From NCBI GenBank assembly GCA_002840895.1, contig PHCZ01000003.1:124001-188000 (forward strand): a DNA stretch of 64,000 nt, in the 5' to 3' direction. This DNA is from Bacteroidetes bacterium HGW-Bacteroidetes-8 (GTDB lineage: Bacteria; Bacteroidota; Bacteroidia; Bacteroidales; UBA932). The translations under genes and the position numbers were made by a program. Position 1 is the stretch's first letter, and every line of letters begins with the position of its first letter. The notes beneath the pieces were generated by a model. The model saw only the letters and a program-made list of their open reading frames with translations. It was not told the DNA's origin and made no database searches. This document shows positions 1 to 64,000 of the stretch, in pieces.

Positions 1-1618
1 TTGGAGATGCCGGAATACCTTTGCCACTTCCGTTATCCATAAAACATCCGGGTGAATTCTCCTTCTTGACGTTTCCGTCTATAAATTTCACCAGCAGATA
101 CCTATCGAGGTCAACCCAGTTGTTAAATAGTTGTTGAGCAGTGTTAACCGAGAAGTCGGTAAGGAATTCACGTGCCTTTGCAGGAGAGTCCTTATGGATT
201 GCAAGGGCAGTAGCATCAATTGCAGGAACAGTCTCAAGAGCGGTTAGTTCGTGTTTGTCAGCAGCCTTTTTTACTTCCGGGGCTATGAGGTCGTATCTGA
301 GGTATGCAAAATTTGTTACTCTGTTAAAGATCCAGAATGCAGCTGTTGGAGAGTAGGTTGTCATATTGCCGTTTCCTACTCGGAAGCACTCAGGAACCCT
401 TACAGATGATGAGTAGATTGGTGTTAAAGCAGATGTAGCAGCATCGTCAACCCCAAACCATAAAATACCGCCAATCTCATCGGGAAGCCAACTTCTGGCC
501 TGACCAAGGAACCAGAAACCTGTCTGCTGGGTAGCAATAGCCCTTTCGTTTGTAAATTTCTCTCCGTCAACAGAGAACGACATCGGCCTCCATCTGTATG
601 GCAGAGCGTGGCCGCCGGATCCGATATCCTTAGTCATATCCAACTCTGTACCCTCATAATGGTCGCGCATAACATCTGCAAGCATCTTAACTGAAACCTT
701 CTCCTTAGGTTTAACATAGAGAGGCATTCTGTTCTTTGCATTGTGACCCATTGCATAGTCCAGATAGTCGGTGTATGGTTTATCTCCAATAAAACCTCCA
801 CCAAGGATGTTAAATGCAGACCATACTCTGGCCTCACAACCCCTCATCCCTCCAAAAGTGAGTGGAGCGTATGTGTCAGAAAAGCTGAAATCCTTATCTG
901 TGCCTTTGTATAGACCATTTTCACGAGCAAAAGCGATTACATCTGGTGAGTATAGACAATTTTCAGGATCATTTTTAGGAAATGTTGTAATCCTGGCCTG
1001 GTTTGCGTGTGCAGAAATATATCCATCCGGTATTTTCATCGCTACCCATACCGCCCCTTTGTTTATGTTCTTTCCGTTAACCAGTTTTGTCCCCTTGCCA
1101 ATAAGCTCAAGAATCCACACCTCATCTTTGTCTGCAATTGAGAAAGACTCTCCGGAAGAGTAGTATCCATACTCCTTAACAAGATCTGTCATAACCTTGA
1201 TTGCCTCTCTGGCCGTTTTGGCCCTCTGAAGAGCTATATAGATGAGGGAGCCGTAGTCCATAATCCCTGTAGTATCTACCAGCTGATCCAGGCCACCGTA
1301 TGTTGTCTCACCGATTATAAGCTGGTGCTCGTTCATATTCCCTACCGTTGTATATGTTTTTGGAACCTGAGGAATCTCTCCGAGATACTTTCCTGTATCC
1401 CATTCGTAAATTTTTAACATTGTCCCGGGTGCAAAACTGGCCCCCTTTTTAAAATAGAGCTCTCCATAAAGCTGGTGTGAGTCTGCAGAGTAGGTAACCA
1501 TAACAGAGCCATCTTTTGAAGCCCCTTTTGTTACAAGAATGTTTGTGCAGGAATCTCCTCGGTTGGGAGCAGCCAAAATAATAACTGCCGTGAGAATAGT
1601 TGTTAAAATCTTTTTCAT
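1..1618 (-). CDS. C69-family dipeptidase, 3' end cut by window edge
   Basis: The frame is open from an ATG at 1618 to the window edge, giving about 539 residues without a stop. A short hydrophobic leader (residues 4-17) is followed by SCTNILVTKGAS, with Cys24 as the expected N-terminal nucleophile after processing. This is the hallmark of the C69 Ntn-hydrolase dipeptidases (PepD type). Further family-like stretches are the DSHQLYGELYF region and the GETTYGG block. These enzymes cleave dipeptides; the leader suggests export to the periplasm. Family proteins are usually about 540-560 residues, so only a short C-terminal piece should be missing. It diverges from the small exported protein gene at 1716 and has its own -7 box at 1679-1686. 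Assignment to C69 is firm; substrate is not determined. Confidence 0.9.
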   Translation of the reverse strand, partial: MKKILTTILTAVIILAAPNRGDSCTNILVTKGASKDGSVMVTYSADSHQLYGELYFKKGASFAPGTMLKIYEWDTGKYLGEIPQVPKTYTTVGNMNEHQLIIGETTYGGLDQLVDTTGIMDYGSLIYIALQRAKTAREAIKVMTDLVKEYGYYSSGESFSIADKDEVWILELIGKGTKLVNGKNINKGAVWVAMKIPDGYISAHANQARITTFPKNDPENCLYSPDVIAFARENGLYKGTDKDFSFSDTYAPLTFGGMRGCEARVWSAFNILGGGFIGDKPYTDYLDYAMGHNAKNRMPLYVKPKEKVSVKMLADVMRDHYEGTELDMTKDIGSGGHALPYRWRPMSFSVDGEKFTNERAIATQQTGFWFLGQARSWLPDEIGGILWFGVDDAATSALTPIYSSSVRVPECFRVGNGNMTTYSPTAAFWIFNRVTNFAYLRYDLIAPEVKKAADKHELTALETVPAIDATALAIHKDSPAKAREFLTDFSVNTAQQLFNNWVDLDRYLLVKFIDGNVKKENSPGCFMDNGSGKGIPASP

Positions 1619-1678
1619 CCGTTAATGTTTTACAATTATCAATTAATCAATATATAAAGTATTCATAAGTGAATTTCA

Positions 1679-1686
1679 CAAATATA
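1679..1686 (-). promoter_or_regulatory. -7 box for the C69 dipeptidase gene
   Basis: On the minus strand this reads TATATTTG, a match to the Bacteroidota TAnnTTTG -7 element. It lies about 60 bp upstream of the dipeptidase ATG. No clear TTTG -33 element sits 19-21 bp upstream. Confidence 0.45.
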
Positions 1687-1690
1687 ATAT

Positions 1691-1698
1691 TAATTTTG
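1691..1698 (+). promoter_or_regulatory. -7 box for the small exported protein gene
   Basis: Reads TAATTTTG, matching TAnnTTTG, 17 bp before the ATG at 1716. It is back to back with the minus-strand box at 1679-1686. No good -33 element is seen. Confidence 0.4.
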
Positions 1699-1715
1699 TT
1701 GAAAAATAATCTCAT

Positions 1716-2111
1716 ATGTTAAGGAACATCAGTATAGGCCTCACTATTTTTGCATCACTGTTATGTACATTTGCTATGGCCCAAAACCAGCCTCCGGAGA
1801 AGAAAAATCCCATTGAAATTGCTGCAGAACAGGCAGATAGACTACAGATAGACCTTAAGCTGGACCATCGTCAACTATTCCTTACAGACTCCGTCCTTCA
1901 GAAAAATATTGCAGGGGTTATGAATGAGTTTGAAGCAATGCAAAAGGCAGGAATGCAGAACTCAGAGAGCTACAGAGATGTTCAGCTTAAATGGGTTAGA
2001 AAAACCGAAGATGCTTTTGAAAAGTTTATGTCAAAGGAGCAGTTTGAAAGATATCTCAAAATCTCCGGAGTCTCCTCAAAAGAGCGAAAAAAGAGGGCAG
2101 AGAAAAAATAG
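1716..2111 (+). CDS. Small exported hypothetical protein
   Basis: 131 residues. A signal peptide (residues 1-22, MLRNISIG... ending AMAQ) is followed by a charged, probably helical body with many Glu, Lys, Gln and Met residues and a very basic tail (KERKKRAEKK). The overall shape, a small secreted helical protein with alternating charged and hydrophobic residues, resembles Spy/CpxP-like periplasmic proteins, but I see no diagnostic LTxxQ motif, so function is unassigned. Its stop codon lies one base from the stop of the convergent PHP phosphatase gene, leaving no room for a terminator. That it is a real gene is supported by the signal peptide, the upstream -7 box and the clean fit between neighbours. 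Confidence 0.75.
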   Translation: MLRNISIGLTIFASLLCTFAMAQNQPPEKKNPIEIAAEQADRLQIDLKLDHRQLFLTDSVLQKNIAGVMNEFEAMQKAGMQNSESYRDVQLKWVRKTEDAFEKFMSKEQFERYLKISGVSSKERKKRAEKK

Positions 2112-2112
2112 G

Positions 2113-2916
2113 CTATAACTTTACTGGAACCGCTCTTCTCTCTTTATAGTGGGTGATATATTTGAACCCGCAACCCTTAAGCTGATAAAGATAGTATTCA
2201 AACTGCTCTCCTATTCTCTCACTGGTGTGAGCGTCCGAGCCAATTGAGACAAATTCTCCTCCCAACTCTCTGAATCTCTTGAAGATATTTATATCAAGGA
2301 TAGGAGTCTCTCCGTTTCTGTAACGGTATGTATTGGTGTTAATTTCTATTGATTTACCATTTTGGGATAGGTTATTTAGAATAGCATCAAATTTATCCGG
2401 GAACTCTCTGTAGTAGAGAGATCTTGTTGTGTAGGGGGCATACCTTGCAATGTAATCGTAGTGGCCGAGAATGTCAAAATCGGGATAAAGTATGGTCAGC
2501 TCATATATCAACTCCAGATATCTTCCGTAAGCCTCTCTCTTTTGAAGACCCTTATAATACTCTCCCTTATATGGGTCCACGCCATCTACAAAGTGAATTG
2601 AGGCAATTATGGTGTCAAATTTATAATTTGAAAGATACTCCTTTGTCTCTTTAAGGTTCTCGGGCTGGAGCCCTATCTCTACACCGGAAAGAAGATCTAC
2701 TTTGCTCGTTTGGCGGTGCAACAGAGCCTCTTTCTGCTGCTCTGCCGGATCAAAAGCAAACCTCATATCTCCGTCCGGAGTTTTAAGGTCCAGGTGATCT
2801 GTAAATGCCAAACCTGCCAATCCAATTTTTTCTGCAGCCTCCAAAGCCTCCTTAATGGTCATAGAGCTGTCCGGAGAGAAGTTGCTATGCGTATGTGAAT
2901 CTATAATTGTTGCCAT
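2113..2916 (-). CDS. PHP-domain phosphatase, histidinol-phosphatase (HisJ/HisK) family
   Basis: 267 residues, the usual size of the PHP-type histidinol phosphatases. Metal-binding motifs are visible in order: DSHTHSNFS near the N-terminus, FTDH near residue 40, SIHFVDG in the middle, LGHYDY, and SIGSDAHTSERIG near the C-terminus. These ligate the multinuclear metal centre that hydrolyses a phosphate ester. The best family guess is L-histidinol-phosphate phosphatase, but no other histidine-biosynthesis gene is nearby, so another phosphate ester is possible. It is the last gene of the minus-strand run that begins with the S41 protease, 4 bp after gtrA. Confidence 0.8.
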   Translation of the reverse strand: MATIIDSHTHSNFSPDSSMTIKEALEAAEKIGLAGLAFTDHLDLKTPDGDMRFAFDPAEQQKEALLHRQTSKVDLLSGVEIGLQPENLKETKEYLSNYKFDTIIASIHFVDGVDPYKGEYYKGLQKREAYGRYLELIYELTILYPDFDILGHYDYIARYAPYTTRSLYYREFPDKFDAILNNLSQNGKSIEINTNTYRYRNGETPILDINIFKRFRELGGEFVSIGSDAHTSERIGEQFEYYLYQLKGCGFKYITHYKERRAVPVKL

Positions 2917-2920
2917 ATAA

Positions 2921-3319
2921 CTACGAAAATGTTATGAAAAAATTCATAAAAAAATTCCAGACCGTAACAACTGCAGTGGCTGCCAGTTTGCTAAGATAAA
3001 ACCTAATCTTTGAATCTCTTGCAATTGCCGGCAGTTTTATTCGTTCCAAAAGTATGTAGAGAATCAAGGTGTTTATAGCCAATCCCACAACAGAGATACC
3101 CAGAAATGTAAAGTACTCTCGTGCAATCTCAGGATCGATGCTTGAGAAGGTCCATATACGGTTAAGGTAGTAGTTTGATGTTGCAGCTGTAAGAAATCCA
3201 ACACTATTAGCCAGGTATTTATTTAAACGAACCCTCTCTTTAAGGACCCAGGTGACAAGGAAGTCCATAAAGAGCCCAGAAAGACCTACGAATGCAAATA
3301 TTATGAATTGTTCAATCAT
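2921..3319 (-). CDS. GtrA-like membrane protein
   Basis: 132 residues from the chosen ATG (MIEQFIIFAF), with four predicted membrane segments, the layout of GtrA proteins. GtrA-family proteins are thought to help move polyprenyl-linked sugars across the inner membrane for surface polysaccharide modification. The motif FLTAATSNYYLNRIWTF near residues 45-62 is characteristic of the family. The start at 3319 gives an ATGA overlap with the stop of the upstream lipoprotein gene, which suggests translational coupling. An ATG at 3343 would add eight residues and overlap the upstream gene more; I prefer the shorter form. The downstream neighbour is the PHP phosphatase. Confidence 0.82.
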   Translation of the reverse strand: MIEQFIIFAFVGLSGLFMDFLVTWVLKERVRLNKYLANSVGFLTAATSNYYLNRIWTFSSIDPEIAREYFTFLGISVVGLAINTLILYILLERIKLPAIARDSKIRFYLSKLAATAVVTVWNFFMNFFITFS

Positions 3320-3726
3320 TTTCCCAGCTGAGCAACTTTCCAATCCTTACCACTCTTAACCAGAACTAATCTATTCTCGATTCCGTTTGGAAAACCACTA
3401 AGAATAACCTTATAAACCACAACTATACTATCCCTCCCCGGGCCTCGCTCAACTTTTGTAATCTCAGATTTTATCTCCGAAGTCTGTTTGATAATCATCT
3501 CCTTAACACCGGATTCCAAAGACTCTATGCTTTTTAGAGATGTGCGAAGCTCCTCGCCAAGTTCCGGTGTACAATAACCGGCAGCCTTCTCATACTCTAT
3601 CTTGAAGTAAGAGTCTAGAAACCCCCCTGCACTTGCCCGGGCACTCTTCTCATCTTGTGAGCAGGAGGTGATTATTGCTAGAAAAACAAAAGCTACTGAA
3701 AGTTTGAAAAGTTTATTTCTGATCAT
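3316..3726 (-). CDS. DUF4878-type lipoprotein
   Basis: 136 residues. A lipoprotein signal peptide ends in ITSC with Cys22 as the lipidation site, so the mature protein is probably membrane-anchored in the periplasm. The body (residues 30-135) starts with a helix (FLDSYFKIEYEKAAGYCTPELGEEL), followed by alternating strands ending RLVLVKSGKDWKVAQLGK. This is the NTF2-like fold typical of DUF4878 and related lipoproteins, where the last two strands carry the G-W-K-V signature. No enzymatic motif is visible. The gene sits 13 bp after mutS2 and overlaps gtrA by 4 bases in the same transcript. Confidence 0.75.
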   Translation of the reverse strand: MIRNKLFKLSVAFVFLAIITSCSQDEKSARASAGGFLDSYFKIEYEKAAGYCTPELGEELRTSLKSIESLESGVKEMIIKQTSEIKSEITKVERGPGRDSIVVVYKVILSGFPNGIENRLVLVKSGKDWKVAQLGK

Positions 3727-3739
3727 AATGTTTTATTTA

Positions 3740-6250
3740 TCAATTATCTAATGTTACAACTGTGATGCCGGACCCCCCCATTTGCAGATGTTCATCTCTA
3801 AAGGAGGCAACCCCACCCATCGTTTTAAGGTATTTTCTCAACTCCTCTCGAAGTATGCCGTTTCCTTTACCGTGCAATATTTTTATCTCTGCTACACCAA
3901 CCATCACAGCATCATCCACAAACCTTGTTACAGAGTCGATTGCCTGCTCCAGCCTCTCTCCCCTAATATCAATAGAGGGTTTAAAATTCAACTTTCTCTG
4001 AGTAATATCTTCACTCTCCCGCACAGAAAAAACTCTTGAAGAGCTACTCTTAACTATTCCGTTATACTCTTTATTTGATATCCTCTCAATTTTATCCTTT
4101 GACAGCTTGCTGATTACTGACCCAATTGCAACACTCACATTACTCCCCTCAATTTTTAAAATCTCTCCGATTAAATCTCCCCCTTTGACTCTAACTTTGT
4201 CTCCGCTCTTAAGTGGAAGATTATCTTCTTTGATTACAGGAGTATTTGCAGATACTTTAGTACTAGATACCTCCCTGTCTCTCTTTCTCTCCTCACGTCT
4301 CTCCTTTCGCTTTAATAGCTGATCCATCTTAGCGGCAATTTTGTCATCCGTACTATCTGTAGATAACTTCTCTATCTCCTTACTAAAATCGATAAGTCCT
4401 CTCCTTGCCTCTCTGGTTTTCTCCCTCTCCGCCTGGCTCTCCCGTATCTCCCTAATTGTAGCCTCTATTTTCCTGTTCGCCTCATTTATGAGATTTGCAG
4501 CCTCCTCCCTTGCCTGTTCTACAATTTTTTTTCTGATCAGCTGAATCTCGGTAAGCTCTTTCTGATATTTGTCGGTTATGTTTTCGAGGGTCTTGTCTGT
4601 ACTCTTAATCTTTGCCAACCGCTCCTCCCACGCCCTTCTGTTTTTTGCAATCTTTTTTAGATGTCTCTCCATATCCACGAAGTCTGTCCCCGCCCTCTCC
4701 TCTGCCTTTTTCACCACATCTTCACTAAGACCAATTTTTCTTGCCAGCTCAAATGCAAATGAGCTTCCGGGAACACCTGTCTCCAGTTTAAAAAGAGGTT
4801 TTATGTTCTGTACATCAAACTGCATACCTCCGTTAATAACCCCTCTGCTGCCACTGGCATATAGCTTAAGGTTTCCATAGTGAGTTGTAATTACACCGAA
4901 ACACCCTCTCTTCTCTATTTCGTTTAAGATTGCCTCGGCAATAGCGCCCCCGGCTGTTGGCTCCGTTCCAGCACCAAACTCATCTATCAAAACCAGACTA
5001 TTTTGTGTGGCCTCCTCAAGAATTGCTCTCATATTGTTCAGGTGAGAGCTATAGGTACTCAAGTCATTCTCTATTGATTGTTCGTCACCTATATCAATAA
5101 ATATCTTGTCAAAAAGAGTTAGTTCGGAGCTCTCGGAGGCGGGGATAAGAAAACCGCACTGAAGCATATACTGAAGCAACCCTACACTTTTTAGACAAAC
5201 AGACTTTCCCCCGGCATTAGGTCCTGAGATTAAAAGTATATGTTTGTCTCTGTTGAGTGACAACGTAAGCGGAACTATCTCCTTACCCTCCCGTTTGAGG
5301 GCTTTTTCCAGAAGAGGATGCCTTGCGTTTTTTAGGTTTATCTCTCTGTCGTTTGAAACAATCGGTTTGCCTGCCCCCATTGATATTCCAAGCCTTGCTT
5401 TTGCCCAGATAAAATCAATTTTTGCTAGCAGCTCAGATGATATAAGCAGGTCATCTCTGTAGGGTCTGAGGAAGTCAGAAAAAGCTATCAAAATCCTTAG
5501 AATTTCGCGCTGCTCTGCAAACTGCAACTCCTTAACCATATTGTTTAATTCAACTATCTCAATCGGCTCTATATAAAGGGTCTTACCCGTTGCCGATTCA
5601 TCTACTACAAACCCCGGTATTTTTCTCTTATTTGCCGCAGATACTGGTAGCAGCATCCTTCCGTCTCTTACAGTTACAGATGAGTCTATCTCAATTATCC
5701 CCTCCTGTTGACCCTTTTTAAGAAGTGTTGTAATTCGCTTTGATATTGTACTCTCTTTATCTTTTATAGACCTGCGGATTGCTTGAAGCTCTTCACTGGC
5801 ACTATCTTTTATCTCACCAAATCTATCCAATAATGCGTCAATTCGTCTTGTAACTTCCGGAAAGAGGAGAATAGGTTCTGTAAGTTTTCTCAAATAGGGG
5901 TAGCTCCCATCTTTACTGCTTTTGAAAAATGCAAGAATCTGCCTAAGAGTCTCCAGTGAGACTCTTAGCCTGGAGATGGCCTGTATATCCAGATAGTATG
6001 AGTCGTGTTCCAACTGAACAAGAGAGGCTGTTGTATCTACATATCCGCTGTCCGGGAATCCTGACTCCAGCATTGTGATAATCCTCATCTCATCTGCAAG
6101 AGACAACATCTCTGTCACATCCTCGATCGAGTAAGAGAAGGGGGCACTCTGTACCATTTTTTTTGCAGAGTCGGTTGAACAGAGAGCTTCGGTCATAGAC
6201 CTTATTCTGTCAAAACCAAGCTTCTGTTCTGTTCTATCTATTGTTGTCAT
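3740..6250 (-). CDS. mutS2: Endonuclease MutS2
   Basis: 836 residues, within the normal MutS2 range. A MutS core is followed by the ATPase: Walker A GPNAGGKS at about 343-350, Walker B and signature region LVLIDEFGAGTEP at about 419-431, then THYGNLK. A long charged coiled coil spans roughly 510-650. The C-terminal Smr nuclease domain (about 759-836) carries DIRGER and HGKGNG, the two conserved Smr motifs. There is no mismatch-recognition domain at the N-terminus, as expected for MutS2 rather than MutS. Proteins of this family limit homologous recombination or rescue collided ribosomes, depending on species. It lies 34 bp after cdaA in the seven-gene minus-strand run. Confidence 0.95.
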   Translation of the reverse strand: MTTIDRTEQKLGFDRIRSMTEALCSTDSAKKMVQSAPFSYSIEDVTEMLSLADEMRIITMLESGFPDSGYVDTTASLVQLEHDSYYLDIQAISRLRVSLETLRQILAFFKSSKDGSYPYLRKLTEPILLFPEVTRRIDALLDRFGEIKDSASEELQAIRRSIKDKESTISKRITTLLKKGQQEGIIEIDSSVTVRDGRMLLPVSAANKRKIPGFVVDESATGKTLYIEPIEIVELNNMVKELQFAEQREILRILIAFSDFLRPYRDDLLISSELLAKIDFIWAKARLGISMGAGKPIVSNDREINLKNARHPLLEKALKREGKEIVPLTLSLNRDKHILLISGPNAGGKSVCLKSVGLLQYMLQCGFLIPASESSELTLFDKIFIDIGDEQSIENDLSTYSSHLNNMRAILEEATQNSLVLIDEFGAGTEPTAGGAIAEAILNEIEKRGCFGVITTHYGNLKLYASGSRGVINGGMQFDVQNIKPLFKLETGVPGSSFAFELARKIGLSEDVVKKAEERAGTDFVDMERHLKKIAKNRRAWEERLAKIKSTDKTLENITDKYQKELTEIQLIRKKIVEQAREEAANLINEANRKIEATIREIRESQAEREKTREARRGLIDFSKEIEKLSTDSTDDKIAAKMDQLLKRKERREERKRDREVSSTKVSANTPVIKEDNLPLKSGDKVRVKGGDLIGEILKIEGSNVSVAIGSVISKLSKDKIERISNKEYNGIVKSSSSRVFSVRESEDITQRKLNFKPSIDIRGERLEQAIDSVTRFVDDAVMVGVAEIKILHGKGNGILREELRKYLKTMGGVASFRDEHLQMGGSGITVVTLDN

Positions 6251-6284
6251 CTCTCTTAAAGTCTCTTTTTGGAATTAATCTCCA

Positions 6285-7076
6285 TTAAGGTGCCGGCTTA
6301 TAAGAACTCTCAATAGAGATTCTCAGCTCGGTAATGCTGTTTATTCTCTTTATCTCTCCGTTTTTTACAAAGGATATCTCACCTGTCTCCTCCGACACAA
6401 CTATTACGCTTGAGTCGCTCTCCTCAGAAATACCAACAGCAGCTCTGTGTCTCATCCCAAAATTTGCAGGGATGTGGGGGTTCTCGGAGATTGGAAGGGT
6501 GCATCTTGCGGCAACTATCTTCTCTGCAGCTATGACCATTGCACCATCGTGCATTGGGGCGTTTTTGAAAAAGATGTTCTCAATAAGGCGCCTGCTTATT
6601 CTGGCATCTAACCTGTCTCCACTCTCAATGACATACTCCAGAGAGGAGCTTTTTGCCAAAACAATAAGGGCTCCTGTCCTGGATTCCGACATTCTTCTGC
6701 AAGCCTGTGTTATCTCGTTTAACTCCTCGTTTGAGATGGGTTTTCCTTTGGTGCCGAATATATAGCTCAAAACTCTTAGATTTTGACTGGAATCCATATA
6801 TCTAGTTCCTATTCGTAGTAAAAAACGTCTTATCTCCTGCTGAAAAAGAATAATAAGAGCAAGTACCCCCACTCCTATTACCTGCCCTAAAATTGCACTG
6901 AGAAGACTCATCTGCAGAGCCTTTACAACGAGCCATATAAAGTAGAAAAGGAGGATTCCGGTAAAAATATTGAGCGCTGCAGTCCCCTTTATAAGCTTAT
7001 ATGCCTGATAGATGAGTAGCCCTACCAGAGTGATATCTATGATATCAATCAGCTCTATTTTTATGAAATCAAACAT
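6285..7076 (-). CDS. cdaA: Diadenylate cyclase CdaA
   Basis: 263 residues. Three membrane helices in the first 90 residues anchor a DisA_N cyclase domain, the CdaA architecture. The catalytic motifs DGA (177-179, within MHDGAMVIAA) and RHR (209-211, within GMRHRAAVG) are both intact. The enzyme condenses two ATP molecules to cyclic di-AMP at the cytoplasmic face of the membrane. There is no adjacent CdaR-like regulator or GlmM, unlike in Firmicutes; the neighbours are comF upstream and mutS2 downstream, with 28-34 bp spacings that suggest co-transcription. Confidence 0.93.
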   Translation of the reverse strand: MFDFIKIELIDIIDITLVGLLIYQAYKLIKGTAALNIFTGILLFYFIWLVVKALQMSLLSAILGQVIGVGVLALIILFQQEIRRFLLRIGTRYMDSSQNLRVLSYIFGTKGKPISNEELNEITQACRRMSESRTGALIVLAKSSSLEYVIESGDRLDARISRRLIENIFFKNAPMHDGAMVIAAEKIVAARCTLPISENPHIPANFGMRHRAAVGISEESDSSVIVVSEETGEISFVKNGEIKRINSITELRISIESSYKPAP

Positions 7077-7104
7077 AATTAACCTATACGCAAACTTAAT
7101 CTAT

Positions 7105-7779
7105 TTATTCAACAAATGCTAATGTAGCTACGCTTAGACGTACTCCCTCTGCCTTGAGAATCTCCAATCCGCAGGCCTCAATAGTTGCACCTGTTGTTAG
7201 CACATCGTCTACAAGCAAAATATGCATACCTGTAAACCGGTGAGGATCTCTTAAAGAGAAGGCCCCCTTTACTCCTCTTTGTCTTGAACTCTTATCCTTT
7301 GTTGTTTGAGTAGATGAGTATCTACTCCTTACAAGAGCTCCCTCCACTACAGGTTTCCCCAACTCAGACGAGAGTACCTCCGCTATTACAGATGCCTGAT
7401 TAAAGCCTCTCATCCATCTCTTTATCGGGTGAAGAGGCACCGGAACGATGAGGTCTACTCCTGTGAAAGCCTGGCTATCTGCCATTCTTTTCCCCAAAAT
7501 TTTTGAGAGATATCTACCGAGAGATATCTGGGATGAGTACTTAAATTTATGTATCACAGACCTCCATCTGCTCTCACGTCTGTAAAATATGAGAGAGGCT
7601 GCCGATATCAGCTCAATCCTCTCTCTAATCAAAACCTCTGCCGGATTATCTCTCCAGCTCCAAAAGTATGAAAGGGGCAAATCTGAAAGGCACCTCAGGC
7701 ATATATTACTCTCCCCTCCAACCAACAACACTCCACACACAGGACATACCTGAGGAAAAAACAGATTTAACACCCCCAT
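7105..7779 (-). CDS. ComF-family phosphoribosyltransferase-like protein
   Basis: 224 residues. Two Cys pairs at the N-terminus (CPVC at 12-15 and CLRC at 27-30) form the probable zinc site found in ComF proteins. The phosphoribosyltransferase signature VDDVLTTGAT lies near the C-terminus (about 191-200). In naturally transformable bacteria ComF helps DNA uptake, and a primosome link has been proposed; in Bacteroidota its role is not settled. The gene begins three bases after the stop of the S41 protease gene, so the two are almost certainly co-transcribed. Confidence 0.88.
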   Translation of the reverse strand: MGVLNLFFPQVCPVCGVLLVGGESNICLRCLSDLPLSYFWSWRDNPAEVLIRERIELISAASLIFYRRESRWRSVIHKFKYSSQISLGRYLSKILGKRMADSQAFTGVDLIVPVPLHPIKRWMRGFNQASVIAEVLSSELGKPVVEGALVRSRYSSTQTTKDKSSRQRGVKGAFSLRDPHRFTGMHILLVDDVLTTGATIEACGLEILKAEGVRLSVATLAFVE

Positions 7780-7782
7780 TAT

Positions 7783-9411
7783 CTACTCTATTAGTTTAAC
7801 ATCTACCGCCTTAGCAGCCTGAATATCGTTTCTTAACATACTCTCGATCCGGCCTCTCTGGAAATAGTACCTGCTAACAATCTCCTCTTCCAACAGAGGT
7901 TTAATCTCATTTACCGCTCTTCTCAATACATCTGTTTTGCCGAGTTTTAATCTCTTTTCCAACTGTGCCATCTCATCCTTCATCCCGTCATAAATTGACT
8001 CTCTCTTAGCCGTAGCGAGCAGTTTATCAAACTCCACCTCAGATGCCGTTCTATAGTCAAAATCCTTTGCACAGGCCCACTGTACAAATTCTTCGAACTC
8101 TTTATCGGTAATTGAGAACTTAGAAGGGGCTTCTATGCTCTCTCTATTTTTAAAATACTCAATAGAGTAGTCGTGAAATATCTCCTCAAACACCAAGGCT
8201 ACAGCCAATCTGCTAAAAGTTTGTGACTCCAGTCGAACATCAGGGATAATGCCCCCTCCGTCATAAACCGTTCTTCCCTTAACCAGAGTCTTAAACGGGC
8301 GAATAAGCGAGTCCGGTATTACCCCGACGCTACCATCTTCATTCCTCTGGGCATAGTCTATCGCCTGAACACATCTACCACTTGGTGTATAGTACTTTGC
8401 TGTTGTCACCTTGATTTTATTATTGTATCCGACATCTCTTATAGATTGAACCAACCCTTTTCCAAAAGTTCTTGTTCCAACTATGGTAGCCCTGTCAAGA
8501 TCTTGTAACGCCCCGGCTACAATCTCCGACGAAGATGCCGAAGAGGAGTTTACAAGAACTACCAGCGGTAGATTAATATCTACCGGTTCGTTTTTTGTGT
8601 GGTACTCAATATCTGCCTGCCTGAACTTACCAAGTGAAGAGACCACCTTTGTACCTTTAGGCACAAATAGAGAAACTATATCTACGGCCTCATCCAGAAG
8701 TCCGCCTCCATTTCCTCTAAGATCTAAGATCAATCTGTTTAGATGAGGACTCTTTTTAAGCTCTAAAAGAGCATTTTTAACATCCTTTGCTCCACCTAAG
8801 GTAAATCCGGTAATTCTAATGTATCCTACGCTATCCGATATCATACCGCTATAAGCAACATCAGGAATATGAATCTTTTCCCTGACTATAACAATATCGG
8901 TTGTGTCGCCACCTCTGAGTCTCTTTAATGTAAATGTAACAGAGGTTCCCGGAGTACCCTTCATCTTTGCACTACACTCCTCAACTTTTAATGGGGTAAC
9001 AGATATACCATCTATCTTGATTATCATATCTCCGGCAAATAGTCCAGCTTTTGAAGCCGGAGTGTTTTCATAGATCTCGGAGAGAAGAACTGAACTCCCC
9101 TCTTTTCTTATGAGCGCCCCAATTCCCCCATATGAGCCTGTGGTAAGCAGCTCAAGGCTCTCTTTGTCCTCTGCGGGTATCATAACAGTATAGGGATCCA
9201 GAGACTCAAGCATAGCATCAATAGCTCTCATTATAAGCTTCTCTGAGTCGATGCTGTCTACATAAAGTAAAGATAGCTCTTTGAGAACATTCATCTGGAC
9301 ATCAAGACTTTTCCCGATTTTAAAATTTGCAGATTGTGCATCTGCTCTGCCCGGCAGTAAGAGTAAAAGCAGTGTAACTGCCGTAAACATAAACCTCTTC
9401 ATCACTATCAT
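7783..9411 (-). CDS. S41-family C-terminal processing protease
   Basis: 542 residues. A signal peptide (cleavage near ADA-QS, residue 25) is followed by a PDZ domain (about 85-175) and the S41 protease domain. Aligning SASSSEIVAGALQD and TFGKGLVQ with E. coli Tsp/Prc gives Ser293 and Lys318 as the catalytic dyad, with the same 25-residue spacing. A long helical C-terminal region follows. Such proteases trim or degrade periplasmic proteins from their C-termini. Methionine 4 (base 9402) gives a cleaner signal peptide and a longer leader after the -7 box at 9430-9437, so it may be the true start. It heads the seven-gene minus-strand run down to 2113. Confidence 0.92.
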   Translation of the reverse strand: MIVMKRFMFTAVTLLLLLLPGRADAQSANFKIGKSLDVQMNVLKELSLLYVDSIDSEKLIMRAIDAMLESLDPYTVMIPAEDKESLELLTTGSYGGIGALIRKEGSSVLLSEIYENTPASKAGLFAGDMIIKIDGISVTPLKVEECSAKMKGTPGTSVTFTLKRLRGGDTTDIVIVREKIHIPDVAYSGMISDSVGYIRITGFTLGGAKDVKNALLELKKSPHLNRLILDLRGNGGGLLDEAVDIVSLFVPKGTKVVSSLGKFRQADIEYHTKNEPVDINLPLVVLVNSSSASSSEIVAGALQDLDRATIVGTRTFGKGLVQSIRDVGYNNKIKVTTAKYYTPSGRCVQAIDYAQRNEDGSVGVIPDSLIRPFKTLVKGRTVYDGGGIIPDVRLESQTFSRLAVALVFEEIFHDYSIEYFKNRESIEAPSKFSITDKEFEEFVQWACAKDFDYRTASEVEFDKLLATAKRESIYDGMKDEMAQLEKRLKLGKTDVLRRAVNEIKPLLEEEIVSRYYFQRGRIESMLRNDIQAAKAVDVKLIE

Positions 9412-9429
9412 AAATGTTATTAATTAATA

Positions 9430-9460
9430 CAAAAATAAAGTTTTAGTATCTTTGATGCAA
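9430..9460 (-). promoter_or_regulatory. Promoter of the S41-comF-cdaA-mutS2 run
   Basis: Minus strand: TATTTTTG (9430-9437) matches the -7 consensus, and ATTG (ending near 9458) lies 20 bp upstream as a -33-like element. The predicted start is near 9424, just ahead of the S41 protease gene. Confidence 0.5.
9447..9454 (+). promoter_or_regulatory. -7 box for the rdgB operon
   Basis: TATCTTTG matches TAnnTTTG, 16 bp before the rdgB ATG. It overlaps the -33 region of the divergent S41 promoter. Confidence 0.45.
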
Positions 9461-9470
9461 TTTAAATTAT

Positions 9471-10049
9471 ATGGATATTATTTTTGCAACCTCAAATATG
9501 CACAAGCTTAACGAAGCGAGGGGAATAATTGGAGACTCCTTCTCTCTGATTACGCCTCTTGAGCTTGGGATTATGGACGATATCCCTGAGGAGGAGGATA
9601 CCCTCCAGGGCAATGCTCTATCCAAGGCTCAATATCTATGGGATAGATGCGGCAGAGGGTGTTTTGCAGACGACACAGGGCTGGAGGTAGAGGCGCTTGG
9701 CGGTGCTCCGGGCGTACGCTCAGCCAGATATGCTTCCGATGAGTGTGACTCGCGCAAAAATATGCAAAAACTTATCAAAGAACTAAATGGTATTCAAAAC
9801 AGAAAGGCTCGATTCAGAACAGTAGTTGCTCTAATTATTGATGGCAAAGTCACACTTTTTGAGGGGCAACTTAACGGCTCAATAACAGAAACACCATCCG
9901 GCTCGGGAGGGTTCGGCTACGATCCCATCTTTCTGCCTGATGGGTATACCAAAACTCTTGCCGAACTCACTTCCCGGGAGAAAAATATTATTTCCCACAG
10001 AGGAATTGCAATGAGAAAGCTATCCGATTTTCTTAAATCGATGTTGTAA
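9471..10049 (+). CDS. rdgB: XTP/dITP diphosphatase (Ham1/RdgB)
   Basis: 192 residues, full length for the family. The nucleotide-binding motifs are all present: TSNMHKLNEARGI at the N-terminus, FADDTGLEVEALGGAPGVRSARYA at about 64-87, SGGFGYDPIF at about 147-156, and SHRGIAMRKL near the end. The enzyme hydrolyses dITP, XTP and related deaminated purine nucleotides to the monophosphate and pyrophosphate, keeping them out of DNA and RNA. It is the first gene of a plus-strand run followed five bases later by recO. Confidence 0.95.
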   Translation: MDIIFATSNMHKLNEARGIIGDSFSLITPLELGIMDDIPEEEDTLQGNALSKAQYLWDRCGRGCFADDTGLEVEALGGAPGVRSARYASDECDSRKNMQKLIKELNGIQNRKARFRTVVALIIDGKVTLFEGQLNGSITETPSGSGGFGYDPIFLPDGYTKTLAELTSREKNIISHRGIAMRKLSDFLKSML

Positions 10050-10054
10050 TTATT

Positions 10055-10780
10055 ATGCCTGAGAGCTTTCAATTAATTGTCCTTCATACTATAAAGCATA
10101 AGGAGTCCGGCATTATTGTCCAGGGCTACTCCAATAGAGCCGGGCGTGAAACTTTTTTTCTTCGTGGGGGTAGTAAAAAAATAAGAGGGTCAAATCTCTC
10201 CCAACTTCACCCGTTAAGCGTAATTGATGTAACACTCTCATCATTTAAGCTCTCAGAAATACCAATCATTAAAGAGTTCTCCCCAGCCCTGAGGGTTAAT
10301 GCCATAAGAGGAGATCTGTTTAAATCTGCTATTGCCCTTTTTATTAGCGAGCTTGTTTACAAGACCATAAAAGAGCAGGAGCAAAATAATGATTTATACA
10401 GTTTTCTTGTCAACTCTATAAAAATACTTGAGGAGATTAAGTTTGGAACTGCAAATTTTCACCCCTATTTTATGATTGGTTTCTGCAGACAAATCGGGTA
10501 CTCACCCGAAACAACAATACAGGGCGACGGCATGCTTTTTGATATTCCATCTGCAAAATATATCTCTACAACAGAGCGGGGTGAGTACTGTTTCGGACCA
10601 GATGAGAGCTCTTTGCTTTACAGACTCTCCGCGACACCTTTGCAAGAGATTGCATCAATTAAGTCAACGGGAAATCAGAGATATATGCTTATTAAAGAGA
10701 TGATTCGCTATATTAGTTTTCATACAGGTTTTGATGTTAAGATAGAGTCTCTTGAGGTTCTTCACGAAGTATTTGAATAA
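10055..10780 (+). CDS. recO: DNA repair protein RecO
   Basis: 241 residues. An N-terminal OB-fold-like part (LHTIKHKESGIIVQGYSNRAGRETFFLRGG) is followed by a helical region, the RecO layout. A zinc-finger Cys cluster is not evident: few Cys residues are present and no CxxC pair is seen, as in many Bacteroidota RecO proteins. RecO works with RecR and RecF to load RecA on SSB-coated DNA and anneals single strands. The gene lies 5 bp after rdgB and 16 bp before the GH3 gene. RecO is weakly conserved, so the assignment rests on overall fit and length. Confidence 0.85.
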   Translation: MPESFQLIVLHTIKHKESGIIVQGYSNRAGRETFFLRGGSKKIRGSNLSQLHPLSVIDVTLSSFKLSEIPIIKEFSPALRVNAIRGDLFKSAIALFISELVYKTIKEQEQNNDLYSFLVNSIKILEEIKFGTANFHPYFMIGFCRQIGYSPETTIQGDGMLFDIPSAKYISTTERGEYCFGPDESSLLYRLSATPLQEIASIKSTGNQRYMLIKEMIRYISFHTGFDVKIESLEVLHEVFE

Positions 10781-10796
10781 TATCTATATTTACACA

Positions 10797-12335
10797 ATGT
10801 CTTTAACTACAAAAATATACTCACTTTTATCAATTGATCTGCTCAACTCTTTGGAGAAAAGCAGATGCGAGCCGGTCGGGTTTCAAAAAAAATTGTTTGA
10901 AGGATTGATTGCTTCCGGTAGAGCTACAAGCTTTGGAGAGGAGCACAATTTTGAAAAAATATTTACCTTAAGAGAGTTTCAGGAGGCTGTCCCTCTCAGG
11001 GAATATGATGGTTTTGAGCCATATATAGAGAGAGTAAGGAGAGGGGAGAGCTCTGTTCTATGGAACAAACCGGTAAAGTGGTTTGCAAAATCTAGTGGCA
11101 CCAGCAGTTCAAAAAGCAAGTTTATCCCTGTAACAGATGATTCTCTTTATAAGTGCCACTACTCGGGTATGAAAAAAATGCTGGCTACCTATGTATCAAA
11201 CAACCCGGAATCTGCTCTATTTGACGGTGACGCCCTGACTCTTGGAGGGAGCGTCGTGGCAGACGAGCTTGGAAACGGCAACAGCTACTACGGAGACCTT
11301 TCGGCAATTTTGCTAAAAAACTCCCCCTTCTGGGTGGAGATGAGACGAGTACCTAATATCAAAACGGCTCTTATTCCTGATTTTGAACAAAAGGTGGAGG
11401 AGATATGCCGCTCTGCCCACAAGTACAATGTAACAAGTTTCTCCGGAGTCCCATCCTGGAACCTTATCCTTCTAAGAAGAGTCCTTGAACATACCGGAGT
11501 AAGTACCCTAAGAGAGATCTGGCCTAACCTGGAGCTTTTTATGCACGGAGGTATTAACTTTGAACCCTATAAAAGAGAGTTCAGCACTCTTATTCCCGGT
11601 TCCGGTATGAACTATATGGAGAACTATAACGCATCTGAAGGTTACTTTGCGTTTCAGGACAGGAGTGATGACCCCTCAATGCTTCTTCTCACAGACAATG
11701 GCATCTTTTACGAATTTATCCCTCTCGAGAGGTTAAGTGAAGCTCTCTCGGGAAGATTTACCGCTTTTGATACTGTTGAGAGTGTTAAGATGGATGTGAA
11801 CTATGCAATGGTAATCACAACTAACGGGGGGCTGTGGAGGTATCTTATTGGGGACTGCATCTTGTTTACATCTCTGACTCCTCATAAAATTTTAATTACA
11901 GGTCGTACTCAGCTTTTTATCAACACGTTTGGTGAAGAGTTGATGATTAATAACGCCGAGAAAGCACTCTCCGCTGCCTGCGAAAAGCATAATATTACCG
12001 TAACAAACTATACTGTAGCTCCTCTCTTTATGGATGGAGGCTTAAAGGGCTCACACCAGTGGCTAATTGAGTTTGATGTGAGGCCCTCAAACCTTGAGGC
12101 ATTCTCTGCAGATCTTGATTCCGAAATCTGCAAAGTAAATTCCGATTACGAGGCAAAGAGAAGAAACAATGTAACAATGGTCGCTCCACAGGTTGTTGCA
12201 TTAAAAAAGGGGACCTTTTACGAATGGATGAGATCTCGCGGCAAATTGGGTGGCCAGAACAAGGTACCTAGACTCTCAGGAAACAGAGATTATGCCACTG
12301 ATATTCTATCTATTCAGGAGTCATTAACAGAGTAA
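10797..12335 (+). CDS. GH3-family acyl-adenylate-forming enzyme
   Basis: 512 residues from the ATG at 10797 (MSLTTKIYSLL). An in-frame ATG inside recO (10752) would add 15 residues but gives a poor N-terminus. GH3-family motifs of the adenylating core are present: AKSSGTSSSKSKFIPVT (about 97-113, phosphate-binding loop), the MHGGINFEPY and NYMENYNASEGYFAFQD region (the NASEG adenine-contacting loop), and LWRYLIGDCILFTSL. Plant GH3 enzymes conjugate amino acids to acyl acids such as jasmonate and indole-acetate. The bacterial members are widespread in Bacteroidota, but their substrates are unknown to me. It is followed 17 bp later by a second adenylate-forming-like gene. Confidence 0.88.
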   Translation: MSLTTKIYSLLSIDLLNSLEKSRCEPVGFQKKLFEGLIASGRATSFGEEHNFEKIFTLREFQEAVPLREYDGFEPYIERVRRGESSVLWNKPVKWFAKSSGTSSSKSKFIPVTDDSLYKCHYSGMKKMLATYVSNNPESALFDGDALTLGGSVVADELGNGNSYYGDLSAILLKNSPFWVEMRRVPNIKTALIPDFEQKVEEICRSAHKYNVTSFSGVPSWNLILLRRVLEHTGVSTLREIWPNLELFMHGGINFEPYKREFSTLIPGSGMNYMENYNASEGYFAFQDRSDDPSMLLLTDNGIFYEFIPLERLSEALSGRFTAFDTVESVKMDVNYAMVITTNGGLWRYLIGDCILFTSLTPHKILITGRTQLFINTFGEELMINNAEKALSAACEKHNITVTNYTVAPLFMDGGLKGSHQWLIEFDVRPSNLEAFSADLDSEICKVNSDYEAKRRNNVTMVAPQVVALKKGTFYEWMRSRGKLGGQNKVPRLSGNRDYATDILSIQESLTE

Positions 12336-12352
12336 TACCTCACACCAATTTT

Positions 12353-13330
12353 ATGAGAGAGACTATTTTCAACATCTCGGGTAAAGAAGAGTTTGAAAAA
12401 ATTGCTCTTCAGATATTTAAAATCCAAAGCAGAGGTTGCGTTCCTTATGCACAATATCTTGCTCAACTGGAGGTTAATCCAGATGATATAATAAGTTTTG
12501 ATTCAATTCCATCTCTTCCTGTAACCCTCTTTAAGAGCAGAGAGATAATCTGCGGGAAGAGAAGTTACGAGAAAATCTTTACCAGCAGCGCTACCACAGG
12601 CGTAACCCCAGCTTGCCACTATGTTAAAGATCTCTCCATCTACCAAGAGAGCTTTTTAAAGGGGTTCTCAATTTTTTACGGCAATCCGGGAGATTATACA
12701 ATTCTGGCCCTGCTGCCTTCATATCTTGAGAGAGAGGGTTCCTCTCTGGTTTATATGGCAAACAAACTTATAGAGGCATCAGGTAAAAATGAGTCTGGAT
12801 TCTACCTCTATAACTACTCAGAACTTTGCCAAACCCTTTTGAAATTAAAAGCGAAGGGGGAGAGATCTCTTTTGTTGGGTGTCAGTTTTGCGCTTCTGGA
12901 TTTTATTAAATCATTCCAGATATGTTTCCCCTCTCTTACTATAATTGAGACAGGAGGAATGAAGGGGAGAGGTGTAGAGATCTCAAGGGAGGAGCTTCAC
13001 TCTCTCCTTAAAAAAGGGTTCGGAGTAGAGAGTATTGGCTCCGAGTATGGAATGGCAGAGCTTCTATCTCAGGCTTGGTCAGCGGGTGAGGGAGTTTTTA
13101 AAACCCCGCCCTGGATGCAGATTCAAATACGAGATCTTAATAACCCTTTTACCAAAGTAGAAGATGGTGTAACCGGAGGGATAAATGTAATAGATCTCGC
13201 CAACATTCACTCCTGTTCGTTCATAGAGACTGAAGATTTAGGAATAAAAGAGGCCGGGAACACCTTTCGGGTTCTCGGCCGCATTATCAATTCAGAGATT
13301 AGGGGGTGCAATATCCTGCTTGAAAACTAG
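12353..13330 (+). CDS. LuxE/PaaK-like acyl-protein synthetase or ligase
   Basis: 325 residues. The motif FTSSATTGVTPACHYV (about 81-96) resembles the Ser/Thr/Gly-rich phosphate loop of adenylate-forming enzymes, and SIGSEYGMAELLSQAW (about 229-244) resembles the adenine-binding segment with the YGMAE core. The length fits the LuxE acyl-protein synthetase family, which activates fatty acids with ATP and transfers them to a Cys, rather than full-size PaaK phenylacetate-CoA ligases. No luxCD genes are nearby, so bioluminescence is not implied. It ends the rdgB-recO-GH3 run and overlaps the DUF2723 gene by 4 bases tail to tail. Confidence 0.72.
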   Translation: MRETIFNISGKEEFEKIALQIFKIQSRGCVPYAQYLAQLEVNPDDIISFDSIPSLPVTLFKSREIICGKRSYEKIFTSSATTGVTPACHYVKDLSIYQESFLKGFSIFYGNPGDYTILALLPSYLEREGSSLVYMANKLIEASGKNESGFYLYNYSELCQTLLKLKAKGERSLLLGVSFALLDFIKSFQICFPSLTIIETGGMKGRGVEISREELHSLLKKGFGVESIGSEYGMAELLSQAWSAGEGVFKTPPWMQIQIRDLNNPFTKVEDGVTGGINVIDLANIHSCSFIETEDLGIKEAGNTFRVLGRIINSEIRGCNILLEN

Positions 13331-16300
13331 CTTCCCTGAAGTCTGTTAATCATATCTTCTACACTCTTTTCAAGCTCTTTAGCCCTCTCTTCCATACCTC
13401 TGTTTTTATAGATATCTGCAATATAGAAGAGATATGAGAGATTATTCTCTATATCTCTCATAGAGAGGAATTTTCCTCTATATTTTGTAGAGAAGAGGTC
13501 AATAGACTTAAGTGTCTCTTCAATAAAAGCATCTGCCAACGCTATTGCTTTCTCCTTTTCGCCTGCAAGTAAATATGTGTTAATACTCTCCATCACTGAA
13601 TACTCATTAAGAGAGTTAAGAAGAGAGCCGTTAAGCGGAAACTGTGAAGGAATCATAATCTCCTGCATCTTATCCAAAACCTCAACAGCCTTTTTGGTCT
13701 CTCCCTGCTCAAGCAAGGCTTTTGCAGTCTGGCTATGGATATTCCTTACTGCCAAAACGGCATTGAAGGTAAGTAGATTCTGATAATCTATGTTTACAGA
13801 TGGATTCTCCATATTTCCCCATCTATATGTATTCATAATATTGTCATACATCTGCAAGGCATTAAACCTACCCGGATTACCAAGAGAGGTTTTATTTTTT
13901 ATCGGTACAAACTTATAAGCAAATCCGTTGAATTCGAGATAATCACTTATTCCTATCTCAAGATCTCCACCCATTGCAATAAAATAGATAGGTCTCTCCC
14001 AATTATAATTTGCCAGCATATCCAGAATCATAAGCTCAGATTTTAGCATAACATTCTTCTTTTGAGGAATGGATAGCTTTATAGTGTCCACAATCAGAGA
14101 GGAGTCTGCCTCTGCTACTATTCCTGATGCTAATACCCTTTTTTTATCTACCGGTATGAGCAACTCTCTGGCAGGGAAAAAACTGACAAACTCACCTGAA
14201 GAGAGTTTAACCTTTGCCTCCGGGTTAGAAATCAGATTAATTACAGCTTTTAAGGAGACAGGTTCGTTTACTCTCTCGACTATTTGAACCATATCATTTG
14301 TTCCGTAGAGGTACTCGCTCCTCGGAATTGAAAACTTAACCGGATCAGATTCATAAACCCTATACTGCATCTGGTCTATATACCAGTCCGTGCCAAGCAG
14401 AGAGGTGTTCATAATTCTTACATCTGTCCGAACCTCCTCAACCTCCTGAAGATACCATAGAGGGAATGTGTCGTTGTCTCCGTGAGTTACCAGAATTGCC
14501 TGTTCTGAGCAAGTGCTAAGGTAGTTATACGCAAGATCTCTGGCTGTATAGCGGTTGCTTCTGTCGTGATCGTCCCAGTTTTGTGATGCCATCTGGAAAG
14601 GTACAGCAAGAGTCACCAGACTCACTGCTATTGCAGAGTATCTTTCGGGCACCCATCTTTTGAGAAAGTCGTGTATTGCCATAACCGCCAGCCCTATCCA
14701 TATTGTGAAGACATAGAATGAGCCTGCATAGGCATAATCTCTCTCTCTCGGCTGGTATGGTGGCTGATTTAGATAGACCACAATTGCAAGACCGGTTAAA
14801 AGGAAGAGTAGCATAGTAACCCACCAGTTTTGCTTATCTTTTTTAAGCTGAAAGAGCAGACCAACTATCCCAAGAAGAAGGGGTAGCATATAGAGGTGAT
14901 TCTTTGCCCTGTTCTTTAAAAGATAATCGGGACCTTTGCTCTGGTCACCCAGGCGCATTTTATCAATAAAGCCTATCCCCGACTCCCAGTTGCCCTGGAA
15001 AGGATCGCCCGGAGTTGTCGAGTGAAGGTCATTTTGTCTTCCTGCAAAATTCCACATAAAGTAACGCAGATACATCCAGTCCAACTGATAGTTAAAGAAG
15101 TAGGCAAGATTATCTTTAAACAGCGGCATTTTATACTGGCTTCCGTTTATGCTCTTTCCTCTTCCCTGAGTATACTGCTCATAGAATTTAATATGGCTAC
15201 TGCTGGTACTCCACATCCTCGGGAATAACATCTTAGTACCTGAATCATAAATTGGTGTAACAGGTCCTTTAACCCGTCTGTACTTATCACCATCCTTAGC
15301 CCAGTAATCGTTTGTAGTAAGTTCATATGTAGAGGCAAAGGTCTCTCCGTATATTAGCGGGTTGCTTCCATATTGCTCCCTCCCCAGATAGCGAACCAGC
15401 GAAAATGGATTATCCGGCTGATTTTCGTTGGTAGGGGTGTTTGCAGATGAGCGGATTATTATAACGGCATAGGCAGAGTAGCCGATTACAATCATTGTGA
15501 AAGATAGCACTATTGTATTCAAAAGCACCTTACCATTTTTAAATGACCACCAAATAAGGTAGAAACAGAGAGCAAGAAGAAGAGCAACAAAGATAGCAGC
15601 TCCTATATTGAACGGGAATCCGAAAACATTTACAAAGAGAAGATCAAAAATTGCTGCAACCTTAGGGAGATAAGGTATTATTCCATAAAGAATGAGAGCC
15701 AGAATTACGACAGAAATTCCAAGAACAACTATACTCCTTTTGGTTGTAACTTCAAACTTCTTATAGTAGTAGATAAATACCAGGGCAGGAATAGTGAGCA
15801 GATTCAGTAGGTGAACTCCTATAGAGAGGCCCATAAGAAAGGCAATCAAAACAATCCATCTGTTGGCATATGGTTCGTTTGCCTGCTCTTCCCACTTGAG
15901 CATTGCCCAAAAAACAGCTGCAGTAAAGAGGGATGACATAGCATAGACCTCACCCTCTACAGCTGAGAACCAGAAGGTATCGGAGAAGGTATAGGCCAAA
16001 GCCCCCAATGCTCCGGAGCCCCAAACAGCAATTGCCGAATTGAGAGTGAGAGCAGAGCCGCTCTTCTCAAGAATTCTTCTCCCTAAATGGGTAATAGTCC
16101 AGAAAAGAAAGAGTATAGTGAATGCAGAACAAAGAGCACTCATTGCATTAACCATCATAGCGGCCTTTTCGGCTCCTGCAAAAAGGGTGAAGAACCTGGC
16201 TATAAGCTGAAAGACCGGGTTACCCGGCGGGTGACCTATCTCCAGTTTATAAGAAGAGGCGATAAACTCACCGCAATCCCAAAAACTTGTTGTCGGCTCA

Positions 16301-16386
16301 ATTGTGGAGAGGTAGACGAATGATGCAACAAGCAACAGTGCTGCACCAATAATGTTGTCAATCTGTCTGAATTTTCTTAATTCCAT
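13327..16386 (-). CDS. DUF2723 membrane protein, GT-C-like, with C-terminal helical repeats
   Basis: 1019 residues. The N-terminal half has about ten or more membrane segments. An acidic motif follows the first segment (STIEPTTSFWDCGEFIAS, about 28-45), as in GT-C glycosyltransferases of the O-mannosyltransferase kind to which DUF2723 is related. The second half is a soluble, probably periplasmic part. The last 150 residues are helical and TPR-like (ALLEQGETKKAVEVLDKMQ, LAGEKEKAIALADAFIE, IYKNRGMEERAKELE). It may transfer sugars from a lipid carrier to secreted proteins; this is inference from the family. It is a single-gene unit divergent from the SUI1 operon with a -7 box at 16422-16429. 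Confidence 0.85.
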   Translation of the reverse strand: MELRKFRQIDNIIGAALLLVASFVYLSTIEPTTSFWDCGEFIASSYKLEIGHPPGNPVFQLIARFFTLFAGAEKAAMMVNAMSALCSAFTILFLFWTITHLGRRILEKSGSALTLNSAIAVWGSGALGALAYTFSDTFWFSAVEGEVYAMSSLFTAAVFWAMLKWEEQANEPYANRWIVLIAFLMGLSIGVHLLNLLTIPALVFIYYYKKFEVTTKRSIVVLGISVVILALILYGIIPYLPKVAAIFDLLFVNVFGFPFNIGAAIFVALLLALCFYLIWWSFKNGKVLLNTIVLSFTMIVIGYSAYAVIIIRSSANTPTNENQPDNPFSLVRYLGREQYGSNPLIYGETFASTYELTTNDYWAKDGDKYRRVKGPVTPIYDSGTKMLFPRMWSTSSSHIKFYEQYTQGRGKSINGSQYKMPLFKDNLAYFFNYQLDWMYLRYFMWNFAGRQNDLHSTTPGDPFQGNWESGIGFIDKMRLGDQSKGPDYLLKNRAKNHLYMLPLLLGIVGLLFQLKKDKQNWWVTMLLFLLTGLAIVVYLNQPPYQPRERDYAYAGSFYVFTIWIGLAVMAIHDFLKRWVPERYSAIAVSLVTLAVPFQMASQNWDDHDRSNRYTARDLAYNYLSTCSEQAILVTHGDNDTFPLWYLQEVEEVRTDVRIMNTSLLGTDWYIDQMQYRVYESDPVKFSIPRSEYLYGTNDMVQIVERVNEPVSLKAVINLISNPEAKVKLSSGEFVSFFPARELLIPVDKKRVLASGIVAEADSSLIVDTIKLSIPQKKNVMLKSELMILDMLANYNWERPIYFIAMGGDLEIGISDYLEFNGFAYKFVPIKNKTSLGNPGRFNALQMYDNIMNTYRWGNMENPSVNIDYQNLLTFNAVLAVRNIHSQTAKALLEQGETKKAVEVLDKMQEIMIPSQFPLNGSLLNSLNEYSVMESINTYLLAGEKEKAIALADAFIEETLKSIDLFSTKYRGKFLSMRDIENNLSYLFYIADIYKNRGMEERAKELEKSVEDMINRLQGS

Positions 16387-16421
16387 ATAATTCTTTTTCT
16401 GTTGAATTGGAGAATAATTAA

Positions 16422-16429
16422 CAAAGATA
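16422..16429 (-). promoter_or_regulatory. -7 box for the DUF2723 gene
   Basis: Minus strand reads TATCTTTG, a full TAnnTTTG match, 35 bp before the ATG at 16386. Confidence 0.45.
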
Positions 16430-16449
16430 CTATTTTGAATTTTTCTGCC

Positions 16450-16457
16450 TAAATTTG
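16450..16457 (+). promoter_or_regulatory. -7 box for the SUI1-DUF4271-hemD-rnpA-yidD run
   Basis: TAAATTTG matches TAnnTTTG, 19 bp before the ATG at 16477. Back to back with the minus-strand box at 16422-16429. Confidence 0.45.
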
Positions 16458-16476
16458 CACAAAAATAAATCTAACT

Positions 16477-16824
16477 ATGGCAGAGAGTGACTGGAAGAGC
16501 CGGCTTGGGGTAGTATTCTCTACTAATCCGGAATTCAGCTACCACAATGACAACCAGCAGGAGGAGATAGAGAGTATTCCTGCCTCAAAGCAGAATCTCA
16601 TTGTTGCAATTGACCGGAGAAATCGTGGTGGTAAACAGGTTACTCTGGTTACCGGATTTGTGGGCAGAGAAGATGAACTTGAGGAGCTTGGCCGAAAGGT
16701 TAAGTCAAAATGCGGTACCGGGGGTTCTGTAAAAGATGGAGAGATAATAATTCAGGGAGATTTCAGGGAAAGAGTAGTGACCTATCTTCTATCGCTCGGA
16801 TATAAAGCTAAACGAGGAAACTAA
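16477..16824 (+). CDS. SUI1/YciH-family translation factor
   Basis: 115 residues. The C-terminal two thirds match the eIF1/SUI1 fold: LIVAIDRRNRGGKQVTLVTGF at about 41-61, then the charged segment LEELGRKVKSKCGTGGSVKDGEIIIQGDFRERVVTYLLSLGY, whose K-x-K-C-G-T-G-G-S-V core is the family signature. Bacterial SUI1/YciH proteins are thought to influence start-codon or initiator selection, but they are non-essential in E. coli. It is the first gene of a five-gene plus run; its TAA overlaps the next ATG by one base (TAATG). Confidence 0.9.
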   Translation: MAESDWKSRLGVVFSTNPEFSYHNDNQQEEIESIPASKQNLIVAIDRRNRGGKQVTLVTGFVGREDELEELGRKVKSKCGTGGSVKDGEIIIQGDFRERVVTYLLSLGYKAKRGN

Positions 16825-17636
16825 TGCCTGAAAGAGACACAATTACTGTTAGTGACAGCACATACTGCAGGTTCATAATTATTGAGAAGAGTCCTGATAT
16901 TGGTATTATTACTCCGGCTGCTCCGGCAAACTCCCTTTGGGGAAGTTATACCCTATCTAAAACAAAGCCCCCAAAGGGTTCTGTTCCGGTGACAGAGAGC
17001 TCGGAATATTTTGTCTCCGGATTGATTCTGGCCTTTTTTATTCTGCTTATACTCTTCTCAAGAGAGATACTTATCACCATCCCAAATATCATTAAGACTA
17101 TTTTCAGTTTCAAAAATCATCAGCGGCTGGAACAGAAGCTCTCTATATCGTACCAAAGAAATGTAACAGCGGCGTTATCTGCTCTCTACTACCCGGTTGT
17201 TTTTACCCTGTTGTTGGGTGAATATATAGGTTATAACGCCGGAATTTCCGGTTATCTCATTTTTGCCGGAATCGTTGCTCTATTTTTAGCTTACTGGATT
17301 TTTAAAACTATTATCCTCCGATTCCTCGGTTGGGTTACAAAATTTAACCAACCTTTTAACCTTATTGGCAAAATGGGTTATAACCATCTTATTATATCTG
17401 TTATTTTTTCATTTCCGGCTCTTATCGTATCACTTTTTTTCCCTGATATGAAAGAAATTATTTTAGTTAGTCTTCTCTCTGTATGCTTGTTATTCATATA
17501 TCTTATATATCTGACCCGAACATATCAGGCAATAATCTCATATCGATTTTCACATTTTTTCTATATTTTGTATCTTTGCATCGTTGAATTACTGCCTTTA
17601 GCTCTATTGACCAATTTTTTACTCTCTTTCCAATAG
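16824..17636 (+). CDS. DUF4271 membrane protein
   Basis: 270 residues. A short soluble N-terminus (about 1-65) precedes six or so hydrophobic segments: FILAFFILLILF, YYPVVFTLLLGEY, YLIFAGIVALFLAYW, LIISVIFSFPALIVSLFF, ILVSLLSVCLLFIYLIY and FFYILYLCIVELLPLALL. This matches the Bacteroidota-specific DUF4271 family, commonly found directly upstream of hemD, as here. No catalytic motif is seen and the function is unknown. The ATG overlaps the SUI1 stop (TAATG), suggesting translational coupling, and hemD follows one base after its stop. Confidence 0.8.
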   Translation: MPERDTITVSDSTYCRFIIIEKSPDIGIITPAAPANSLWGSYTLSKTKPPKGSVPVTESSEYFVSGLILAFFILLILFSREILITIPNIIKTIFSFKNHQRLEQKLSISYQRNVTAALSALYYPVVFTLLLGEYIGYNAGISGYLIFAGIVALFLAYWIFKTIILRFLGWVTKFNQPFNLIGKMGYNHLIISVIFSFPALIVSLFFPDMKEIILVSLLSVCLLFIYLIYLTRTYQAIISYRFSHFFYILYLCIVELLPLALLTNFLLSFQ

Positions 17637-17637
17637 T

Positions 17638-18375
17638 ATGAAAATTAAAAGGATATTAATATCTCAGCCGGAACCGGCCAATGGATCTCCCTATACAGAC
17701 TTGATTTTAAAATATAAGATAGGCATAGATTTTATACCTTTCTTTCGTGTTGAGCCTCTACTTGCCAGAGAGTTCCGCCTGCAAAAAATAAATATTCTGG
17801 AGCACACAGCTGTCGTATTCACGTCCAGAACTGCAATTGATGCTTTTTTTAAAATCTGCGATGAGCTGCGAATAACCATTCCCGAGACAATGAAATACTT
17901 TTGCGTGTCGGAAGCTATTGCTCTATATCTGCAAAAATATATTGTGTACAGGAAACGAAAGATATTTTTCGGAAGCGGAACTGCAGCATCTATTGTTGAA
18001 GCTATAGCAAATAAGCACAAGGGAGAGAACTTCCTTCTTACAGTTGCAGATAATTGCAAAACAGATCTAAACAAGGTGTTTTTAAAGGCTAAGCTTAAAC
18101 ACTCTACAGCCATTTTGGTGAAAACGGTAAACAGTGATCTTAGTAAGCTGGAGATATCTTCATATGATATGGTTGTTTTCTACAGCCCATCGGATGTTAA
18201 GTCCCTTAAAGAGAACTTCCCGGACTTTACACAAAACTCTCTCCATTTTGCCACATTTGGTCCTGCCACACTCAAAGCGTTAAAAACTGCCAAACTCAAC
18301 TCCACCGTGGTTGCTCCAACACCTAAGGCACCCTCTATTGCCAAGGCTCTCTTAAACTATCTTGAGCAGAAGTAG
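17638..18375 (+). CDS. hemD: Uroporphyrinogen-III synthase-like protein HemD
   Basis: 245 residues with the two-lobed pattern of HemD proteins: ILISQPEP...SPYTDLI at the start, VVFTSRTAIDAFF (about 59-71), DMVVFYSPSDVKSLKENFP (about 178-196) and FATFGPATLKALK (about 202-214). The enzyme inverts ring D and closes hydroxymethylbilane to uroporphyrinogen III in tetrapyrrole synthesis, relevant for haem or cobalamin. HemD is poorly conserved, so this rests on spacing of the two SPSD/TSRTA-like loops and on the DUF4271-hemD-rnpA-yidD order known from Bacteroidota. No other hem gene is nearby. Confidence 0.82.
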   Translation: MKIKRILISQPEPANGSPYTDLILKYKIGIDFIPFFRVEPLLAREFRLQKINILEHTAVVFTSRTAIDAFFKICDELRITIPETMKYFCVSEAIALYLQKYIVYRKRKIFFGSGTAASIVEAIANKHKGENFLLTVADNCKTDLNKVFLKAKLKHSTAILVKTVNSDLSKLEISSYDMVVFYSPSDVKSLKENFPDFTQNSLHFATFGPATLKALKTAKLNSTVVAPTPKAPSIAKALLNYLEQK

Positions 18376-18396
18376 CTTCTGCCAATAAATAGCATT

Positions 18397-18798
18397 ATGA
18401 ACCCTTCTTTCCGATTATGCTTTGAAAAGAGCGACAGATTGTGCTCTCAAAGGAGAATTTCCGAGATTTTCCGTTTGGGCTCTGTTTTATTTAACCACCC
18501 CCTTAAAGTTCTATATCTGCCTAATGATACTCAATTGTCCAGGGTTGTAATATCTGTCCCAAAACGCCTTTTCAAAAGAGCTGTAAAGAGAAACTTAATT
18601 AAGAGACAAATTCGTGAGATCCTCCGAAAAGCTCATTTTCGTCACTTCTCAACAAACGGAGTGGATCTATGTCTACTTTTTATTGGCAAAGAGATGCCGG
18701 ATTATAAACTTCTGAATGAAAAAATAATAGATGTTCTGGAAAAAATTAGCAAAAGGGTTAAAAGTGGTACTCTCCCTCCCACTGATAATATTGATTAA
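18397..18798 (+). CDS. rnpA: Ribonuclease P protein component
   Basis: 133 residues. RnpA features are clear: an N-terminal aromatic segment ([17 protein letters not shown]), [29 protein letters not shown] at about 50-78 with the basic RNR-type helix ([11 protein letters not shown]), and a C-terminal strand LCLLFIGKE. It binds the RNase P RNA and helps remove 5' leaders from tRNA precursors. The last 68 bases overlap the start of yidD in another frame. The linked rnpA-yidD order is common in bacteria, although the usual rpmH and yidC neighbours are absent here. Confidence 0.92.
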
Positions 18799-18979
18799 AT
18801 TCTACCAATATTTTATATCTCCGCTTAAGCCCCAAAGTTGCAGATACACTCCAACCTGCTCTGCATACTCACTTGAGGCGATAAAGAGGCACGGCCCAAT
18901 AAAGGGCCTATGGCTTGCCATTAAAAGAGTGTTGAGTTGTAATCCTTGGGGTGGAAGTGGCTACGATCCGGTTCCCTGA
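18731..18979 (+). CDS. yidD: Membrane protein insertion efficiency factor YidD
   Basis: 82 residues. Typical YidD segments are an amphipathic or hydrophobic N-terminus ([22 protein letters not shown]) and the Cys-containing core [20 protein letters not shown] followed by [24 protein letters not shown]. YidD assists YidC-dependent insertion of membrane proteins. It starts inside rnpA (68-base overlap, different frame), which suggests coupled translation. Its 3' end overlaps the convergent acyltransferase gene by 19 bases. Confidence 0.92.
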
Positions 18980-20772
18980 TTTTTATCTTCGTCCTTGAAA
19001 CCAAATCTTGCCATCACCCTCTCTATATCTGGTTCACCTTTTGCAAGGCCGGCAATCTCTTGCCTGGAGACCTCTTTAAGATCCAAAAGAACAAGTCCAT
19101 CCACACAGTAGTTAAAATCCGGGTCTACATTAAAGGTGACTATTTTACAGTTGACCTTCAAGTATTTTTTAACCAGAGTCGGTAATCTATACTCATTATT
19201 GCTCAGTCTGAGCATAAACCTGTCAAATTTCTCTATGCTATCCAGCTTATTTGCAAGCAGATGCTCCGGTGTTGTTTTAAGGTAGTCCGGGAAAAAGGGA
19301 TTTCTCGGGGTTACATACTTCTCCAAATCTCCGGCAGAGTGCTGCTCTTTAAGGTAATAGATCATCAAGCTTCTGTAGAACTTTGGATACCAAGAACTTA
19401 TGCTCACAGGGCCCAGTAGATATCTCACTTCACTATTATTAATTACCGAATAGAAAAGCCCTTTCATTAAAAGAACAAGGGGAAGAGCCTCCTTTTGATA
19501 GTCCAGGACCACAAAAGAGCGTCCCAGCTCCATAGAACTATTGAGTATCTTTTCAAATGGTTTTTCATAGTTGAAAAGAGTTTGAGTGTAAAAACCCTTA
19601 ACCCCTTTTGCCTTCATTATCTCACTGCCAAAACCTAACCTGTAAGCTCCCACTAGTCTGGTTTTTTGTTTATCCCACAAAATCAGATGTTTGTAGTATT
19701 CGTCATACTCATCTAAATCCAGAGGTCGACCGGTTCCCTCTCCTACAGCCCTGAATGCCTCCTCTCTACGTCTGCCCAGTTCGTGCATCATAAGAGGGAT
19801 GGATTTGGAGTCTGTTATGTAACAACTATAATGTCCTGTTGTAAAGAGTAGTTTATCCGGAGAGAGGGCGTTGATCTCTTTTTGCATTGCTCTCCTGTTT
19901 TTAGGGAGAGCTATAGGGACTGTATTTACAAGTACCTCCTGTTTTTTAACCTGAGGAAGATTGGCCTCCATTGCATAGCATCTTGCTCTCAAACACATTC
20001 CCAAGTCATTAAGAGATTCGAACTCACCAATCTCAGCTGTAGAGACTGCCCTGCCTATTGACATTTTTATGCACTTATTCTGTTTGTTGAAAAGTTCACC
20101 GGGTAGCCTGGCAGTTCGCAGCATTGGGTGAATCTTGCCTATCCAGTGAAAAAAATTGGAGTTTGACCCGTGAAAATATACCGGCACAACTGGAACATTT
20201 GCACTTTTAATAAGCTTGATCATTGTTGGAGACCAGGTTTTGTCTCTAATAACAGACGTCCCATATGTGGTAGAAACCTCTCCGGCGGGGAATAGTGCAA
20301 GAGAACCACCACTGCGTAGAGAGTCCAAAGCGGCCCTTAGTCCGGTAAAGCTGCTTGCAAGGTTCGGATTATCCGAAAATGGATTTACAGGTAAGAAAAA
20401 CTCGTTGATATTGGGAACCTGAAGAAGGATAAAGTTTGATACCGATTTTATCTCCGGCCTGACAGAACTAAAAATATGCAACAAAATTATTCCGTCAACT
20501 GCTCCATAGGGGTGGTTTGAGACAACAATAAAAGGTCCCTCCTGGGGTATATGTTCCAACTCTTTCTCATTAATATCAAATGAGATATTGAAATCTTTAA
20601 GGATTGCCCCTGTAAAATCTCTTCCTGTAAAATGAGATAGCCGGGCATATCTTTTATTCACTCTATTAAGACCAATTATGGCCATAATAAGTGAAGCCAG
20701 GATATCTCCCAAAAAACCGCGGAGCTTAAATGCCTTTTTAACTTCCGCTGTGGACACCAATTTGTTTACCAT
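18961..20772 (-). CDS. Bifunctional aminolipid acyltransferase (OlsF/GlsB-GlsA-like fusion)
   Basis: 603 residues with two domains. The N-terminal part (about 50-265) is an LPLAT-type acyltransferase with [14 protein letters not shown] at about 84-97 (the NHPxGxxDG form of the acyltransferase motif) and LFPAGEVS at about 160-167. The C-terminal part (about 300-580) looks like an OlsB-type N-acyltransferase of the GNAT fold ([45 protein letters not shown]). Together they would N-acylate and then O-acylate an amino acid to make glycine- or ornithine-type lipids. In B. thetaiotaomicron these steps are encoded by separate glsB and glsA genes. The substrate here is inferred, not shown. Confidence 0.8.
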
Positions 20773-20781
20773 AATCTTTTA

Positions 20782-20811
20782 CAAATATAGGATAATTGTT
20801 ACTTTTACAAA
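20782..20811 (-). promoter_or_regulatory. Promoter of the aminolipid acyltransferase gene
   Basis: Minus strand: TATATTTG (20782-20789) with TTTG (20808-20811) 18 bp upstream. The predicted transcription start is within about 5 bases of the ATG at 20772, so the leader would be extremely short. Confidence 0.5.
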
Positions 20812-20833
20812 AAAACAAGTTACACTTTATTGT

Positions 20834-22657
20834 ATGAATGAGGGCACTTCTCTTAAAGCAGCAATCAAAGAGAGAGTTAAATTGTTACCCCTCTCACCCG
20901 GAGTCTATCGATTTCTCAACAAAGAGGGGGTAATAATCTATATTGGTAAGGCCAAAAACCTTAGAGCCCGAGTATCTCAATACTTTCATACCGAGGAGAG
21001 TCTTAGTGCAAAAACCAGAGTTATGGTTTCTAAGATTGCTGATTATCAATATACTGTTGTAGAGAACGAAGATGATGCTCTCCTACTTGAGAACAATCTC
21101 ATTAAAGAGTTTCTTCCGCGTTACAACGTTATGCTAAAAGACGGGAAAACATATCCGTGGATCTGCATAAAAAATGAAGAGTTTCCAAGAGTATATATTA
21201 CCAGAAGAAATATTAGAGATGGTTCTAAATACTTTGGACCATACAGTGCTGCCAACCAGGCTCATAATCTTATAGAGCTGATTTCTGCTCTCTATTATAT
21301 TAGAGACTGTAAGCTTACCCTTGATAATTATAACATTGAACGAAATAGGTATCGTCCCTGTCTCAAATTTCACATTGGAAAGTGTAAAGCTCCCTGCATA
21401 GGAAGGTTTTCACAAAAAGAGTACGACGAACAGATAGATAAAATCTCCTCTCTGCTCAAAGGAGACAGCTCTGCCCTAATTCGTGACTTCCGCGAAAAGA
21501 TGCTCAAAGCCTCATCTGAACTCCGTTTTGAGGAGGCTCATCAATATAAGGAGAAGATAGATCTTATCTCTTCTCATAATAGTAAGTCTGTAATTGTGAA
21601 TCAGAATATTACTGATGTAGACACCTTTTCTCTGGTGTTCGAGAACAATATCGCATTCGGTAACTATATCCGGATTATAAAAGGCAGTATAATTCAGTCT
21701 CTTAACATTGAACTCAAGATCCCAATAGAAGAGAGTCGCGAAACGATAATGACTCTCTTTATAACAGAGATGCACTCTAAATTCGGAGATAACTCCGGCG
21801 AGATTGTCGTGCCGTTTTATCCTGATGCAGAGACCCTAAAAAAGCGATGCCACATTCCTCTTCGGGGAGACAAGCTCACCCTGCTTAACCTGAGCAGTAA
21901 AAATGCTCTGATACTTAAGAGAGAGAGACTTAAACAGGAGGAGACACTCCGGCCACAAGAGCATCAGGAGAGAGTTCTGGAGAGCATCAAAAGAGATCTC
22001 AACCTAAAAGAGGCTCCCTCCCATATAGAGTGTTTCGACAACTCAAATATTCAGGGAAAATTTGCTGTGGCAGCCTGTGTGGTATTCAAGAACGGCCTGC
22101 CGAGTAAGAAGGATTACAGACACTTTAACATCAAACGCGTAGTTGGGGCAAATGATTTTGCAACTATGAAGGAGGTTGTAAATCGAAGGTACTCAAGGAC
22201 CATCTCCGAAGGGGGAGAGTTACCTCAGCTGGTTATAGTGGATGGCGGACGAGGACAGCTCAACTTTGCCTGGGAGGCGCTTAGAGAGCTTGGTTTACAC
22301 GAGAGCATAAAGATAGTTGGTATTGCAAAAAGGCTTGAGGAGCTTATTGTTCCCGGGGATCCTCACCCTCTCTTTCTGGATAAGAACTCCGTGACACTAA
22401 GGGTAATAATGCATCTTAGGGACGAGGCTCACCGGTTTGGGATAACTCATCACCGAAACAAAAGAAGTAAGGAGCAGATCGTTTCCGAACTGCGTCAAGT
22501 GAAGGGAATTGGAGCGAAAAGTGAACAGAAGCTGCTTCAGAAATATAAGAGTCTTACCGGGATAAAAAGAGCCTCCTATAAAGAGATCTGCGACACACTC
22601 GGGGTTAGAGCTGCAGATTCTCTTTTTGAGTATTTTGGGATAGCCTCAGCCAGGTAA
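20834..22657 (+). CDS. uvrC: Excinuclease ABC subunit C
   Basis: 607 residues from the ATG at 20834 (MNEGTSLKAAIKERV). The upstream in-frame extension runs back through the divergent promoter and is rejected. Domains: GIY-YIG nuclease at about 16-100 (PGVYRFLNKEGVIIYIGKAKNL), a Cys-containing segment (CLKFHIGKCKAPCIG), UVR motif near 205-240, RNase H-like nuclease domain (ECFDNSNIQGKFAVAACVVF, LVIVDGGRGQLNFA) and a C-terminal helix-hairpin-helix (LRQVKGIGAKSEQKLLQKY). It makes the dual incisions in nucleotide excision repair with UvrA and UvrB. Its last 53 bases overlap pnuC on the other strand. Confidence 0.97.
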   Translation: MNEGTSLKAAIKERVKLLPLSPGVYRFLNKEGVIIYIGKAKNLRARVSQYFHTEESLSAKTRVMVSKIADYQYTVVENEDDALLLENNLIKEFLPRYNVMLKDGKTYPWICIKNEEFPRVYITRRNIRDGSKYFGPYSAANQAHNLIELISALYYIRDCKLTLDNYNIERNRYRPCLKFHIGKCKAPCIGRFSQKEYDEQIDKISSLLKGDSSALIRDFREKMLKASSELRFEEAHQYKEKIDLISSHNSKSVIVNQNITDVDTFSLVFENNIAFGNYIRIIKGSIIQSLNIELKIPIEESRETIMTLFITEMHSKFGDNSGEIVVPFYPDAETLKKRCHIPLRGDKLTLLNLSSKNALILKRERLKQEETLRPQEHQERVLESIKRDLNLKEAPSHIECFDNSNIQGKFAVAACVVFKNGLPSKKDYRHFNIKRVVGANDFATMKEVVNRRYSRTISEGGELPQLVIVDGGRGQLNFAWEALRELGLHESIKIVGIAKRLEELIVPGDPHPLFLDKNSVTLRVIMHLRDEAHRFGITHHRNKRSKEQIVSELRQVKGIGAKSEQKLLQKYKSLTGIKRASYKEICDTLGVRAADSLFEYFGIASAR

Positions 22658-23312
22658 CCCATCCATTAAGAGAGTTTGCAAGATAGAATATCCACATCAG
22701 AATCATAAGTGCCGAGTGCGACTCTCCATTTGAAAGGGCAATAATCCACATTGTTACGCTAATCAGGTTAACAATCACCCAAAGTACCCACTGCTCCAAA
22801 AACCTTCTTACCATTAAAAACATAGCAATAATTGAGAGTACTGTTGTTGCAGAGTCTTTAAGAGGCTGGGGATCTTTAAAATAGTGAAGAGCAAATGCAA
22901 CCAACACGGTAATCACTATACTAAAAAGAGCAAGTGCGACTCTCTCTTTTGCCCTCATCCTTCTTGCCACAATGGTAACAGACTCCTCTTCTCTCCGGCG
23001 GCCTATCCAGCTATACCAGCCAATAAACTGCATAGGAAAGTAGTATAAGGCATTAAGGGCAGCATCTCCATAAAGACCGGCCTTGAACGAGATCCAGGCA
23101 TAAAGCGAGACATTGATAATTCCAAAGAGGTAATTGAATATATTTCCTCTGGCAACCAGCACCACACAAACAACTCCCGTAACAGCCGCCAGAGAACCAA
23201 TAACATCCAACTCCTGTTCCAGAATTGCATAGAGGAAGTTTACAAGTATTATCCCGCCAATTAGCAGCCAGTCAAAAGGTTTTAGCGTGTTTATGTGTTT
23301 AAATGTTACCAT
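22605..23312 (-). CDS. pnuC: PnuC-family vitamin-precursor transporter (copy 1)
   Basis: 235 residues with about seven membrane segments. PnuC features include NYLFGIINVSLYAWISFKAGLYGDAALNALYYFPMQFIGWYSW (about 58-100), QWVLWVIVNLISVTMWI (about 168-184) and FYLANSLNGWVTW (about 210-222). These match nicotinamide riboside transporters. The relative PnuT carries thiamine, and substrate cannot be settled from sequence alone. The start lies one base after the stop of the gluzincin-type surface protein gene, so the two share a transcript. The 3' end overlaps uvrC by 53 bases, which is unusually long for a convergent pair. A second pnuC is at 47727-48380. Confidence 0.88.
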   Translation of the reverse strand: MVTFKHINTLKPFDWLLIGGIILVNFLYAILEQELDVIGSLAAVTGVVCVVLVARGNIFNYLFGIINVSLYAWISFKAGLYGDAALNALYYFPMQFIGWYSWIGRRREEESVTIVARRMRAKERVALALFSIVITVLVAFALHYFKDPQPLKDSATTVLSIIAMFLMVRRFLEQWVLWVIVNLISVTMWIIALSNGESHSALMILMWIFYLANSLNGWVTWLRLSQNTQKENLQL

Positions 23313-23313
23313 T

Positions 23314-26205
23314 TTAAAGTGGTGTCTGAAATAAAAATTCCGTAAAATATTTTTTCTCTCCTGTTACCCCTAACCTAATACCTGCTGTGAGTGGGTATGA
23401 AATTCCTATTAGGTTCAAGTCCAGTAAGAGATCGCTCCCAAGGGAGAAGAGGTTCTCTACTTGATTGACTCCACCGTTGCGGAAAAAATGAACAAAAGGA
23501 ATCATTTGAACTCTCTTGATATAGAGAAGTGTGGAGAGAGAGATGTCTCTCATCAACAAAGGGAGAGCATACTCAAATTTTAAAGATGCAGCCCATCGGC
23601 TGAATCTCTGTTCGTAGCCATCCGGAAAGGAGATGGAGTTTGTCATCAGGTAGTTCTTCCCCTCAAAAAATTGTTTCTGGAAAGCTCCTGCTATCTTAAT
23701 GCCGTGATTAGGTATCAAACCCGGAAGATAACCGTATACAGATGAATATATAAGAGAGCCGTAATTCTCTCCCGCAAAAGGGACAGCCGAGAACTGTATA
23801 TTTGTTCCTATCCCATATCTGGGAAAGATATCCCTGACAGCGAGGTTTAGTATTTTATAGAGGCTTACCCCGAGATTTATATACTGATAGTTTGATAGCC
23901 GGCCATTTTTGTAGGAGAAAAAGGAGTCGTTGGTATAACGCCATAACACCCTTGGAACGACACCGCTGCTCCACCCTCCACTACCGTAGTGTAGCGGAAG
24001 ATATACCATAAGTTGGGTACTTATGAATGGAGATCCGGATATTGTGTCTCTCTTTTGAACCGGTTCTTCATCGGTCAAAGTGACTAACCTGTTGTTATAT
24101 CTGTCTCTGTCGTTAAAGTCAGCCTTGATGTCAATCACAGGAAAGAGTCCTCTGTATGTAAACTTCAGGTGTCCGGAGTGAAAACCCTTCCTCCAGGAGT
24201 ATCCGGCCAAAGTATTTGCAGTGCTAAGTGTATTCTGTGAGTAAATTATAAATCCCGGAGAGACCAGGTCATAAACACTCTCGTATGTGAGATTTTTAAT
24301 GTTATCAATATTATAATAGACCGGCGCCCAGGAGTGAATTCTAAAGAGGTTTTTTACTTTACTATACGGGTTAGACTCATATTGAGGGTTGTCCGGCACC
24401 CTAACGGTATCTGTATTAAAGCCTGCTCCCAGACTTAGATACTCTGCAATATCATCCCTCTTTGGCAGAGAGAAGTTAGAGCTTCTCCACAACATTGAGT
24501 CTTCACTTGCCTTAACTATATTATATCCGCCGTAAGCAAAGTCAGAGTAATAAAAGAGAGACGAATCTCTGACCAACGATAGTGATGAGACACCAAATCT
24601 TGAGTTTGTAAGCTGCCTTAGATCTTTAAGTTCGGGGTTATAGGAATATACATTGTTATTGCCGTTAAGGTCCGATACAAACCATATATCATCTCCCTTT
24701 ACCCTGAGGTTGCTCAAATATTTGGACTGCTCTTCAATCTCTCTCTTCCACAAATCCAATCTCCTGTCATATGAGAATAGCCCCATACCCTTTTCGGTTA
24801 TGACCGTTGCAAAGAGCCCCCCTTTAATCTGTACCACCTCTTTGAATTGACCCCTCTGAGGAGAAGATATCTTACCAATATTGCTGAAATCATCCCCACG
24901 CAATAACAATATCTCGGATGAGCCCTCAACAGGATAACTTATAACCATTACTGTGTCGCCATTCTGCGAGAAGTGCAAATTATAAAAGCTCTCGCCCTTT
25001 GTGTGTCTGTTCGTTTTCCCAGATTTAATATCATAGGAGTAGATCTCTGAGAAGTTCTCCAGCTCCCATCTGCCAGATTGAACAAATTCAGTCCAATAGA
25101 GTTTATCTCCAAAAATGGTCAAAGGTGAACTTATCCTTCCCATATGTCGCAAGAGTCTCTCTTGACCCTCCTGTGAAATGGCAACTAACCTTTTAATCTG
25201 TTTGAGTCCCGACTTAACTGCAAACACTGTATCGCCTGAATATGGTAGCGGATAGAGATATGAGGTGTAGTCGCTATTCTTATTGTTTATTGCCCTATAT
25301 GGCGTGAAAGGGATCCTGGCAGAGTCCTCTCTTCTCCACTTTTGTGTCATCACCCTCTTTAATTCACGGAAGTTCTCTTTTTTTGATAGTGAGGTTGTTT
25401 TTTTATAAGCTTTATTGTCGGCAGATATATCATAAAATCTTGAGATAAGATAGTCGGTTGCCTCGCCCATATAGTTATAATTTGATGAGTTAAAACGGAC
25501 AAAAGAGCAAAACATATACCCGAAGCTATAAACATCAGGAACATAGTTTTTATAGGAACCCATTGTCCATTTATCCCAGTTCCTGTAATCGCCCTCCAGA
25601 AATGCAGCCCTGTAATAGATCAGGTGGTCCGGGTCTCTTCCTCTCCCGGCAGAGGTAAGCTCTGTCTCCGTAACAACGGCATCTCCCTCCAGCTTCCATC
25701 TGCTCATTAACACCCCAACCCCCAGAGCAGTTGCCTGCTCGCCCAACAACCAGCTCAATGGTTTGAATATCCCCTTTTCAAATTTTGAAACGTGGCCGGT
25801 ATGCCTCATTTCGTGAATTACCAGATGTTTCTCCCAGTTGTGAGAGTAGTCGTTATTTGCGGGAGGACGCGTTATAAGCTCCATCCTCTTTGGTGCCACC
25901 CCAACCATTCCGTTACTTGCAGAGCTAAAAGGGTGAAGTACCACATCCATCTTTTTTGGATCTGTCTTTAGCGAAGCCAAAACAGGTTCCCTTAATCTCT
26001 CCAGAAGAAATAGATAGCGTTTAGCAAGGGAGTCAATCTGCTCGGGATATATAACTTTGAAATTCTCTGTCTCAATAGACCTCCATTTAGCTCTTGACGG
26101 GTCTGTACCCAGACTGTAGAATTGGGCAAAAGAGATTTTTGTTACGAAAATGTTAATCAGAAGCAAAAGTAAAAAAAATTTATGCTCTACCCTGTAAGTG
26201 CTCAT
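23314..26205 (-). CDS. Outer-membrane protein: gluzincin-like domain, TolB-like propeller, beta-barrel
   Basis: 963 residues. A signal peptide (about 1-27, ending SFAQ) is followed by a metallopeptidase-like domain: HEMRH at 131-135 is an HExxH zinc motif, and WKLEGDAVVTE (170-180) supplies a possible third ligand Glu in the pattern of peptidase-MA/M61-type gluzincins. Residues about 310-620 show repeated short blades of the TolB/PD40 propeller kind (SYDIKSGKTNRHT, SYNPELKDLRQLTNS). From about 640 the sequence alternates like an outer-membrane barrel (surface-antigen type). Function is unknown: it may be a surface protease, or the zincin may be structural. It shares an operon with pnuC. Confidence 0.72.
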   Translation of the reverse strand: MSTYRVEHKFFLLLLLINIFVTKISFAQFYSLGTDPSRAKWRSIETENFKVIYPEQIDSLAKRYLFLLERLREPVLASLKTDPKKMDVVLHPFSSASNGMVGVAPKRMELITRPPANNDYSHNWEKHLVIHEMRHTGHVSKFEKGIFKPLSWLLGEQATALGVGVLMSRWKLEGDAVVTETELTSAGRGRDPDHLIYYRAAFLEGDYRNWDKWTMGSYKNYVPDVYSFGYMFCSFVRFNSSNYNYMGEATDYLISRFYDISADNKAYKKTTSLSKKENFRELKRVMTQKWRREDSARIPFTPYRAINNKNSDYTSYLYPLPYSGDTVFAVKSGLKQIKRLVAISQEGQERLLRHMGRISSPLTIFGDKLYWTEFVQSGRWELENFSEIYSYDIKSGKTNRHTKGESFYNLHFSQNGDTVMVISYPVEGSSEILLLRGDDFSNIGKISSPQRGQFKEVVQIKGGLFATVITEKGMGLFSYDRRLDLWKREIEEQSKYLSNLRVKGDDIWFVSDLNGNNNVYSYNPELKDLRQLTNSRFGVSSLSLVRDSSLFYYSDFAYGGYNIVKASEDSMLWRSSNFSLPKRDDIAEYLSLGAGFNTDTVRVPDNPQYESNPYSKVKNLFRIHSWAPVYYNIDNIKNLTYESVYDLVSPGFIIYSQNTLSTANTLAGYSWRKGFHSGHLKFTYRGLFPVIDIKADFNDRDRYNNRLVTLTDEEPVQKRDTISGSPFISTQLMVYLPLHYGSGGWSSGVVPRVLWRYTNDSFFSYKNGRLSNYQYINLGVSLYKILNLAVRDIFPRYGIGTNIQFSAVPFAGENYGSLIYSSVYGYLPGLIPNHGIKIAGAFQKQFFEGKNYLMTNSISFPDGYEQRFSRWAASLKFEYALPLLMRDISLSTLLYIKRVQMIPFVHFFRNGGVNQVENLFSLGSDLLLDLNLIGISYPLTAGIRLGVTGEKKYFTEFLFQTPL

Positions 26206-26294
26206 TATTAACGTAAATGGTTGCTATTGGTGAATATAAAAGAACGAAGGTAGTAAAAAGCAATTAAATTTTTTAACAGCTTAATTATATGGTC

Positions 26295-26302
26295 TATATT
26301 TG
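26295..26302 (+). promoter_or_regulatory. -7 box for the Na/Pi transporter operon
   Basis: TATATTTG matches TAnnTTTG; the ATG is 24 bp downstream, preceded by an AAGGAAG purine run. A T-rich tract, not a clean TTTG, lies at the -33 distance. Confidence 0.5.
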
Positions 26303-26325
26303 TAGCTTATAATAAGGAAGAAAAT

Positions 26326-28011
26326 ATGAGTATACTCTTTCAGATTTTACAAGTTCTGGGGTCGCTTGGTCTGTTTCTATACGGAATGACTCTAATGAGT
26401 GAATCCCTGCAGAAGGTCGCCGGAGATAAAATGCGCAGCATACTTGCTGCAATGACCTCAAACTCCTTTAAGCGAGTTCTCACCGGTCTCTTTATTACGG
26501 CTATAATTCAATCTTCAAGTGCAACTACCGTAATGGTGGTAAGCTTCGTAAATGCCGGTCTGCTCTCTCTTACACAATCCGTTGGGGTTATAATGGGGGC
26601 AAACATCGGAACTACTGTCACAGCGTGGATTATCTCACTACTTGGTTTCAAAGCAGATATCTCTATCCTCTCCATCCCTCTTATAGGTATTGGATTTGCC
26701 TTTATGATGTCAAAGTACAAAAAGAGAAAGTCTATTGGAGAGCTCATTATTGGCTTTGCGCTTCTCTTTTTGGGGTTGAGCTTCTTAAAAGGATCTGTTC
26801 CGGATCTTAAATCCACTCCGGAAGTCCTGGCGTTTATCCAAGAGTGGACAAGCTTCGGCTTCCCCTCTATACTCATATTTGTTCTCTTTGGAACTCTCCT
26901 TACAATTGTGCTGCAATCTTCCAGCGCTACAATGGCTCTCACTCTTGTAATGTCAAGCTATGGCTGGATTCCGTTTGAGATGGCAGCAGCAATGGTTCTG
27001 GGAGAGAATATAGGGACAACAATAACAGCAAATATAGCTGCTGCAGTTGCCAATGTCTCCTCGCGAAGGGCGGCGTTGGCACACACCGTTTTCAACATAT
27101 TCGGAGTAACCTGGGTACTTATCCTTTTTAATCCGATACTTAGGCTTGTCTCCTTTATAACTATTAGTGTCGGAGGTGGCGATCCGTTCCTCTCAAGCGA
27201 CTCTACCCTTTACGGCGTCTCTTTCCTGCACACTCTATTTAATCTTACAAATACTCTGCTGCTGGTTTGGTTTACCCCACAGATTGTAAGGCTTGTAAGT
27301 TACGTTATTAAGGCCCCTAAAGTGGAGGAGGTTTTCCGACTTCAATTTATTCAGGGCGGTCTGCTTAGTACTGCAGAGCTCTCATTGACTCAGGCTAAAC
27401 ACGAGATCGTTAACTTTGCCCACCTTGGACAACGCCAATTTGAATATGTGAGGGTTGCAATAAAAGAGTGTGATAAAGATAGTTTTGACGGCATCTTTTC
27501 AAAACTGGAACACTATGAGCAAATCACCGACAGGGTTGAACTGGAAATTGCCAATTATCTCAATAATATCTCCGAAGGGGAGATTGGCGAAGAGAGCGGA
27601 AGGCGTCTTCAGGCTATGTATACGATAATAAGTGAGATAGAGAGCATAGGTGACTCCGGTTATAACATTGCCAGAATATTACAGAGGAAAAAAGTTTACA
27701 ACAGTAAATTTGATCCCGATATGGTCAAAAAACTGGAACATATGCTGGATCTGCTGGATAATGCATTTAAGCAGATGATCTACAACCTCGAACTTGGATA
27801 CAAAAACATAACCAACATCTCAGGTGCCGAAGATGCAGAGAACTCAATAAACGAGTATAGAAATCACCTTAAAGAGGAGCACCTACTCAACCTGGAGAAC
27901 AATGTATACAACTACCAGACAGGTGTATTTTATATGGATGTTATTGCAGAGTGTGAAAAAGTTGGTGACTATATCATAAATGTATCTGAGGCAATAATTG
28001 AGATTCAGTAA
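26326..28011 (+). CDS. Na/Pi cotransporter family protein with PhoU-like tail
   Basis: 561 residues. Two inverted Na_Pi_cotrans repeats carry the family motif: QSSSATTVMVVSFVNAGLL at about 65-83 and LQSSSATMALTLVMSSYGW at about 195-213, each followed by a GxNIGTT block (MGANIGTTVTAWI, LGENIGTTITANI). Residues about 345-555 form helical PhoU-like bundles. Such proteins move phosphate with sodium across the inner membrane, and the PhoU part may sense or regulate. The gene has its own promoter and begins a plus-strand trio with a phosphodiester glycosidase and a glycosyltransferase. Confidence 0.92.
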   Translation: MSILFQILQVLGSLGLFLYGMTLMSESLQKVAGDKMRSILAAMTSNSFKRVLTGLFITAIIQSSSATTVMVVSFVNAGLLSLTQSVGVIMGANIGTTVTAWIISLLGFKADISILSIPLIGIGFAFMMSKYKKRKSIGELIIGFALLFLGLSFLKGSVPDLKSTPEVLAFIQEWTSFGFPSILIFVLFGTLLTIVLQSSSATMALTLVMSSYGWIPFEMAAAMVLGENIGTTITANIAAAVANVSSRRAALAHTVFNIFGVTWVLILFNPILRLVSFITISVGGGDPFLSSDSTLYGVSFLHTLFNLTNTLLLVWFTPQIVRLVSYVIKAPKVEEVFRLQFIQGGLLSTAELSLTQAKHEIVNFAHLGQRQFEYVRVAIKECDKDSFDGIFSKLEHYEQITDRVELEIANYLNNISEGEIGEESGRRLQAMYTIISEIESIGDSGYNIARILQRKKVYNSKFDPDMVKKLEHMLDLLDNAFKQMIYNLELGYKNITNISGAEDAENSINEYRNHLKEEHLLNLENNVYNYQTGVFYMDVIAECEKVGDYIINVSEAIIEIQ

Positions 28012-28062
28012 ATAATCCAACACCTGCTCTTTTGAGGAGAGAGGTTCATAAAGTTATTACTT

Positions 28063-28923
28063 ATGAAACGTATATTACTTTTTTTACTGCTCTTTTGTAC
28101 AACCCTCTCTTATGCACAAAACGACTCAATTACAATTGTAACCACTAAGTGGATAAGCAATGTAATTGCCCCCGGGGTTACTCATAAACAGTATCATTTT
28201 AAAGAGGGCAGCATCTTTGGCTCTTCACAGTTTATCAATCTTCTGGAGATAGAGGCCGGCTCATCCCTCAAGATTGAGATTCTTCCCAGTCCCGTTCTTA
28301 TTGAGACAAGTAAACTTGCCAAAGAGAGTGGTGCTGTTGCTGCTGTAAACGGCTCTTTTTTTAAATTCAACTACGAATATAATACCGTAGACTACAACTC
28401 TGTTGACTATATAAGAAAAGATGGTACAGTTTTAGCCCCCAATACCTACACATCGGACAGCAGGGCTATGCACCAGAGAGGAGCACTTGCCGTTCACAAA
28501 GGTGTGCTTTATATTCTCAAGGCGGACGAGCTCAAAAGTTGGGAGAACTACATTCTGGCAGATGAGATAATCACATCAGGCCCTCTGCTCAGGGTGGCCG
28601 GCCTGGACGAAAAACTTGAGAACTCCTCATTCTATACAACCAGACACCCAAGAACAGCTGTTGCAAAAAGAGATAATGGAAATATCATTCTCTTTACAGT
28701 TGATGGAAGAGCAAAAGAGTCTGCCGGTATGTCTCTGGAAGAGCTCCAAAAGACCCTACGTTGGCTTGGTGCAAAGGATATAATCAATCTGGACGGGGGC
28801 GGCTCTACAACTATGTTTATTCGGGGAGCCCCAGGTAATGGAGTCGTTAATCACCCTACCGACAACAGACTTTTTGACAATAACGGCGAGAGAAAGGTTG
28901 CAAATATTATCTTTGTGAAATAA
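28063..28923 (+). CDS. Exported phosphodiester glycosidase family protein (NAGPA/DUF2233)
   Basis: 286 residues with a signal peptide (about 1-19, LSYAQ). The NAGPA-type core is recognisable: AAVNGSFFKFNYEY at about 88-101, RHPRTAVAKRDNGNIILFTVDGR at about 194-216 and INLDGGGSTTMFIRG near 240-254. The C-terminus has NNGERKVANIIFV. Family members remove GlcNAc caps from phosphodiesters or act on sugar-phosphate linkages in exopolysaccharides and wall polymers. Placement after a phosphate transporter gene and 9 bp before a glycosyltransferase gene suggests work on a surface phospho-glycan, which is an inference. Confidence 0.85.
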   Translation: MKRILLFLLLFCTTLSYAQNDSITIVTTKWISNVIAPGVTHKQYHFKEGSIFGSSQFINLLEIEAGSSLKIEILPSPVLIETSKLAKESGAVAAVNGSFFKFNYEYNTVDYNSVDYIRKDGTVLAPNTYTSDSRAMHQRGALAVHKGVLYILKADELKSWENYILADEIITSGPLLRVAGLDEKLENSSFYTTRHPRTAVAKRDNGNIILFTVDGRAKESAGMSLEELQKTLRWLGAKDIINLDGGGSTTMFIRGAPGNGVVNHPTDNRLFDNNGERKVANIIFVK

Positions 28924-28932
28924 CCTATCAAA

Positions 28933-29952
28933 ATGGCCAGAAAGGCTCTTTTTATTTACACACACCCCTCTACTTTTGTTCGGGGAGATTTAGAGATTCT
29001 CTCTTCGGAATTTGATATCAAAGAGTATCAGGTTGTAAACACCCCTAAAAAAGTACTCCCCTGGTCACTTTTTAAACTCTCTCTCTATCTGTTTTTTAAT
29101 ATAGGAAGGTTTGAGATTGTATACATCTGGTTTGCAGATTATCATTCGTTTCTTCCTCTACTCTTTAGCCGTATTGCGGGAAAACGCTCATATCTGGTGA
29201 TAGGAGGGTATGATATCTGCCGTGAGAGAAGATATAAATATGGCAGTTTTTCCAACCCTTTAAGATCCTTTGCTGCAATTTCCTCAATAAAGATGGCTAC
29301 AATGAATCTGTGCGTTTCAAAGAGCGTACAGCGGGTTATAAAGGCAATAGCACCCTCTTCGCGCTCCTGTGTTGTATATAATGGCGTAAAAACCGATTTT
29401 ACATCATATTCCGAATCCTCCTCTAAACCCAACTCTACAGAGGAGAAGCCATCCTCAGATACACTATGTGTGGCCTTAGTCTCTACCATTCAGAGTTTCT
29501 ATATAAAGGGGATAGATCGTTTTAATTCGGTCGCAGCGAGTATGCCGGATAATAATTTTGTTTTGGTTGGGTGTAACCCTGATGTTTTTATTTCTGCAGG
29601 TGTTGCTCCTGCAAAAAACCTAACAATCCTACCTCGGTTAGATCACTCAATACTCAAAGATTACTATATTAATTCAAAGGTATATTGCCAGCTCTCCAGA
29701 AGAGAGAGCTTCTCCCTATCCCTTGCTGAGGCAATGAGCAATAACTGTATCCCAGTGATAACAAAAACAGGAGGTATGCCCGAAGTTGCCGGCAAGCTGG
29801 GATTTCAGGCAGACGGAGATGATATTGACCAAATCGTACAATTCGTAAAAACGGCGCTCATATCTGAGAGAAGTGATGTTTTCAGGGATAGAATCATATC
29901 GCACTTCTCGCTTAAAAGAAGAGAGGAGGGTCTCTTCGAAATCATAAGCTAG
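28933..29952 (+). CDS. GT4-type glycosyltransferase
   Basis: 339 residues. The GT-B C-terminal donor-binding region is evident: LSRRESFSLSLAEAMSNNCIPVITKTGGMPEVAG (about 253-286), with the E-x7-E pattern of GT4 retaining transferases; VVYNGVKTDF (about 143-152) is the usual interdomain segment. The N-terminal acceptor domain (MARKALFIYTHPSTFVRGDLEIL) lacks a signal peptide, so it acts in the cytoplasm. Acceptor and sugar are unknown. It starts 9 bases after the glycosidase stop and is followed by a bidirectional hairpin terminator. Confidence 0.85.
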   Translation: MARKALFIYTHPSTFVRGDLEILSSEFDIKEYQVVNTPKKVLPWSLFKLSLYLFFNIGRFEIVYIWFADYHSFLPLLFSRIAGKRSYLVIGGYDICRERRYKYGSFSNPLRSFAAISSIKMATMNLCVSKSVQRVIKAIAPSSRSCVVYNGVKTDFTSYSESSSKPNSTEEKPSSDTLCVALVSTIQSFYIKGIDRFNSVAASMPDNNFVLVGCNPDVFISAGVAPAKNLTILPRLDHSILKDYYINSKVYCQLSRRESFSLSLAEAMSNNCIPVITKTGGMPEVAGKLGFQADGDDIDQIVQFVKTALISERSDVFRDRIISHFSLKRREEGLFEIIS

Positions 29953-29962
29953 TTATAGAATC

Positions 29963-29997
29963 AAAAAAGGCTAACTGATTAACAGAAAGCCTCTTTT
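29963..29997. terminator. Bidirectional hairpin terminator
   Basis: AGGCT (29968-29972) pairs with AGCCT (29988-29992), with an inner CTG/CAG pairing. An A-run precedes it and a T-rich run follows, so it can end both the plus-strand glycosyltransferase transcript and the minus-strand tRNA-Gln transcript. Confidence 0.7.
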
Positions 29998-30000
29998 ATG

Positions 30001-30071
30001 TTGACCTACCAGGATTCGAACCTAGACTGACTGAACCAAAATCAGTAGTGCTACCATTACACCATAGGTCA
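30001..30071 (-). tRNA. tRNA-Gln (UUG anticodon)
   Basis: The minus strand folds as a tRNA. The 7-bp acceptor stem is TGACCTA with TAGGTCA. The D arm contains GTGTAATGGTAGCAC. The anticodon stem ACTGA/TCAGT has loop TTTTGGT, placing TTG at the anticodon. The T arm is GGTTCGAATCC. The first base pair is U1-A72, typical of tRNA-Gln, and the discriminator is A. The 3' CCA is not encoded. A short hairpin precedes it in the leader and a terminator follows. Confidence 0.97.
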
Positions 30072-30073
30072 GT

Positions 30074-30089
30074 GTCCCCATTTTGGGAC
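30074..30089 (-). other. Hairpin in the tRNA-Gln 5' leader
   Basis: GTCCC (30074-30078) pairs with GGGAC (30085-30089) around a six-base loop. It lies between the promoter and the mature tRNA 5' end, so it would be part of the leader removed by RNase P. Confidence 0.45.
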
Positions 30090-30091
30090 TG

Positions 30092-30122
30092 CAAATATAT
30101 CTCTTTTTTTATTTCTTCCAAA
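30092..30122 (-). promoter_or_regulatory. Promoter of tRNA-Gln
   Basis: Minus strand: -7 box TATATTTG (30092-30099) and -33 TTTG (30119-30122) with a 19-bp spacer, the best Bacteroidota consensus promoter in the window. Confidence 0.65.
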
Positions 30123-30127
30123 AATAA

Positions 30128-30598
30128 TTATAAAAACTTGTATTGCAGGATTCTCTCTCCTACATAGTAAAATAGTGATATCCAAAGCGCAAATCTGATA
30201 GACCTTCCCAATAGCATAAATATTGCGCTCTTTATTATATCTATTCTGTAAAATCCAAGCCCGATTGCCAAAAGATCTCCGATTAGAGGCAACCAGGTAA
30301 AGAAAGCGATTAAACTTCCATATTTCTCAATTCGTGCTTTTTGTTTGACCAACCTCTCCTCTTTAACCCCGAACCACCTCTCGATAATATCCCATCTGCC
30401 CAGGTGACCTACATAGTAGGAGGTAAGCCCTCCTATCCAATTACCGAGAGTAGCAGCAAAAAAAGCGTGAAGAGGGTTTACTCCTGCAATAAGTACCCCC
30501 GTTAGCAGCACCTCAGAGCTAAACGGTATTACCGTTGCTGCAAAAAAAGCTCCGAAAAAGAGTCCTAAAACACCATAATCTTGTAGTAACTCCAGCAT
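30128..30598 (-). CDS. YqaA-like small DedA/VTT membrane protein
   Basis: 156 residues with about four hydrophobic segments. The segment FSSEVLLTGVLIAGVNPLHAFFAATLGNWIGGLTSYYVGHLGRW (about 26-69) has the glycine-rich, helix-breaking pattern of the SNARE-associated/VTT family. LIAFFTWLPLIGDLLAIGLGFYRI (about 95-118) carries the LPLIGD motif of YqaA members (short DedA relatives). DedA-type proteins affect membrane-lipid flipping and envelope integrity; for YqaA this is an extrapolation. It lies 10 bp after tadA on the same strand and is probably co-transcribed. Confidence 0.85.
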   Translation of the reverse strand: MLELLQDYGVLGLFFGAFFAATVIPFSSEVLLTGVLIAGVNPLHAFFAATLGNWIGGLTSYYVGHLGRWDIIERWFGVKEERLVKQKARIEKYGSLIAFFTWLPLIGDLLAIGLGFYRIDIIKSAIFMLLGRSIRFALWISLFYYVGERILQYKFL

Positions 30599-30608
30599 AT
30601 CTCTTTAA

Positions 30609-31082
30609 TTATCCTCTCCTGTTTTTAAAAAACTCTTTAACTATTGATGAGCTCTCCCCCTCCATAATTCCGGAGAGAACCTCAGTTTTTGGGTGCAGAA
30701 GGGTTGGTGAGAAGAGAGAGAATCCTCGTTTAGGATCCGATGCCCCATATACCAAAACCTTTATTTGTGCCCAGTTAAGCGCAGCGGCACACATCGGGCA
30801 GGGCTCAAGGGTAACATAGATCGATGAGCTCTGGAGATATTTGCCTCCAAAGTTATTTGTAGCTGCTGTTATTGCCTGCATCTCTGCGTGTGCAGTGGGG
30901 TCGTTTAGTGTTTCTGTCAGATTGTGTGCCCGGGCAATTATCTTACCGTCACATACTATTACAGCCCCAACAGGAACCTCATCTCTCTCAAGAGCTTTTT
31001 TTGCCTCTTTTAGAGCCTCCTGCATAAACTTATTATGTTCATCAATCTGCATTATACTCTCCGACTGGCTTCTATTCTCCAT
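30609..31082 (-). CDS. tadA: tRNA adenosine(34) deaminase-type enzyme TadA
   Basis: 157 residues from the chosen ATG at 31082. The zinc motifs are intact: TAHAEMQAI (His-Ala-Glu catalytic centre) and TLEPCPMCAAAL (PCxxC). PVGAVIV lies near the N-terminus. The enzyme converts A34 to inosine in tRNA-Arg(ACG); some relatives act on free guanine or cytosine, but the length and context fit TadA. An ATG at 31139 is further upstream, yet a -7 box at 31102-31109 lies between them, so it would be outside the transcript. An ATG at 31052 is also possible. Confidence 0.87.
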   Translation of the reverse strand: MENRSQSESIMQIDEHNKFMQEALKEAKKALERDEVPVGAVIVCDGKIIARAHNLTETLNDPTAHAEMQAITAATNNFGGKYLQSSSIYVTLEPCPMCAAALNWAQIKVLVYGASDPKRGFSLFSPTLLHPKTEVLSGIMEGESSSIVKEFFKNRRG

Positions 31083-31101
31083 CTTCTTTATATTATCTTT
31101 G

Positions 31102-31109
31102 CAAATATA
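31102..31109 (-). promoter_or_regulatory. -7 box for tadA
   Basis: Minus strand TATATTTG, followed by C, a full consensus match 19 bp before the ATG at 31082. It decides between alternative tadA starts. A TTTC, not TTTG, is found 17 bp upstream. Confidence 0.5.
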
Positions 31110-31151
31110 GCTATTTAAGCGAAAGTGAAATCTGTTCAAAATTCAGGACAT

Positions 31152-31183
31152 TTTGTCAGTATAGCTGATTGGCACCTATTTTG
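31152..31183 (+). promoter_or_regulatory. groES: Probable promoter of groES-groEL
   Basis: TTTG (31152-31155) and TATTTTG (31177-31183) are 21 bp apart; the second is one T short of the -7 consensus. The leader would be about 65 nt. No CIRCE inverted repeat (TTAGCACTC-type) is seen in the gap, so HrcA control is not supported. Confidence 0.45.
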
Positions 31184-31254
31184 TGTGATGAGCAGTAGAA
31201 TTGAAAATATCAAAAACAAATAATCTTTAAAATAATATTTAAACCTTTTTAATT

Positions 31255-31527
31255 ATGAACATCAAACCATTAGCAGACAGAGTTTTAATTGAGCCTAAAG
31301 AGGCCGAAACAAAAACCGCAAGTGGATTGTACATCCCCGATACAGCGAAAGAGAAACCACAAGAGGGGAGAGTTGTTGCTGCAGGCAACGGCAAAAAAGA
31401 TGAGCCGATGGAATTAAAAATCGGAGACACTGTTCTTTACGGAAAATATTCCGGTACTGAGATTAATGTGGAGGGAAAGGAGTATCTGATGATGCGTCAA
31501 TCCGATGTGCTTGCCGTAATTGGATAG
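31255..31527 (+). CDS. groES: Co-chaperonin GroES
   Basis: 90 residues, normal length. It begins [38 protein letters not shown], which holds the mobile loop that docks on GroEL, and ends [14 protein letters not shown]. It caps the GroEL cavity in ATP-dependent protein folding. It is transcribed with groEL, 62 bp downstream. The long leader carries a near-consensus promoter. Confidence 0.97.
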
Positions 31528-31568
31528 TTATTAAGCATTGATTTCACTGAATATTACACTAGAATTAA

Positions 31569-33227
<1,659 letters not shown>

Positions 33228-33269
33228 TCCACTTAAGAAGCTGCTCCCACACTCCGGGATAATCAATGA

Positions 33270-33300
33270 GAGGCTGTCAAAAATTTGACAGCCTCTTTTT
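33270..33300. terminator. Terminator after groEL
   Basis: Perfect 12-bp inverted repeat, GAGGCTGTCAAA with TTTGACAGCCTC, spaced by two A residues, followed by a T5 run. It is a classic intrinsic terminator for groES-groEL. Confidence 0.85.
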
Positions 33301-33402
33301 ATAGCTGTTACAGGACTCAGTACGGAAAGTTCTGCCAACCTTTAATGGGTCCCCCCTTGAGAACAATTTTGCTGATTGGGTGTTTATAAAATAAAAAACA
33401 CT

Positions 33403-33852
33403 ATGTTAAAAATTGGAGATAAAGCACCACAGTTTTCAGGAGTAGACTCAGATGGTAAAATTCTAAAATTAAGCGACTTCCAAGGTTCAAAACTTGTTTT
33501 ATACTTCTATCCTAAGGATAATACTCCCGGGTGTACTGCACAGGCTTGTGACTTGAGAGATAACTTTGACAGGCTTATATCTATGGGATATAAGGTTGTA
33601 GGTGTTAGTAAAGACAATATGAAATCTCACAAAAGTTTTATTGAAAAATTCAAGCTCCCCTTCCCACTTATTTCAGATGAAGAGGCTGTTATACTAAAGG
33701 CGTATGATGCCTGGGGCAGAAAAAAATTTATGGGAAAGGAGTTTGATGGAATTCTTCGTAAAACTTTTATTATAGACGAAGCAGGAGTAATCTCAGATAT
33801 TATCGAAAAAGTTGATACAAAAGCCCACACCAAACAGTTAATTGGGAGATAA
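33403..33852 (+). CDS. bcp: Thioredoxin-dependent thiol peroxidase (BCP/PrxQ)
   Basis: 149 residues from the ATG at 33403; an upstream in-frame ATG adds nine residues and is less likely. The peroxidatic Cys is C44 within YPKDNTPGCTAQACDLRD and the resolving Cys is C49, as in E. coli BCP (five apart). It reduces hydrogen peroxide and organic hydroperoxides using thioredoxin. The gene stands alone, 175 bp after groEL and its terminator; I see no clear consensus promoter (CAATTTTG at 33364-33371 is one mismatch away). Confidence 0.93.
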   Translation: MLKIGDKAPQFSGVDSDGKILKLSDFQGSKLVLYFYPKDNTPGCTAQACDLRDNFDRLISMGYKVVGVSKDNMKSHKSFIEKFKLPFPLISDEEAVILKAYDAWGRKKFMGKEFDGILRKTFIIDEAGVISDIIEKVDTKAHTKQLIGR

Positions 33853-33892
33853 AATTAGAGCCGGGGAGAGTTCTTCCTGAATAATTGGCTTA

Positions 33893-34528
33893 CTATCCTA
33901 TAACCCACGCCAAAACGTGATTTTCCATTATTTCATAGCAGAGGTCAAACTCCTGCTCAATCCCCTCTTTATCTGTAAAGATTGCTGTTAGCTCTCCACT
34001 CTCTTTTGGCTGAAACCTCTTTATATATATCTGTTTTGCAAAGTCTATGTCAGTTAAAGACATCCTTTTAAAGATTGCCTCTTTGGCGCTCCAATAAATT
34101 GCCAGGTGAGTATTTCTGTTCTTTTCGTTAAGTGACTCGCGCTCCTGTTCGGAGAGAGCCTTTTTTTCGACAACAGAGAAGCTTCTGTCAAGGGACTCAA
34201 TATCAATCCCAACACTCTCTTGTGGATGGGTAAGAATTGCCACAAACCTGCCGGTATGAGATATACTAATCTCTGTGAGGCTGTTTTGTAAAAATGGCCT
34301 TCCGTTGTCGTGATGTCCAAGATATACCTTACCATCAAATAGTTCATTAAGCAAAGCTCTTACGGCAAGGCGCTCACGCCGACGGGCACTATTGCGTATC
34401 AGCTGAAGCTCCTCGATCTCATCTTTTGGTACAGAGCTTAGCTCCAGAAGTTGCTCTTCGCTCTCGGTAATATCCCAGATGGATATTATTGCTCCGTTGT
34501 CTAATTCTTTAGTGTAATATAGTCCCAT
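33893..34528 (-). CDS. 4'-phosphopantetheinyl transferase, Sfp type
   Basis: 211 residues. Motifs of the Sfp/AcpT superfamily appear in order: ISHTGRFVAIL (about 91-101), VGIDIESLDRS (about 107-117, Mg-binding Asp and Glu) and AIYWSAKEAIFKR (about 142-154, W-x-x-K-E-A). It transfers phosphopantetheine from CoA to a Ser of carrier proteins. It follows the GldE-like gene by 26 bp; the gldE and phosphopantetheinyl transferase pairing is known from Bacteroidota. No NRPS or PKS genes are nearby, so acyl carrier protein is the probable target. Confidence 0.88.
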   Translation of the reverse strand: MGLYYTKELDNGAIISIWDITESEEQLLELSSVPKDEIEELQLIRNSARRRERLAVRALLNELFDGKVYLGHHDNGRPFLQNSLTEISISHTGRFVAILTHPQESVGIDIESLDRSFSVVEKKALSEQERESLNEKNRNTHLAIYWSAKEAIFKRMSLTDIDFAKQIYIKRFQPKESGELTAIFTDKEGIEQEFDLCYEIMENHVLAWVIG

Positions 34529-34554
34529 ATCTGTTTTTAATAAAACTATCGTAT

Positions 34555-35529
34555 TTAAGTTTCATCAGACTCGTCGGAAATCTCCCCGACAATCTCCTCC
34601 AGGACATCTTCCAGGGTTACTATCCCATCTGTCCCTCCATACTCGTCTACAACCAGTGCCAGATGTATCTTTTTCTGACGGAACTCCTCCAGAAGGTCAT
34701 TGATCTTCTTACTCCCAGGTACAAAATAGGCCTCTCTTATAAGCCTGTGCCAGTCAAAATCCTTCACACCATCCCTTATGTATCCAACCAAATCTTTAAC
34801 ATAGAGAAAACCCCGAACACTGTCCAGATTTTTCTCATATACCGGAAGTCTGGAATATCCGCACTCAATTGCCTTACTAAGCACCTCGCTTGAACTCATT
34901 GAAGTACTTAGTGCTGCCACCTCTACTCGGGGCCTCATTATCTCTGAAACCGAGGTGTTTGAAAGATCCGCAATGCTTTTAAGAAGTCTCTTCTCCTCAA
35001 CCTCCGATGCATCAGAAATGTTATCTACACCTGTAATATCCTCTATTGACTGTGCCTCTCTCTGCTCTCTACTCTCGTCAAGAGCAGTATTAAAGCGACT
35101 CAGTATAATATTTAAAGGGGCTCCAACCATACATAATGCGGTGGCAAAAAAAGATAGTCTCCTAAATATCTTTATCTCCCTCCCTTTTACAATATAAGAG
35201 ACAGTTGCATTAACTATAAAAAAGAGAACAACCGAAATTGCAACAGCAGCAATGGGTCGTTTAAAGATATGAGTGATAAAAAAGATTATCCCTATTTTTA
35301 ACAGCAGAGAGAACTGAAGCGTTGTCCCTTCTAATTCTGCCGGAGAAGAGAGCAATCTAGCTACTCGTTTGCCGCCTCTGCTTTGGTTTTCATTAAGAGT
35401 TGCCTGTGATACTCTTTGCTGCCTGAAAGATTGATCAAGCGCAGTTATCAGGGCATAAACCAACAGAGAGAGGATAAGAGTTATCCCCTGGGAGAAATAG
35501 TCGTCTACGATACTACTGGGAGGTTCCAA
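34555..35529 (-). CDS. GldE-like CNNM/CBS membrane protein lacking the CorC domain
   Basis: 324 residues. The N-terminal 150 residues contain about four hydrophobic stretches in the position of a CNNM (DUF21) domain. Residues about 195-318 hold two CBS motifs: VSEIMRPRVEVAALS and the VVDEYGGTDGIVTLEDVLEEIVGEI signature typical of CorC/HlyC proteins. The protein stops just after EISDESDET, where relatives continue for about 80-100 residues with a CorC/transporter-associated domain; that domain is absent. The LISGSE-type signature of CNNM is also missing. Context beside the phosphopantetheinyl transferase supports a GldE relationship; whether it moves ions is unclear. Confidence 0.75.
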   Translation of the reverse strand: MEPPSSIVDDYFSQGITLILSLLVYALITALDQSFRQQRVSQATLNENQSRGGKRVARLLSSPAELEGTTLQFSLLLKIGIIFFITHIFKRPIAAVAISVVLFFIVNATVSYIVKGREIKIFRRLSFFATALCMVGAPLNIILSRFNTALDESREQREAQSIEDITGVDNISDASEVEEKRLLKSIADLSNTSVSEIMRPRVEVAALSTSMSSSEVLSKAIECGYSRLPVYEKNLDSVRGFLYVKDLVGYIRDGVKDFDWHRLIREAYFVPGSKKINDLLEEFRQKKIHLALVVDEYGGTDGIVTLEDVLEEIVGEISDESDET

Positions 35530-35563
35530 CTAAAAATTATATTGGTTATTGCTGCAAATATAA

Positions 35564-36451
35564 TTAAAATAATTTTGCATAAAATTTTTCAAGCATAAAT
35601 ATTGGATAGTAGGACTCCTTAGCTTTTCTTAATCCCTCATCTCCAATATCATCCTCTCTGTTGACATATTTATATGCGGGAGCCACTCTGGAAAGAAACT
35701 CTCTGTTAATCATTGGGTATGCGCCTCTAACCTCAGAAAAAGCTTTCTCTATATGTACTACTACTGTATCTGAGTTTATAACCTCACCAATTGTATAGGC
35801 AACAATTTTGCTATCAACCCTTAGCACACCTCCTCTCAAATCAAGAAGATGGTAGTTATCCAGACACTTTTCAACAGCACAACTCTCCCAGGATAGTGTT
35901 TCGAATTTTTTACACTCTACCCTTGCGCACCATTCGTGGTTAAAGTCCTTAATCTCAGCAATCATATCTGAGCTAAGCTCTTCATAGCGCCAGTTATTGT
36001 TGCTTGCAAAAAAGTTCAAGTGATTTCTCTTTGGCTGAAGTTTTTTACCGGATAGCGAAATAAGTTTTTCACTATCATATATGTAGTCAAAACTATCTCT
36101 TACAGTATTAAAATTAAATCTATCCGGGAACAGACTCTTTAACTCCTGAGCTGTTTGATCTGTTACTCCAATAATCGTAAAAGAGGAGCCGTTGTGTGCT
36201 GCATCTTCAATCATCAGCTCAATAACCTCTTTAACATCTCCAGTACCTGCCGGATAGAGATAGCGAAAATCGGGAGCAGAACCTGTTCTCAGTAATAGAA
36301 AATCTTTATATCTTCCAATTTTAGATTGATATATACCATCCCAGATAAAGAGATTTGTAAAGCAGTACTCCGCTCCACGGAAATCTGACATCTTTAGCAG
36401 AGTATCTGCCCAAACTTTATCTTCAATTTCAATTTGTTTGAATTCCAACAT
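35564..36451 (-). CDS. DUF2156-family acyltransferase-like protein
   Basis: 295 residues. The pattern fits DUF2156, which has a GNAT-like fold related to the catalytic domain of phosphatidylglycerol lysyltransferases. Hallmarks: SGKKLQPKRNHLNFF (about 134-148), then KIVAYTIGEVINSDTVVVHIEKAFSEVRGAYPMINREF (about 215-252) and VNREDDIGDEGLRKAKESYYP near the end. No membrane domain is present, so it is not a complete MprF. Function in Bacteroidota is not known. It lies between the S37 peptidase and the GldE-like gene in one run. Confidence 0.8.
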   Translation of the reverse strand: MLEFKQIEIEDKVWADTLLKMSDFRGAEYCFTNLFIWDGIYQSKIGRYKDFLLLRTGSAPDFRYLYPAGTGDVKEVIELMIEDAAHNGSSFTIIGVTDQTAQELKSLFPDRFNFNTVRDSFDYIYDSEKLISLSGKKLQPKRNHLNFFASNNNWRYEELSSDMIAEIKDFNHEWCARVECKKFETLSWESCAVEKCLDNYHLLDLRGGVLRVDSKIVAYTIGEVINSDTVVVHIEKAFSEVRGAYPMINREFLSRVAPAYKYVNREDDIGDEGLRKAKESYYPIFMLEKFYAKLF

Positions 36452-36457
36452 AATAGA

Positions 36458-37771
36458 TTATTCGGAAAGCCATATTTTTAACCTCTCAACCGCTTGCTCT
36501 CTCATCTGAGGAGGTAGTGTAGATATTCTAGCCCGGTGGCTCCCTTTTGGTTCAATAAAGAGAACAACGTTTTCGCTTTTTGGTTCATTTACCATAACTG
36601 CGCTCCAGGGGTCGTACTCCCCATAAATAAACATCATTCGCTCCGGGGTGTTGGCAACAAATCGTTTTAGCTTTTTATAGAGGCTTCTGTCAAACTTGAA
36701 TTCAGCATTGGCTGGTACAAAAAGCCTATTGAGGTAACCCTTAGAATTTTTAATTGCCAGCAGGCCTTTGAACGGTTTTGTGTCGTACCCGTAATACCCA
36801 AGCTCTCTTGCTGCCTGCACAAAAAATGCAGTTGTAGAACTTTCGTTAACAAAATAGTCTACCGGGCTAATCTTCATCCAGTATTTAAACACCTCGTTTG
36901 CAGATGATCCCTTTGCAGGAACCTCCGAAATTGGGCTACCCCACTGCCAGAATGCGAAAGGAAATTCAAGAACCGAGTAATCATATATCTCTCTTGTGGT
37001 GAGGTTAAACTTGTAACCCTTTACACTGCATAATGAGTCAAATTTTGGTTGAAGTTCCTCCCGGCGGTTTAGAATCTCAAATTGAAAATCCTCCAGCAAC
37101 TCTCGCTGCTGTGGTGATCCAACAAACTCACTCAGAAACGGCTCGTGCCTGCCATCTTCTCTCCCCTTACACAGGGGAGCTACATAGGGAACGGTAATAT
37201 CTACATCATCCGGGAAAAACGCCCTATATATAAGTGCTGTCTGCCCGCCTTTACTAACCCCTGTCGCTATCCACTTCCCTCTGTAATATTGCTCAAAAGC
37301 CTTTTTGATGTTGTGAAGGTCATTTGCAGAGTTTTCTGCAGTAAGATATTTCCACTCAAGCGGATTTGGAGTTGACTCCAAAAAATATCTATGCTCTACA
37401 AACACAATGTTTGTCTCAAAAAGTCTTGATAATTCGTCCCTGTATCTGGGATTGGCGGCATAGGCCGCTCCATAACCCTCTGTAACAATTACTGTCGGTC
37501 TGCTGAATGATAGGTTCATAAGAAAGACTCTTTGTGTAAAACTCCCTGCAGATGGGTTCTTGTGATCTAAAGGCTGTTGAAAGTATAGAACATATTTATC
37601 GTTGAAATTCGGGCTCTCCAGCCGCTTAACTCCACTAACCCCGGGGATAGCCTCAATTCTTGATATAAGAGTATCTCTCTGCTGTGAAAACAGTGATGAA
37701 GGAGATATTGCTGTAATCTGCAAAATTACTGCTATTACGGAGAGGGCCCATTTGCCTTTGTATTTGCACAT
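36458..37771 (-). CDS. Exported S37-type aminopeptidase
   Basis: 437 residues with an N-terminal signal segment (about 8-29). The nucleophile elbow GVSKGGQTALIYRAFFPDDVD at about 168-188 carries Ser in G-V-S-K-G, and YFQQPLDHKNPSAGSFTQRVFLM resembles the S28/S37 alpha/beta hydrolase start. The acidic member is probably in YGEYDPWSAV (about 380-389) and the His in GSHRARI near 412-418. The family includes tripeptidyl aminopeptidases. It is the first gene of the minus-strand run down to the Sfp-type transferase, with a -7 box at 37801-37808. Confidence 0.83.
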   Translation of the reverse strand: MCKYKGKWALSVIAVILQITAISPSSLFSQQRDTLISRIEAIPGVSGVKRLESPNFNDKYVLYFQQPLDHKNPSAGSFTQRVFLMNLSFSRPTVIVTEGYGAAYAANPRYRDELSRLFETNIVFVEHRYFLESTPNPLEWKYLTAENSANDLHNIKKAFEQYYRGKWIATGVSKGGQTALIYRAFFPDDVDITVPYVAPLCKGREDGRHEPFLSEFVGSPQQRELLEDFQFEILNRREELQPKFDSLCSVKGYKFNLTTREIYDYSVLEFPFAFWQWGSPISEVPAKGSSANEVFKYWMKISPVDYFVNESSTTAFFVQAARELGYYGYDTKPFKGLLAIKNSKGYLNRLFVPANAEFKFDRSLYKKLKRFVANTPERMMFIYGEYDPWSAVMVNEPKSENVVLFIEPKGSHRARISTLPPQMREQAVERLKIWLSE

Positions 37772-37800
37772 ATGTAAAAAGTTAGTTTTGAGTAATCGGG

Positions 37801-37808
37801 CAAAAGTA
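37801..37808 (-). promoter_or_regulatory. -7 box for the S37 peptidase run
   Basis: Minus strand TACTTTTG, 29 bp before the ATG at 37771. Confidence 0.45.
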
Positions 37809-37820
37809 AAGAAAAAACCT

Positions 37821-37828
37821 TACTTTTG
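37821..37828 (+). promoter_or_regulatory. tyrS: -7 box for tyrS-rbfA
   Basis: TACTTTTG, 19 bp before the tyrS ATG. It has the same eight bases as the divergent minus-strand box at 37801-37808. Confidence 0.45.
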
Positions 37829-37847
37829 CTCCAAATTAGTATAGCAA

Positions 37848-39137
37848 ATGAGCAACTTTGTCAAAGAACTTACCTGGAGAGGAATGGTCCACAATATTAT
37901 GCCCGGGACCGAGGAGCAGCTGCAAAAAGAGCAGACATCTGCATATGTCGGAATTGACCCCACTGCAGATTCATTACACATAGGACACCTCGTAAGCATA
38001 ATGATGCTTAAACATCTGCAGGCTTGCGGTCACAAACCCATAGCTCTTGTTGGTGGGGCAACCGGGATGATTGGAGACCCATCAATGAAGTCTGCAGAGA
38101 GAAACCTTCTGGACGAAGCAACCCTTCGGCACAATCAAAATGCAATAAAGGAGCAACTCTCCCATTTTCTCGACTTTGACTCTGATGCACCAAATGCCGC
38201 CATTCTTGTTAATAACTACGACTGGATGAAAGATTACACATTTCTTCACTTCATAAGGGACGTAGGTAAGCACATTACTGTAAACTATATGATGAGTAAA
38301 GAGTCTGTAAAGAAGAGAATTACCGGAGATGAGAGGGAGGGGATGTCCTTTACGGAGTTTACCTATCAACTTGTTCAAGGGTATGACTATCTTTACCTCT
38401 ACAACAATCACGGGTGCAAATTACAGATGGGGGGAAGCGACCAATGGGGAAATATCACTACCGGAACAGAGCTCATCCGAAGAAAAGAGTCCGGCGAGGC
38501 ATTTGCCCTCACCTGCCCGCTTATCACAAAAGCAGATGGAGGTAAGTTTGGGAAAACCGAACAAGGTAATATTTGGCTTGACCCTAAGTATACAACACCC
38601 TACGCATTTTATCAGTTCTGGCTGAATGTCAGCGATGAAGATGCAGAAAGATACCTTAAAATTTTTACAATGCTCTCAAAAGAGGTAATAGAAAACGAGG
38701 CAACAAAACATCGTGAGGCACCCCATTTAAGAGAACTTCAAAAGCTCCTGGCGAAGGAAGTAACAACTATGGTACACGGAGAGTATGAGTACAACAAATC
38801 TGTTAAGGCCTCCTCAATCCTCTTTGGGCAATCTACCTCAGAAACCCTTCGTGAGTTGGATGAGAGAACCTTTTTAACCATCTTCGAGGGGGTGCCCCAG
38901 TATGAGATAACAAAAGAGGATTTAACACTCAATATTACTGAAATCCTGGCAGTTAAAAGCTCTGTCTTCCCTTCAAAAGGGGAGTGCCGCAAAATGGTTA
39001 CTGCCGGAGGAGTTAGTATAAACAAGGCAAAAATAGAGTCTCCCGAAGATCTAATCTCTTCGGAAGATTTGTTAAATGATAAATATATCCTTATTCAAAA
39101 GGGTAAAAAGAACTATTTCATTTTAAAACTAAAATAA
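37848..39137 (+). CDS. tyrS: Tyrosine-tRNA ligase
   Basis: 429 residues, normal for bacterial TyrRS. It contains the class I signature LHIGHLVS (about 44-51), the tyrosine-binding stretch [31 protein letters not shown] (about 172-202) and the KFGKT signature (about 236-240, KMSKS-like). A C-terminal S4 RNA-binding domain (about 355-425) is also seen. It charges tRNA-Tyr. The first gene of a plus run; rbfA starts one base after the stop. Confidence 0.97.
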
Positions 39138-39138
39138 T

Positions 39139-39483
39139 ATGGAGGGAGAAAGCACAAGGCAACATAAGGTCTCTAGGCAGCTGCAGAGAGATCTTTCAGA
39201 GATTTTTCGCGAGAAGGGGACCTCTGTATTTAAAGGTACAATGATAACTGTTACCTCTGTAAGGATTAGCCCCGACCTTTCGGTGGCAAGGGTGTTCCTT
39301 AGCATATTTCCTTCTGCAAAGAGCGCAGAGGTGTTTAAAATTGTTCAGGACACCTCTAAAGCACTAAGAGGTGAGCTTGGTAAAAGAGTTTCAAAACAGT
39401 TGAGAATTGTTCCGGATTTAGTCTTCATTATTGACGACTCTCTGGACTATGTGGAGAGGATAGAAGAACTACTTAAGAAATAA
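39139..39483 (+). CDS. rbfA: Ribosome-binding factor A
   Basis: 114 residues. The RbfA KH-like pattern is visible: RQLQRDLSEIFREKGTS at the start, VTSVRISPDLSVARVFLSIFP (about 37-57) and a C-terminal RIVPDLVFIIDDSLDYVERIEELLKK. It binds the 30S subunit during 16S rRNA maturation. It lies one base after tyrS and 25 bp before the lolC/E-type gene. Confidence 0.93.
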   Translation: MEGESTRQHKVSRQLQRDLSEIFREKGTSVFKGTMITVTSVRISPDLSVARVFLSIFPSAKSAEVFKIVQDTSKALRGELGKRVSKQLRIVPDLVFIIDDSLDYVERIEELLKK

Positions 39484-39508
39484 ACCTTTAACAATTAAAC
39501 ATTAATAA

Positions 39509-40720
39509 TTGCACCTCCCTCTCTTCATAGCAAAAAGATATCTGTTCGCAAAGAAATCGCACAATGTGATAAACATTATATCATTAATCAGTGCGGGAGG
39601 CATTGCTGTAGGAACAGCGGCTCTTATCATAATCCTCTCTGTCTATAATGGATTTGAGGGTCTTATTAAGTCTCTTTATGGAGCGTATGAGTCGGATCTT
39701 CTCATATCTCCGGTTGTTGGAAAGAGCTTTATTCCCAATGGAGAACAATTCGAGGCACTTCGTAAAGACTCCAGGATTGCCGCTTTCTGTGAAGTTGTTG
39801 AGGAGAATCTCTTTGTTAAATATGGAGAACAGGAGTCGGTTGCTACTATAAAAGGGGTAGATACTACCTACTCCCGCATAACTCAGCTCCACCAATATAT
39901 AAAAGAGGGTGAGTTTTCTCTCTATCAGGGAGAGGTTCCCCAGGCTGTTCTTGGCAGATTCCTTGCCTATCATCTGGGACTACGTGTCCACTTTACCGAG
40001 TCTCTTACTCTCTACTTTCCTTCCCGAAACAGCCGTTTTTCCATTGCCAATCCATCATCGTCTCTCAACTCGGAGGAGGTATTTCCCTCAGGAATCTTCT
40101 CTCTGGAGCAGGGGTTCGACAAGAAATATATATTTATACCTATTTCGGTTGCAAGAGATCTTCTGGAGTATGAGAACGAAGTTACTTATATAGAACTCTA
40201 TCTCAACAACAAAGAGCATCTTCTCTCTGTAAAGAGAGAGCTCCAAAACACCTTAGGAGATAAATATCTTATCAAAGATAGATTTGAGCAGAACGAGACA
40301 CTATATAAAATGATGGAGTCGGAGAAGCTCTCAATCTATATAATTCTTCTTTTCGTGTTGGTCATTATCTCCTGCAACCTTTTCGGTTCTCTCTCAATGC
40401 TGATTATTGAGAAGCGGGAAGATGCCTCGACATTAAAAGCGATGGGTGCAGATGACCGGCTTATTAAACGTATTTTTCTCCTTGAGGGTTGGATGATCTC
40501 TCTACTTGGAGTTGCTGTGGGAACTGTGGTTGCACTGGCATTTTGCTTTGCTCAGCAAACTTTTGGGATAATCCCAATGCCAGGAAACTTCATAATTGAA
40601 AATTATCCGATAGTTGTAAGAGCATCTGATGTAATTATAACTGTCTGTGGTATAGCCATTATAGGCCTTTTTGCTGCTCAATTACCTCTGGCAATTGTAA
40701 AAAAAATAGAAAATTTCTAA
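39509..40720 (+). CDS. LolC/LolE-type ABC permease (FtsX family)
   Basis: 403 residues. Four membrane segments in the FtsX/MacB order: INIISLISAGGIAVGTAALIIILSVYNGFE near the start, a large periplasmic part, then IYIILLFVLVIISCNLFGSLSMLIIEKREDASTLKAMGA, a third segment, and a fourth near the C-terminus (IITVCGIAIIGLFAAQLPLAIV). LolC/E proteins extract lipoproteins from the inner membrane. The start is TTG (39509): the codon before it is a stop and the N-terminus MHLPLFIAKRYLFAKKS matches the family, so no ATG start is available. The LolD ATPase gene is not adjacent. Confidence 0.88.
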   Translation: MHLPLFIAKRYLFAKKSHNVINIISLISAGGIAVGTAALIIILSVYNGFEGLIKSLYGAYESDLLISPVVGKSFIPNGEQFEALRKDSRIAAFCEVVEENLFVKYGEQESVATIKGVDTTYSRITQLHQYIKEGEFSLYQGEVPQAVLGRFLAYHLGLRVHFTESLTLYFPSRNSRFSIANPSSSLNSEEVFPSGIFSLEQGFDKKYIFIPISVARDLLEYENEVTYIELYLNNKEHLLSVKRELQNTLGDKYLIKDRFEQNETLYKMMESEKLSIYIILLFVLVIISCNLFGSLSMLIIEKREDASTLKAMGADDRLIKRIFLLEGWMISLLGVAVGTVVALAFCFAQQTFGIIPMPGNFIIENYPIVVRASDVIITVCGIAIIGLFAAQLPLAIVKKIENF

Positions 40721-40748
40721 AAATTGATGCAACGTTTATAATATCTCC

Positions 40749-40765
40749 TGCATCTTTAAGATGTA
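40749..40765. repeat. Small hairpin between the lolC/E-type gene and its terminator
   Basis: A 7-bp stem (one G-T pair) around a 3-base loop reads TGCATCTT..AAGATGTA. It lies in the 171-bp gap 40721-40892. No gene is seen there. Confidence 0.4.
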
Positions 40766-40793
40766 GGTTTAGGTTTTAGTACACAAGAAAAGG

Positions 40794-40830
40794 GGTCGAT
40801 GTCTGTAGCAGGGGGTCGGCCTTTTTTTTT
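40794..40830 (+). terminator. Terminator of the tyrS-rbfA-lolC/E run
   Basis: GGTCGA (40794-40799) pairs with TCGGCC (40816-40821), closing a 16-base loop with a small CTG/CAG hairpin inside, followed by nine T residues. This fits a rho-independent terminator in the plus direction. Confidence 0.7.
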
Positions 40831-40857
40831 GCAACAGCTCTTAATTTACTACATTTG
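40828..40857 (+). promoter_or_regulatory. Promoter of the asparaginase gene
   Basis: TTTG (40828-40831, reusing the end of the terminator T-run) and TACATTTG (40850-40857) with an 18-bp spacer. The ATG at 40893 is 35 bp after the -7 box. Confidence 0.5.
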
Positions 40858-40892
40858 TCAATAAAGAGAGGCTAATAAAATAAAACTACAAG

Positions 40893-41981
40893 ATGAGACA
40901 ATTTGCACTTCTTGCTCTTTCTGTAATTGCAGTTACACTGCTTACACACTCCCCGCTGACAGCTAGAACTCCACTTGACAAACAGGAGTCAGAAAACAAA
41001 AAACCTAGAGTTGTAATTCTTGCAACAGGTGGGACTATTGCCGGGGCTGCCACCAGCTCCACACAAGCTTCATATAAGCCCGGTGTTCTAAGCATAGAGC
41101 AGATTCTAAAAACCGTTCCTGAGATAGAGAAGATTGCCCAACTCAAGGGTATTCAGGTAAGCAATATAGCAAGCCAAAATATGGAGGAGGGAATTTGGCT
41201 GGAGCTGTGGAGAACAATCGATAATCTATTTACACACGATCTTTGCGACGGAGTTGTAATTACGCACGGTACCGACATAATGGAGGAGAGTGCCTACTTT
41301 CTGAACCTGACCGTAAGACATTCCAGACCTGTGGTTATTACAGGAGCGATGAGGGCATCTACCTCTCTCAGTCCGGATGGCCCCTTCAATCTGTTTAATG
41401 CCGTCGCTCTGGCAGCATCTCCAAATGCTCAAAACAGAGGGGTGATGGTTGTGATGAATGACTATATCCTCTCCGCAGATGATGTAACAAAGACAAACAC
41501 CGTAAATACAGATGCTTTCGAGTGTCCCAACTTTGGCCCATTAGGTTATATGAGAGGGGGAACCCCACTCTTCTTTCGCGAAAGCAGACAAACCCATACT
41601 GCATCTTCTATTTTTAATCTTAAGGGGCTAACATCTCTTCCAAAAACCGATATAGTTTATGCCTACGCCTTCTCATCTGACATTGCAATTAACGCACTAA
41701 TAGATGCCTCAACTGATGGTGTGGTTATTGCCGGTGTGGGTCACGGGAACTACAATAAAGCTATTGCTGCAGCTATGGAGAGGGGCTCTTCTAAAGGGGT
41801 TGCCTTTATAAGATCTTCGCGTATATTAGGTGGTGGAGTAGATCTCTCTGCAGAAGATTATGATTCCAGATGGCCGGTTAGTTTTAATAAGTCTCCTCAA
41901 AAAGCGAGAATTCTGCTTATGTTATCTCTCACTTTGACGAAAGATCCAAAAGAGATTCAAAAGTTTTTTATGGAGTATTGA
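40893..41981 (+). CDS. Type II L-asparaginase, exported
   Basis: 362 residues with a signal peptide (about 1-24). ATGGTIAGAATSS (about 44-56) carries the nucleophile Thr45, and THGTDIMEESAYFL (about 125-138) carries the second Thr-Asp pair. ITGAMRASTSLSPDGPFNLFNAV supplies the conserved Arg/Ser-Asp region. These are the active-site motifs of asparaginases that hydrolyse asparagine to aspartate and ammonia in the periplasm. It is longer than cytoplasmic type I enzymes only through the leader. It overlaps ispE by 14 bases tail to tail. Confidence 0.92.
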   Translation: MRQFALLALSVIAVTLLTHSPLTARTPLDKQESENKKPRVVILATGGTIAGAATSSTQASYKPGVLSIEQILKTVPEIEKIAQLKGIQVSNIASQNMEEGIWLELWRTIDNLFTHDLCDGVVITHGTDIMEESAYFLNLTVRHSRPVVITGAMRASTSLSPDGPFNLFNAVALAASPNAQNRGVMVVMNDYILSADDVTKTNTVNTDAFECPNFGPLGYMRGGTPLFFRESRQTHTASSIFNLKGLTSLPKTDIVYAYAFSSDIAINALIDASTDGVVIAGVGHGNYNKAIAAAMERGSSKGVAFIRSSRILGGGVDLSAEDYDSRWPVSFNKSPQKARILLMLSLTLTKDPKEIQKFFMEY

Positions 41982-42753
41982 AAAGTCCAAAGAGAGAGGA
42001 TCCGCTGCCGCTCATAGATGCGTAGATTGCACCTTGCTTATAAAGCTCCTCTTTGTAGAGGGCAAGTTCGGGATGCTTTTCAAAGATGTGCTTCTCAAAG
42101 TCATTGAAGAGATGGTCCCTCCATTGCTCCAAAGGCATTTTTAGAATCTCCCTCAGGGGTGTCGTTGGCACCTTTGGAACAACTCCTCCATAAGCATCTG
42201 CTGTTGAGACGAATATTGGTGGGGTGACTATCTTGATTTGGAGTCCGGCTAAAACCGGAAGATCTATTCTCTCCAGAACATCTCCTCTCCCGGAGACAAT
42301 CATCGGGTTTATATCTCCCTCTAAGCCGAGGTGAGCATAAATGAAAAAGGGACAATCACTGCCCAGTTTTGCGGCATATGATGCCAGAGTATGTTTATCT
42401 ATTCCCAGTTCAAATAGCTTGTTTAGAATAATAAGAGTGCAGGCACCATCGGAAGAGCCTCCACCTAGTCCTGCTCCCGATGGGATGTTTTTATAGAGGT
42501 GAAACTCTGTTGGGGGTATCTTATAATCTTTGCCTAAGAGTTTAAAGGCCTTAATGCAGATATTCTCATCCGGAGTGCAATCCAGCTCTCTCCCATAAAT
42601 TGAAAAAGAGAGCTTGTCGCTCTCTACAATTTCAAGTATATCACAAGGAGAATTAACATCACAAAAGAGACTCTCCAGATTATGGTACCCGTCACTCCGT
42701 TTTTCAATAATCTGAAGACCAATATTTATCTTGCATTTCGGGAAGATTATCAT
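41968..42753 (-). CDS. ispE: 4-diphosphocytidyl-2-C-methylerythritol kinase
   Basis: 261 residues. The GHMP-kinase ATP loop GAGLGGGSSDGACTL is at about 92-106. An N-terminal KINIGLQIIEKRSDGYHNLESLFC and a C-terminal SGSGSSLFGLF complete the IspE pattern. It phosphorylates an intermediate of the non-mevalonate isoprenoid pathway. The ATG immediately follows the nrdJ stop codon, so it is co-transcribed with it. It overlaps the asparaginase gene by 14 bases at the 3' end. Confidence 0.95.
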   Translation of the reverse strand: MIIFPKCKINIGLQIIEKRSDGYHNLESLFCDVNSPCDILEIVESDKLSFSIYGRELDCTPDENICIKAFKLLGKDYKIPPTEFHLYKNIPSGAGLGGGSSDGACTLIILNKLFELGIDKHTLASYAAKLGSDCPFFIYAHLGLEGDINPMIVSGRGDVLERIDLPVLAGLQIKIVTPPIFVSTADAYGGVVPKVPTTPLREILKMPLEQWRDHLFNDFEKHIFEKHPELALYKEELYKQGAIYASMSGSGSSLFGLFNTP

Positions 42754-45276
42754 CTATCCGCATTTTGAGTTTCCGCAGGCCATACAAGTGAGGCAACCCT
42801 CTTGATATACAAGATTTAGAGAGCCGCACTTTTCACACTTCTTGCCGGAGTCATCTTTGGTTCCGTCCGGAATGTATCTCTTTAGCGTTCTCTCTACACC
42901 ATTTTTCCAGGTGTTGATCGCTTCGCTATCCAGCTGGAGTCCGCTAACAAGATTCACAACGTCCACAATAGGCATCCCGTTTCTCAGAACACCCGAGATG
43001 AGCTTGGCATAGTTCCAAAACTCCTTATTGAACATATGCGAGACTCCGCCGATTATATTCCTGTAGCCATATTTATCAATATAGTGAAAGTCATATCGCG
43101 TATTGGAACTCTCGTCTTTCTCTTTAACAATGTAACCCATTGTTACAGATTTAGGGATACTTCTGGTATCCTCATCTATTAGTCCGGTAAAAATTTCGTA
43201 AGGGATGCCCTCAATATGACCAACCAAGGCAATCCACTGCTCGGCCCCGTTTTTAAACCTGATTACCTCAGCATCCAAAGATTTGGGACGCTCCTTTCTT
43301 CTTGACTGAGCCTCTTTGCTATCATTCTCCTTAGCAGAGACTAACACTCCTGAGCGGGAGCCGTCGCGGTATACTGTTACCCCTTTGCAGCCATACTCCC
43401 AGGCAGTTTTATAGACCTCAGAAACAAGCTCTTCTGTGGCATTATTTGGCAAATTTACCGTTACGCTGATAGAGTGATCTACCCACTTTTGCATCTTACC
43501 CTGCATCTTAACCTTTGCTGTCCAGTCAATATCGTTTGATGTAGCCTTGTAGTAGGGAGATTTGGCAACCAGCTCCTCAATCTCGGAGACCTGCATAGCC
43601 TTAACCTTTTCGCTTTTATAGCCGTTCTTCTCACACCATACAATAAAATTGTGATGGAAAACATAGTACTCCTCCCAGGCATCTCCAACCTCATCGCGGA
43701 ATGTTATGGTTACATTCTTATCGTTTGGATTAACCTTTCTTCTTCTTTTGTAGAATGGAAGAAATACCGGTTCAATACCAGAAGTAGTTTGAGTCATCAG
43801 TGATGTTGTTCCGGTAGGAGCTATAGTGAGCATAGAGATATTTCTCCTTCCGTGTCTAACCATCTGCTCAAAAAGAGCCTCGTCCTCTTTTCTTATTCTC
43901 TGAATCATAGGGTTTGCCTCCTCCCTTTTTGCTTCAAAAATAGGGAAAGCTCCCCTCTCTACCGCCATTTGGGCAGACGAGCGATATGCCTCTACTGCAA
44001 GAGTTTTTTGGATCTCGATAGCCAAGTCTGTTGAGTTATCATCTCCGTATCTGAGGCCGAGCGCTGCAAGCATATCTCCTTCTGCTGTTATACCAAGCCC
44101 GGTTCTCCTTCCACCTAGAGTCTTCTCCCGTATCTTTTGCCAGAGTGTGATTTCGGCAAGTTTAACCTCACGATCTTCCGGATCTTTCTCTATTTTGTCA
44201 ATTATCGCCTCTATCTTCTCCATCTCCAACTCTATAAGATCGTCATTTAGCCTCATCGCTTTTCGCACGTGCTCTTTGAAAAGATCCTCATTGAATTTTG
44301 CCTTCGATGTAAAAGGATTATCTACATAGGAGTAGAGGTTGATGGCTATAAGGCGGCAAGAGTCATAGGGGCATAGAGGAATCTCTCCGCAAGGATTTGT
44401 ACTTACTGTTTTGTATCCGAGATCTGCATAACAGTCCGGTATTGACTCCCGGATAACTGTGTCCCAGAAAAGGACTCCGGGCTCTGCCGACCTCCAGGCG
44501 TTGTGCACAATCTTTTTCCAAAGAGCTGCAGCATCTATCTCCTTTTCAAATGTAGGCTCTGTAGAGTCTACCGGAAACTGCTGTTTATATGGTTTATTGT
44601 GCAAGGCACATCGCATAAACTCATCGTCAATCTTTACAGAGACATTTGCCCCCGTAACCTTTCCCTGCTCCATCTTTGCATCGATAAAGAGTTCTGAATC
44701 CGGGTGTTTTATTGAAATAGTGAGCATAAGGGCTCCTCTGCGACCATCCTGGGCTACCTCACGGGTAGAGTTTGAGTAGCGCTCCATAAAGGGAACTACA
44801 CCGGTAGATGTAAGCGCACTGTTCAGTACAGGGCTTCCTGCCGGACGAATATGTGAAAGATCGTGCCCAACGCCTCCTCTGCGCTTCATTAACTGAACCT
44901 GCTCTTCGTCGATTCTCATAATTCCGCCGTAAGAGTCTGCCGGTTTCCTGTGTCCGATAACAAAACAGTTTGATAGTGAGGCAATCTGATAGTTATTACC
45001 AATACCGGTCATAGGACCGCCCTGTGGTATCACGTACTTAAATTCACGTAACAGTTCATATATCTCATCTTCGCTCATAGGGTTCGGGAACTTCGCCTCT
45101 ATTCTTGCAAACTCTCCGGCCAATCGCTTGTGCATATCATCCGGAGAGACCTCGTAGAGGTTTCCGTATGAGTCTTTCATTGCATATTTGCCGATCCAAA
45201 CAGATGCAGCAAGTTCATCCCCATTGAAGTATCTAAGGCTGGAAGCCATAGCCTCCTCGTAGGTATATGTTTTCAT
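42754..45276 (-). CDS. nrdJ: Adenosylcobalamin-dependent (class II) ribonucleotide reductase
   Basis: 840 residues. Class II features: SLSNCFVIG (about 99-107) with a conserved Cys, NPCGEIPLCPYDSCRLIAINLY (about 292-313) containing the NPCGE active-site motif, and a second substrate segment near 490 (TIAPTGTTSLMTQTTSGIEPVF). The C-terminus has a Cys-rich tail, CEKCGSLNLVYQ...CLTCMACGNSKC, that serves as redox or zinc ribbon. It reduces ribonucleotides using adenosylcobalamin and works with or without oxygen. A hairpin followed by a T-rich tract lies in its leader; no cobalamin riboswitch motif is recognisable there. Confidence 0.94.
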   Translation of the reverse strand: MKTYTYEEAMASSLRYFNGDELAASVWIGKYAMKDSYGNLYEVSPDDMHKRLAGEFARIEAKFPNPMSEDEIYELLREFKYVIPQGGPMTGIGNNYQIASLSNCFVIGHRKPADSYGGIMRIDEEQVQLMKRRGGVGHDLSHIRPAGSPVLNSALTSTGVVPFMERYSNSTREVAQDGRRGALMLTISIKHPDSELFIDAKMEQGKVTGANVSVKIDDEFMRCALHNKPYKQQFPVDSTEPTFEKEIDAAALWKKIVHNAWRSAEPGVLFWDTVIRESIPDCYADLGYKTVSTNPCGEIPLCPYDSCRLIAINLYSYVDNPFTSKAKFNEDLFKEHVRKAMRLNDDLIELEMEKIEAIIDKIEKDPEDREVKLAEITLWQKIREKTLGGRRTGLGITAEGDMLAALGLRYGDDNSTDLAIEIQKTLAVEAYRSSAQMAVERGAFPIFEAKREEANPMIQRIRKEDEALFEQMVRHGRRNISMLTIAPTGTTSLMTQTTSGIEPVFLPFYKRRRKVNPNDKNVTITFRDEVGDAWEEYYVFHHNFIVWCEKNGYKSEKVKAMQVSEIEELVAKSPYYKATSNDIDWTAKVKMQGKMQKWVDHSISVTVNLPNNATEELVSEVYKTAWEYGCKGVTVYRDGSRSGVLVSAKENDSKEAQSRRKERPKSLDAEVIRFKNGAEQWIALVGHIEGIPYEIFTGLIDEDTRSIPKSVTMGYIVKEKDESSNTRYDFHYIDKYGYRNIIGGVSHMFNKEFWNYAKLISGVLRNGMPIVDVVNLVSGLQLDSEAINTWKNGVERTLKRYIPDGTKDDSGKKCEKCGSLNLVYQEGCLTCMACGNSKCG

Positions 45277-45303
45277 AGCATAAATTTATTTAGGAAAGAA
45301 AAA

Positions 45304-45325
45304 GCCGAGGGATCGCTCCATCGAC
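45304..45325 (-). terminator. Hairpin with U-tract in the nrdJ leader
   Basis: Minus strand: GTCGA pairs with TCGGC and GGA with TCC around a GCGA tetraloop, then TTTTTCTTT. It fits an intrinsic terminator for the upstream DUF2147 gene, or an attenuator if the -7 box at 45331-45338 is used. Confidence 0.55.
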
Positions 45326-45330
45326 TTCTA

Positions 45331-45338
45331 CAAAAATA
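45331..45338 (-). promoter_or_regulatory. nrdJ: Possible -7 box for nrdJ
   Basis: Minus strand TATTTTTG, matching TAnnTTTG, 54 bp before the ATG. The predicted transcript would begin with the hairpin at 45304-45325. No -33 TTTG is seen. Confidence 0.4.
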
Positions 45339-45424
45339 TAGTAAATAGATCTATTAAGCCTTTAAAACCTTATTTAGTTATCAACAGGTTAATTAACAAG
45401 GCTACCTTTTAGAACAGGGCTATC

Positions 45425-45871
45425 TTACTGATTTGCTGCCTTTATCCAGGCCTGATTTCTTCCTATGAGACCCCAACCGTCCAAAGAACCGCGAACTTTA
45501 AGCTTCCCGCTCTTTGAGTCATAGGAGATGGTGCAGCTGTAGATCTTTCCGTCCAGTGGGTCCAGAATGGTTCCTCCAGTGAGTTTATCTTTATCTGCCT
45601 TCATATTTTTTATAAAGGTGAGCCCGGCAACCGGTTTGTTTTTATCTGCACCAGTACATTTATCGCAAAGTCTTTTAGGGTCGCCTGTTAATAGGGTCAC
45701 AATAACCCCCTCATAGGAACCGCTTGGTGCCTGGTAGATGTTAACCAGGGATTTTTGCCTCCCCTCCTCATCTATTGTATACCATTTACCAACAATTTTA
45801 TTGATTTGAGAGTACGCCGACAAACTAATCAGCATAAATAGCACCGATGTCAGAATTGTAATCTTTTTCAT
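45425..45871 (-). CDS. Exported DUF2147 protein
   Basis: 148 residues with a signal peptide (about 1-21, LSAYSQ). The family pattern is clear: IVGKWYTIDEEGRQKSLVNIY, CDKCTGADKNKPVAGLTFIKNMK (a CxxC pair at about 69-72), GGTILDPLDGKIYSCTISYD and LKVRGSLDGWGLIGRNQAWIK. DUF2147 proteins are small periplasmic beta-rich proteins of unknown function. It lies 42 bp after sufD and before nrdJ. Confidence 0.85.
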   Translation of the reverse strand: MKKITILTSVLFMLISLSAYSQINKIVGKWYTIDEEGRQKSLVNIYQAPSGSYEGVIVTLLTGDPKRLCDKCTGADKNKPVAGLTFIKNMKADKDKLTGGTILDPLDGKIYSCTISYDSKSGKLKVRGSLDGWGLIGRNQAWIKAANQ

Positions 45872-45913
45872 TTTTTTAATGTTTTTATACCCTCCGAAGA
45901 TAATAATAATTTT

Positions 45914-46960
45914 TTAACAACAGTTCATACTGCAGTTGGTACAGTGCCCGAACTCTCCCCGTAACCTTGATTCCACAAGATCGCTAAGACGCACTCTAAG
46001 CTGCTCGTTGTTAATATTCTCCAACACATCATACACAAAAGCAAGTTGTTGCAGTAGTTTGGCCTCCTGCCTGCCTATTCCGCGGGATCTCATATAAAAA
46101 AGAGCATTCTCATCCAGTCTTCCGCTGGTTGCTCCGTGAGAACACTTCACATCATCTGCATATATCTCCAGTTGTGGCTGAGCATATGCTTTAGCCGAAG
46201 GCGAGATGAGAAGGTTGTGGTTTGCCTGGTAGGCCTCTGTCTTTTGAGCATCCTTTGCAACAACTATCCTCCCCGTAAAGGTTGCTCTTGACTCATCGTC
46301 CAGAATCCCCTTAAAAAGCTGCCTGCTTATGCAATCCGGTACAAGATGGTTCATTAATACATTTGTCTTGATTGTCTGTTTTCCGTCAACCAGATATACC
46401 CCGTTTAGTTCACACACAGAGCCCTTCCCGGCAAGCTTCACATTAAAATCGTTAATGAGCATAGCTCCGTGAAGCGTTACCACATTAATCCGAATAAATG
46501 CATCAGATTCAATATTAAGATCAAAATTCACAGTATGCTCAGAGTTGTTATGCTCATTCTGCATAACCACAATATTAACACGGGCCCCAGCGCCAACATT
46601 AATCTTAACCTCCTCCTCCGTTTTAAAGCTGTCCAGAGTCAATGTGTGTGTGCAGAGGAGAATGTTGGATTCTGTGTTCCTGCCAAAAATCAAATTGTTT
46701 TTAAAGGTGAGGTCCTCAGTATCGGAAGAGTCTCTAAAGCTTATAATCTGAACGTTTTCCGAAAGGTGACAATCATCGTTTACAATATAGTTAAACCCCC
46801 TCTCTCCTTTGGGTGCAGAGACAGAGACGCCCTCACAAGGGTCTACTCTATCCCTTAAGACCCCGTTTGTGACAAAAGCCTGAATAGTCTGTGGCAGAGG
46901 AACCCTGCATCGGAAGACCTCGGGAATTTCAGGTGTGTATTTGAATTTACTCTCACTCAT
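45914..46960 (-). CDS. sufD: Shortened Fe-S assembly protein SufD
   Basis: 348 residues. The beta-helix core of SufD is intact, including PQLEIYADDVKCSHGATSGRLDENALFYMRSRGI (about 265-298), the conserved interface with the Cys and His that contribute to cluster building with SufB. The C-terminus ends in a Cys-rich tail (CTNCSMNCC). Bacteroides SufD proteins, as I know them, are about 450 residues with an N-terminal helical part; here only about 25 residues precede the core, so that part is missing. The gap to sufC is 3 bp, so no upstream coding sequence exists. Confidence 0.88.
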   Translation of the reverse strand: MSESKFKYTPEIPEVFRCRVPLPQTIQAFVTNGVLRDRVDPCEGVSVSAPKGERGFNYIVNDDCHLSENVQIISFRDSSDTEDLTFKNNLIFGRNTESNILLCTHTLTLDSFKTEEEVKINVGAGARVNIVVMQNEHNNSEHTVNFDLNIESDAFIRINVVTLHGAMLINDFNVKLAGKGSVCELNGVYLVDGKQTIKTNVLMNHLVPDCISRQLFKGILDDESRATFTGRIVVAKDAQKTEAYQANHNLLISPSAKAYAQPQLEIYADDVKCSHGATSGRLDENALFYMRSRGIGRQEAKLLQQLAFVYDVLENINNEQLRVRLSDLVESRLRGEFGHCTNCSMNCC

Positions 46961-46963
46961 AAT

Positions 46964-47707
46964 CTAGGCGTTTATCAGCCAGTCATAGCCCCTCTCCTCA
47001 ACTTCAAGAGCAAGCTCTTTACCGGCTCTCTTTATTATTCTTCCGTCATAAAGCACGTGCACAACATCCGGTATAATATAGTCCAAAAGACGCTGATAGT
47101 GAGTTATTACTATAAAGGCGTTATCTGGTCTCTTGAGTTTATTCACCCCGGCAGCAACAACTCTTAAAGCGTCTATATCCAACCCGCTGTCAGTTTCGTC
47201 AAGAATTGACAACACCGGTTCAAGCATTGCAAGCTGGAATATCTCATTTCTCTTCTTCTCCCCCCCGGAAAACCCTACATTTACACCTCTGCTGGAGAAG
47301 GAGCTGTCCATCTCTACAACAGCCATCTTCTCCCTCATTAACTTAAGAAACTCGGCAGCCGAAATTGGGGGGAGGCCTCTAAATTTCCTCTGCTCATTTA
47401 TTGCCGTTTTCATAAAGTTGACATTACTCACACCCGGAATCTCTACTGGATACTGAAATCCCAGAAATATCCCGTTCCTGGCACGATCTTCCGGAGATAG
47501 CTCCAGCAGATTTGATCCCCTGAATATTATCTCTCCCTGAGTTACCTCAAATGTATCCCTTCCTGCAAGCACTGCCGAAAGAGTGCTTTTCCCGGAGCCG
47601 TTGGGCCCCATAATAGCGTGCACCTCTCCTGCATTAACTGAGATATCAATCCCTTTTAAAATCTCCTTCCCGTTGATGGAGGCGTGCAATCCCTTTATCT
47701 CTAACAT
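46964..47707 (-). CDS. sufC: Fe-S assembly ATPase SufC
   Basis: 247 residues from the ATG at 47707 (MLEIKGLHASI). An upstream in-frame ATG would overlap pnuC and is rejected. ABC motifs are intact: Walker A GPNGSGKS (about 34-41), signature FSGGEKKRNE (about 143-152), Walker B with LSILDETDSGLDIDAL (about 164-179), and the switch His in ITHYQR. SufC forms the SufBC2D scaffold and powers cluster assembly. It is separated from sufB by a pnuC gene in this genome. Confidence 0.96.
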   Translation of the reverse strand: MLEIKGLHASINGKEILKGIDISVNAGEVHAIMGPNGSGKSTLSAVLAGRDTFEVTQGEIIFRGSNLLELSPEDRARNGIFLGFQYPVEIPGVSNVNFMKTAINEQRKFRGLPPISAAEFLKLMREKMAVVEMDSSFSSRGVNVGFSGGEKKRNEIFQLAMLEPVLSILDETDSGLDIDALRVVAAGVNKLKRPDNAFIVITHYQRLLDYIIPDVVHVLYDGRIIKRAGKELALEVEERGYDWLINA

Positions 47708-47726
47708 ATCGATTAAAATTTTCTCA

Positions 47727-48380
47727 TTAATTGTTATCTCTCCACTGCTTTCTCCACATTGTAAATCCAAAAAACGCCAACACAAGATAGCCTGCGCTTA
47801 CCATTGGCAGGAAAACCATTCCCGCTAAAATATAGAGTGTGATATTTGTAACATTAACTGTAAACCACGCTGCCCAACACTCAAGTTTTTTCTGGGCAGA
47901 GAGGTATTGTGCGGTTAAAATTGCCATAGTGACAAACGCATCCAAAAAAGGTCTCTGTGCCTGAGAGAAGATTGATGGAAAGAGATCGTCAATATAGGTA
48001 AGGACAAAGCCCCACACTGCGGCAAGCACAAATAGCTGAACAACAAAGTAAACCCTCTTGCTGTTGCTCATAAGTGTCACCTTTAGCTGATGGATACTGT
48101 TCTCCTCGCCGCTTCTTGGATGTGTCCATCTATAGTGTCCGTAAAAATTTATTATAAAAGAGACCGGCTGAACCAGCATACTGGAGTATAGCCCCTTCTG
48201 ATAAAACAGAATAAAGAGCAGGATATTGTAAAGATATCCCATCCAAAAATTGGCAACCTTTGCCCTGGTGGCAAGATAGACACAGGTGAGTCCCGAGGCC
48301 ACAGATAGAATCTCAATAAGAGATACCCCCTGACCTGCTATAGAAAATATTATATTGTCCGTACTAAAAAGCTCAAGCAT
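47727..48380 (-). CDS. pnuC: PnuC-family transporter (copy 2), inside the suf cluster
   Basis: 217 residues with about seven membrane segments. PnuC-like regions: VANFWMGYLYNILLFILFYQKGLYSSMLVQPVSFIINFYGHYRW (about 42-85) and ECWAAWFTVNVTNITLYILAG (about 167-187). The last segment reads YLVLAFFGFTMWRKQW, which lacks the NSxxGxxxW form seen in copy 1 (22605-23312). The two therefore may differ in substrate (nicotinamide riboside, thiamine or another vitamin precursor). It lies 29 bp after sufB and 19 bp before sufC on the same strand. Confidence 0.83.
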   Translation of the reverse strand: MLELFSTDNIIFSIAGQGVSLIEILSVASGLTCVYLATRAKVANFWMGYLYNILLFILFYQKGLYSSMLVQPVSFIINFYGHYRWTHPRSGEENSIHQLKVTLMSNSKRVYFVVQLFVLAAVWGFVLTYIDDLFPSIFSQAQRPFLDAFVTMAILTAQYLSAQKKLECWAAWFTVNVTNITLYILAGMVFLPMVSAGYLVLAFFGFTMWRKQWRDNN

Positions 48381-48409
48381 CTTTTTATATATCTCTAATT
48401 TAACACCGT

Positions 48410-49843
48410 TTACCCGACACTCCCTTCGAGGGTGATCTGTAGTAGTTTCTGAGCCTCAACCGCAAACTCCATTGGCAGTTGATTAAGAACTTCCTTTGCA
48501 TATCCATTAACAATAAGACCTACAGCATCTTCGGGCCCGATTCCTCTTTGAAGACAGTAGAAGAGTTGGTCTTCACTTATCTTTGAAGTAGTGGCCTCGT
48601 GCTCCAGAATCGCACTCTCATTTTCATTTTCGATATATGGGAAAGTGTGAGCCCCGCATTTGTCTCCCAACAAAAGCGAGTCACACTGAGTGTGGTTCCT
48701 TGCATTGTCTGCATTAGGCAAAATCTTGACAAGTCCTCTGTAGCTGTTCTGACTTACTCCTGCGGAGATTCCTTTGCTTACAATCCGGCTTTTTGTGTTT
48801 TTGCCGATATGTATCATCTTGGTTCCTGTATCTGCCTGTTGATGGTGGTTGGTTACGGCAACCGAGTAGAACTCCGACGAGGAGTTGTCCCCTCTCAAAA
48901 TTGTGCTCGGATACTTCCAGGTGATTGCAGAGCCGGTCTCTACCTGGGCCCAGCACAATTTGCTGTTCTCACCTTTGCAGATGCCTCTCTTAGTCACAAA
49001 GTTGAATATCCCCCCCTTACCGCTTGAGTCCCCCGGGTACCAATTCTGTACAGTGGAGTACTTCACCTCGGCATCCTTCATTACAACAATCTCAACAACC
49101 GCAGCGTGAAGTTGGTTCTCATCTCTCTGTGGCGCAGTGCAACCTTCAAGATAGCTTACATACGAACCCTCCTCTGCTACAATAAGGGTTCTCTCAAACT
49201 GACCTGTTCCCTTTGCATTTATTCGGAAATAGCTCGATAGCTCCATTGGACATCTCACCCCTTTTGGTATATAGCAGAATGAGCCGTCACTGAAAACTGC
49301 CGAGTTAAGCGCTGCATAGTAGTTGTCTCCGTAAGGAACTACACTGGCGAGGTATCTCTTGATAAGATCCGGATAGTCTCTAACAGCCTCAGAGAATGAA
49401 CAGAATATTATTCCTTTATCTGCAAGCTGCTCTCTGAATGTTGTTTTAACTGAGACCGAATCAAAAACTGCATCTACTGCAACTCCGGAGAGTATCTTTC
49501 TTTCGTTTAACGGGATTCCCAGTTTTTCAAATGTAGCCTCAAGTTCCGGGTCAATCTCTCCCCCCTCAACCATTTTTTTTGGTGCAGAGAAGTATATGAT
49601 ATCCTGGTAATCAATTGTAGGGATCTTTAAATGGGGCCATTTGGGCATTGTCATTGTAAGCCATTTACTGTATGCTTTTAATCTAAACTCAAGCATCCAC
49701 TCCGGCTCTCCCTTTTTTGCCGAGATAGCTTTTATTATCTCCTCATTAAGTCCTTTTGGAAAGCTCTCCTGTTCCAGCAGGGTCTCAAAACCGTGCTCAT
49801 ATTCGGACTCCGTTACTTTTTGAATTATATCGTTTTCGCTCAT
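48410..49843 (-). CDS. sufB: Fe-S assembly protein SufB
   Basis: 477 residues, full length. SufB features include [35 protein letters not shown] (about 88-122), the central beta-helix with [18 protein letters not shown], and the C-terminal [34 protein letters not shown] (about 390-423) that holds the cluster-building Cys region. It is the Fe-S scaffold subunit with SufC and SufD. It heads a minus-strand run that continues through pnuC, sufC, sufD, DUF2147, nrdJ and ispE. No sufS, sufE or sufU is visible nearby. Confidence 0.96.
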
Positions 49844-49850
49844 GGTGGCG

Positions 49851-49858
49851 CAAAGTTA
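49851..49858 (-). promoter_or_regulatory. sufB: Second -7 box for sufB
   Basis: Minus strand TAACTTTG, eight bases before the sufB ATG. If used, the mRNA would be nearly leaderless. Confidence 0.3.
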
Positions 49859-49871
49859 TATCTTTTTAAAC

Positions 49872-49879
49872 TATTTTTG
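49872..49879 (+). promoter_or_regulatory. -7 box for the ThiL-like gene
   Basis: TATTTTTG followed by C, 18 bp before the ATG at 49898, inside a 54-bp divergent gap. Confidence 0.45.
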
Positions 49880-49883
49880 CATA

Positions 49884-49891
49884 CAAATATA
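49884..49891 (-). promoter_or_regulatory. sufB: -7 box for the suf run
   Basis: Minus strand TATATTTG, 40 bp before the sufB ATG. TTTG lies 23 bp upstream at 49915-49918. It lies four bases from the plus-strand box. Confidence 0.45.
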
Positions 49892-49897
49892 TTCGAT

Positions 49898-50887
49898 ATG
49901 GCTAAAATTGAAAGCAAAGGTAAAGTGCCAATGATTCAGGATCTTTTTCTTAATTTCGGGTTAACTCCCAACAAGGAATTTTTCGCGGACAACACCGGAT
50001 TCACCTACTCCTCCTCTCATAAGGTGATGCTTGAAGGGATCGATTTTGACCTTATCTACACCCCTCTGAAACATCTTGGTTACAAGGCGGTGCTAAATGT
50101 GCTAGGGCCACTTTACTCAGGTGGTTTTGAACCTGAATCCCTCTCCGTGAGAGTTGCCCTCTCAAAAAAATTCTCAAACACCTCAATTGAAGAGCTGTGG
50201 AGCGGAGTTGTTGCTGCTTTCAAAGAGCACGGGTTGCAAAACATAGATCTTGATCTTCTCCCTTCGGTAACCGGACTTACAATTAGCCTTTCGTCACAGG
50301 GAAAACAAAAAAACGAGCTCTTTGTTCAACGCCCATCTTGCAAATCCTCCGATCTTCTATGCCTTAGCGGTGGGTTAGGTGCTGCATATTTGGGGCTTCA
50401 AATTCTTGAAAGAGAGAAGATGATTTTCGAGAAGGATGGTACTCAACCACAACTGGAAAAGTACAAATTTGTTCTGCAGGCATACCTTAACCCCTATATA
50501 GACAAGAGCCTTTTTGAGACAATGAAGAGCGTTGGAATCTATCCAAGCCGGGGTGAGTTTGTGGTAAATGGCCTGGCAGATTCTGTCAAGAGCATCTGCC
50601 TTGCAAAAAACCTTGGGGCTAAAGTATTTATGAATAGAATCCCACTGGCTTCAGGAGCAACTGAGGTTGCCGGAGAGATAAATATAGACCCTGTTACCGC
50701 AGCTCTCAACGGAGGAGATGACTACAAGTTCCTCTTTGCCGTTCCTCTTGAAAAGCACGAAGTTTTACAAAAAGAGTTTCCTCAGTTAGATATTATTGGT
50801 CATCTGTGTGACCCACAGGCAGGAGCACTCTTCGTAACTCCGGACGGAACTGAACTTAGTCTAAAAGCTCAGGGTTGGGACAAATGA
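49898..50887 (+). CDS. Degenerate ThiL/AIR-synthase-like protein
   Basis: 329 residues from the ATG at 49898; an upstream in-frame ATG lies inside the divergent sufB and is rejected. The fold resembles ThiL: a VMLEGIDFDLIYTPLKHLGYKAVLNVLG stretch aligns with the EGVHF...GyKAlavNlSDlaAMGA region, and ALNGGDDYKFLFAVP aligns with the GGEDYELL strand. However, the metal- and nucleotide-binding parts are missing: no GDDAAV loop, no SDLAAMGA and no GGDT. Thiamine monophosphate kinase activity is therefore doubtful. It is convergent with dnaE (27-base overlap). Confidence 0.75.
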   Translation: MAKIESKGKVPMIQDLFLNFGLTPNKEFFADNTGFTYSSSHKVMLEGIDFDLIYTPLKHLGYKAVLNVLGPLYSGGFEPESLSVRVALSKKFSNTSIEELWSGVVAAFKEHGLQNIDLDLLPSVTGLTISLSSQGKQKNELFVQRPSCKSSDLLCLSGGLGAAYLGLQILEREKMIFEKDGTQPQLEKYKFVLQAYLNPYIDKSLFETMKSVGIYPSRGEFVVNGLADSVKSICLAKNLGAKVFMNRIPLASGATEVAGEINIDPVTAALNGGDDYKFLFAVPLEKHEVLQKEFPQLDIIGHLCDPQAGALFVTPDGTELSLKAQGWDK

Positions 50888-53800
50888 TACGTTGACATTT
50901 CTCAGCTCCAGATAACTGAGCAGATCTGTATTTAGAGAGACCATATATTTTGTTGAAAAGAACTCGACTGCAACCTTGTTATCGTAGTCAAGAAACTTAA
51001 TGGTGAGGGTCGTCTTCCCCTTATTCTGTTTAATAACCTTAAGAAGCTCATTTCGAAAGCCTGGGGTTACCATCTTTACCGGAATATTGAGGGTTAACTC
51101 CTTTATAAACTCCTCTTTTGTGTTTGCAAGATGCCTTATTCTCTTTACTTTAAGCTCATAATCTACGGATTTTGCCTCCTCTTTACCCGCAGATGAGAAT
51201 CCAAACCTTGGAGAGATAGAACACTTTAGAATCAGCGGAAGGTTAGGTTGCATATACTGCATAAAAGCCTCATAATCTTTCCCGTAAATTGCAAAGTTTT
51301 GAGACGCGTTAAAGTCCTCAATTGTAAAATTTGCAAATGGCTTGCCGGAGCTTCTTGTATAAGATATCTTAACTGAAGTAACAATTCCGGCAATTATAAT
51401 CTCTTTGCCCTGCAGAGCCTCTTCTTTAGGAGCCTGAGCAACCAGATCTGCAGCATCTGCAACGGTGCAGGTTGTAAAGTTTTTAACCTCAAAAGCAAAC
51501 TGGTCCAATGGATGTGCAGATAGGTACATCCCCACAAGCTCCTTCTCTTTTTTGAGAAGTTCGTGCATATCTACCTCGACAGCAGACGGAATCTCCGGAG
51601 GTACTAATTTCACACTTTCGCTGGTTCCAAAAAGGGAGCTGCCTCCATTTACTGTATCTGTCTGAAATCTGTTTCCGTAACGGATTAGTGCGTCCAGAAA
51701 TAGTTCATCTTTATTGGTTGTGCCAAGATATTGCGCTCTCTTTATCGGTTCAAAACTATCGAAACCTCCGGCATAGATTAGCGACTCAATGGTCTTTCTG
51801 TTTACCACCCCAAGGTTTATTCTCTCAATAAAGTTGTAGATTGAGCTAAATGGTCCGCTACCCTCCTCTCTTGCCTTTACAATGTTCTCTACGGCAGCCG
51901 AACCTACTCCTTTAACTCCCGCCATACCAAAACGGATGTTTCCCCTCTTATTTACGGTAAATGTATCTATGCTCTCGTTCACATCCGGGCCGAGAACCTC
52001 TATCTTCATCCTCTTACACTCATCCATCAGCTTGCTAAGCTCATCTATGTCGTTCAAATTTCTGCTGAGTGTGGCTGCCATAAATTCCGGAGGATAGTTT
52101 GCCTTAAGGTAGGCTGTATGATATCCTATTAGTGCATAGCAGGTTGAGTGCGATTTATTGAATGCATATTGTGCAAAGGCTTCCCAATCTTTCCATATCT
52201 TCTCCAGCACATCTTCCGGATGACCGTTTGCCTTGCCTCCGGAGATAAAACGCTCCTTAAGGGTATCCATTGTAGCTTTGTCCTTCTTTCCCATAGCTTT
52301 ACGAAGGGTATCTGCATCACCCTTAGTAAGAGAGGCTATCTTTTGACAGAGCAACATAACCTGCTCCTGGTATACAGTTATTCCGTAGGTAGAGGAGAGT
52401 ACCTCCTCCATTACAGGAAGGTCATACTCTATCTGTTTAAGACCGTGCTTTCTATTGACAAAATCGGGGATATACTCCATAGGTCCCGGCCTATAGAGAG
52501 CGTTCATAGCAATAAGGTCTTCTAGCCGGTTAGGTTTAAGCTCACGGAGCCATTTTCTCATTCCGTCACTCTCAAACTGGAAGGTGGCAACAGAGTCTCC
52601 TCTGCTAAACAGAGCGTAGGTAGCCTCATCATCAAGAGGGATAGAGTCTATATCTATCTCCACCCCCCTGGATTTTTTTATGTTTACAATTGCATCCTTA
52701 ATAATGGAGAGGGTTCTCAGCCCCAGAAAATCCATTTTAAGCATTCCAACCTTCTCTATCTGAGACCCCTCATACTGAGAAACCCATATTTTCTCTCCGG
52801 TCTCCTTATCGTTGGCTGTTGTTATTGGAATATGCTCCCTGAGGTCATCCCTTCCTATTATAATTGCACAAGCGTGCACACCTACGTTTCTTACAGTCCC
52901 CTCCAGTTTTCGGGCATACTCCAGGGTCTCTCTTACAAGTGGCTCTCCGTTATTGTATGCATCTGCAAAATCCGGCACCAGCTTAATACAGTTGTCTATT
53001 GTTACGTCTACATTATCTCCTTTTTCGTCGTTGGGAAATCTGTTAGGAACAAGTTTGGCAAGTCTGTCAGACTCTGCAAGGGGAAGACGTTGAATTCTGG
53101 CGATATCCCGAATTGCGCTCTTTGCTGCCATTGTTCCGAAAGTAATCACGTGAGATACGTGGTCTTCTCCATATTTCTGCTCTACATATTTGAGAACCTT
53201 GTGCCTTCCGTCATCGTCAAAGTCAATATCTATATCCGGCATAGATATTCTGTCCGGATTTAGGAAACGCTCAAAGAGGAGATCATATTTGAGAGGGTCG
53301 ATATCTGTAATTCTAAGTGAGTAGGCCACTACTGAGCCGGCTGCAGAACCTCTGCCCGGCCCTACGGCAACCCCCATATTCCTGGCAGCTGCAATAAAAT
53401 CCTGCACAATGAGAAAATAGTCCGGATAACCCATAAATTTGATGGTTGCCAGTTCAAAATCTATCCTCTCTCTGTGCTCTTCGCTTAGCTCTTTATATCT
53501 GCTGATCGCCCCCTGATATGTGAGTTCGCGCAGGTAGTCATTAGAGTCGGCAAAGGTTTCCGGAATTGGAAAATTTGGCATAATTGGTTTTGATTCAATC
53601 TTATATGCCTCAATTTTGTTTGCAATCTCAATAGTGTTCTCCATAACTTCAGGAAGATCAGAGAAGATTTGGGTCATCTCTTCCTGTGTCTTAAGGTACT
53701 CCTGCTTTGTATATCTAAGTCTGTTTGGGTCGTCATAATCTGCATTGGTGGTAAGGCAGATAAGCCTGTCGTGAGCCTCTCTGTCGTCCTGTGCCACAAA

Positions 53801-54451
53801 ATGCACATCGTTTGTTGCGATGCATTTAATTCCAAGCTTCCCGGCAATCTCCAGAATTCCTTTGTTTGCCTTGCACTGCGCTTCAAAAGTGGTTTGATCT
53901 GCACCGGGAACATCTGTCTCGTGTCGTTGGATTTCGAGATAGTAATCATCTCCGAAGAGGTTCTGATACCACATTGCCGCCTCCGTTGCCCTCTCCATAT
54001 TTCCGGCCAACAGAGCCTGATTTACCTCTCCCCCTAGACAGGCAGAGGTGCAGATAAGGTTTGACCCGAAGCGCTCAAGAAGCTCCCTATCTATCCTGGG
54101 TTTAGAGTAGAATCCCTCAATAAATGCGTTAGAACTTAATTTTACCAGATTCTTATATCCATCATAATTTTTGGCTAAAAGAACAAGGTGATAGCTGCCC
54201 TGGTCTTCCTTCCCCTTTTTACTAAAACGTGACCCTTTTGCCACATAGACCTCGCAGCCCACTATCGGCTTAACATCCGGATAATTTGAAGCACATTCAA
54301 GAAACTCCTTTACTCCAAACATATTACCGTGATCTGTAATAGCGAGAGCTATCTGCTTGTCAACAGAGGCTTTTGCGAAAAGTTTGGGTATAGATGCCGC
54401 ACCATCAAGTATTGAGTAGTGAGTATGAACGTGCAGATGTACAAAAGCCAT
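50861..54451 (-). CDS. dnaE: DNA polymerase III subunit alpha
   Basis: 1196 residues. The PHP domain opens with FVHLHVHTHYSILDGAA and ITDHGNMFG. The polymerase active site has GPGRGSAAGSVVAYSL (about 368-383) and PDIDIDFDDDGRHKVL (about 408-423), and the tail has helix-hairpin-helix and OB-fold regions (KEIIIAGIVTSVKISYTRSSGKPFANFTIED). It is the replicative polymerase. It follows gpmI by 47 bp on the minus strand. Its 3' end overlaps the ThiL-like gene by 27 bases. Confidence 0.97.
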   Translation of the reverse strand: MAFVHLHVHTHYSILDGAASIPKLFAKASVDKQIALAITDHGNMFGVKEFLECASNYPDVKPIVGCEVYVAKGSRFSKKGKEDQGSYHLVLLAKNYDGYKNLVKLSSNAFIEGFYSKPRIDRELLERFGSNLICTSACLGGEVNQALLAGNMERATEAAMWYQNLFGDDYYLEIQRHETDVPGADQTTFEAQCKANKGILEIAGKLGIKCIATNDVHFVAQDDREAHDRLICLTTNADYDDPNRLRYTKQEYLKTQEEMTQIFSDLPEVMENTIEIANKIEAYKIESKPIMPNFPIPETFADSNDYLRELTYQGAISRYKELSEEHRERIDFELATIKFMGYPDYFLIVQDFIAAARNMGVAVGPGRGSAAGSVVAYSLRITDIDPLKYDLLFERFLNPDRISMPDIDIDFDDDGRHKVLKYVEQKYGEDHVSHVITFGTMAAKSAIRDIARIQRLPLAESDRLAKLVPNRFPNDEKGDNVDVTIDNCIKLVPDFADAYNNGEPLVRETLEYARKLEGTVRNVGVHACAIIIGRDDLREHIPITTANDKETGEKIWVSQYEGSQIEKVGMLKMDFLGLRTLSIIKDAIVNIKKSRGVEIDIDSIPLDDEATYALFSRGDSVATFQFESDGMRKWLRELKPNRLEDLIAMNALYRPGPMEYIPDFVNRKHGLKQIEYDLPVMEEVLSSTYGITVYQEQVMLLCQKIASLTKGDADTLRKAMGKKDKATMDTLKERFISGGKANGHPEDVLEKIWKDWEAFAQYAFNKSHSTCYALIGYHTAYLKANYPPEFMAATLSRNLNDIDELSKLMDECKRMKIEVLGPDVNESIDTFTVNKRGNIRFGMAGVKGVGSAAVENIVKAREEGSGPFSSIYNFIERINLGVVNRKTIESLIYAGGFDSFEPIKRAQYLGTTNKDELFLDALIRYGNRFQTDTVNGGSSLFGTSESVKLVPPEIPSAVEVDMHELLKKEKELVGMYLSAHPLDQFAFEVKNFTTCTVADAADLVAQAPKEEALQGKEIIIAGIVTSVKISYTRSSGKPFANFTIEDFNASQNFAIYGKDYEAFMQYMQPNLPLILKCSISPRFGFSSAGKEEAKSVDYELKVKRIRHLANTKEEFIKELTLNIPVKMVTPGFRNELLKVIKQNKGKTTLTIKFLDYDNKVAVEFFSTKYMVSLNTDLLSYLELRNVNVSFVPTLSF

Positions 54452-54498
54452 TGTTAGAGGGTTTCCAGAATTATAATTAAATTAATGAGTTAGCTATC

Positions 54499-56016
54499 TT
54501 AAACCAGAGGTTCTCCTGTCATCTCAGCTGGTGCCGTAATCCCCATCATTTTCAATATAGTTGGGGCAATATCTGCAAGTTTACCATCTTTTACACTCTT
54601 AACATCTTTGTCAATCACAACAAAAGGGACAGGGTTGAGTGAGTGTGCAGTGTTTGGAGAGCCGTCCTGGTTAACTGCATTGTCTGCATTTCCGTGGTCA
54701 GCGGTAATGATAATAGAGTAACCGTTCTCTAAGGCTACATCAACAATCTCCGCAACGCAGTTATCAACTGTTTTGATTGCCCTCTTAATTGCACTAAATA
54801 CCCCTGTATGTCCAACCATATCTCCGTTTGCAAAATTGAGAACAATAAAGTGGTGCTTTTGGCTCTTTAGCTCTCTAACCAACTCATCCTTAACCTCAGG
54901 AGCGCTCATTTCCGGCTGAAGATCATATGTTGAGACCTGAGGTGACCTTACAAGAATTCTGTTTTCGTTTTCAAAAAGCTGCTCTCTTCCTCCTGAGAAG
55001 AAAAAAGTCACGTGTGCATATTTCTCTGTCTCTGCTATCCTAAGCTGGTTTTTGCCCGCAGCAGAGACAACCTCTCCTATAGTGTTTACAAGATTATCTT
55101 TGTCGTAGAGAATGTGCAGTCCGGTGAACTTTTCGTCGTAGGGAGTCAGCGTTGAGTAGTAAAGTGGAATCACATCCATATCCGGAATCCCGTGACCCTT
55201 TTGGGTAAGTACTGTTGTAAGTTCACGAGCCCTGTCGTTTCTAAAATTAAAGAAGATAACCGCATCTCCCTCTTTGAGGGTTGCAACCGGCTCCCCGAGT
55301 GTGTCAACAGCTACGTGCGCCCTTATAAATTCATCAGTAACCCCACTATCATAGCTCTTTTGCATAGCGTCAACACCACTGGTAAAGCTCTCTCCTTTTC
55401 CGCACACAAGGAGGTCGTAGGCCTCTTTAACCCTCTCCCACCTTTTATCTCTATCCATTGCATAGTAGCGACCAATTATTGAAGCCAGCTTAGCACCATT
55501 TTGTGAAAGGTAGTTCTCCAGCTCTGCAATATATTTTATTCCGCTTTTAGGGTCTGTATCCCTTCCATCCATAAAGGCGTGTACATAGACTCTCTCTAAT
55601 CCTATCTCTTTTGCCAGGTCCAGAAAAGCATAGAGATGCTCCATTGCGCTGTGCACTCCTCCGTCGGACATAAGCCCCATAAAGTGGAGATTTTTCCCGC
55701 TACTCTTAGCATAATCGTATGTATTTTTGATTTCGGTATTATTGTATAAAACCTTGTCTCTACAATCTTTATTTATTCTTACCAGATCTTGATATACAAC
55801 CCTTCCTGCCCCTATATTCAGGTGCCCAACTTCTGAGTTCCCCATCTGCCCCTCAGGCAGACCAACATCCTCTCCGCACGCTTTTAGTAGTGAGGTTGGG
55901 TATTTTGCACGAATTGCATCCATATTCGGAGAGCCCTGAACATAAATTGCATTGGAGCTGTTTTTAAGCCCCTCTCCCCATCCGTCCAATATCATTAAAA
56001 GTACCTTCTTATCCAT
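54499..56016 (-). CDS. gpmI: Cofactor-independent phosphoglycerate mutase
   Basis: 505 residues from the ATG at 56016 ([14 protein letters not shown]). An upstream ATG at 56037 lies only about 5 bases from the predicted transcript start, so I prefer the internal one. The alkaline-phosphatase-fold motifs are intact: [10 protein letters not shown] at the N-terminus, [15 protein letters not shown] with the nucleophile Ser, [11 protein letters not shown], and TADHGNADN near the C-terminus. It interconverts 3- and 2-phosphoglycerate in glycolysis using manganese. It is probably co-transcribed with dnaE. Confidence 0.96.
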
Positions 56017-56024
56017 AATTGTAT

Positions 56025-56032
56025 TACATTTG
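56025..56032 (+). promoter_or_regulatory. rnr: -7 box for rnr
   Basis: TACATTTG, 30 bp before the rnr ATG at 56063. It sits inside the leader of the divergent gpmI transcript. Confidence 0.45.
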
Positions 56033-56047
56033 TCCATTAATATCCCG

Positions 56048-56055
56048 CAAAAATA
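56048..56055 (-). promoter_or_regulatory. gpmI: -7 box for gpmI-dnaE
   Basis: Minus strand TATTTTTG followed by C, with a predicted start near 56042. It helps choose the gpmI start codon at 56016. No -33 TTTG at the normal spacing. Confidence 0.45.
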
Positions 56056-56062
56056 GACAATT

Positions 56063-58168
56063 ATGCCCAGAAAGAAAAATCAAAGCAGAGAAGGTAAAAA
56101 CCGTTCACCTAAAAAGGGAGGAGCAAAACAGCCTAAGGCGGAGATAACCGGAAAGGTTATGATGACCCGGGAGGGATATGCATTTATTGCAACAGAGGTT
56201 GTAAACAGTGATATATTTATACCTGCACGTAAACTAAGGGGAGCTCTTCACGGAGATCTTGTTAGGGTTGTATATTCTGAGAGAAGAAACGGTGGGTCCC
56301 GCAGGGAGGGAGAGGTTATTGAGATTGTCGAACGCTCAAAGAGGCCATATATAGGGGTATTGCAAATAGTTGGAGATCAGGCCTGGGTTATTACCGAGGG
56401 GAAGAATATGCCTTATGACATAAGAGTTGAGATTCAACAGAGCGACAAGGTTCACAACGGGTTCAAAGTAGCTGCGATGGTAGATGACTGGCCAAGAAAA
56501 TCTGATGAACCAATCGGACACTTAATAGATGTTCTTGGTATGCCAGGAGATAACAACACAGAGATGCACGCAATTCTCACTGAGTTTGGCCTTCCCTATA
56601 AATTTGACCCGAAGGTAGAGAGAGAGGCAGAGCAGATTCCGGATGAGATAACTGCCCAGGATATAAAAGAGAGAAGAGATTTCCGCGGTATTACAACCTT
56701 CACCATAGACCCGACAGATGCAAAGGACTTTGATGATGCTCTCTCAATAAAAGAGCTTAGCCCGGGCAACTGGGAGGTGGGGGTACACATTGCAGATGTA
56801 ACCCACTATGTTAGGCCAGGAACAACTCTGGATAAGGAGGCTCTGGACAGAGGCACCTCTGTCTATCTGGTAGATCGCACCGTTCCAATGCTGCCGGAGA
56901 AGCTCTCCAATAGATTGTGTTCTCTGCGGCCTAGAGAGGAGAAGCTCTGTTTCTCTGCAGTATTTGAGATAGATGAAAAATCCAGAGTTCATAAAAAGTG
57001 GTTTGGCAGAACCATTATAAAATCTGATTACCGTTTTGATTACGAACAGGCTCAAGATATTATTGAGACACAAAAGGGTCCGCTTGTAAATGAGATGCTT
57101 AAGCTTCACCAGCTTGCAAAGCAACTGCGTGAAGAGAGGTTTCGCAAAGGAGCTATCAGCTTTGAGAGACCGGAGATGAAGGTAGAGGTAGATAAAGATG
57201 GAAAGCCAACAAATATAATTCAAAAGATAAGCAAAGATTCAAACTGGCTTATAGAGGAGTTTATGCTGCTTGCAAACAGAGAGGTGGCAACTCTAATCGG
57301 TGGAAAAGAGGCCGGCAAAAAGGCAAATACCTTTGTTTACAGAATACACGAAGAGCCAAATATAGACAAGATTGAGGCTTTTCGCTCTTTCATAAACCAT
57401 CTCGGTTACACAATGAGGCCAACCAAAAATCCAAGAGAGCTTTCCAGCGAAATTAACAACCTGCTTGCAACTGCAAAAGGTAAGCCGGAAGAGGGTTCAA
57501 TTGAGATTATGGCACTACGCTCTATGGCAAGAGCCAGGTACTCAACAGATAATTTCGGACACTACGGACTTGCTTTTGATTACTATACACACTTCACCTC
57601 CCCTATAAGGAGATATCCGGATATGATGGTTCACAGAATGCTTGCTCACTATCTGGATAAGGGGAAATCTCTGGACAAGCAGAGTTATGAAGATAAGTGC
57701 AAACACTCCAGTGAGAGGGAGCAGCTTGCCACTGAGGCAGAGAGAGCCAGCATCAAATACAAGATGGTTGAGTTTATGCAGGATAAGATCGGTAATATAT
57801 ATGACGGAAACATCTCCGGGATAACCGAGTGGGGAATGTTTGTGGAGATAGCAGATACCAAGGTAGAGGGGTTGGTTGCTCTAAGAGATATTAAAGAAGA
57901 TTATTTCGCCTTCGATGAGGAGAGTTTCTCTTTGACAGGAAGACGCAGCGGCAAAAAATTTGTATTGGGTTACCCGGTTAAGATTAAGGTAATCAAAGCA
58001 AACCTGGAGCAGAAACAGCTGGACTACGCCCTTATTTGGGATGACAGCTGGAATAGCGAGAATCCACAGCCTCAAAGCGACAGATATGAGCAAAAGGAGA
58101 GATCTTCTGGAAAACGATCCGGAAGCTTCTCAAAAGGTGGAAGAGGTTCGAGAAAACCTAGAAGCTAA
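56063..58168 (+). CDS. rnr: Ribonuclease R
   Basis: 701 residues. A basic N-terminus (about 1-30) precedes cold-shock-like OB domains. The RNB catalytic domain has [17 protein letters not shown] (about 213-229) with the Asp cluster, [12 protein letters not shown] and [12 protein letters not shown]. An S1 domain follows ([30 protein letters not shown], about 576-605). The C-terminus is Lys/Arg/Ser-rich (about 660-701). It is a 3'-5' exoribonuclease that degrades structured RNA. Its last 11 bases overlap the TonB-receptor-like gene on the other strand. Confidence 0.96.
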
Positions 58169-60800
58169 AGGAGAGTCCTGCCATAAAGGCGGTAGATCTT
58201 AATTTATAAAAACGCTCAGTAAGGGAGAGGTCGCCGGCAACTTTATACCGAAACTCTGTGTTATTGAAGAGATTTGTAAGTTCAGCAAAAATCTCCCCCT
58301 TTTTAATTTTAAACCTACATTTAATATCGGTAAATGGATAGAGGTAGAATACCCCTTTTGACATTTCGTTGAAATATAATGCGGAGTTCACAGCAATAGT
58401 GGTTAGCTCCGATAATTTAATATTAATCTTAGCTGTAGGGCTGAACGAAGTAAGTGACGACCTGCTTATAATACCTGAGAGAGACCCTCTCTGCTGAAGC
58501 AGAAAAGGAGCCGTAAGCTCAATATCTGCAGCTTTAAAGAGGGAGAACTCTACAATGGGCGCAATTGAGTAGCGGTTGAACCTCATCATTGTAAAGACCC
58601 CTTGCTGAACAACAGAAGACTCTGTTAAACTAAAAGTTGTTTTTACACCAATCAAAAGTGGGGTATCAAAAAAGCTTTTAGAAAAGTTCAACCCCGAAGA
58701 GAGTGTCCTACCTGTATTGTTCTCAAAATGCTCACCTCTTAATATAAACTCTTCAATATTATATAACTCTCCCTCGATAAAATCTACATAAGGAAGAGTT
58801 TGGTTCTCAGATCTATGATAGCTAACAGAGCCGGATACATTGATTAACTTCAGCGGATTATTGTAGACTCCCCTAATAAAGAGAATATCATCCCTACTCT
58901 CTGCCAAAGATCCTGCCCCCTTCTCAAATATACGGTAGCTTATCATCCTCATATCCGGCTCAACTGAGGTTATCTCCGAGAATCTGTTTGATCTCCGGTA
59001 TCCGCCCGACCCCTCCCAGAAAGAGGAGATTCTGTATCTTAGATTAATATCTGGAGCCAATCTTAGCGCTCCATTCTGTAACATAACAGGTAAAGTGACA
59101 TTAAGCCTTAATCCATCTTTTTCATATCCAATGGCTGGAGAAATGTATAGCTCTGTCAAACTCAGCGACCCCATCCCTGTGGTAACCCCATCCGTAGAGA
59201 GATCATTTGCCGTCTCCAGCTCCTGATAGCGAATATTTACTCCGGCAGAGAGCTCTGCAGTTATACAGCCGGCTCTTCTAATGTAGTTTAGGTTATTCAC
59301 AGAAGATACCTGAAACAGCGAAACATCCTGGAAAACAATCTTTTGTGATTGCGTTTTGTCCCAAACCACAAGTGTTTGAGGCATCTGACTAAGGTGTGTA
59401 TTTGAGCTCAATTTTACAAGAGAACGATTCATCGGCTTAATCCAGGTTACAATCTCTGAGGCCTCATATTGTCTTAATGTAGCTTTAGAGAGTAGATCTC
59501 TTGTTCCTGATACGACTGAGTTATTGTTCTCAAACCGTCCTTTAAGATTAACCCTATTTTGCAGAAAATATTTGGGCGTGTTCGTTTTAATTGTAAAGTC
59601 CAAGTCTGGTCTGTTTATAATCCCCGAAAAAGAGCTCCTCTCTCCCACCACTCTGCTCACACCATCGCCCAAAAAATACTCTGTCCACTCCTGTTGCTCC
59701 CTCTCCTTCTCTTCATAAATATATCCCACCTTAAGCGACACCTCTGTACTCTCACTGGTATTAAAGAGTGTGTTTGCAGATATATATCCGCTCTTATTGA
59801 AAAGCGCCCTCTCATCTCCTGCCAGAGGCACAGAGATTCCGGTAACATTAACCAAGTTTACATCTTCACTCTTTAGCAGTTGTGTCTGAGCTGCAGCTCC
59901 TAAAGTGTGAGTTTTTAAATCTGTGGCTATCTCCCTGCCCCGGTTATTGCTTCGCAGAGTATTCATAGATTGCATATCGGGAGAGAAGCGAAACAGTAAC
60001 AGACGACCGTCCCACAGATAGTCCGGCACTCCGGCTGCAACATCTCCTGCTGCCACCCATCTTGCCTTTGCCTTAGGATCCAGTTTAAGATTGATTGCCG
60101 AGTTATCTGAGGGGACAAAATCTTTTAACGCCTTTACAGGTTGATGATTTTCAAAGATCTGAACCATAGAGACAATATCTGGAGGTAGATTTTTGGTGGC
60201 AATTGAGTATCTCCCGTCCAGCATATTCTTCCCGTCAATGTAAAAAGCGTTGATGGGTTTGTTGTTGTAGAGTATTTGCCCGCCATCTGTAACCTCAACT
60301 CCTGGAAGCCTTTTGAGCATATCTTCTATGCTCACATCTCCCTCTTTTAAGAATCCCCCGGTGAGATAGTTGAGAGTATCTCCCTTAACAGAGACCTTAG
60401 GAGCAACAATCTTGACCTCATTAAGCACTATTTGCGAGCTCTCCAGATTGATGGTGAGCTCACTCTCCGGGCTGCTGTTTAGTTTCTGTCTTAATGGCTT
60501 GTAGCCTAACGAGGAGATCTCCAATAACCAGGGAGGGGTACTCACGGTGGTGATGGTAAAGCCCCCGGTTGCATTTGTAAATGTGTATGCTATTACCCTG
60601 GAGGTTAATGTATCCTTTATGGTAACTCTCGCATTAGAGACCCCTTTGCCATCTTCCAAATTTAGGACTATCCCCTTAATTGTATCAGGCGATACAGCCG
60701 TAGCCGTTGTACTCTTAACCAGCTCTTGAGCAGCAGTGGTGCCGTACAAGAGAACAACTACCGAAACGGTAATCATAACGGCGTAAATTCTGCTCTTCAT
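58158..60800 (-). CDS. TonB-receptor-like outer membrane protein
   Basis: 880 residues with a signal peptide (about 1-24). A CarboxypepD_reg-like beta-sandwich (about 38-120, DTIKGIVLNLEDGKGVSNARVTIKDT) is followed by a plug-like segment (VSIEDMLKRLPGVEVTDGGQILYNNKPINAFYIDGKNML, about 155-195). A long barrel follows, ending AGLSFSF with the terminal Phe expected for outer-membrane barrels. No TonB box is recognisable between the leader and plug. It is the third gene of the tnaA unit, 5 bp after the GLPGLI gene, and overlaps rnr by 11 bases. Substrate unknown. Confidence 0.83.
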   Translation of the reverse strand: MKSRIYAVMITVSVVVLLYGTTAAQELVKSTTATAVSPDTIKGIVLNLEDGKGVSNARVTIKDTLTSRVIAYTFTNATGGFTITTVSTPPWLLEISSLGYKPLRQKLNSSPESELTINLESSQIVLNEVKIVAPKVSVKGDTLNYLTGGFLKEGDVSIEDMLKRLPGVEVTDGGQILYNNKPINAFYIDGKNMLDGRYSIATKNLPPDIVSMVQIFENHQPVKALKDFVPSDNSAINLKLDPKAKARWVAAGDVAAGVPDYLWDGRLLLFRFSPDMQSMNTLRSNNRGREIATDLKTHTLGAAAQTQLLKSEDVNLVNVTGISVPLAGDERALFNKSGYISANTLFNTSESTEVSLKVGYIYEEKEREQQEWTEYFLGDGVSRVVGERSSFSGIINRPDLDFTIKTNTPKYFLQNRVNLKGRFENNNSVVSGTRDLLSKATLRQYEASEIVTWIKPMNRSLVKLSSNTHLSQMPQTLVVWDKTQSQKIVFQDVSLFQVSSVNNLNYIRRAGCITAELSAGVNIRYQELETANDLSTDGVTTGMGSLSLTELYISPAIGYEKDGLRLNVTLPVMLQNGALRLAPDINLRYRISSFWEGSGGYRRSNRFSEITSVEPDMRMISYRIFEKGAGSLAESRDDILFIRGVYNNPLKLINVSGSVSYHRSENQTLPYVDFIEGELYNIEEFILRGEHFENNTGRTLSSGLNFSKSFFDTPLLIGVKTTFSLTESSVVQQGVFTMMRFNRYSIAPIVEFSLFKAADIELTAPFLLQQRGSLSGIISRSSLTSFSPTAKINIKLSELTTIAVNSALYFNEMSKGVFYLYPFTDIKCRFKIKKGEIFAELTNLFNNTEFRYKVAGDLSLTERFYKLRSTAFMAGLSFSF

Positions 60801-60805
60801 TTTAG

Positions 60806-61624
60806 TTATTGCAACTCTATGGAGTTCATTACTCTTTTGGGAATCTGGGTCTCAACCCCGTTCTCATCAACGACGGAAAGTATTGTCATCCCTTGTGAGG
60901 TGATTGAGCCTTTGATGTCCTCAATACTTTTTCTCTTAATCTGCAGATAAGTTTTTCTATCTGTCTCGATATATCCGGACCTATTACTCTCAAAAGGGTT
61001 AATTATTTCCACATTGGGATTAAGATGAACTACCCCAATACTTTCAAATGTAAACTCTTTTGCAGAGTCCTCTGCTTTAAGTATTAACCCTGGGAGGCCT
61101 GTCAGCTTCCAGGGGCCATCCATCGATGGGATATCCGGTGTGTACCACGCTCTCCACTCTCTCCCTCTAAACGTAGAGAGAGCTCCATAACAAAGATAGC
61201 CCCCAACAGAGAGTGTGTCATCTGTAAGTGTCCACCTCAAAGAGTCCATCCGGTCTGTGTAACAATATTTCTGAACCAGCACCTTTGATAGTACGCTCAT
61301 ATTACCGGTGCCGTAGTTTTTTATTATCTTCTCAGGTATCCCCTGCCTCATCCCTTTGGTTCCAAGAAAGACCTCTTCGGGAGAGAGTCCTCTCTTAGTG
61401 AGGGCCTCCTTTGCAGAATCCAATAAAAAGGTTCGATAACTGTAGAATACAGAGTAACTCCTTCCTGCGTCTAAATACAAAAGATCTTCGCTCCTCCCCT
61501 CTCTGTCTGCAAAATTTTTTGCCCTGTATTTGTATATAACCCTTATCGCCGCAGAGTCTTTAACCTGAGCAAATGCGCCACAGGTAAAGAGTAGAGTGGT
61601 AAGTATAAGGAGTACTCTTTTCAT
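60806..61624 (-). CDS. GLPGLI-family exported protein
   Basis: 272 residues with a signal peptide (about 1-19, CGAFAQ). The name-giving motif GPWKLTGLPGLILKAED lies at about 171-187, preceded by YLCYGALSTFRGREWRAWYTPDIP. GLPGLI proteins are Bacteroidota envelope proteins of unknown function, often encoded beside TonB-dependent receptor-like genes, as here. The start codon overlaps the tryptophanase stop (TAATG), which suggests coupled translation. Confidence 0.88.
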   Translation of the reverse strand: MKRVLLILTTLLFTCGAFAQVKDSAAIRVIYKYRAKNFADREGRSEDLLYLDAGRSYSVFYSYRTFLLDSAKEALTKRGLSPEEVFLGTKGMRQGIPEKIIKNYGTGNMSVLSKVLVQKYCYTDRMDSLRWTLTDDTLSVGGYLCYGALSTFRGREWRAWYTPDIPSMDGPWKLTGLPGLILKAEDSAKEFTFESIGVVHLNPNVEIINPFESNRSGYIETDRKTYLQIKRKSIEDIKGSITSQGMTILSVVDENGVETQIPKRVMNSIELQ

Positions 61625-63003
61625 TATCCCAAAGGCTCAAGTTCAACAGTAAAGTGCCTCATAATAGGGAGCTCTTTGACAATTTTGTACCCCCTGGTTA
61701 TGCTATCCCTGCGTTCAAAAACATTCCTGAGGGCAGCAGCAATAAAGTCCATATGGTTATTGGTGTATACTCTTCTTGGTATTGCAAGCCTAAGCAGTTC
61801 AAGGGAAGGGTAGCGGTTTTCACGCGTAACAGGATCTCTGTCTGCCAGAAGTGTTCCAATCTCAACCCCTCTTACACCACCCTCCAGGTATAGCTCTATT
61901 CCTAGTGTCTGAGCTACATACTCTTGCTGAGGAACTTTCGTTAGAATTTTTTTTGCATCCACAAATATTGCGTGTCCACCTGCAGGTCTTTGATAAGGAA
62001 TGCCGTACTCATCCAACTTTTTACCAAGGTATGCCACCTGTGAAATCCTTGTCTGAAGATAGTCAAAATCTGTCCCCTCTTTGAGCCCCTGGGCAAGTGC
62101 ACTCATATCTCTGCCTGCCATCCCTCCGTATGTAATGAAGCCCTCAAACATAATGTTATACATCTGACAGCCCTTCCAATCCTCTTCATTTCTAAAAGCG
62201 ATAAAACCACCCATATTTACGATAGCATCCTTCTTGGATGACATTGTCATAAAATCTGCGTGAGAGAACATCTCCCGGCAGATATCTGTTATACTTTTTG
62301 CGGAATAACCCTCCTCCCTTGTCTTAATAAAGTATGCATTCTCTGCAAACCTGGCGGAGTCAAACAGCAGCTTTACCCCATATTTTTTTGCTAATGCAGA
62401 TGTTCCTTTGATGTTATCCATTGAGACAGGCTGACCTCCTGCTGTATTATTGGTTACTGTAAGAACGATGCAGGGTATCTTCTCCTTAGGGTACATTTTA
62501 AGAACATCTTCCAGCTTATTAAGGTCAATGTTTCCCTTAAAGGGGAGCTCTGCAGTTGTATCTTTTGCAGCATCCACAGTACAGTCTATTGCGTGAGCTC
62601 TGCGAAACTCAATATGGCCCTTCGTGGTATCAAAATGGGAGTTCCCCGGAAGAATATCTCCCTCTTTTATTATTGAAGAGAAAAGAACATTCTCTGCTGC
62701 TCTGCCTTGGTGAGTGGGGAGAAAGTAGTCAAAGCCTGTGATATCTTTTATGCTCTCTTTAAGTTTGTAGTAAGATCTTGCCCCGGCGTAGCTTTCGTCT
62801 CCCTCCATCATTGCTGCCCACTGCTTATCGCTCATAGCACCTGTTCCTGAATCTGTAAGAAGATCTATAAAAACATAATCGCTTTTAAGATTAAAAAGAT
62901 TGTAATGTGCCTCTTTTATCCACCTCTCTCTCTCTGCTCTGGTGCTTTTACGGATGGTTTCAACCATTTTAATTTTGTAGGATTCTGCAAAAGGAAGTAT
63001 CAT
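61624..63003 (-). CDS. tnaA: Tryptophanase
   Basis: 459 residues, the size of Bacteroides tryptophanases. PLP-enzyme motifs are intact: FLPTHQGRAAENVLFS (about 94-109), LLFDSARFAENAYFI and MTMSSKKDAIVNMGG, in which Lys258 is the expected PLP lysine after Lys257. GGVRGVEIGTLLADRDP has Ile where tyrosine phenol-lyase has the Arg (R381) needed for tyrosine, so tryptophanase is preferred. It splits tryptophan into indole, pyruvate and ammonia. It has its own promoter and is followed by GLPGLI and receptor-like genes. No TnaC-like leader peptide is seen. Confidence 0.93.
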   Translation of the reverse strand: MILPFAESYKIKMVETIRKSTRAERERWIKEAHYNLFNLKSDYVFIDLLTDSGTGAMSDKQWAAMMEGDESYAGARSYYKLKESIKDITGFDYFLPTHQGRAAENVLFSSIIKEGDILPGNSHFDTTKGHIEFRRAHAIDCTVDAAKDTTAELPFKGNIDLNKLEDVLKMYPKEKIPCIVLTVTNNTAGGQPVSMDNIKGTSALAKKYGVKLLFDSARFAENAYFIKTREEGYSAKSITDICREMFSHADFMTMSSKKDAIVNMGGFIAFRNEEDWKGCQMYNIMFEGFITYGGMAGRDMSALAQGLKEGTDFDYLQTRISQVAYLGKKLDEYGIPYQRPAGGHAIFVDAKKILTKVPQQEYVAQTLGIELYLEGGVRGVEIGTLLADRDPVTRENRYPSLELLRLAIPRRVYTNNHMDFIAAALRNVFERRDSITRGYKIVKELPIMRHFTVELEPLG

Positions 63004-63030
63004 TTTATTAGGTATTATTTAGTTAAAAAA

Positions 63031-63062
63031 CAAAGTTGATAATAAATTGGTATAAAAACAAA
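63031..63062 (-). promoter_or_regulatory. tnaA: Promoter of the tnaA-GLPGLI-receptor unit
   Basis: Minus strand: CAACTTTG (63031-63038, one mismatch to TAnnTTTG) with TTTG (63059-63062) 20 bp upstream. The predicted start is near 63025, 22 bp before the ATG. Confidence 0.5.
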
Positions 63063-63100
63063 AAGAGGCAGTCTAAAAATTTTTAATTTGCACTTTATCG

Positions 63101-63229
63101 GCGATCAATAACATCGGCTCACGGAGTCAGCTCGGAAAATCCTCCCCACCTGCGGCGGGTCCCGTCCCTATTCGGGAGCCAATGTTTTCCTTAGCTGACT
63201 CCGATATCGCCTTTTTAATTATTGATCGC
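63101..63229. repeat. 129-bp nested inverted-repeat element
   Basis: Three nested arms pair. GCGATCAATAA (63101-63111) pairs with TTATTGATCGC (63219-63229). CGGAGTCAGCT (63122-63132) pairs with AGCTGACTCCG (63193-63203). GGAAAA (63134-63139) pairs with TTTTCC (63185-63190). The 45-bp core is GC-rich and can form small hairpins. It lies alone between the tnaA promoter and the SecF gene terminator, with no open frame. It may be a MITE-like repeat or a structured RNA. Confidence 0.6.
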
Positions 63230-63238
63230 ATAAAAGGC

Positions 63239-63276
63239 AAAAAGGAGAGTGACCAAAATGGCCACTCTCCTTTTTT
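63239..63276. terminator. Terminator of the Sec translocase gene
   Basis: GGAGAGTG (63244-63251) pairs with CACTCTCC (63263-63270), extended by A/T runs on both sides (one A-C mismatch inside). It lies 22 bp beyond the SecF stop and can act in both directions. Confidence 0.75.
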
Positions 63277-63298
63277 ACTATATAAACTTAAATAGGCT

Positions 63299-64000
63299 CT
63301 ATCTTATTTTTATATCTCTCTTTTTTGCGTTCATCTTGTTATACAAGTCATAAACCAATGGCGTTGCAATAAAGAGTGATGAGTAAGTCCCTATTATTAC
63401 ACCAATGATAAGGGCTACCGAGAATCCGCGGATAACCTCACCACCGAACAGAGCAATAGAGATAAGCACTACAAGGGTTGTTCCTCCTGTGTTAACCGTT
63501 CTTGAGAGGGTGCTGTTTAGTGCATCGTTAATGTTCTCCTTAAGATCGCGCTTTGGATAGAGTGTTCTGTACTCCCTGATCCGGTCAAATATAATCACGG
63601 TGTCATTTATTGAGTAACCGATTATTGTTAGGATCGCCGCAATAAAGGATTGGTCTACATCCAGGCTGAATGGTAGCAGTCCGGTGAATATTGCAAAGAA
63701 GCTCATAACAAATATTGCGTCGTGAGTCAAAGCAACAACCCCTCCTGTTCCCCAGGTCCAGTTACGGAAACGGGATGCGATATAGACAAATATTGCAATC
63801 AGAGCAATAATTACCGCAATAAAGGCATCTCTCTTAATGTCGTCTGCAATTGTAGGCCCAACCTTCTCTGAACTAACTATTCCGTTCGGATTATCTGTTG
63901 TTGCGGTAAACTCCTCAAGAGTAAGTTCGTTCGCAAATAGATCTTTAAGTGCGTTGTAAACTTTGCCGTCAACCAGAGCGTCGGTAGCCTCAGAGTTGTC
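63299..64000 (-). CDS. Protein translocase SecF portion (probably SecDF), 5' end cut by window edge
   Basis: The frame is open from the edge to the stop at 63299 (233 residues). A periplasmic-like part (DALVDGKVYNALKDLFANEL, then VGPTIADDIKRDAFIAVIIAL) leads into the SecF core: GVVALTHDAIFVMSFFAIF, FIAAILTIIGYSINDTVIIFDRIRE and LNSTLSRTVNTGGTTLVVLISIALFGG. These are the D-x-I-V-x-F-D-R-I-R type SecF segments. SecDF uses the proton gradient to drive late steps of Sec export. In Bacteroidota SecD and SecF are commonly fused in one protein, so this is probably the C-terminus of secDF; the join lies outside the window. Confidence 0.9.
   Translation of the reverse strand, partial: DNSEATDALVDGKVYNALKDLFANELTLEEFTATTDNPNGIVSSEKVGPTIADDIKRDAFIAVIIALIAIFVYIASRFRNWTWGTGGVVALTHDAIFVMSFFAIFTGLLPFSLDVDQSFIAAILTIIGYSINDTVIIFDRIREYRTLYPKRDLKENINDALNSTLSRTVNTGGTTLVVLISIALFGGEVIRGFSVALIIGVIIGTYSSLFIATPLVYDLYNKMNAKKRDIKIR

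Follow-up and report, generated by a model that had tools for sequence, protein, structure and literature searches.

A Bacteroidota gene predicted to join a gluzincin-like peptidase domain, a TolB-like propeller and an Omp85-like barrel on one chain

Propeller-bearing and enzyme-bearing kinds of Omp85 protein are already published. The WD40-Omp85 subfamily, whose nearest propeller is TolB, was proposed in 2014 to represent a BamA-BamB fusion (PMC4104836); there, as in the protein described here, a propeller lies N-terminal to an Omp85-type barrel and TolB is closest in both, whereas the propeller is the only N-terminal domain described for that class and the word 'peptidase' is absent from the main text of the paper. 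The same paper names a 'Metallo' subfamily, called Omp85-metalloprotease, for which periplasmic quality control or surface virulence was proposed; its passages on this subfamily define it by PF00149 and mention no propeller (PMC4104836), while our protein has no PF00149 match. PlpD, the patatin-Omp85 of Pseudomonas aeruginosa, likewise carries an enzyme N-terminal to an Omp85 barrel, but is described as combining a patatin-like lipase with POTRA where our protein has a metallopeptidase-like domain and a propeller (PMC11116518). BepA of E. coli is a periplasmic Zn-metallopeptidase that acts on LptD, probably at the BAM machine, and belongs to M48 (PMC8423444), whereas our protein would represent a different gluzincin branch seated on its own barrel. 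The Bacteroidota, dominant in the gut, possess an outer membrane of unusual complexity; the machinery that assembles it was resolved only recently, and outer-membrane assembly is heavily remodelled in Flavobacterium johnsoniae of the same phylum (PMC12611786). BamP of the F. johnsoniae BAM was considered as a counterpart and dropped, being a different protein for which the main text of that paper mentions neither peptidase nor propeller (PMC12611786). In the literature searched by title and abstract opening, no description of a gluzincin-propeller-Omp85 fusion was recognised, and such a protease-propeller-barrel protein is apparently widespread yet unstudied.

The window analysed here is a 64,000-nucleotide stretch of a Bacteroidales genome (Bacteroidetes bacterium HGW-Bacteroidetes-8, contig PHCZ01000003.1). 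The features of the gene and its neighbour are as follows (coordinates in the window; alignment A1 is described below).

23314..26205, minus strand: whole gene of the gluzincin-propeller-barrel protein, 963 aa, with an ATG start and no internal stop
26122..26205, minus strand: residues 1-28, probable Sec signal peptide judged by eye, a hydrophobic N-terminus with SFAQ at its end
25306..26121, minus strand: residues 29-300, gluzincin-like metallopeptidase domain (structure model, fold and profile comparison)
25801..25815, minus strand: residues 131-135, HEMRH, with predicted zinc ligands H131 and H135 and predicted catalytic E132 (sequence, alignment)
25666..25689, minus strand: residues 173-180, EGDAVVTE, with predicted third ligand E173 and conserved E180 (sequence, alignment)
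25528..25530, minus strand: Y226 of Y-x-x-G-Y, candidate catalytic tyrosine (invariant in 33/33 rows of A1)
24490..25272, minus strand: residues 312-572, TolB/PD40-like beta-propeller (model, VIA, PD40 in relatives)
23326..24369, minus strand: residues 613-960, predicted 16-stranded, Omp85-like outer-membrane barrel (model, Foldseek and motifs, with weak profile support)
23614..23625, minus strand: residues 861-864, PDGY, in loop 6, which links strands 11 and 12 (most relatives have R-G; this copy has lost the R)
23488..23499, minus strand: residues 903-906, PFVH, strand 13 (most relatives have D at 906; this copy has lost it)
22605..23312, minus strand: pnuC-type transporter gene, one base downstream (PF04973, E 1.2e-50)

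The initial annotation had placed a signal-like N-terminus, HEMRH, EGDAVVTE, a propeller and an outer-membrane barrel on one chain, and this layout was borne out by the 963-residue frame (in which WKLEGDAVVTE translates as residues 170-180), the structure model and the fold matches. The full-chain model (pLDDT 90.5, pTM 0.88) is poor at the N-terminus (pLDDT about 39-53 over residues 1-30), and its pTM suggests that the domains are placed together. Sequence comparison returned little: a Pfam scan of the protein at E up to 10 matched no family, and a PDB sequence search with the whole chain gave fatty-acid-binding proteins alone, at E 0.36 and worse.

A protein search covering 60 genomes, the window's own among them and the rest from the same genus, family and order, found relatives in 48. 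When 198 genomes sampled from across the phylum (the window's own included) were searched by profile, 189 matched at E <= 0.001, a count of broader related propeller-barrel proteins and not of orthologues, given that only 24 of the 198 gave a strong match over the full length (about E 1e-149 or better) and the remainder were partial or much weaker. A scan of named genomes yielded at least 589 confirmed relatives among at least 596 pattern matches, of which 80 loci were kept; these relatives include proteins of Bacteroides fragilis, B. salyersiae and Parabacteroides goldsteinii. When the window genome was searched with the profile of the second of two distant clades, only the window gene was found (E 9.8e-22).

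Alignment A1 (33 rows) comprises the window protein and 32 relatives, 22-87% identical to it, which were chosen by overall homology from loci L001-L046 (L001 being the window itself); L002, L005, L006, L012, L015, L017, L020, L022, L027, L029, L044, L045 and L046 stayed out because they were not picked, truncated, split or interrupted by stops. Alignment A2 (79 rows) was fetched from the named genomes with the pattern [LFM]EGDAVx[AST]ET, so invariance across its EGDA motif is by selection and is left uncounted; L087 and L120 of the 80 loci were omitted, A3 additionally lacks L121, and A6 holds 35 of the 79 rows. Of the distant loci L151-L174 (24 in all), A4 aligns 10 and A5 aligns 11, while L156, L161 and L168 are unaligned but carry the motif. 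Median pairwise identity in A1 is 0.349 for the gluzincin domain, 0.255 for the propeller and 0.292 for the barrel, making the first domain, by alignment, the most conserved part of the chain. Two adjoining family frames, apparent tandem duplicates, were seen at L103, L107, L112, L119, L120 and L124 (the second being short in L120), and the gene copy at L087 and L027, which by their length are one contig, is broken by stop codons.

The residues on which a peptidase reading turns are strictly kept. H131, E132, R134, H135, E173, D175, A176, E180, Y226 and G229 are invariant in 33/33 rows of A1, a set that includes the four residues (H131, H135, E173, E180) whose lack of conservation had been named as a possible refutation, and H131, E132, H135 and Y226, which lie outside the selection pattern, are kept in 79/79 rows of A2. 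Shuffling the protein 20000 times produced HExxH 290 times, and only 15 times an HExxH with E-x6-E 20-60 residues after it; because the motifs are rare in shuffles and their residues invariant throughout A1, the pair is judged, from sequence, to be more than chance. Across the phylum, HExRH-EGDA-Y-x-x-G is present in 24/24 of loci L127-L150 from the profile search (window included, with L140 read as a whole frame), and HExxH then EG-x-A in 24/24 of the more distant loci L151-L174, where the strict pattern including the Tyr motif holds in 23/24 and the remaining locus, L172, shows Y-x-x-G in A5; among the 10 and 11 distant loci aligned, none departs from HExxH, EG-x-A or Y-x-x-G. In pairwise profile comparison these distant clades match the window clade at E 3e-12 (probability 97.6%) and 5e-29 (99.8%). 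We take E173 to be the likelier third zinc ligand, by analogy of EG-x-A with M1, and E180 to be a conserved second Glu, and we equate Y226 with the gluzincin Tyr by its motif. Since the catalytic set is invariant, a pseudoenzyme reading is given low weight.

The fold agrees with the motifs. In the full model HExxH lies within helix 124-141 and E173 within helix 169-183, so that the gluzincin order of HExxH and Glu proposed from the sequence is kept in the helices as well as in all 33 rows. Folded alone (pLDDT 89.7) and superposed on gluzincins, the first domain matched lugdulysin of M30 best in VIA (7bb8, Z 15.1, rmsd 3.6 over 225 residues), with M1 and M9 proteins next at about Z 11-12; the 50 VIA matches listed for it comprise M30, M1 and M9 peptidases, leukotriene A4 hydrolases and a single TFIID entry. 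The check proposed in the initial annotation, whether H131, H135 and a Glu come together, is answered by this superposition only indirectly. Foldseek placed M9 collagenases on top for the isolated domain, followed by M1 and M61, with a best E of 4.2e-4, a TM of about 0.5 and only 2/326 matches at E <= 0.001. These models support a zinc-peptidase-like domain of gluzincin fold and motif order, for which zinc binding and activity are predicted.

Profile models recognise the domain chiefly in distant relatives. The window protein has no match to Peptidase_MA_2 (PF13485) at E up to 10, none of the 33 rows of A1 matches the Peptidase_MA_2 or Omp85 Pfam models at E up to 1, and a PDB search with the first-domain profile at E up to 10 found nothing; one A1 row weakly matches DUF2268, a predicted Zn protease family (E 0.0034). 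PF00149, the 'Metallo' family, is presumably a metallophosphatase and not a gluzincin family. Peptidase_MA_2 is matched at E < 1e-5 by 5 of 9 scanned distant relatives, and L165, alone among the nine, passes its cut-off (33.2 vs 32.4); L165 also passes those for PD40 and Omp85 (33.7 vs 24), and is the one distant relative in which the domain combination is visible to Pfam. With Peptidase_MA_2 and the gluzincins of M1, M9, M30 and M61 our protein has in common the fold, HExxH, a third Glu in EG-x-A and the conserved Tyr; unlike those families, the window clade has HExRH with EGDA and GRGR. GAMEN is the exopeptidase-type motif of M1 aminopeptidases. No GAMEN-type motif is present in the window protein, where SNGMVGVAPKRMELIT stands before HExxH (the E109 position is Glu in 27/33 rows of A1), and the protein further differs from known gluzincins in lacking a Pfam match and in being joined to a propeller and a barrel.

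The VIA matches of the full model cover chiefly the propeller, with TolB matches over about residues 306-572 at Z about 20. Of the TolB/PD40-like blades first read from the sequence, the TolB fold stands; PD40 itself has matches (E up to 1) in 10/33 rows of A1 but none in the window protein, for which NCBIfam gave a weak Dpp5 match only, on the propeller.

A C-terminal outer-membrane barrel had likewise been predicted, and DSSP of the model counts 16 strands from residue 623 to 960, a three-residue strand at 888-890 being left uncounted. TamA appears twice (ranks 10 and 41) among the 50 Foldseek matches listed for the full model, a TamA row having E 1.2e-5, TM 0.20/0.31 and rmsd 8.3; no residue range is given, and we infer that the match belongs to the barrel. 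A VRGF/Y-type loop-6 motif is named for the Omp85 superfamily (PMC12611786). At the corresponding position (RG[YF]-type) R is found in 26/33 rows of A1 and 74/79 rows of A2, and D in the window protein; at position 906 in strand 13, D is found in 26/33 rows of A1 and H in the window protein. Both residues occur together in 24/33 rows of A1, and the near relatives L003, L004, L007, L008 and L009 lack one or both. Unlike the WD40-Omp85 class, the window protein falls short of the Omp85 Pfam model (PF01103, no match at E up to 10); the eight scanned distant relatives other than L165 also have no Omp85 match at E up to 0.1, and the barrel profile matches L165's clade weakly (E 0.0013, probability 18%). 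No POTRA domain was matched by Pfam in the window protein, whose N-terminal part is the gluzincin domain and propeller. The barrel looks Omp85-like from its modelled strand count, the TamA rows of the full-chain model and the loop-6 motif of most relatives, lost in the window protein.

Even-stranded barrels, here with 16 strands, have both ends on one side of the membrane, and in those Omp85 proteins that have been studied the POTRA domains lie in the periplasm. PlpD was at first believed to display its enzyme domain, which has since been shown to be periplasmic (PMC11116518). On these three grounds the peptidase and propeller more likely lie in the periplasm than on the cell surface, and the cell-surface location given by the initial annotation, drawn there from a barrel together with a signal peptide, becomes the less likely reading.

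From the computed domain order, fold matches, catalytic invariance, strand count and family motif we infer an outer-membrane-anchored metallopeptidase that would face the periplasm, with a role likeliest in maturing outer-membrane or other envelope proteins or in their proteolytic quality control; we regard this as about evenly balanced between right and wrong. The chain would be exported by Sec and its C-terminal 16-strand Omp85-like barrel placed in the outer membrane, with the propeller below it as a docking platform like TolB or BamB. The N-terminal gluzincin domain would bind zinc on H131, H135 and E173, use E132 as base together with Tyr226, and cleave a client protein or peptide offered by the propeller or barrel. 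The logic would be comparable to that of BepA at BAM, BepA itself not being known to carry a barrel. Among the 80 named loci no constant partner gene, and no neighbour pointing to the BAM machine, was seen. The window genome also encodes an M48 protease as a separate gene, its N-terminus lipobox-like by eye, which counts against this reading. So do the missing Pfam matches, the weak barrel profile comparison with L165's clade, the poor alignment of the TamA row, the strong full-length match in only 24 of 198 genomes and the loss of the loop-6 contact in this copy.

A bolder form of this proposal, which we hold as doubtful, is that in many Bacteroidota an active metallopeptidase is joined on one chain to a BamB/TolB-like propeller and an Omp85-type barrel, as an outer-membrane assembly and quality-control machine, and that in the window's lineage the barrel, its loop-6 contact lost, now serves as a protease anchor. 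If true, a widespread envelope factor would hold on a single chain the barrel, propeller and metallopeptidase that other bacteria keep separate. A conserved single-gene protease-propeller-barrel protein with an intact-looking active site could be tested as a candidate proteolytic arm of Bacteroidota outer-membrane assembly, and would widen the enzyme-bearing Omp85-type proteins past the patatin kind.

A surface-tethered protease, in which the barrel displays the gluzincin domain and propeller outside the cell for the cleavage of external proteins, would be consistent with the signal-like N-terminus, the C-terminal barrel and the presence of secreted collagenases and lugdulysin among the fold neighbours. 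We consider it unlikely: an even strand number would keep both ends on one side with the N-terminal domains preceding an Omp85-like barrel, a similar proposal for PlpD has been overturned, its enzyme domain being periplasmic (PMC11116518), and the spread of relatives over 48/60 genomes of the genus, family and order suits a housekeeping role no less well than a surface enzyme.

Omp85-like barrel features and a TolB-like propeller, the latter found also in the published WD40-Omp85 class likened to a BamA-BamB fusion (PMC4104836), would suit an insertase or translocase whose gluzincin fold is a substrate-binding module only. This appears quite improbable, as all five catalytic-type residues (H131, E132, H135, E173 and Y226) are invariant in 33/33 rows, unlike a decayed enzyme, and the window protein has lost both the loop-6 R and the strand-13 D, a loss because of which the window copy may not act as an insertase. 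Four PF01103 places lie elsewhere in the window genome, and the window gene is therefore not the sole candidate for barrel assembly.

As had been noted, pnuC lies one base away, beginning one base after the stop codon, and from this spacing, taken by itself, a common transcript is presumed. At 25/33 loci of the window's family (L001-L032 and L045), pnuC is the next gene downstream and on the same strand, a denominator that keeps L015, L022 and L029, which end near the gene so that no neighbour could show; at L023, L028, L030, L031 and L045 no downstream pnuC was seen. The same domain order beside pnuC, which the initial annotation proposed to look for in other genomes, thus recurs within the family and at none of the 13 loci from other families of the order (0/13). 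Among the named loci pnuC follows in 13/80, but 8 of these 13 (L047-L053 and L087) sit on contigs that, by length, already carry eight of the family loci, and the two counts overlap accordingly; the remaining five are L057, L058, L060, L062 and L068. Because pnuC is kept at L058, L060 and L068 although the other surroundings are rearranged, some selection on the gene-pnuC pair within the lineage is suggested. The adjacency is lineage-limited.

That the protein is an outer-membrane partner of the adjoining PnuC-type transporter, binding or processing a vitamin precursor, is very improbable: the downstream pnuC of 25/33 family and 13/80 named loci, rearranged ones included, speaks for it, whereas the 0/13 count outside the family, the lack of any vitamin riboswitch at the Rfam gathering score in window positions 18000-50000, an intact protease site without clear use in such a role and a second pnuC elsewhere in the window speak against it. 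The initial annotation had also suggested a receptor using the zincin fold; a vitamin receptor is unlikely as well, the barrel not looking like that of a TonB-dependent receptor and pnuC adjacency being confined as described.

The second pnuC-type gene (window 47727-48380, minus strand; PF04973, E 1e-42) overlaps the frame of an ABC (SufC-like) gene downstream of it, and a SufB/D gene is close by. At 19/80 named loci a gene for a CxxC-bearing protein of roughly 220 residues follows on the same strand, either immediately or with one frame in between (L079, L080, L088, L093, L095, L105-L107, L110-L113, L115-L117, L119, L123, L124 and L126). Elsewhere in the window, a gene at 18961-20772 on the minus strand carries acyltransferase and GNAT acetyltransferase Pfam domains on one chain.
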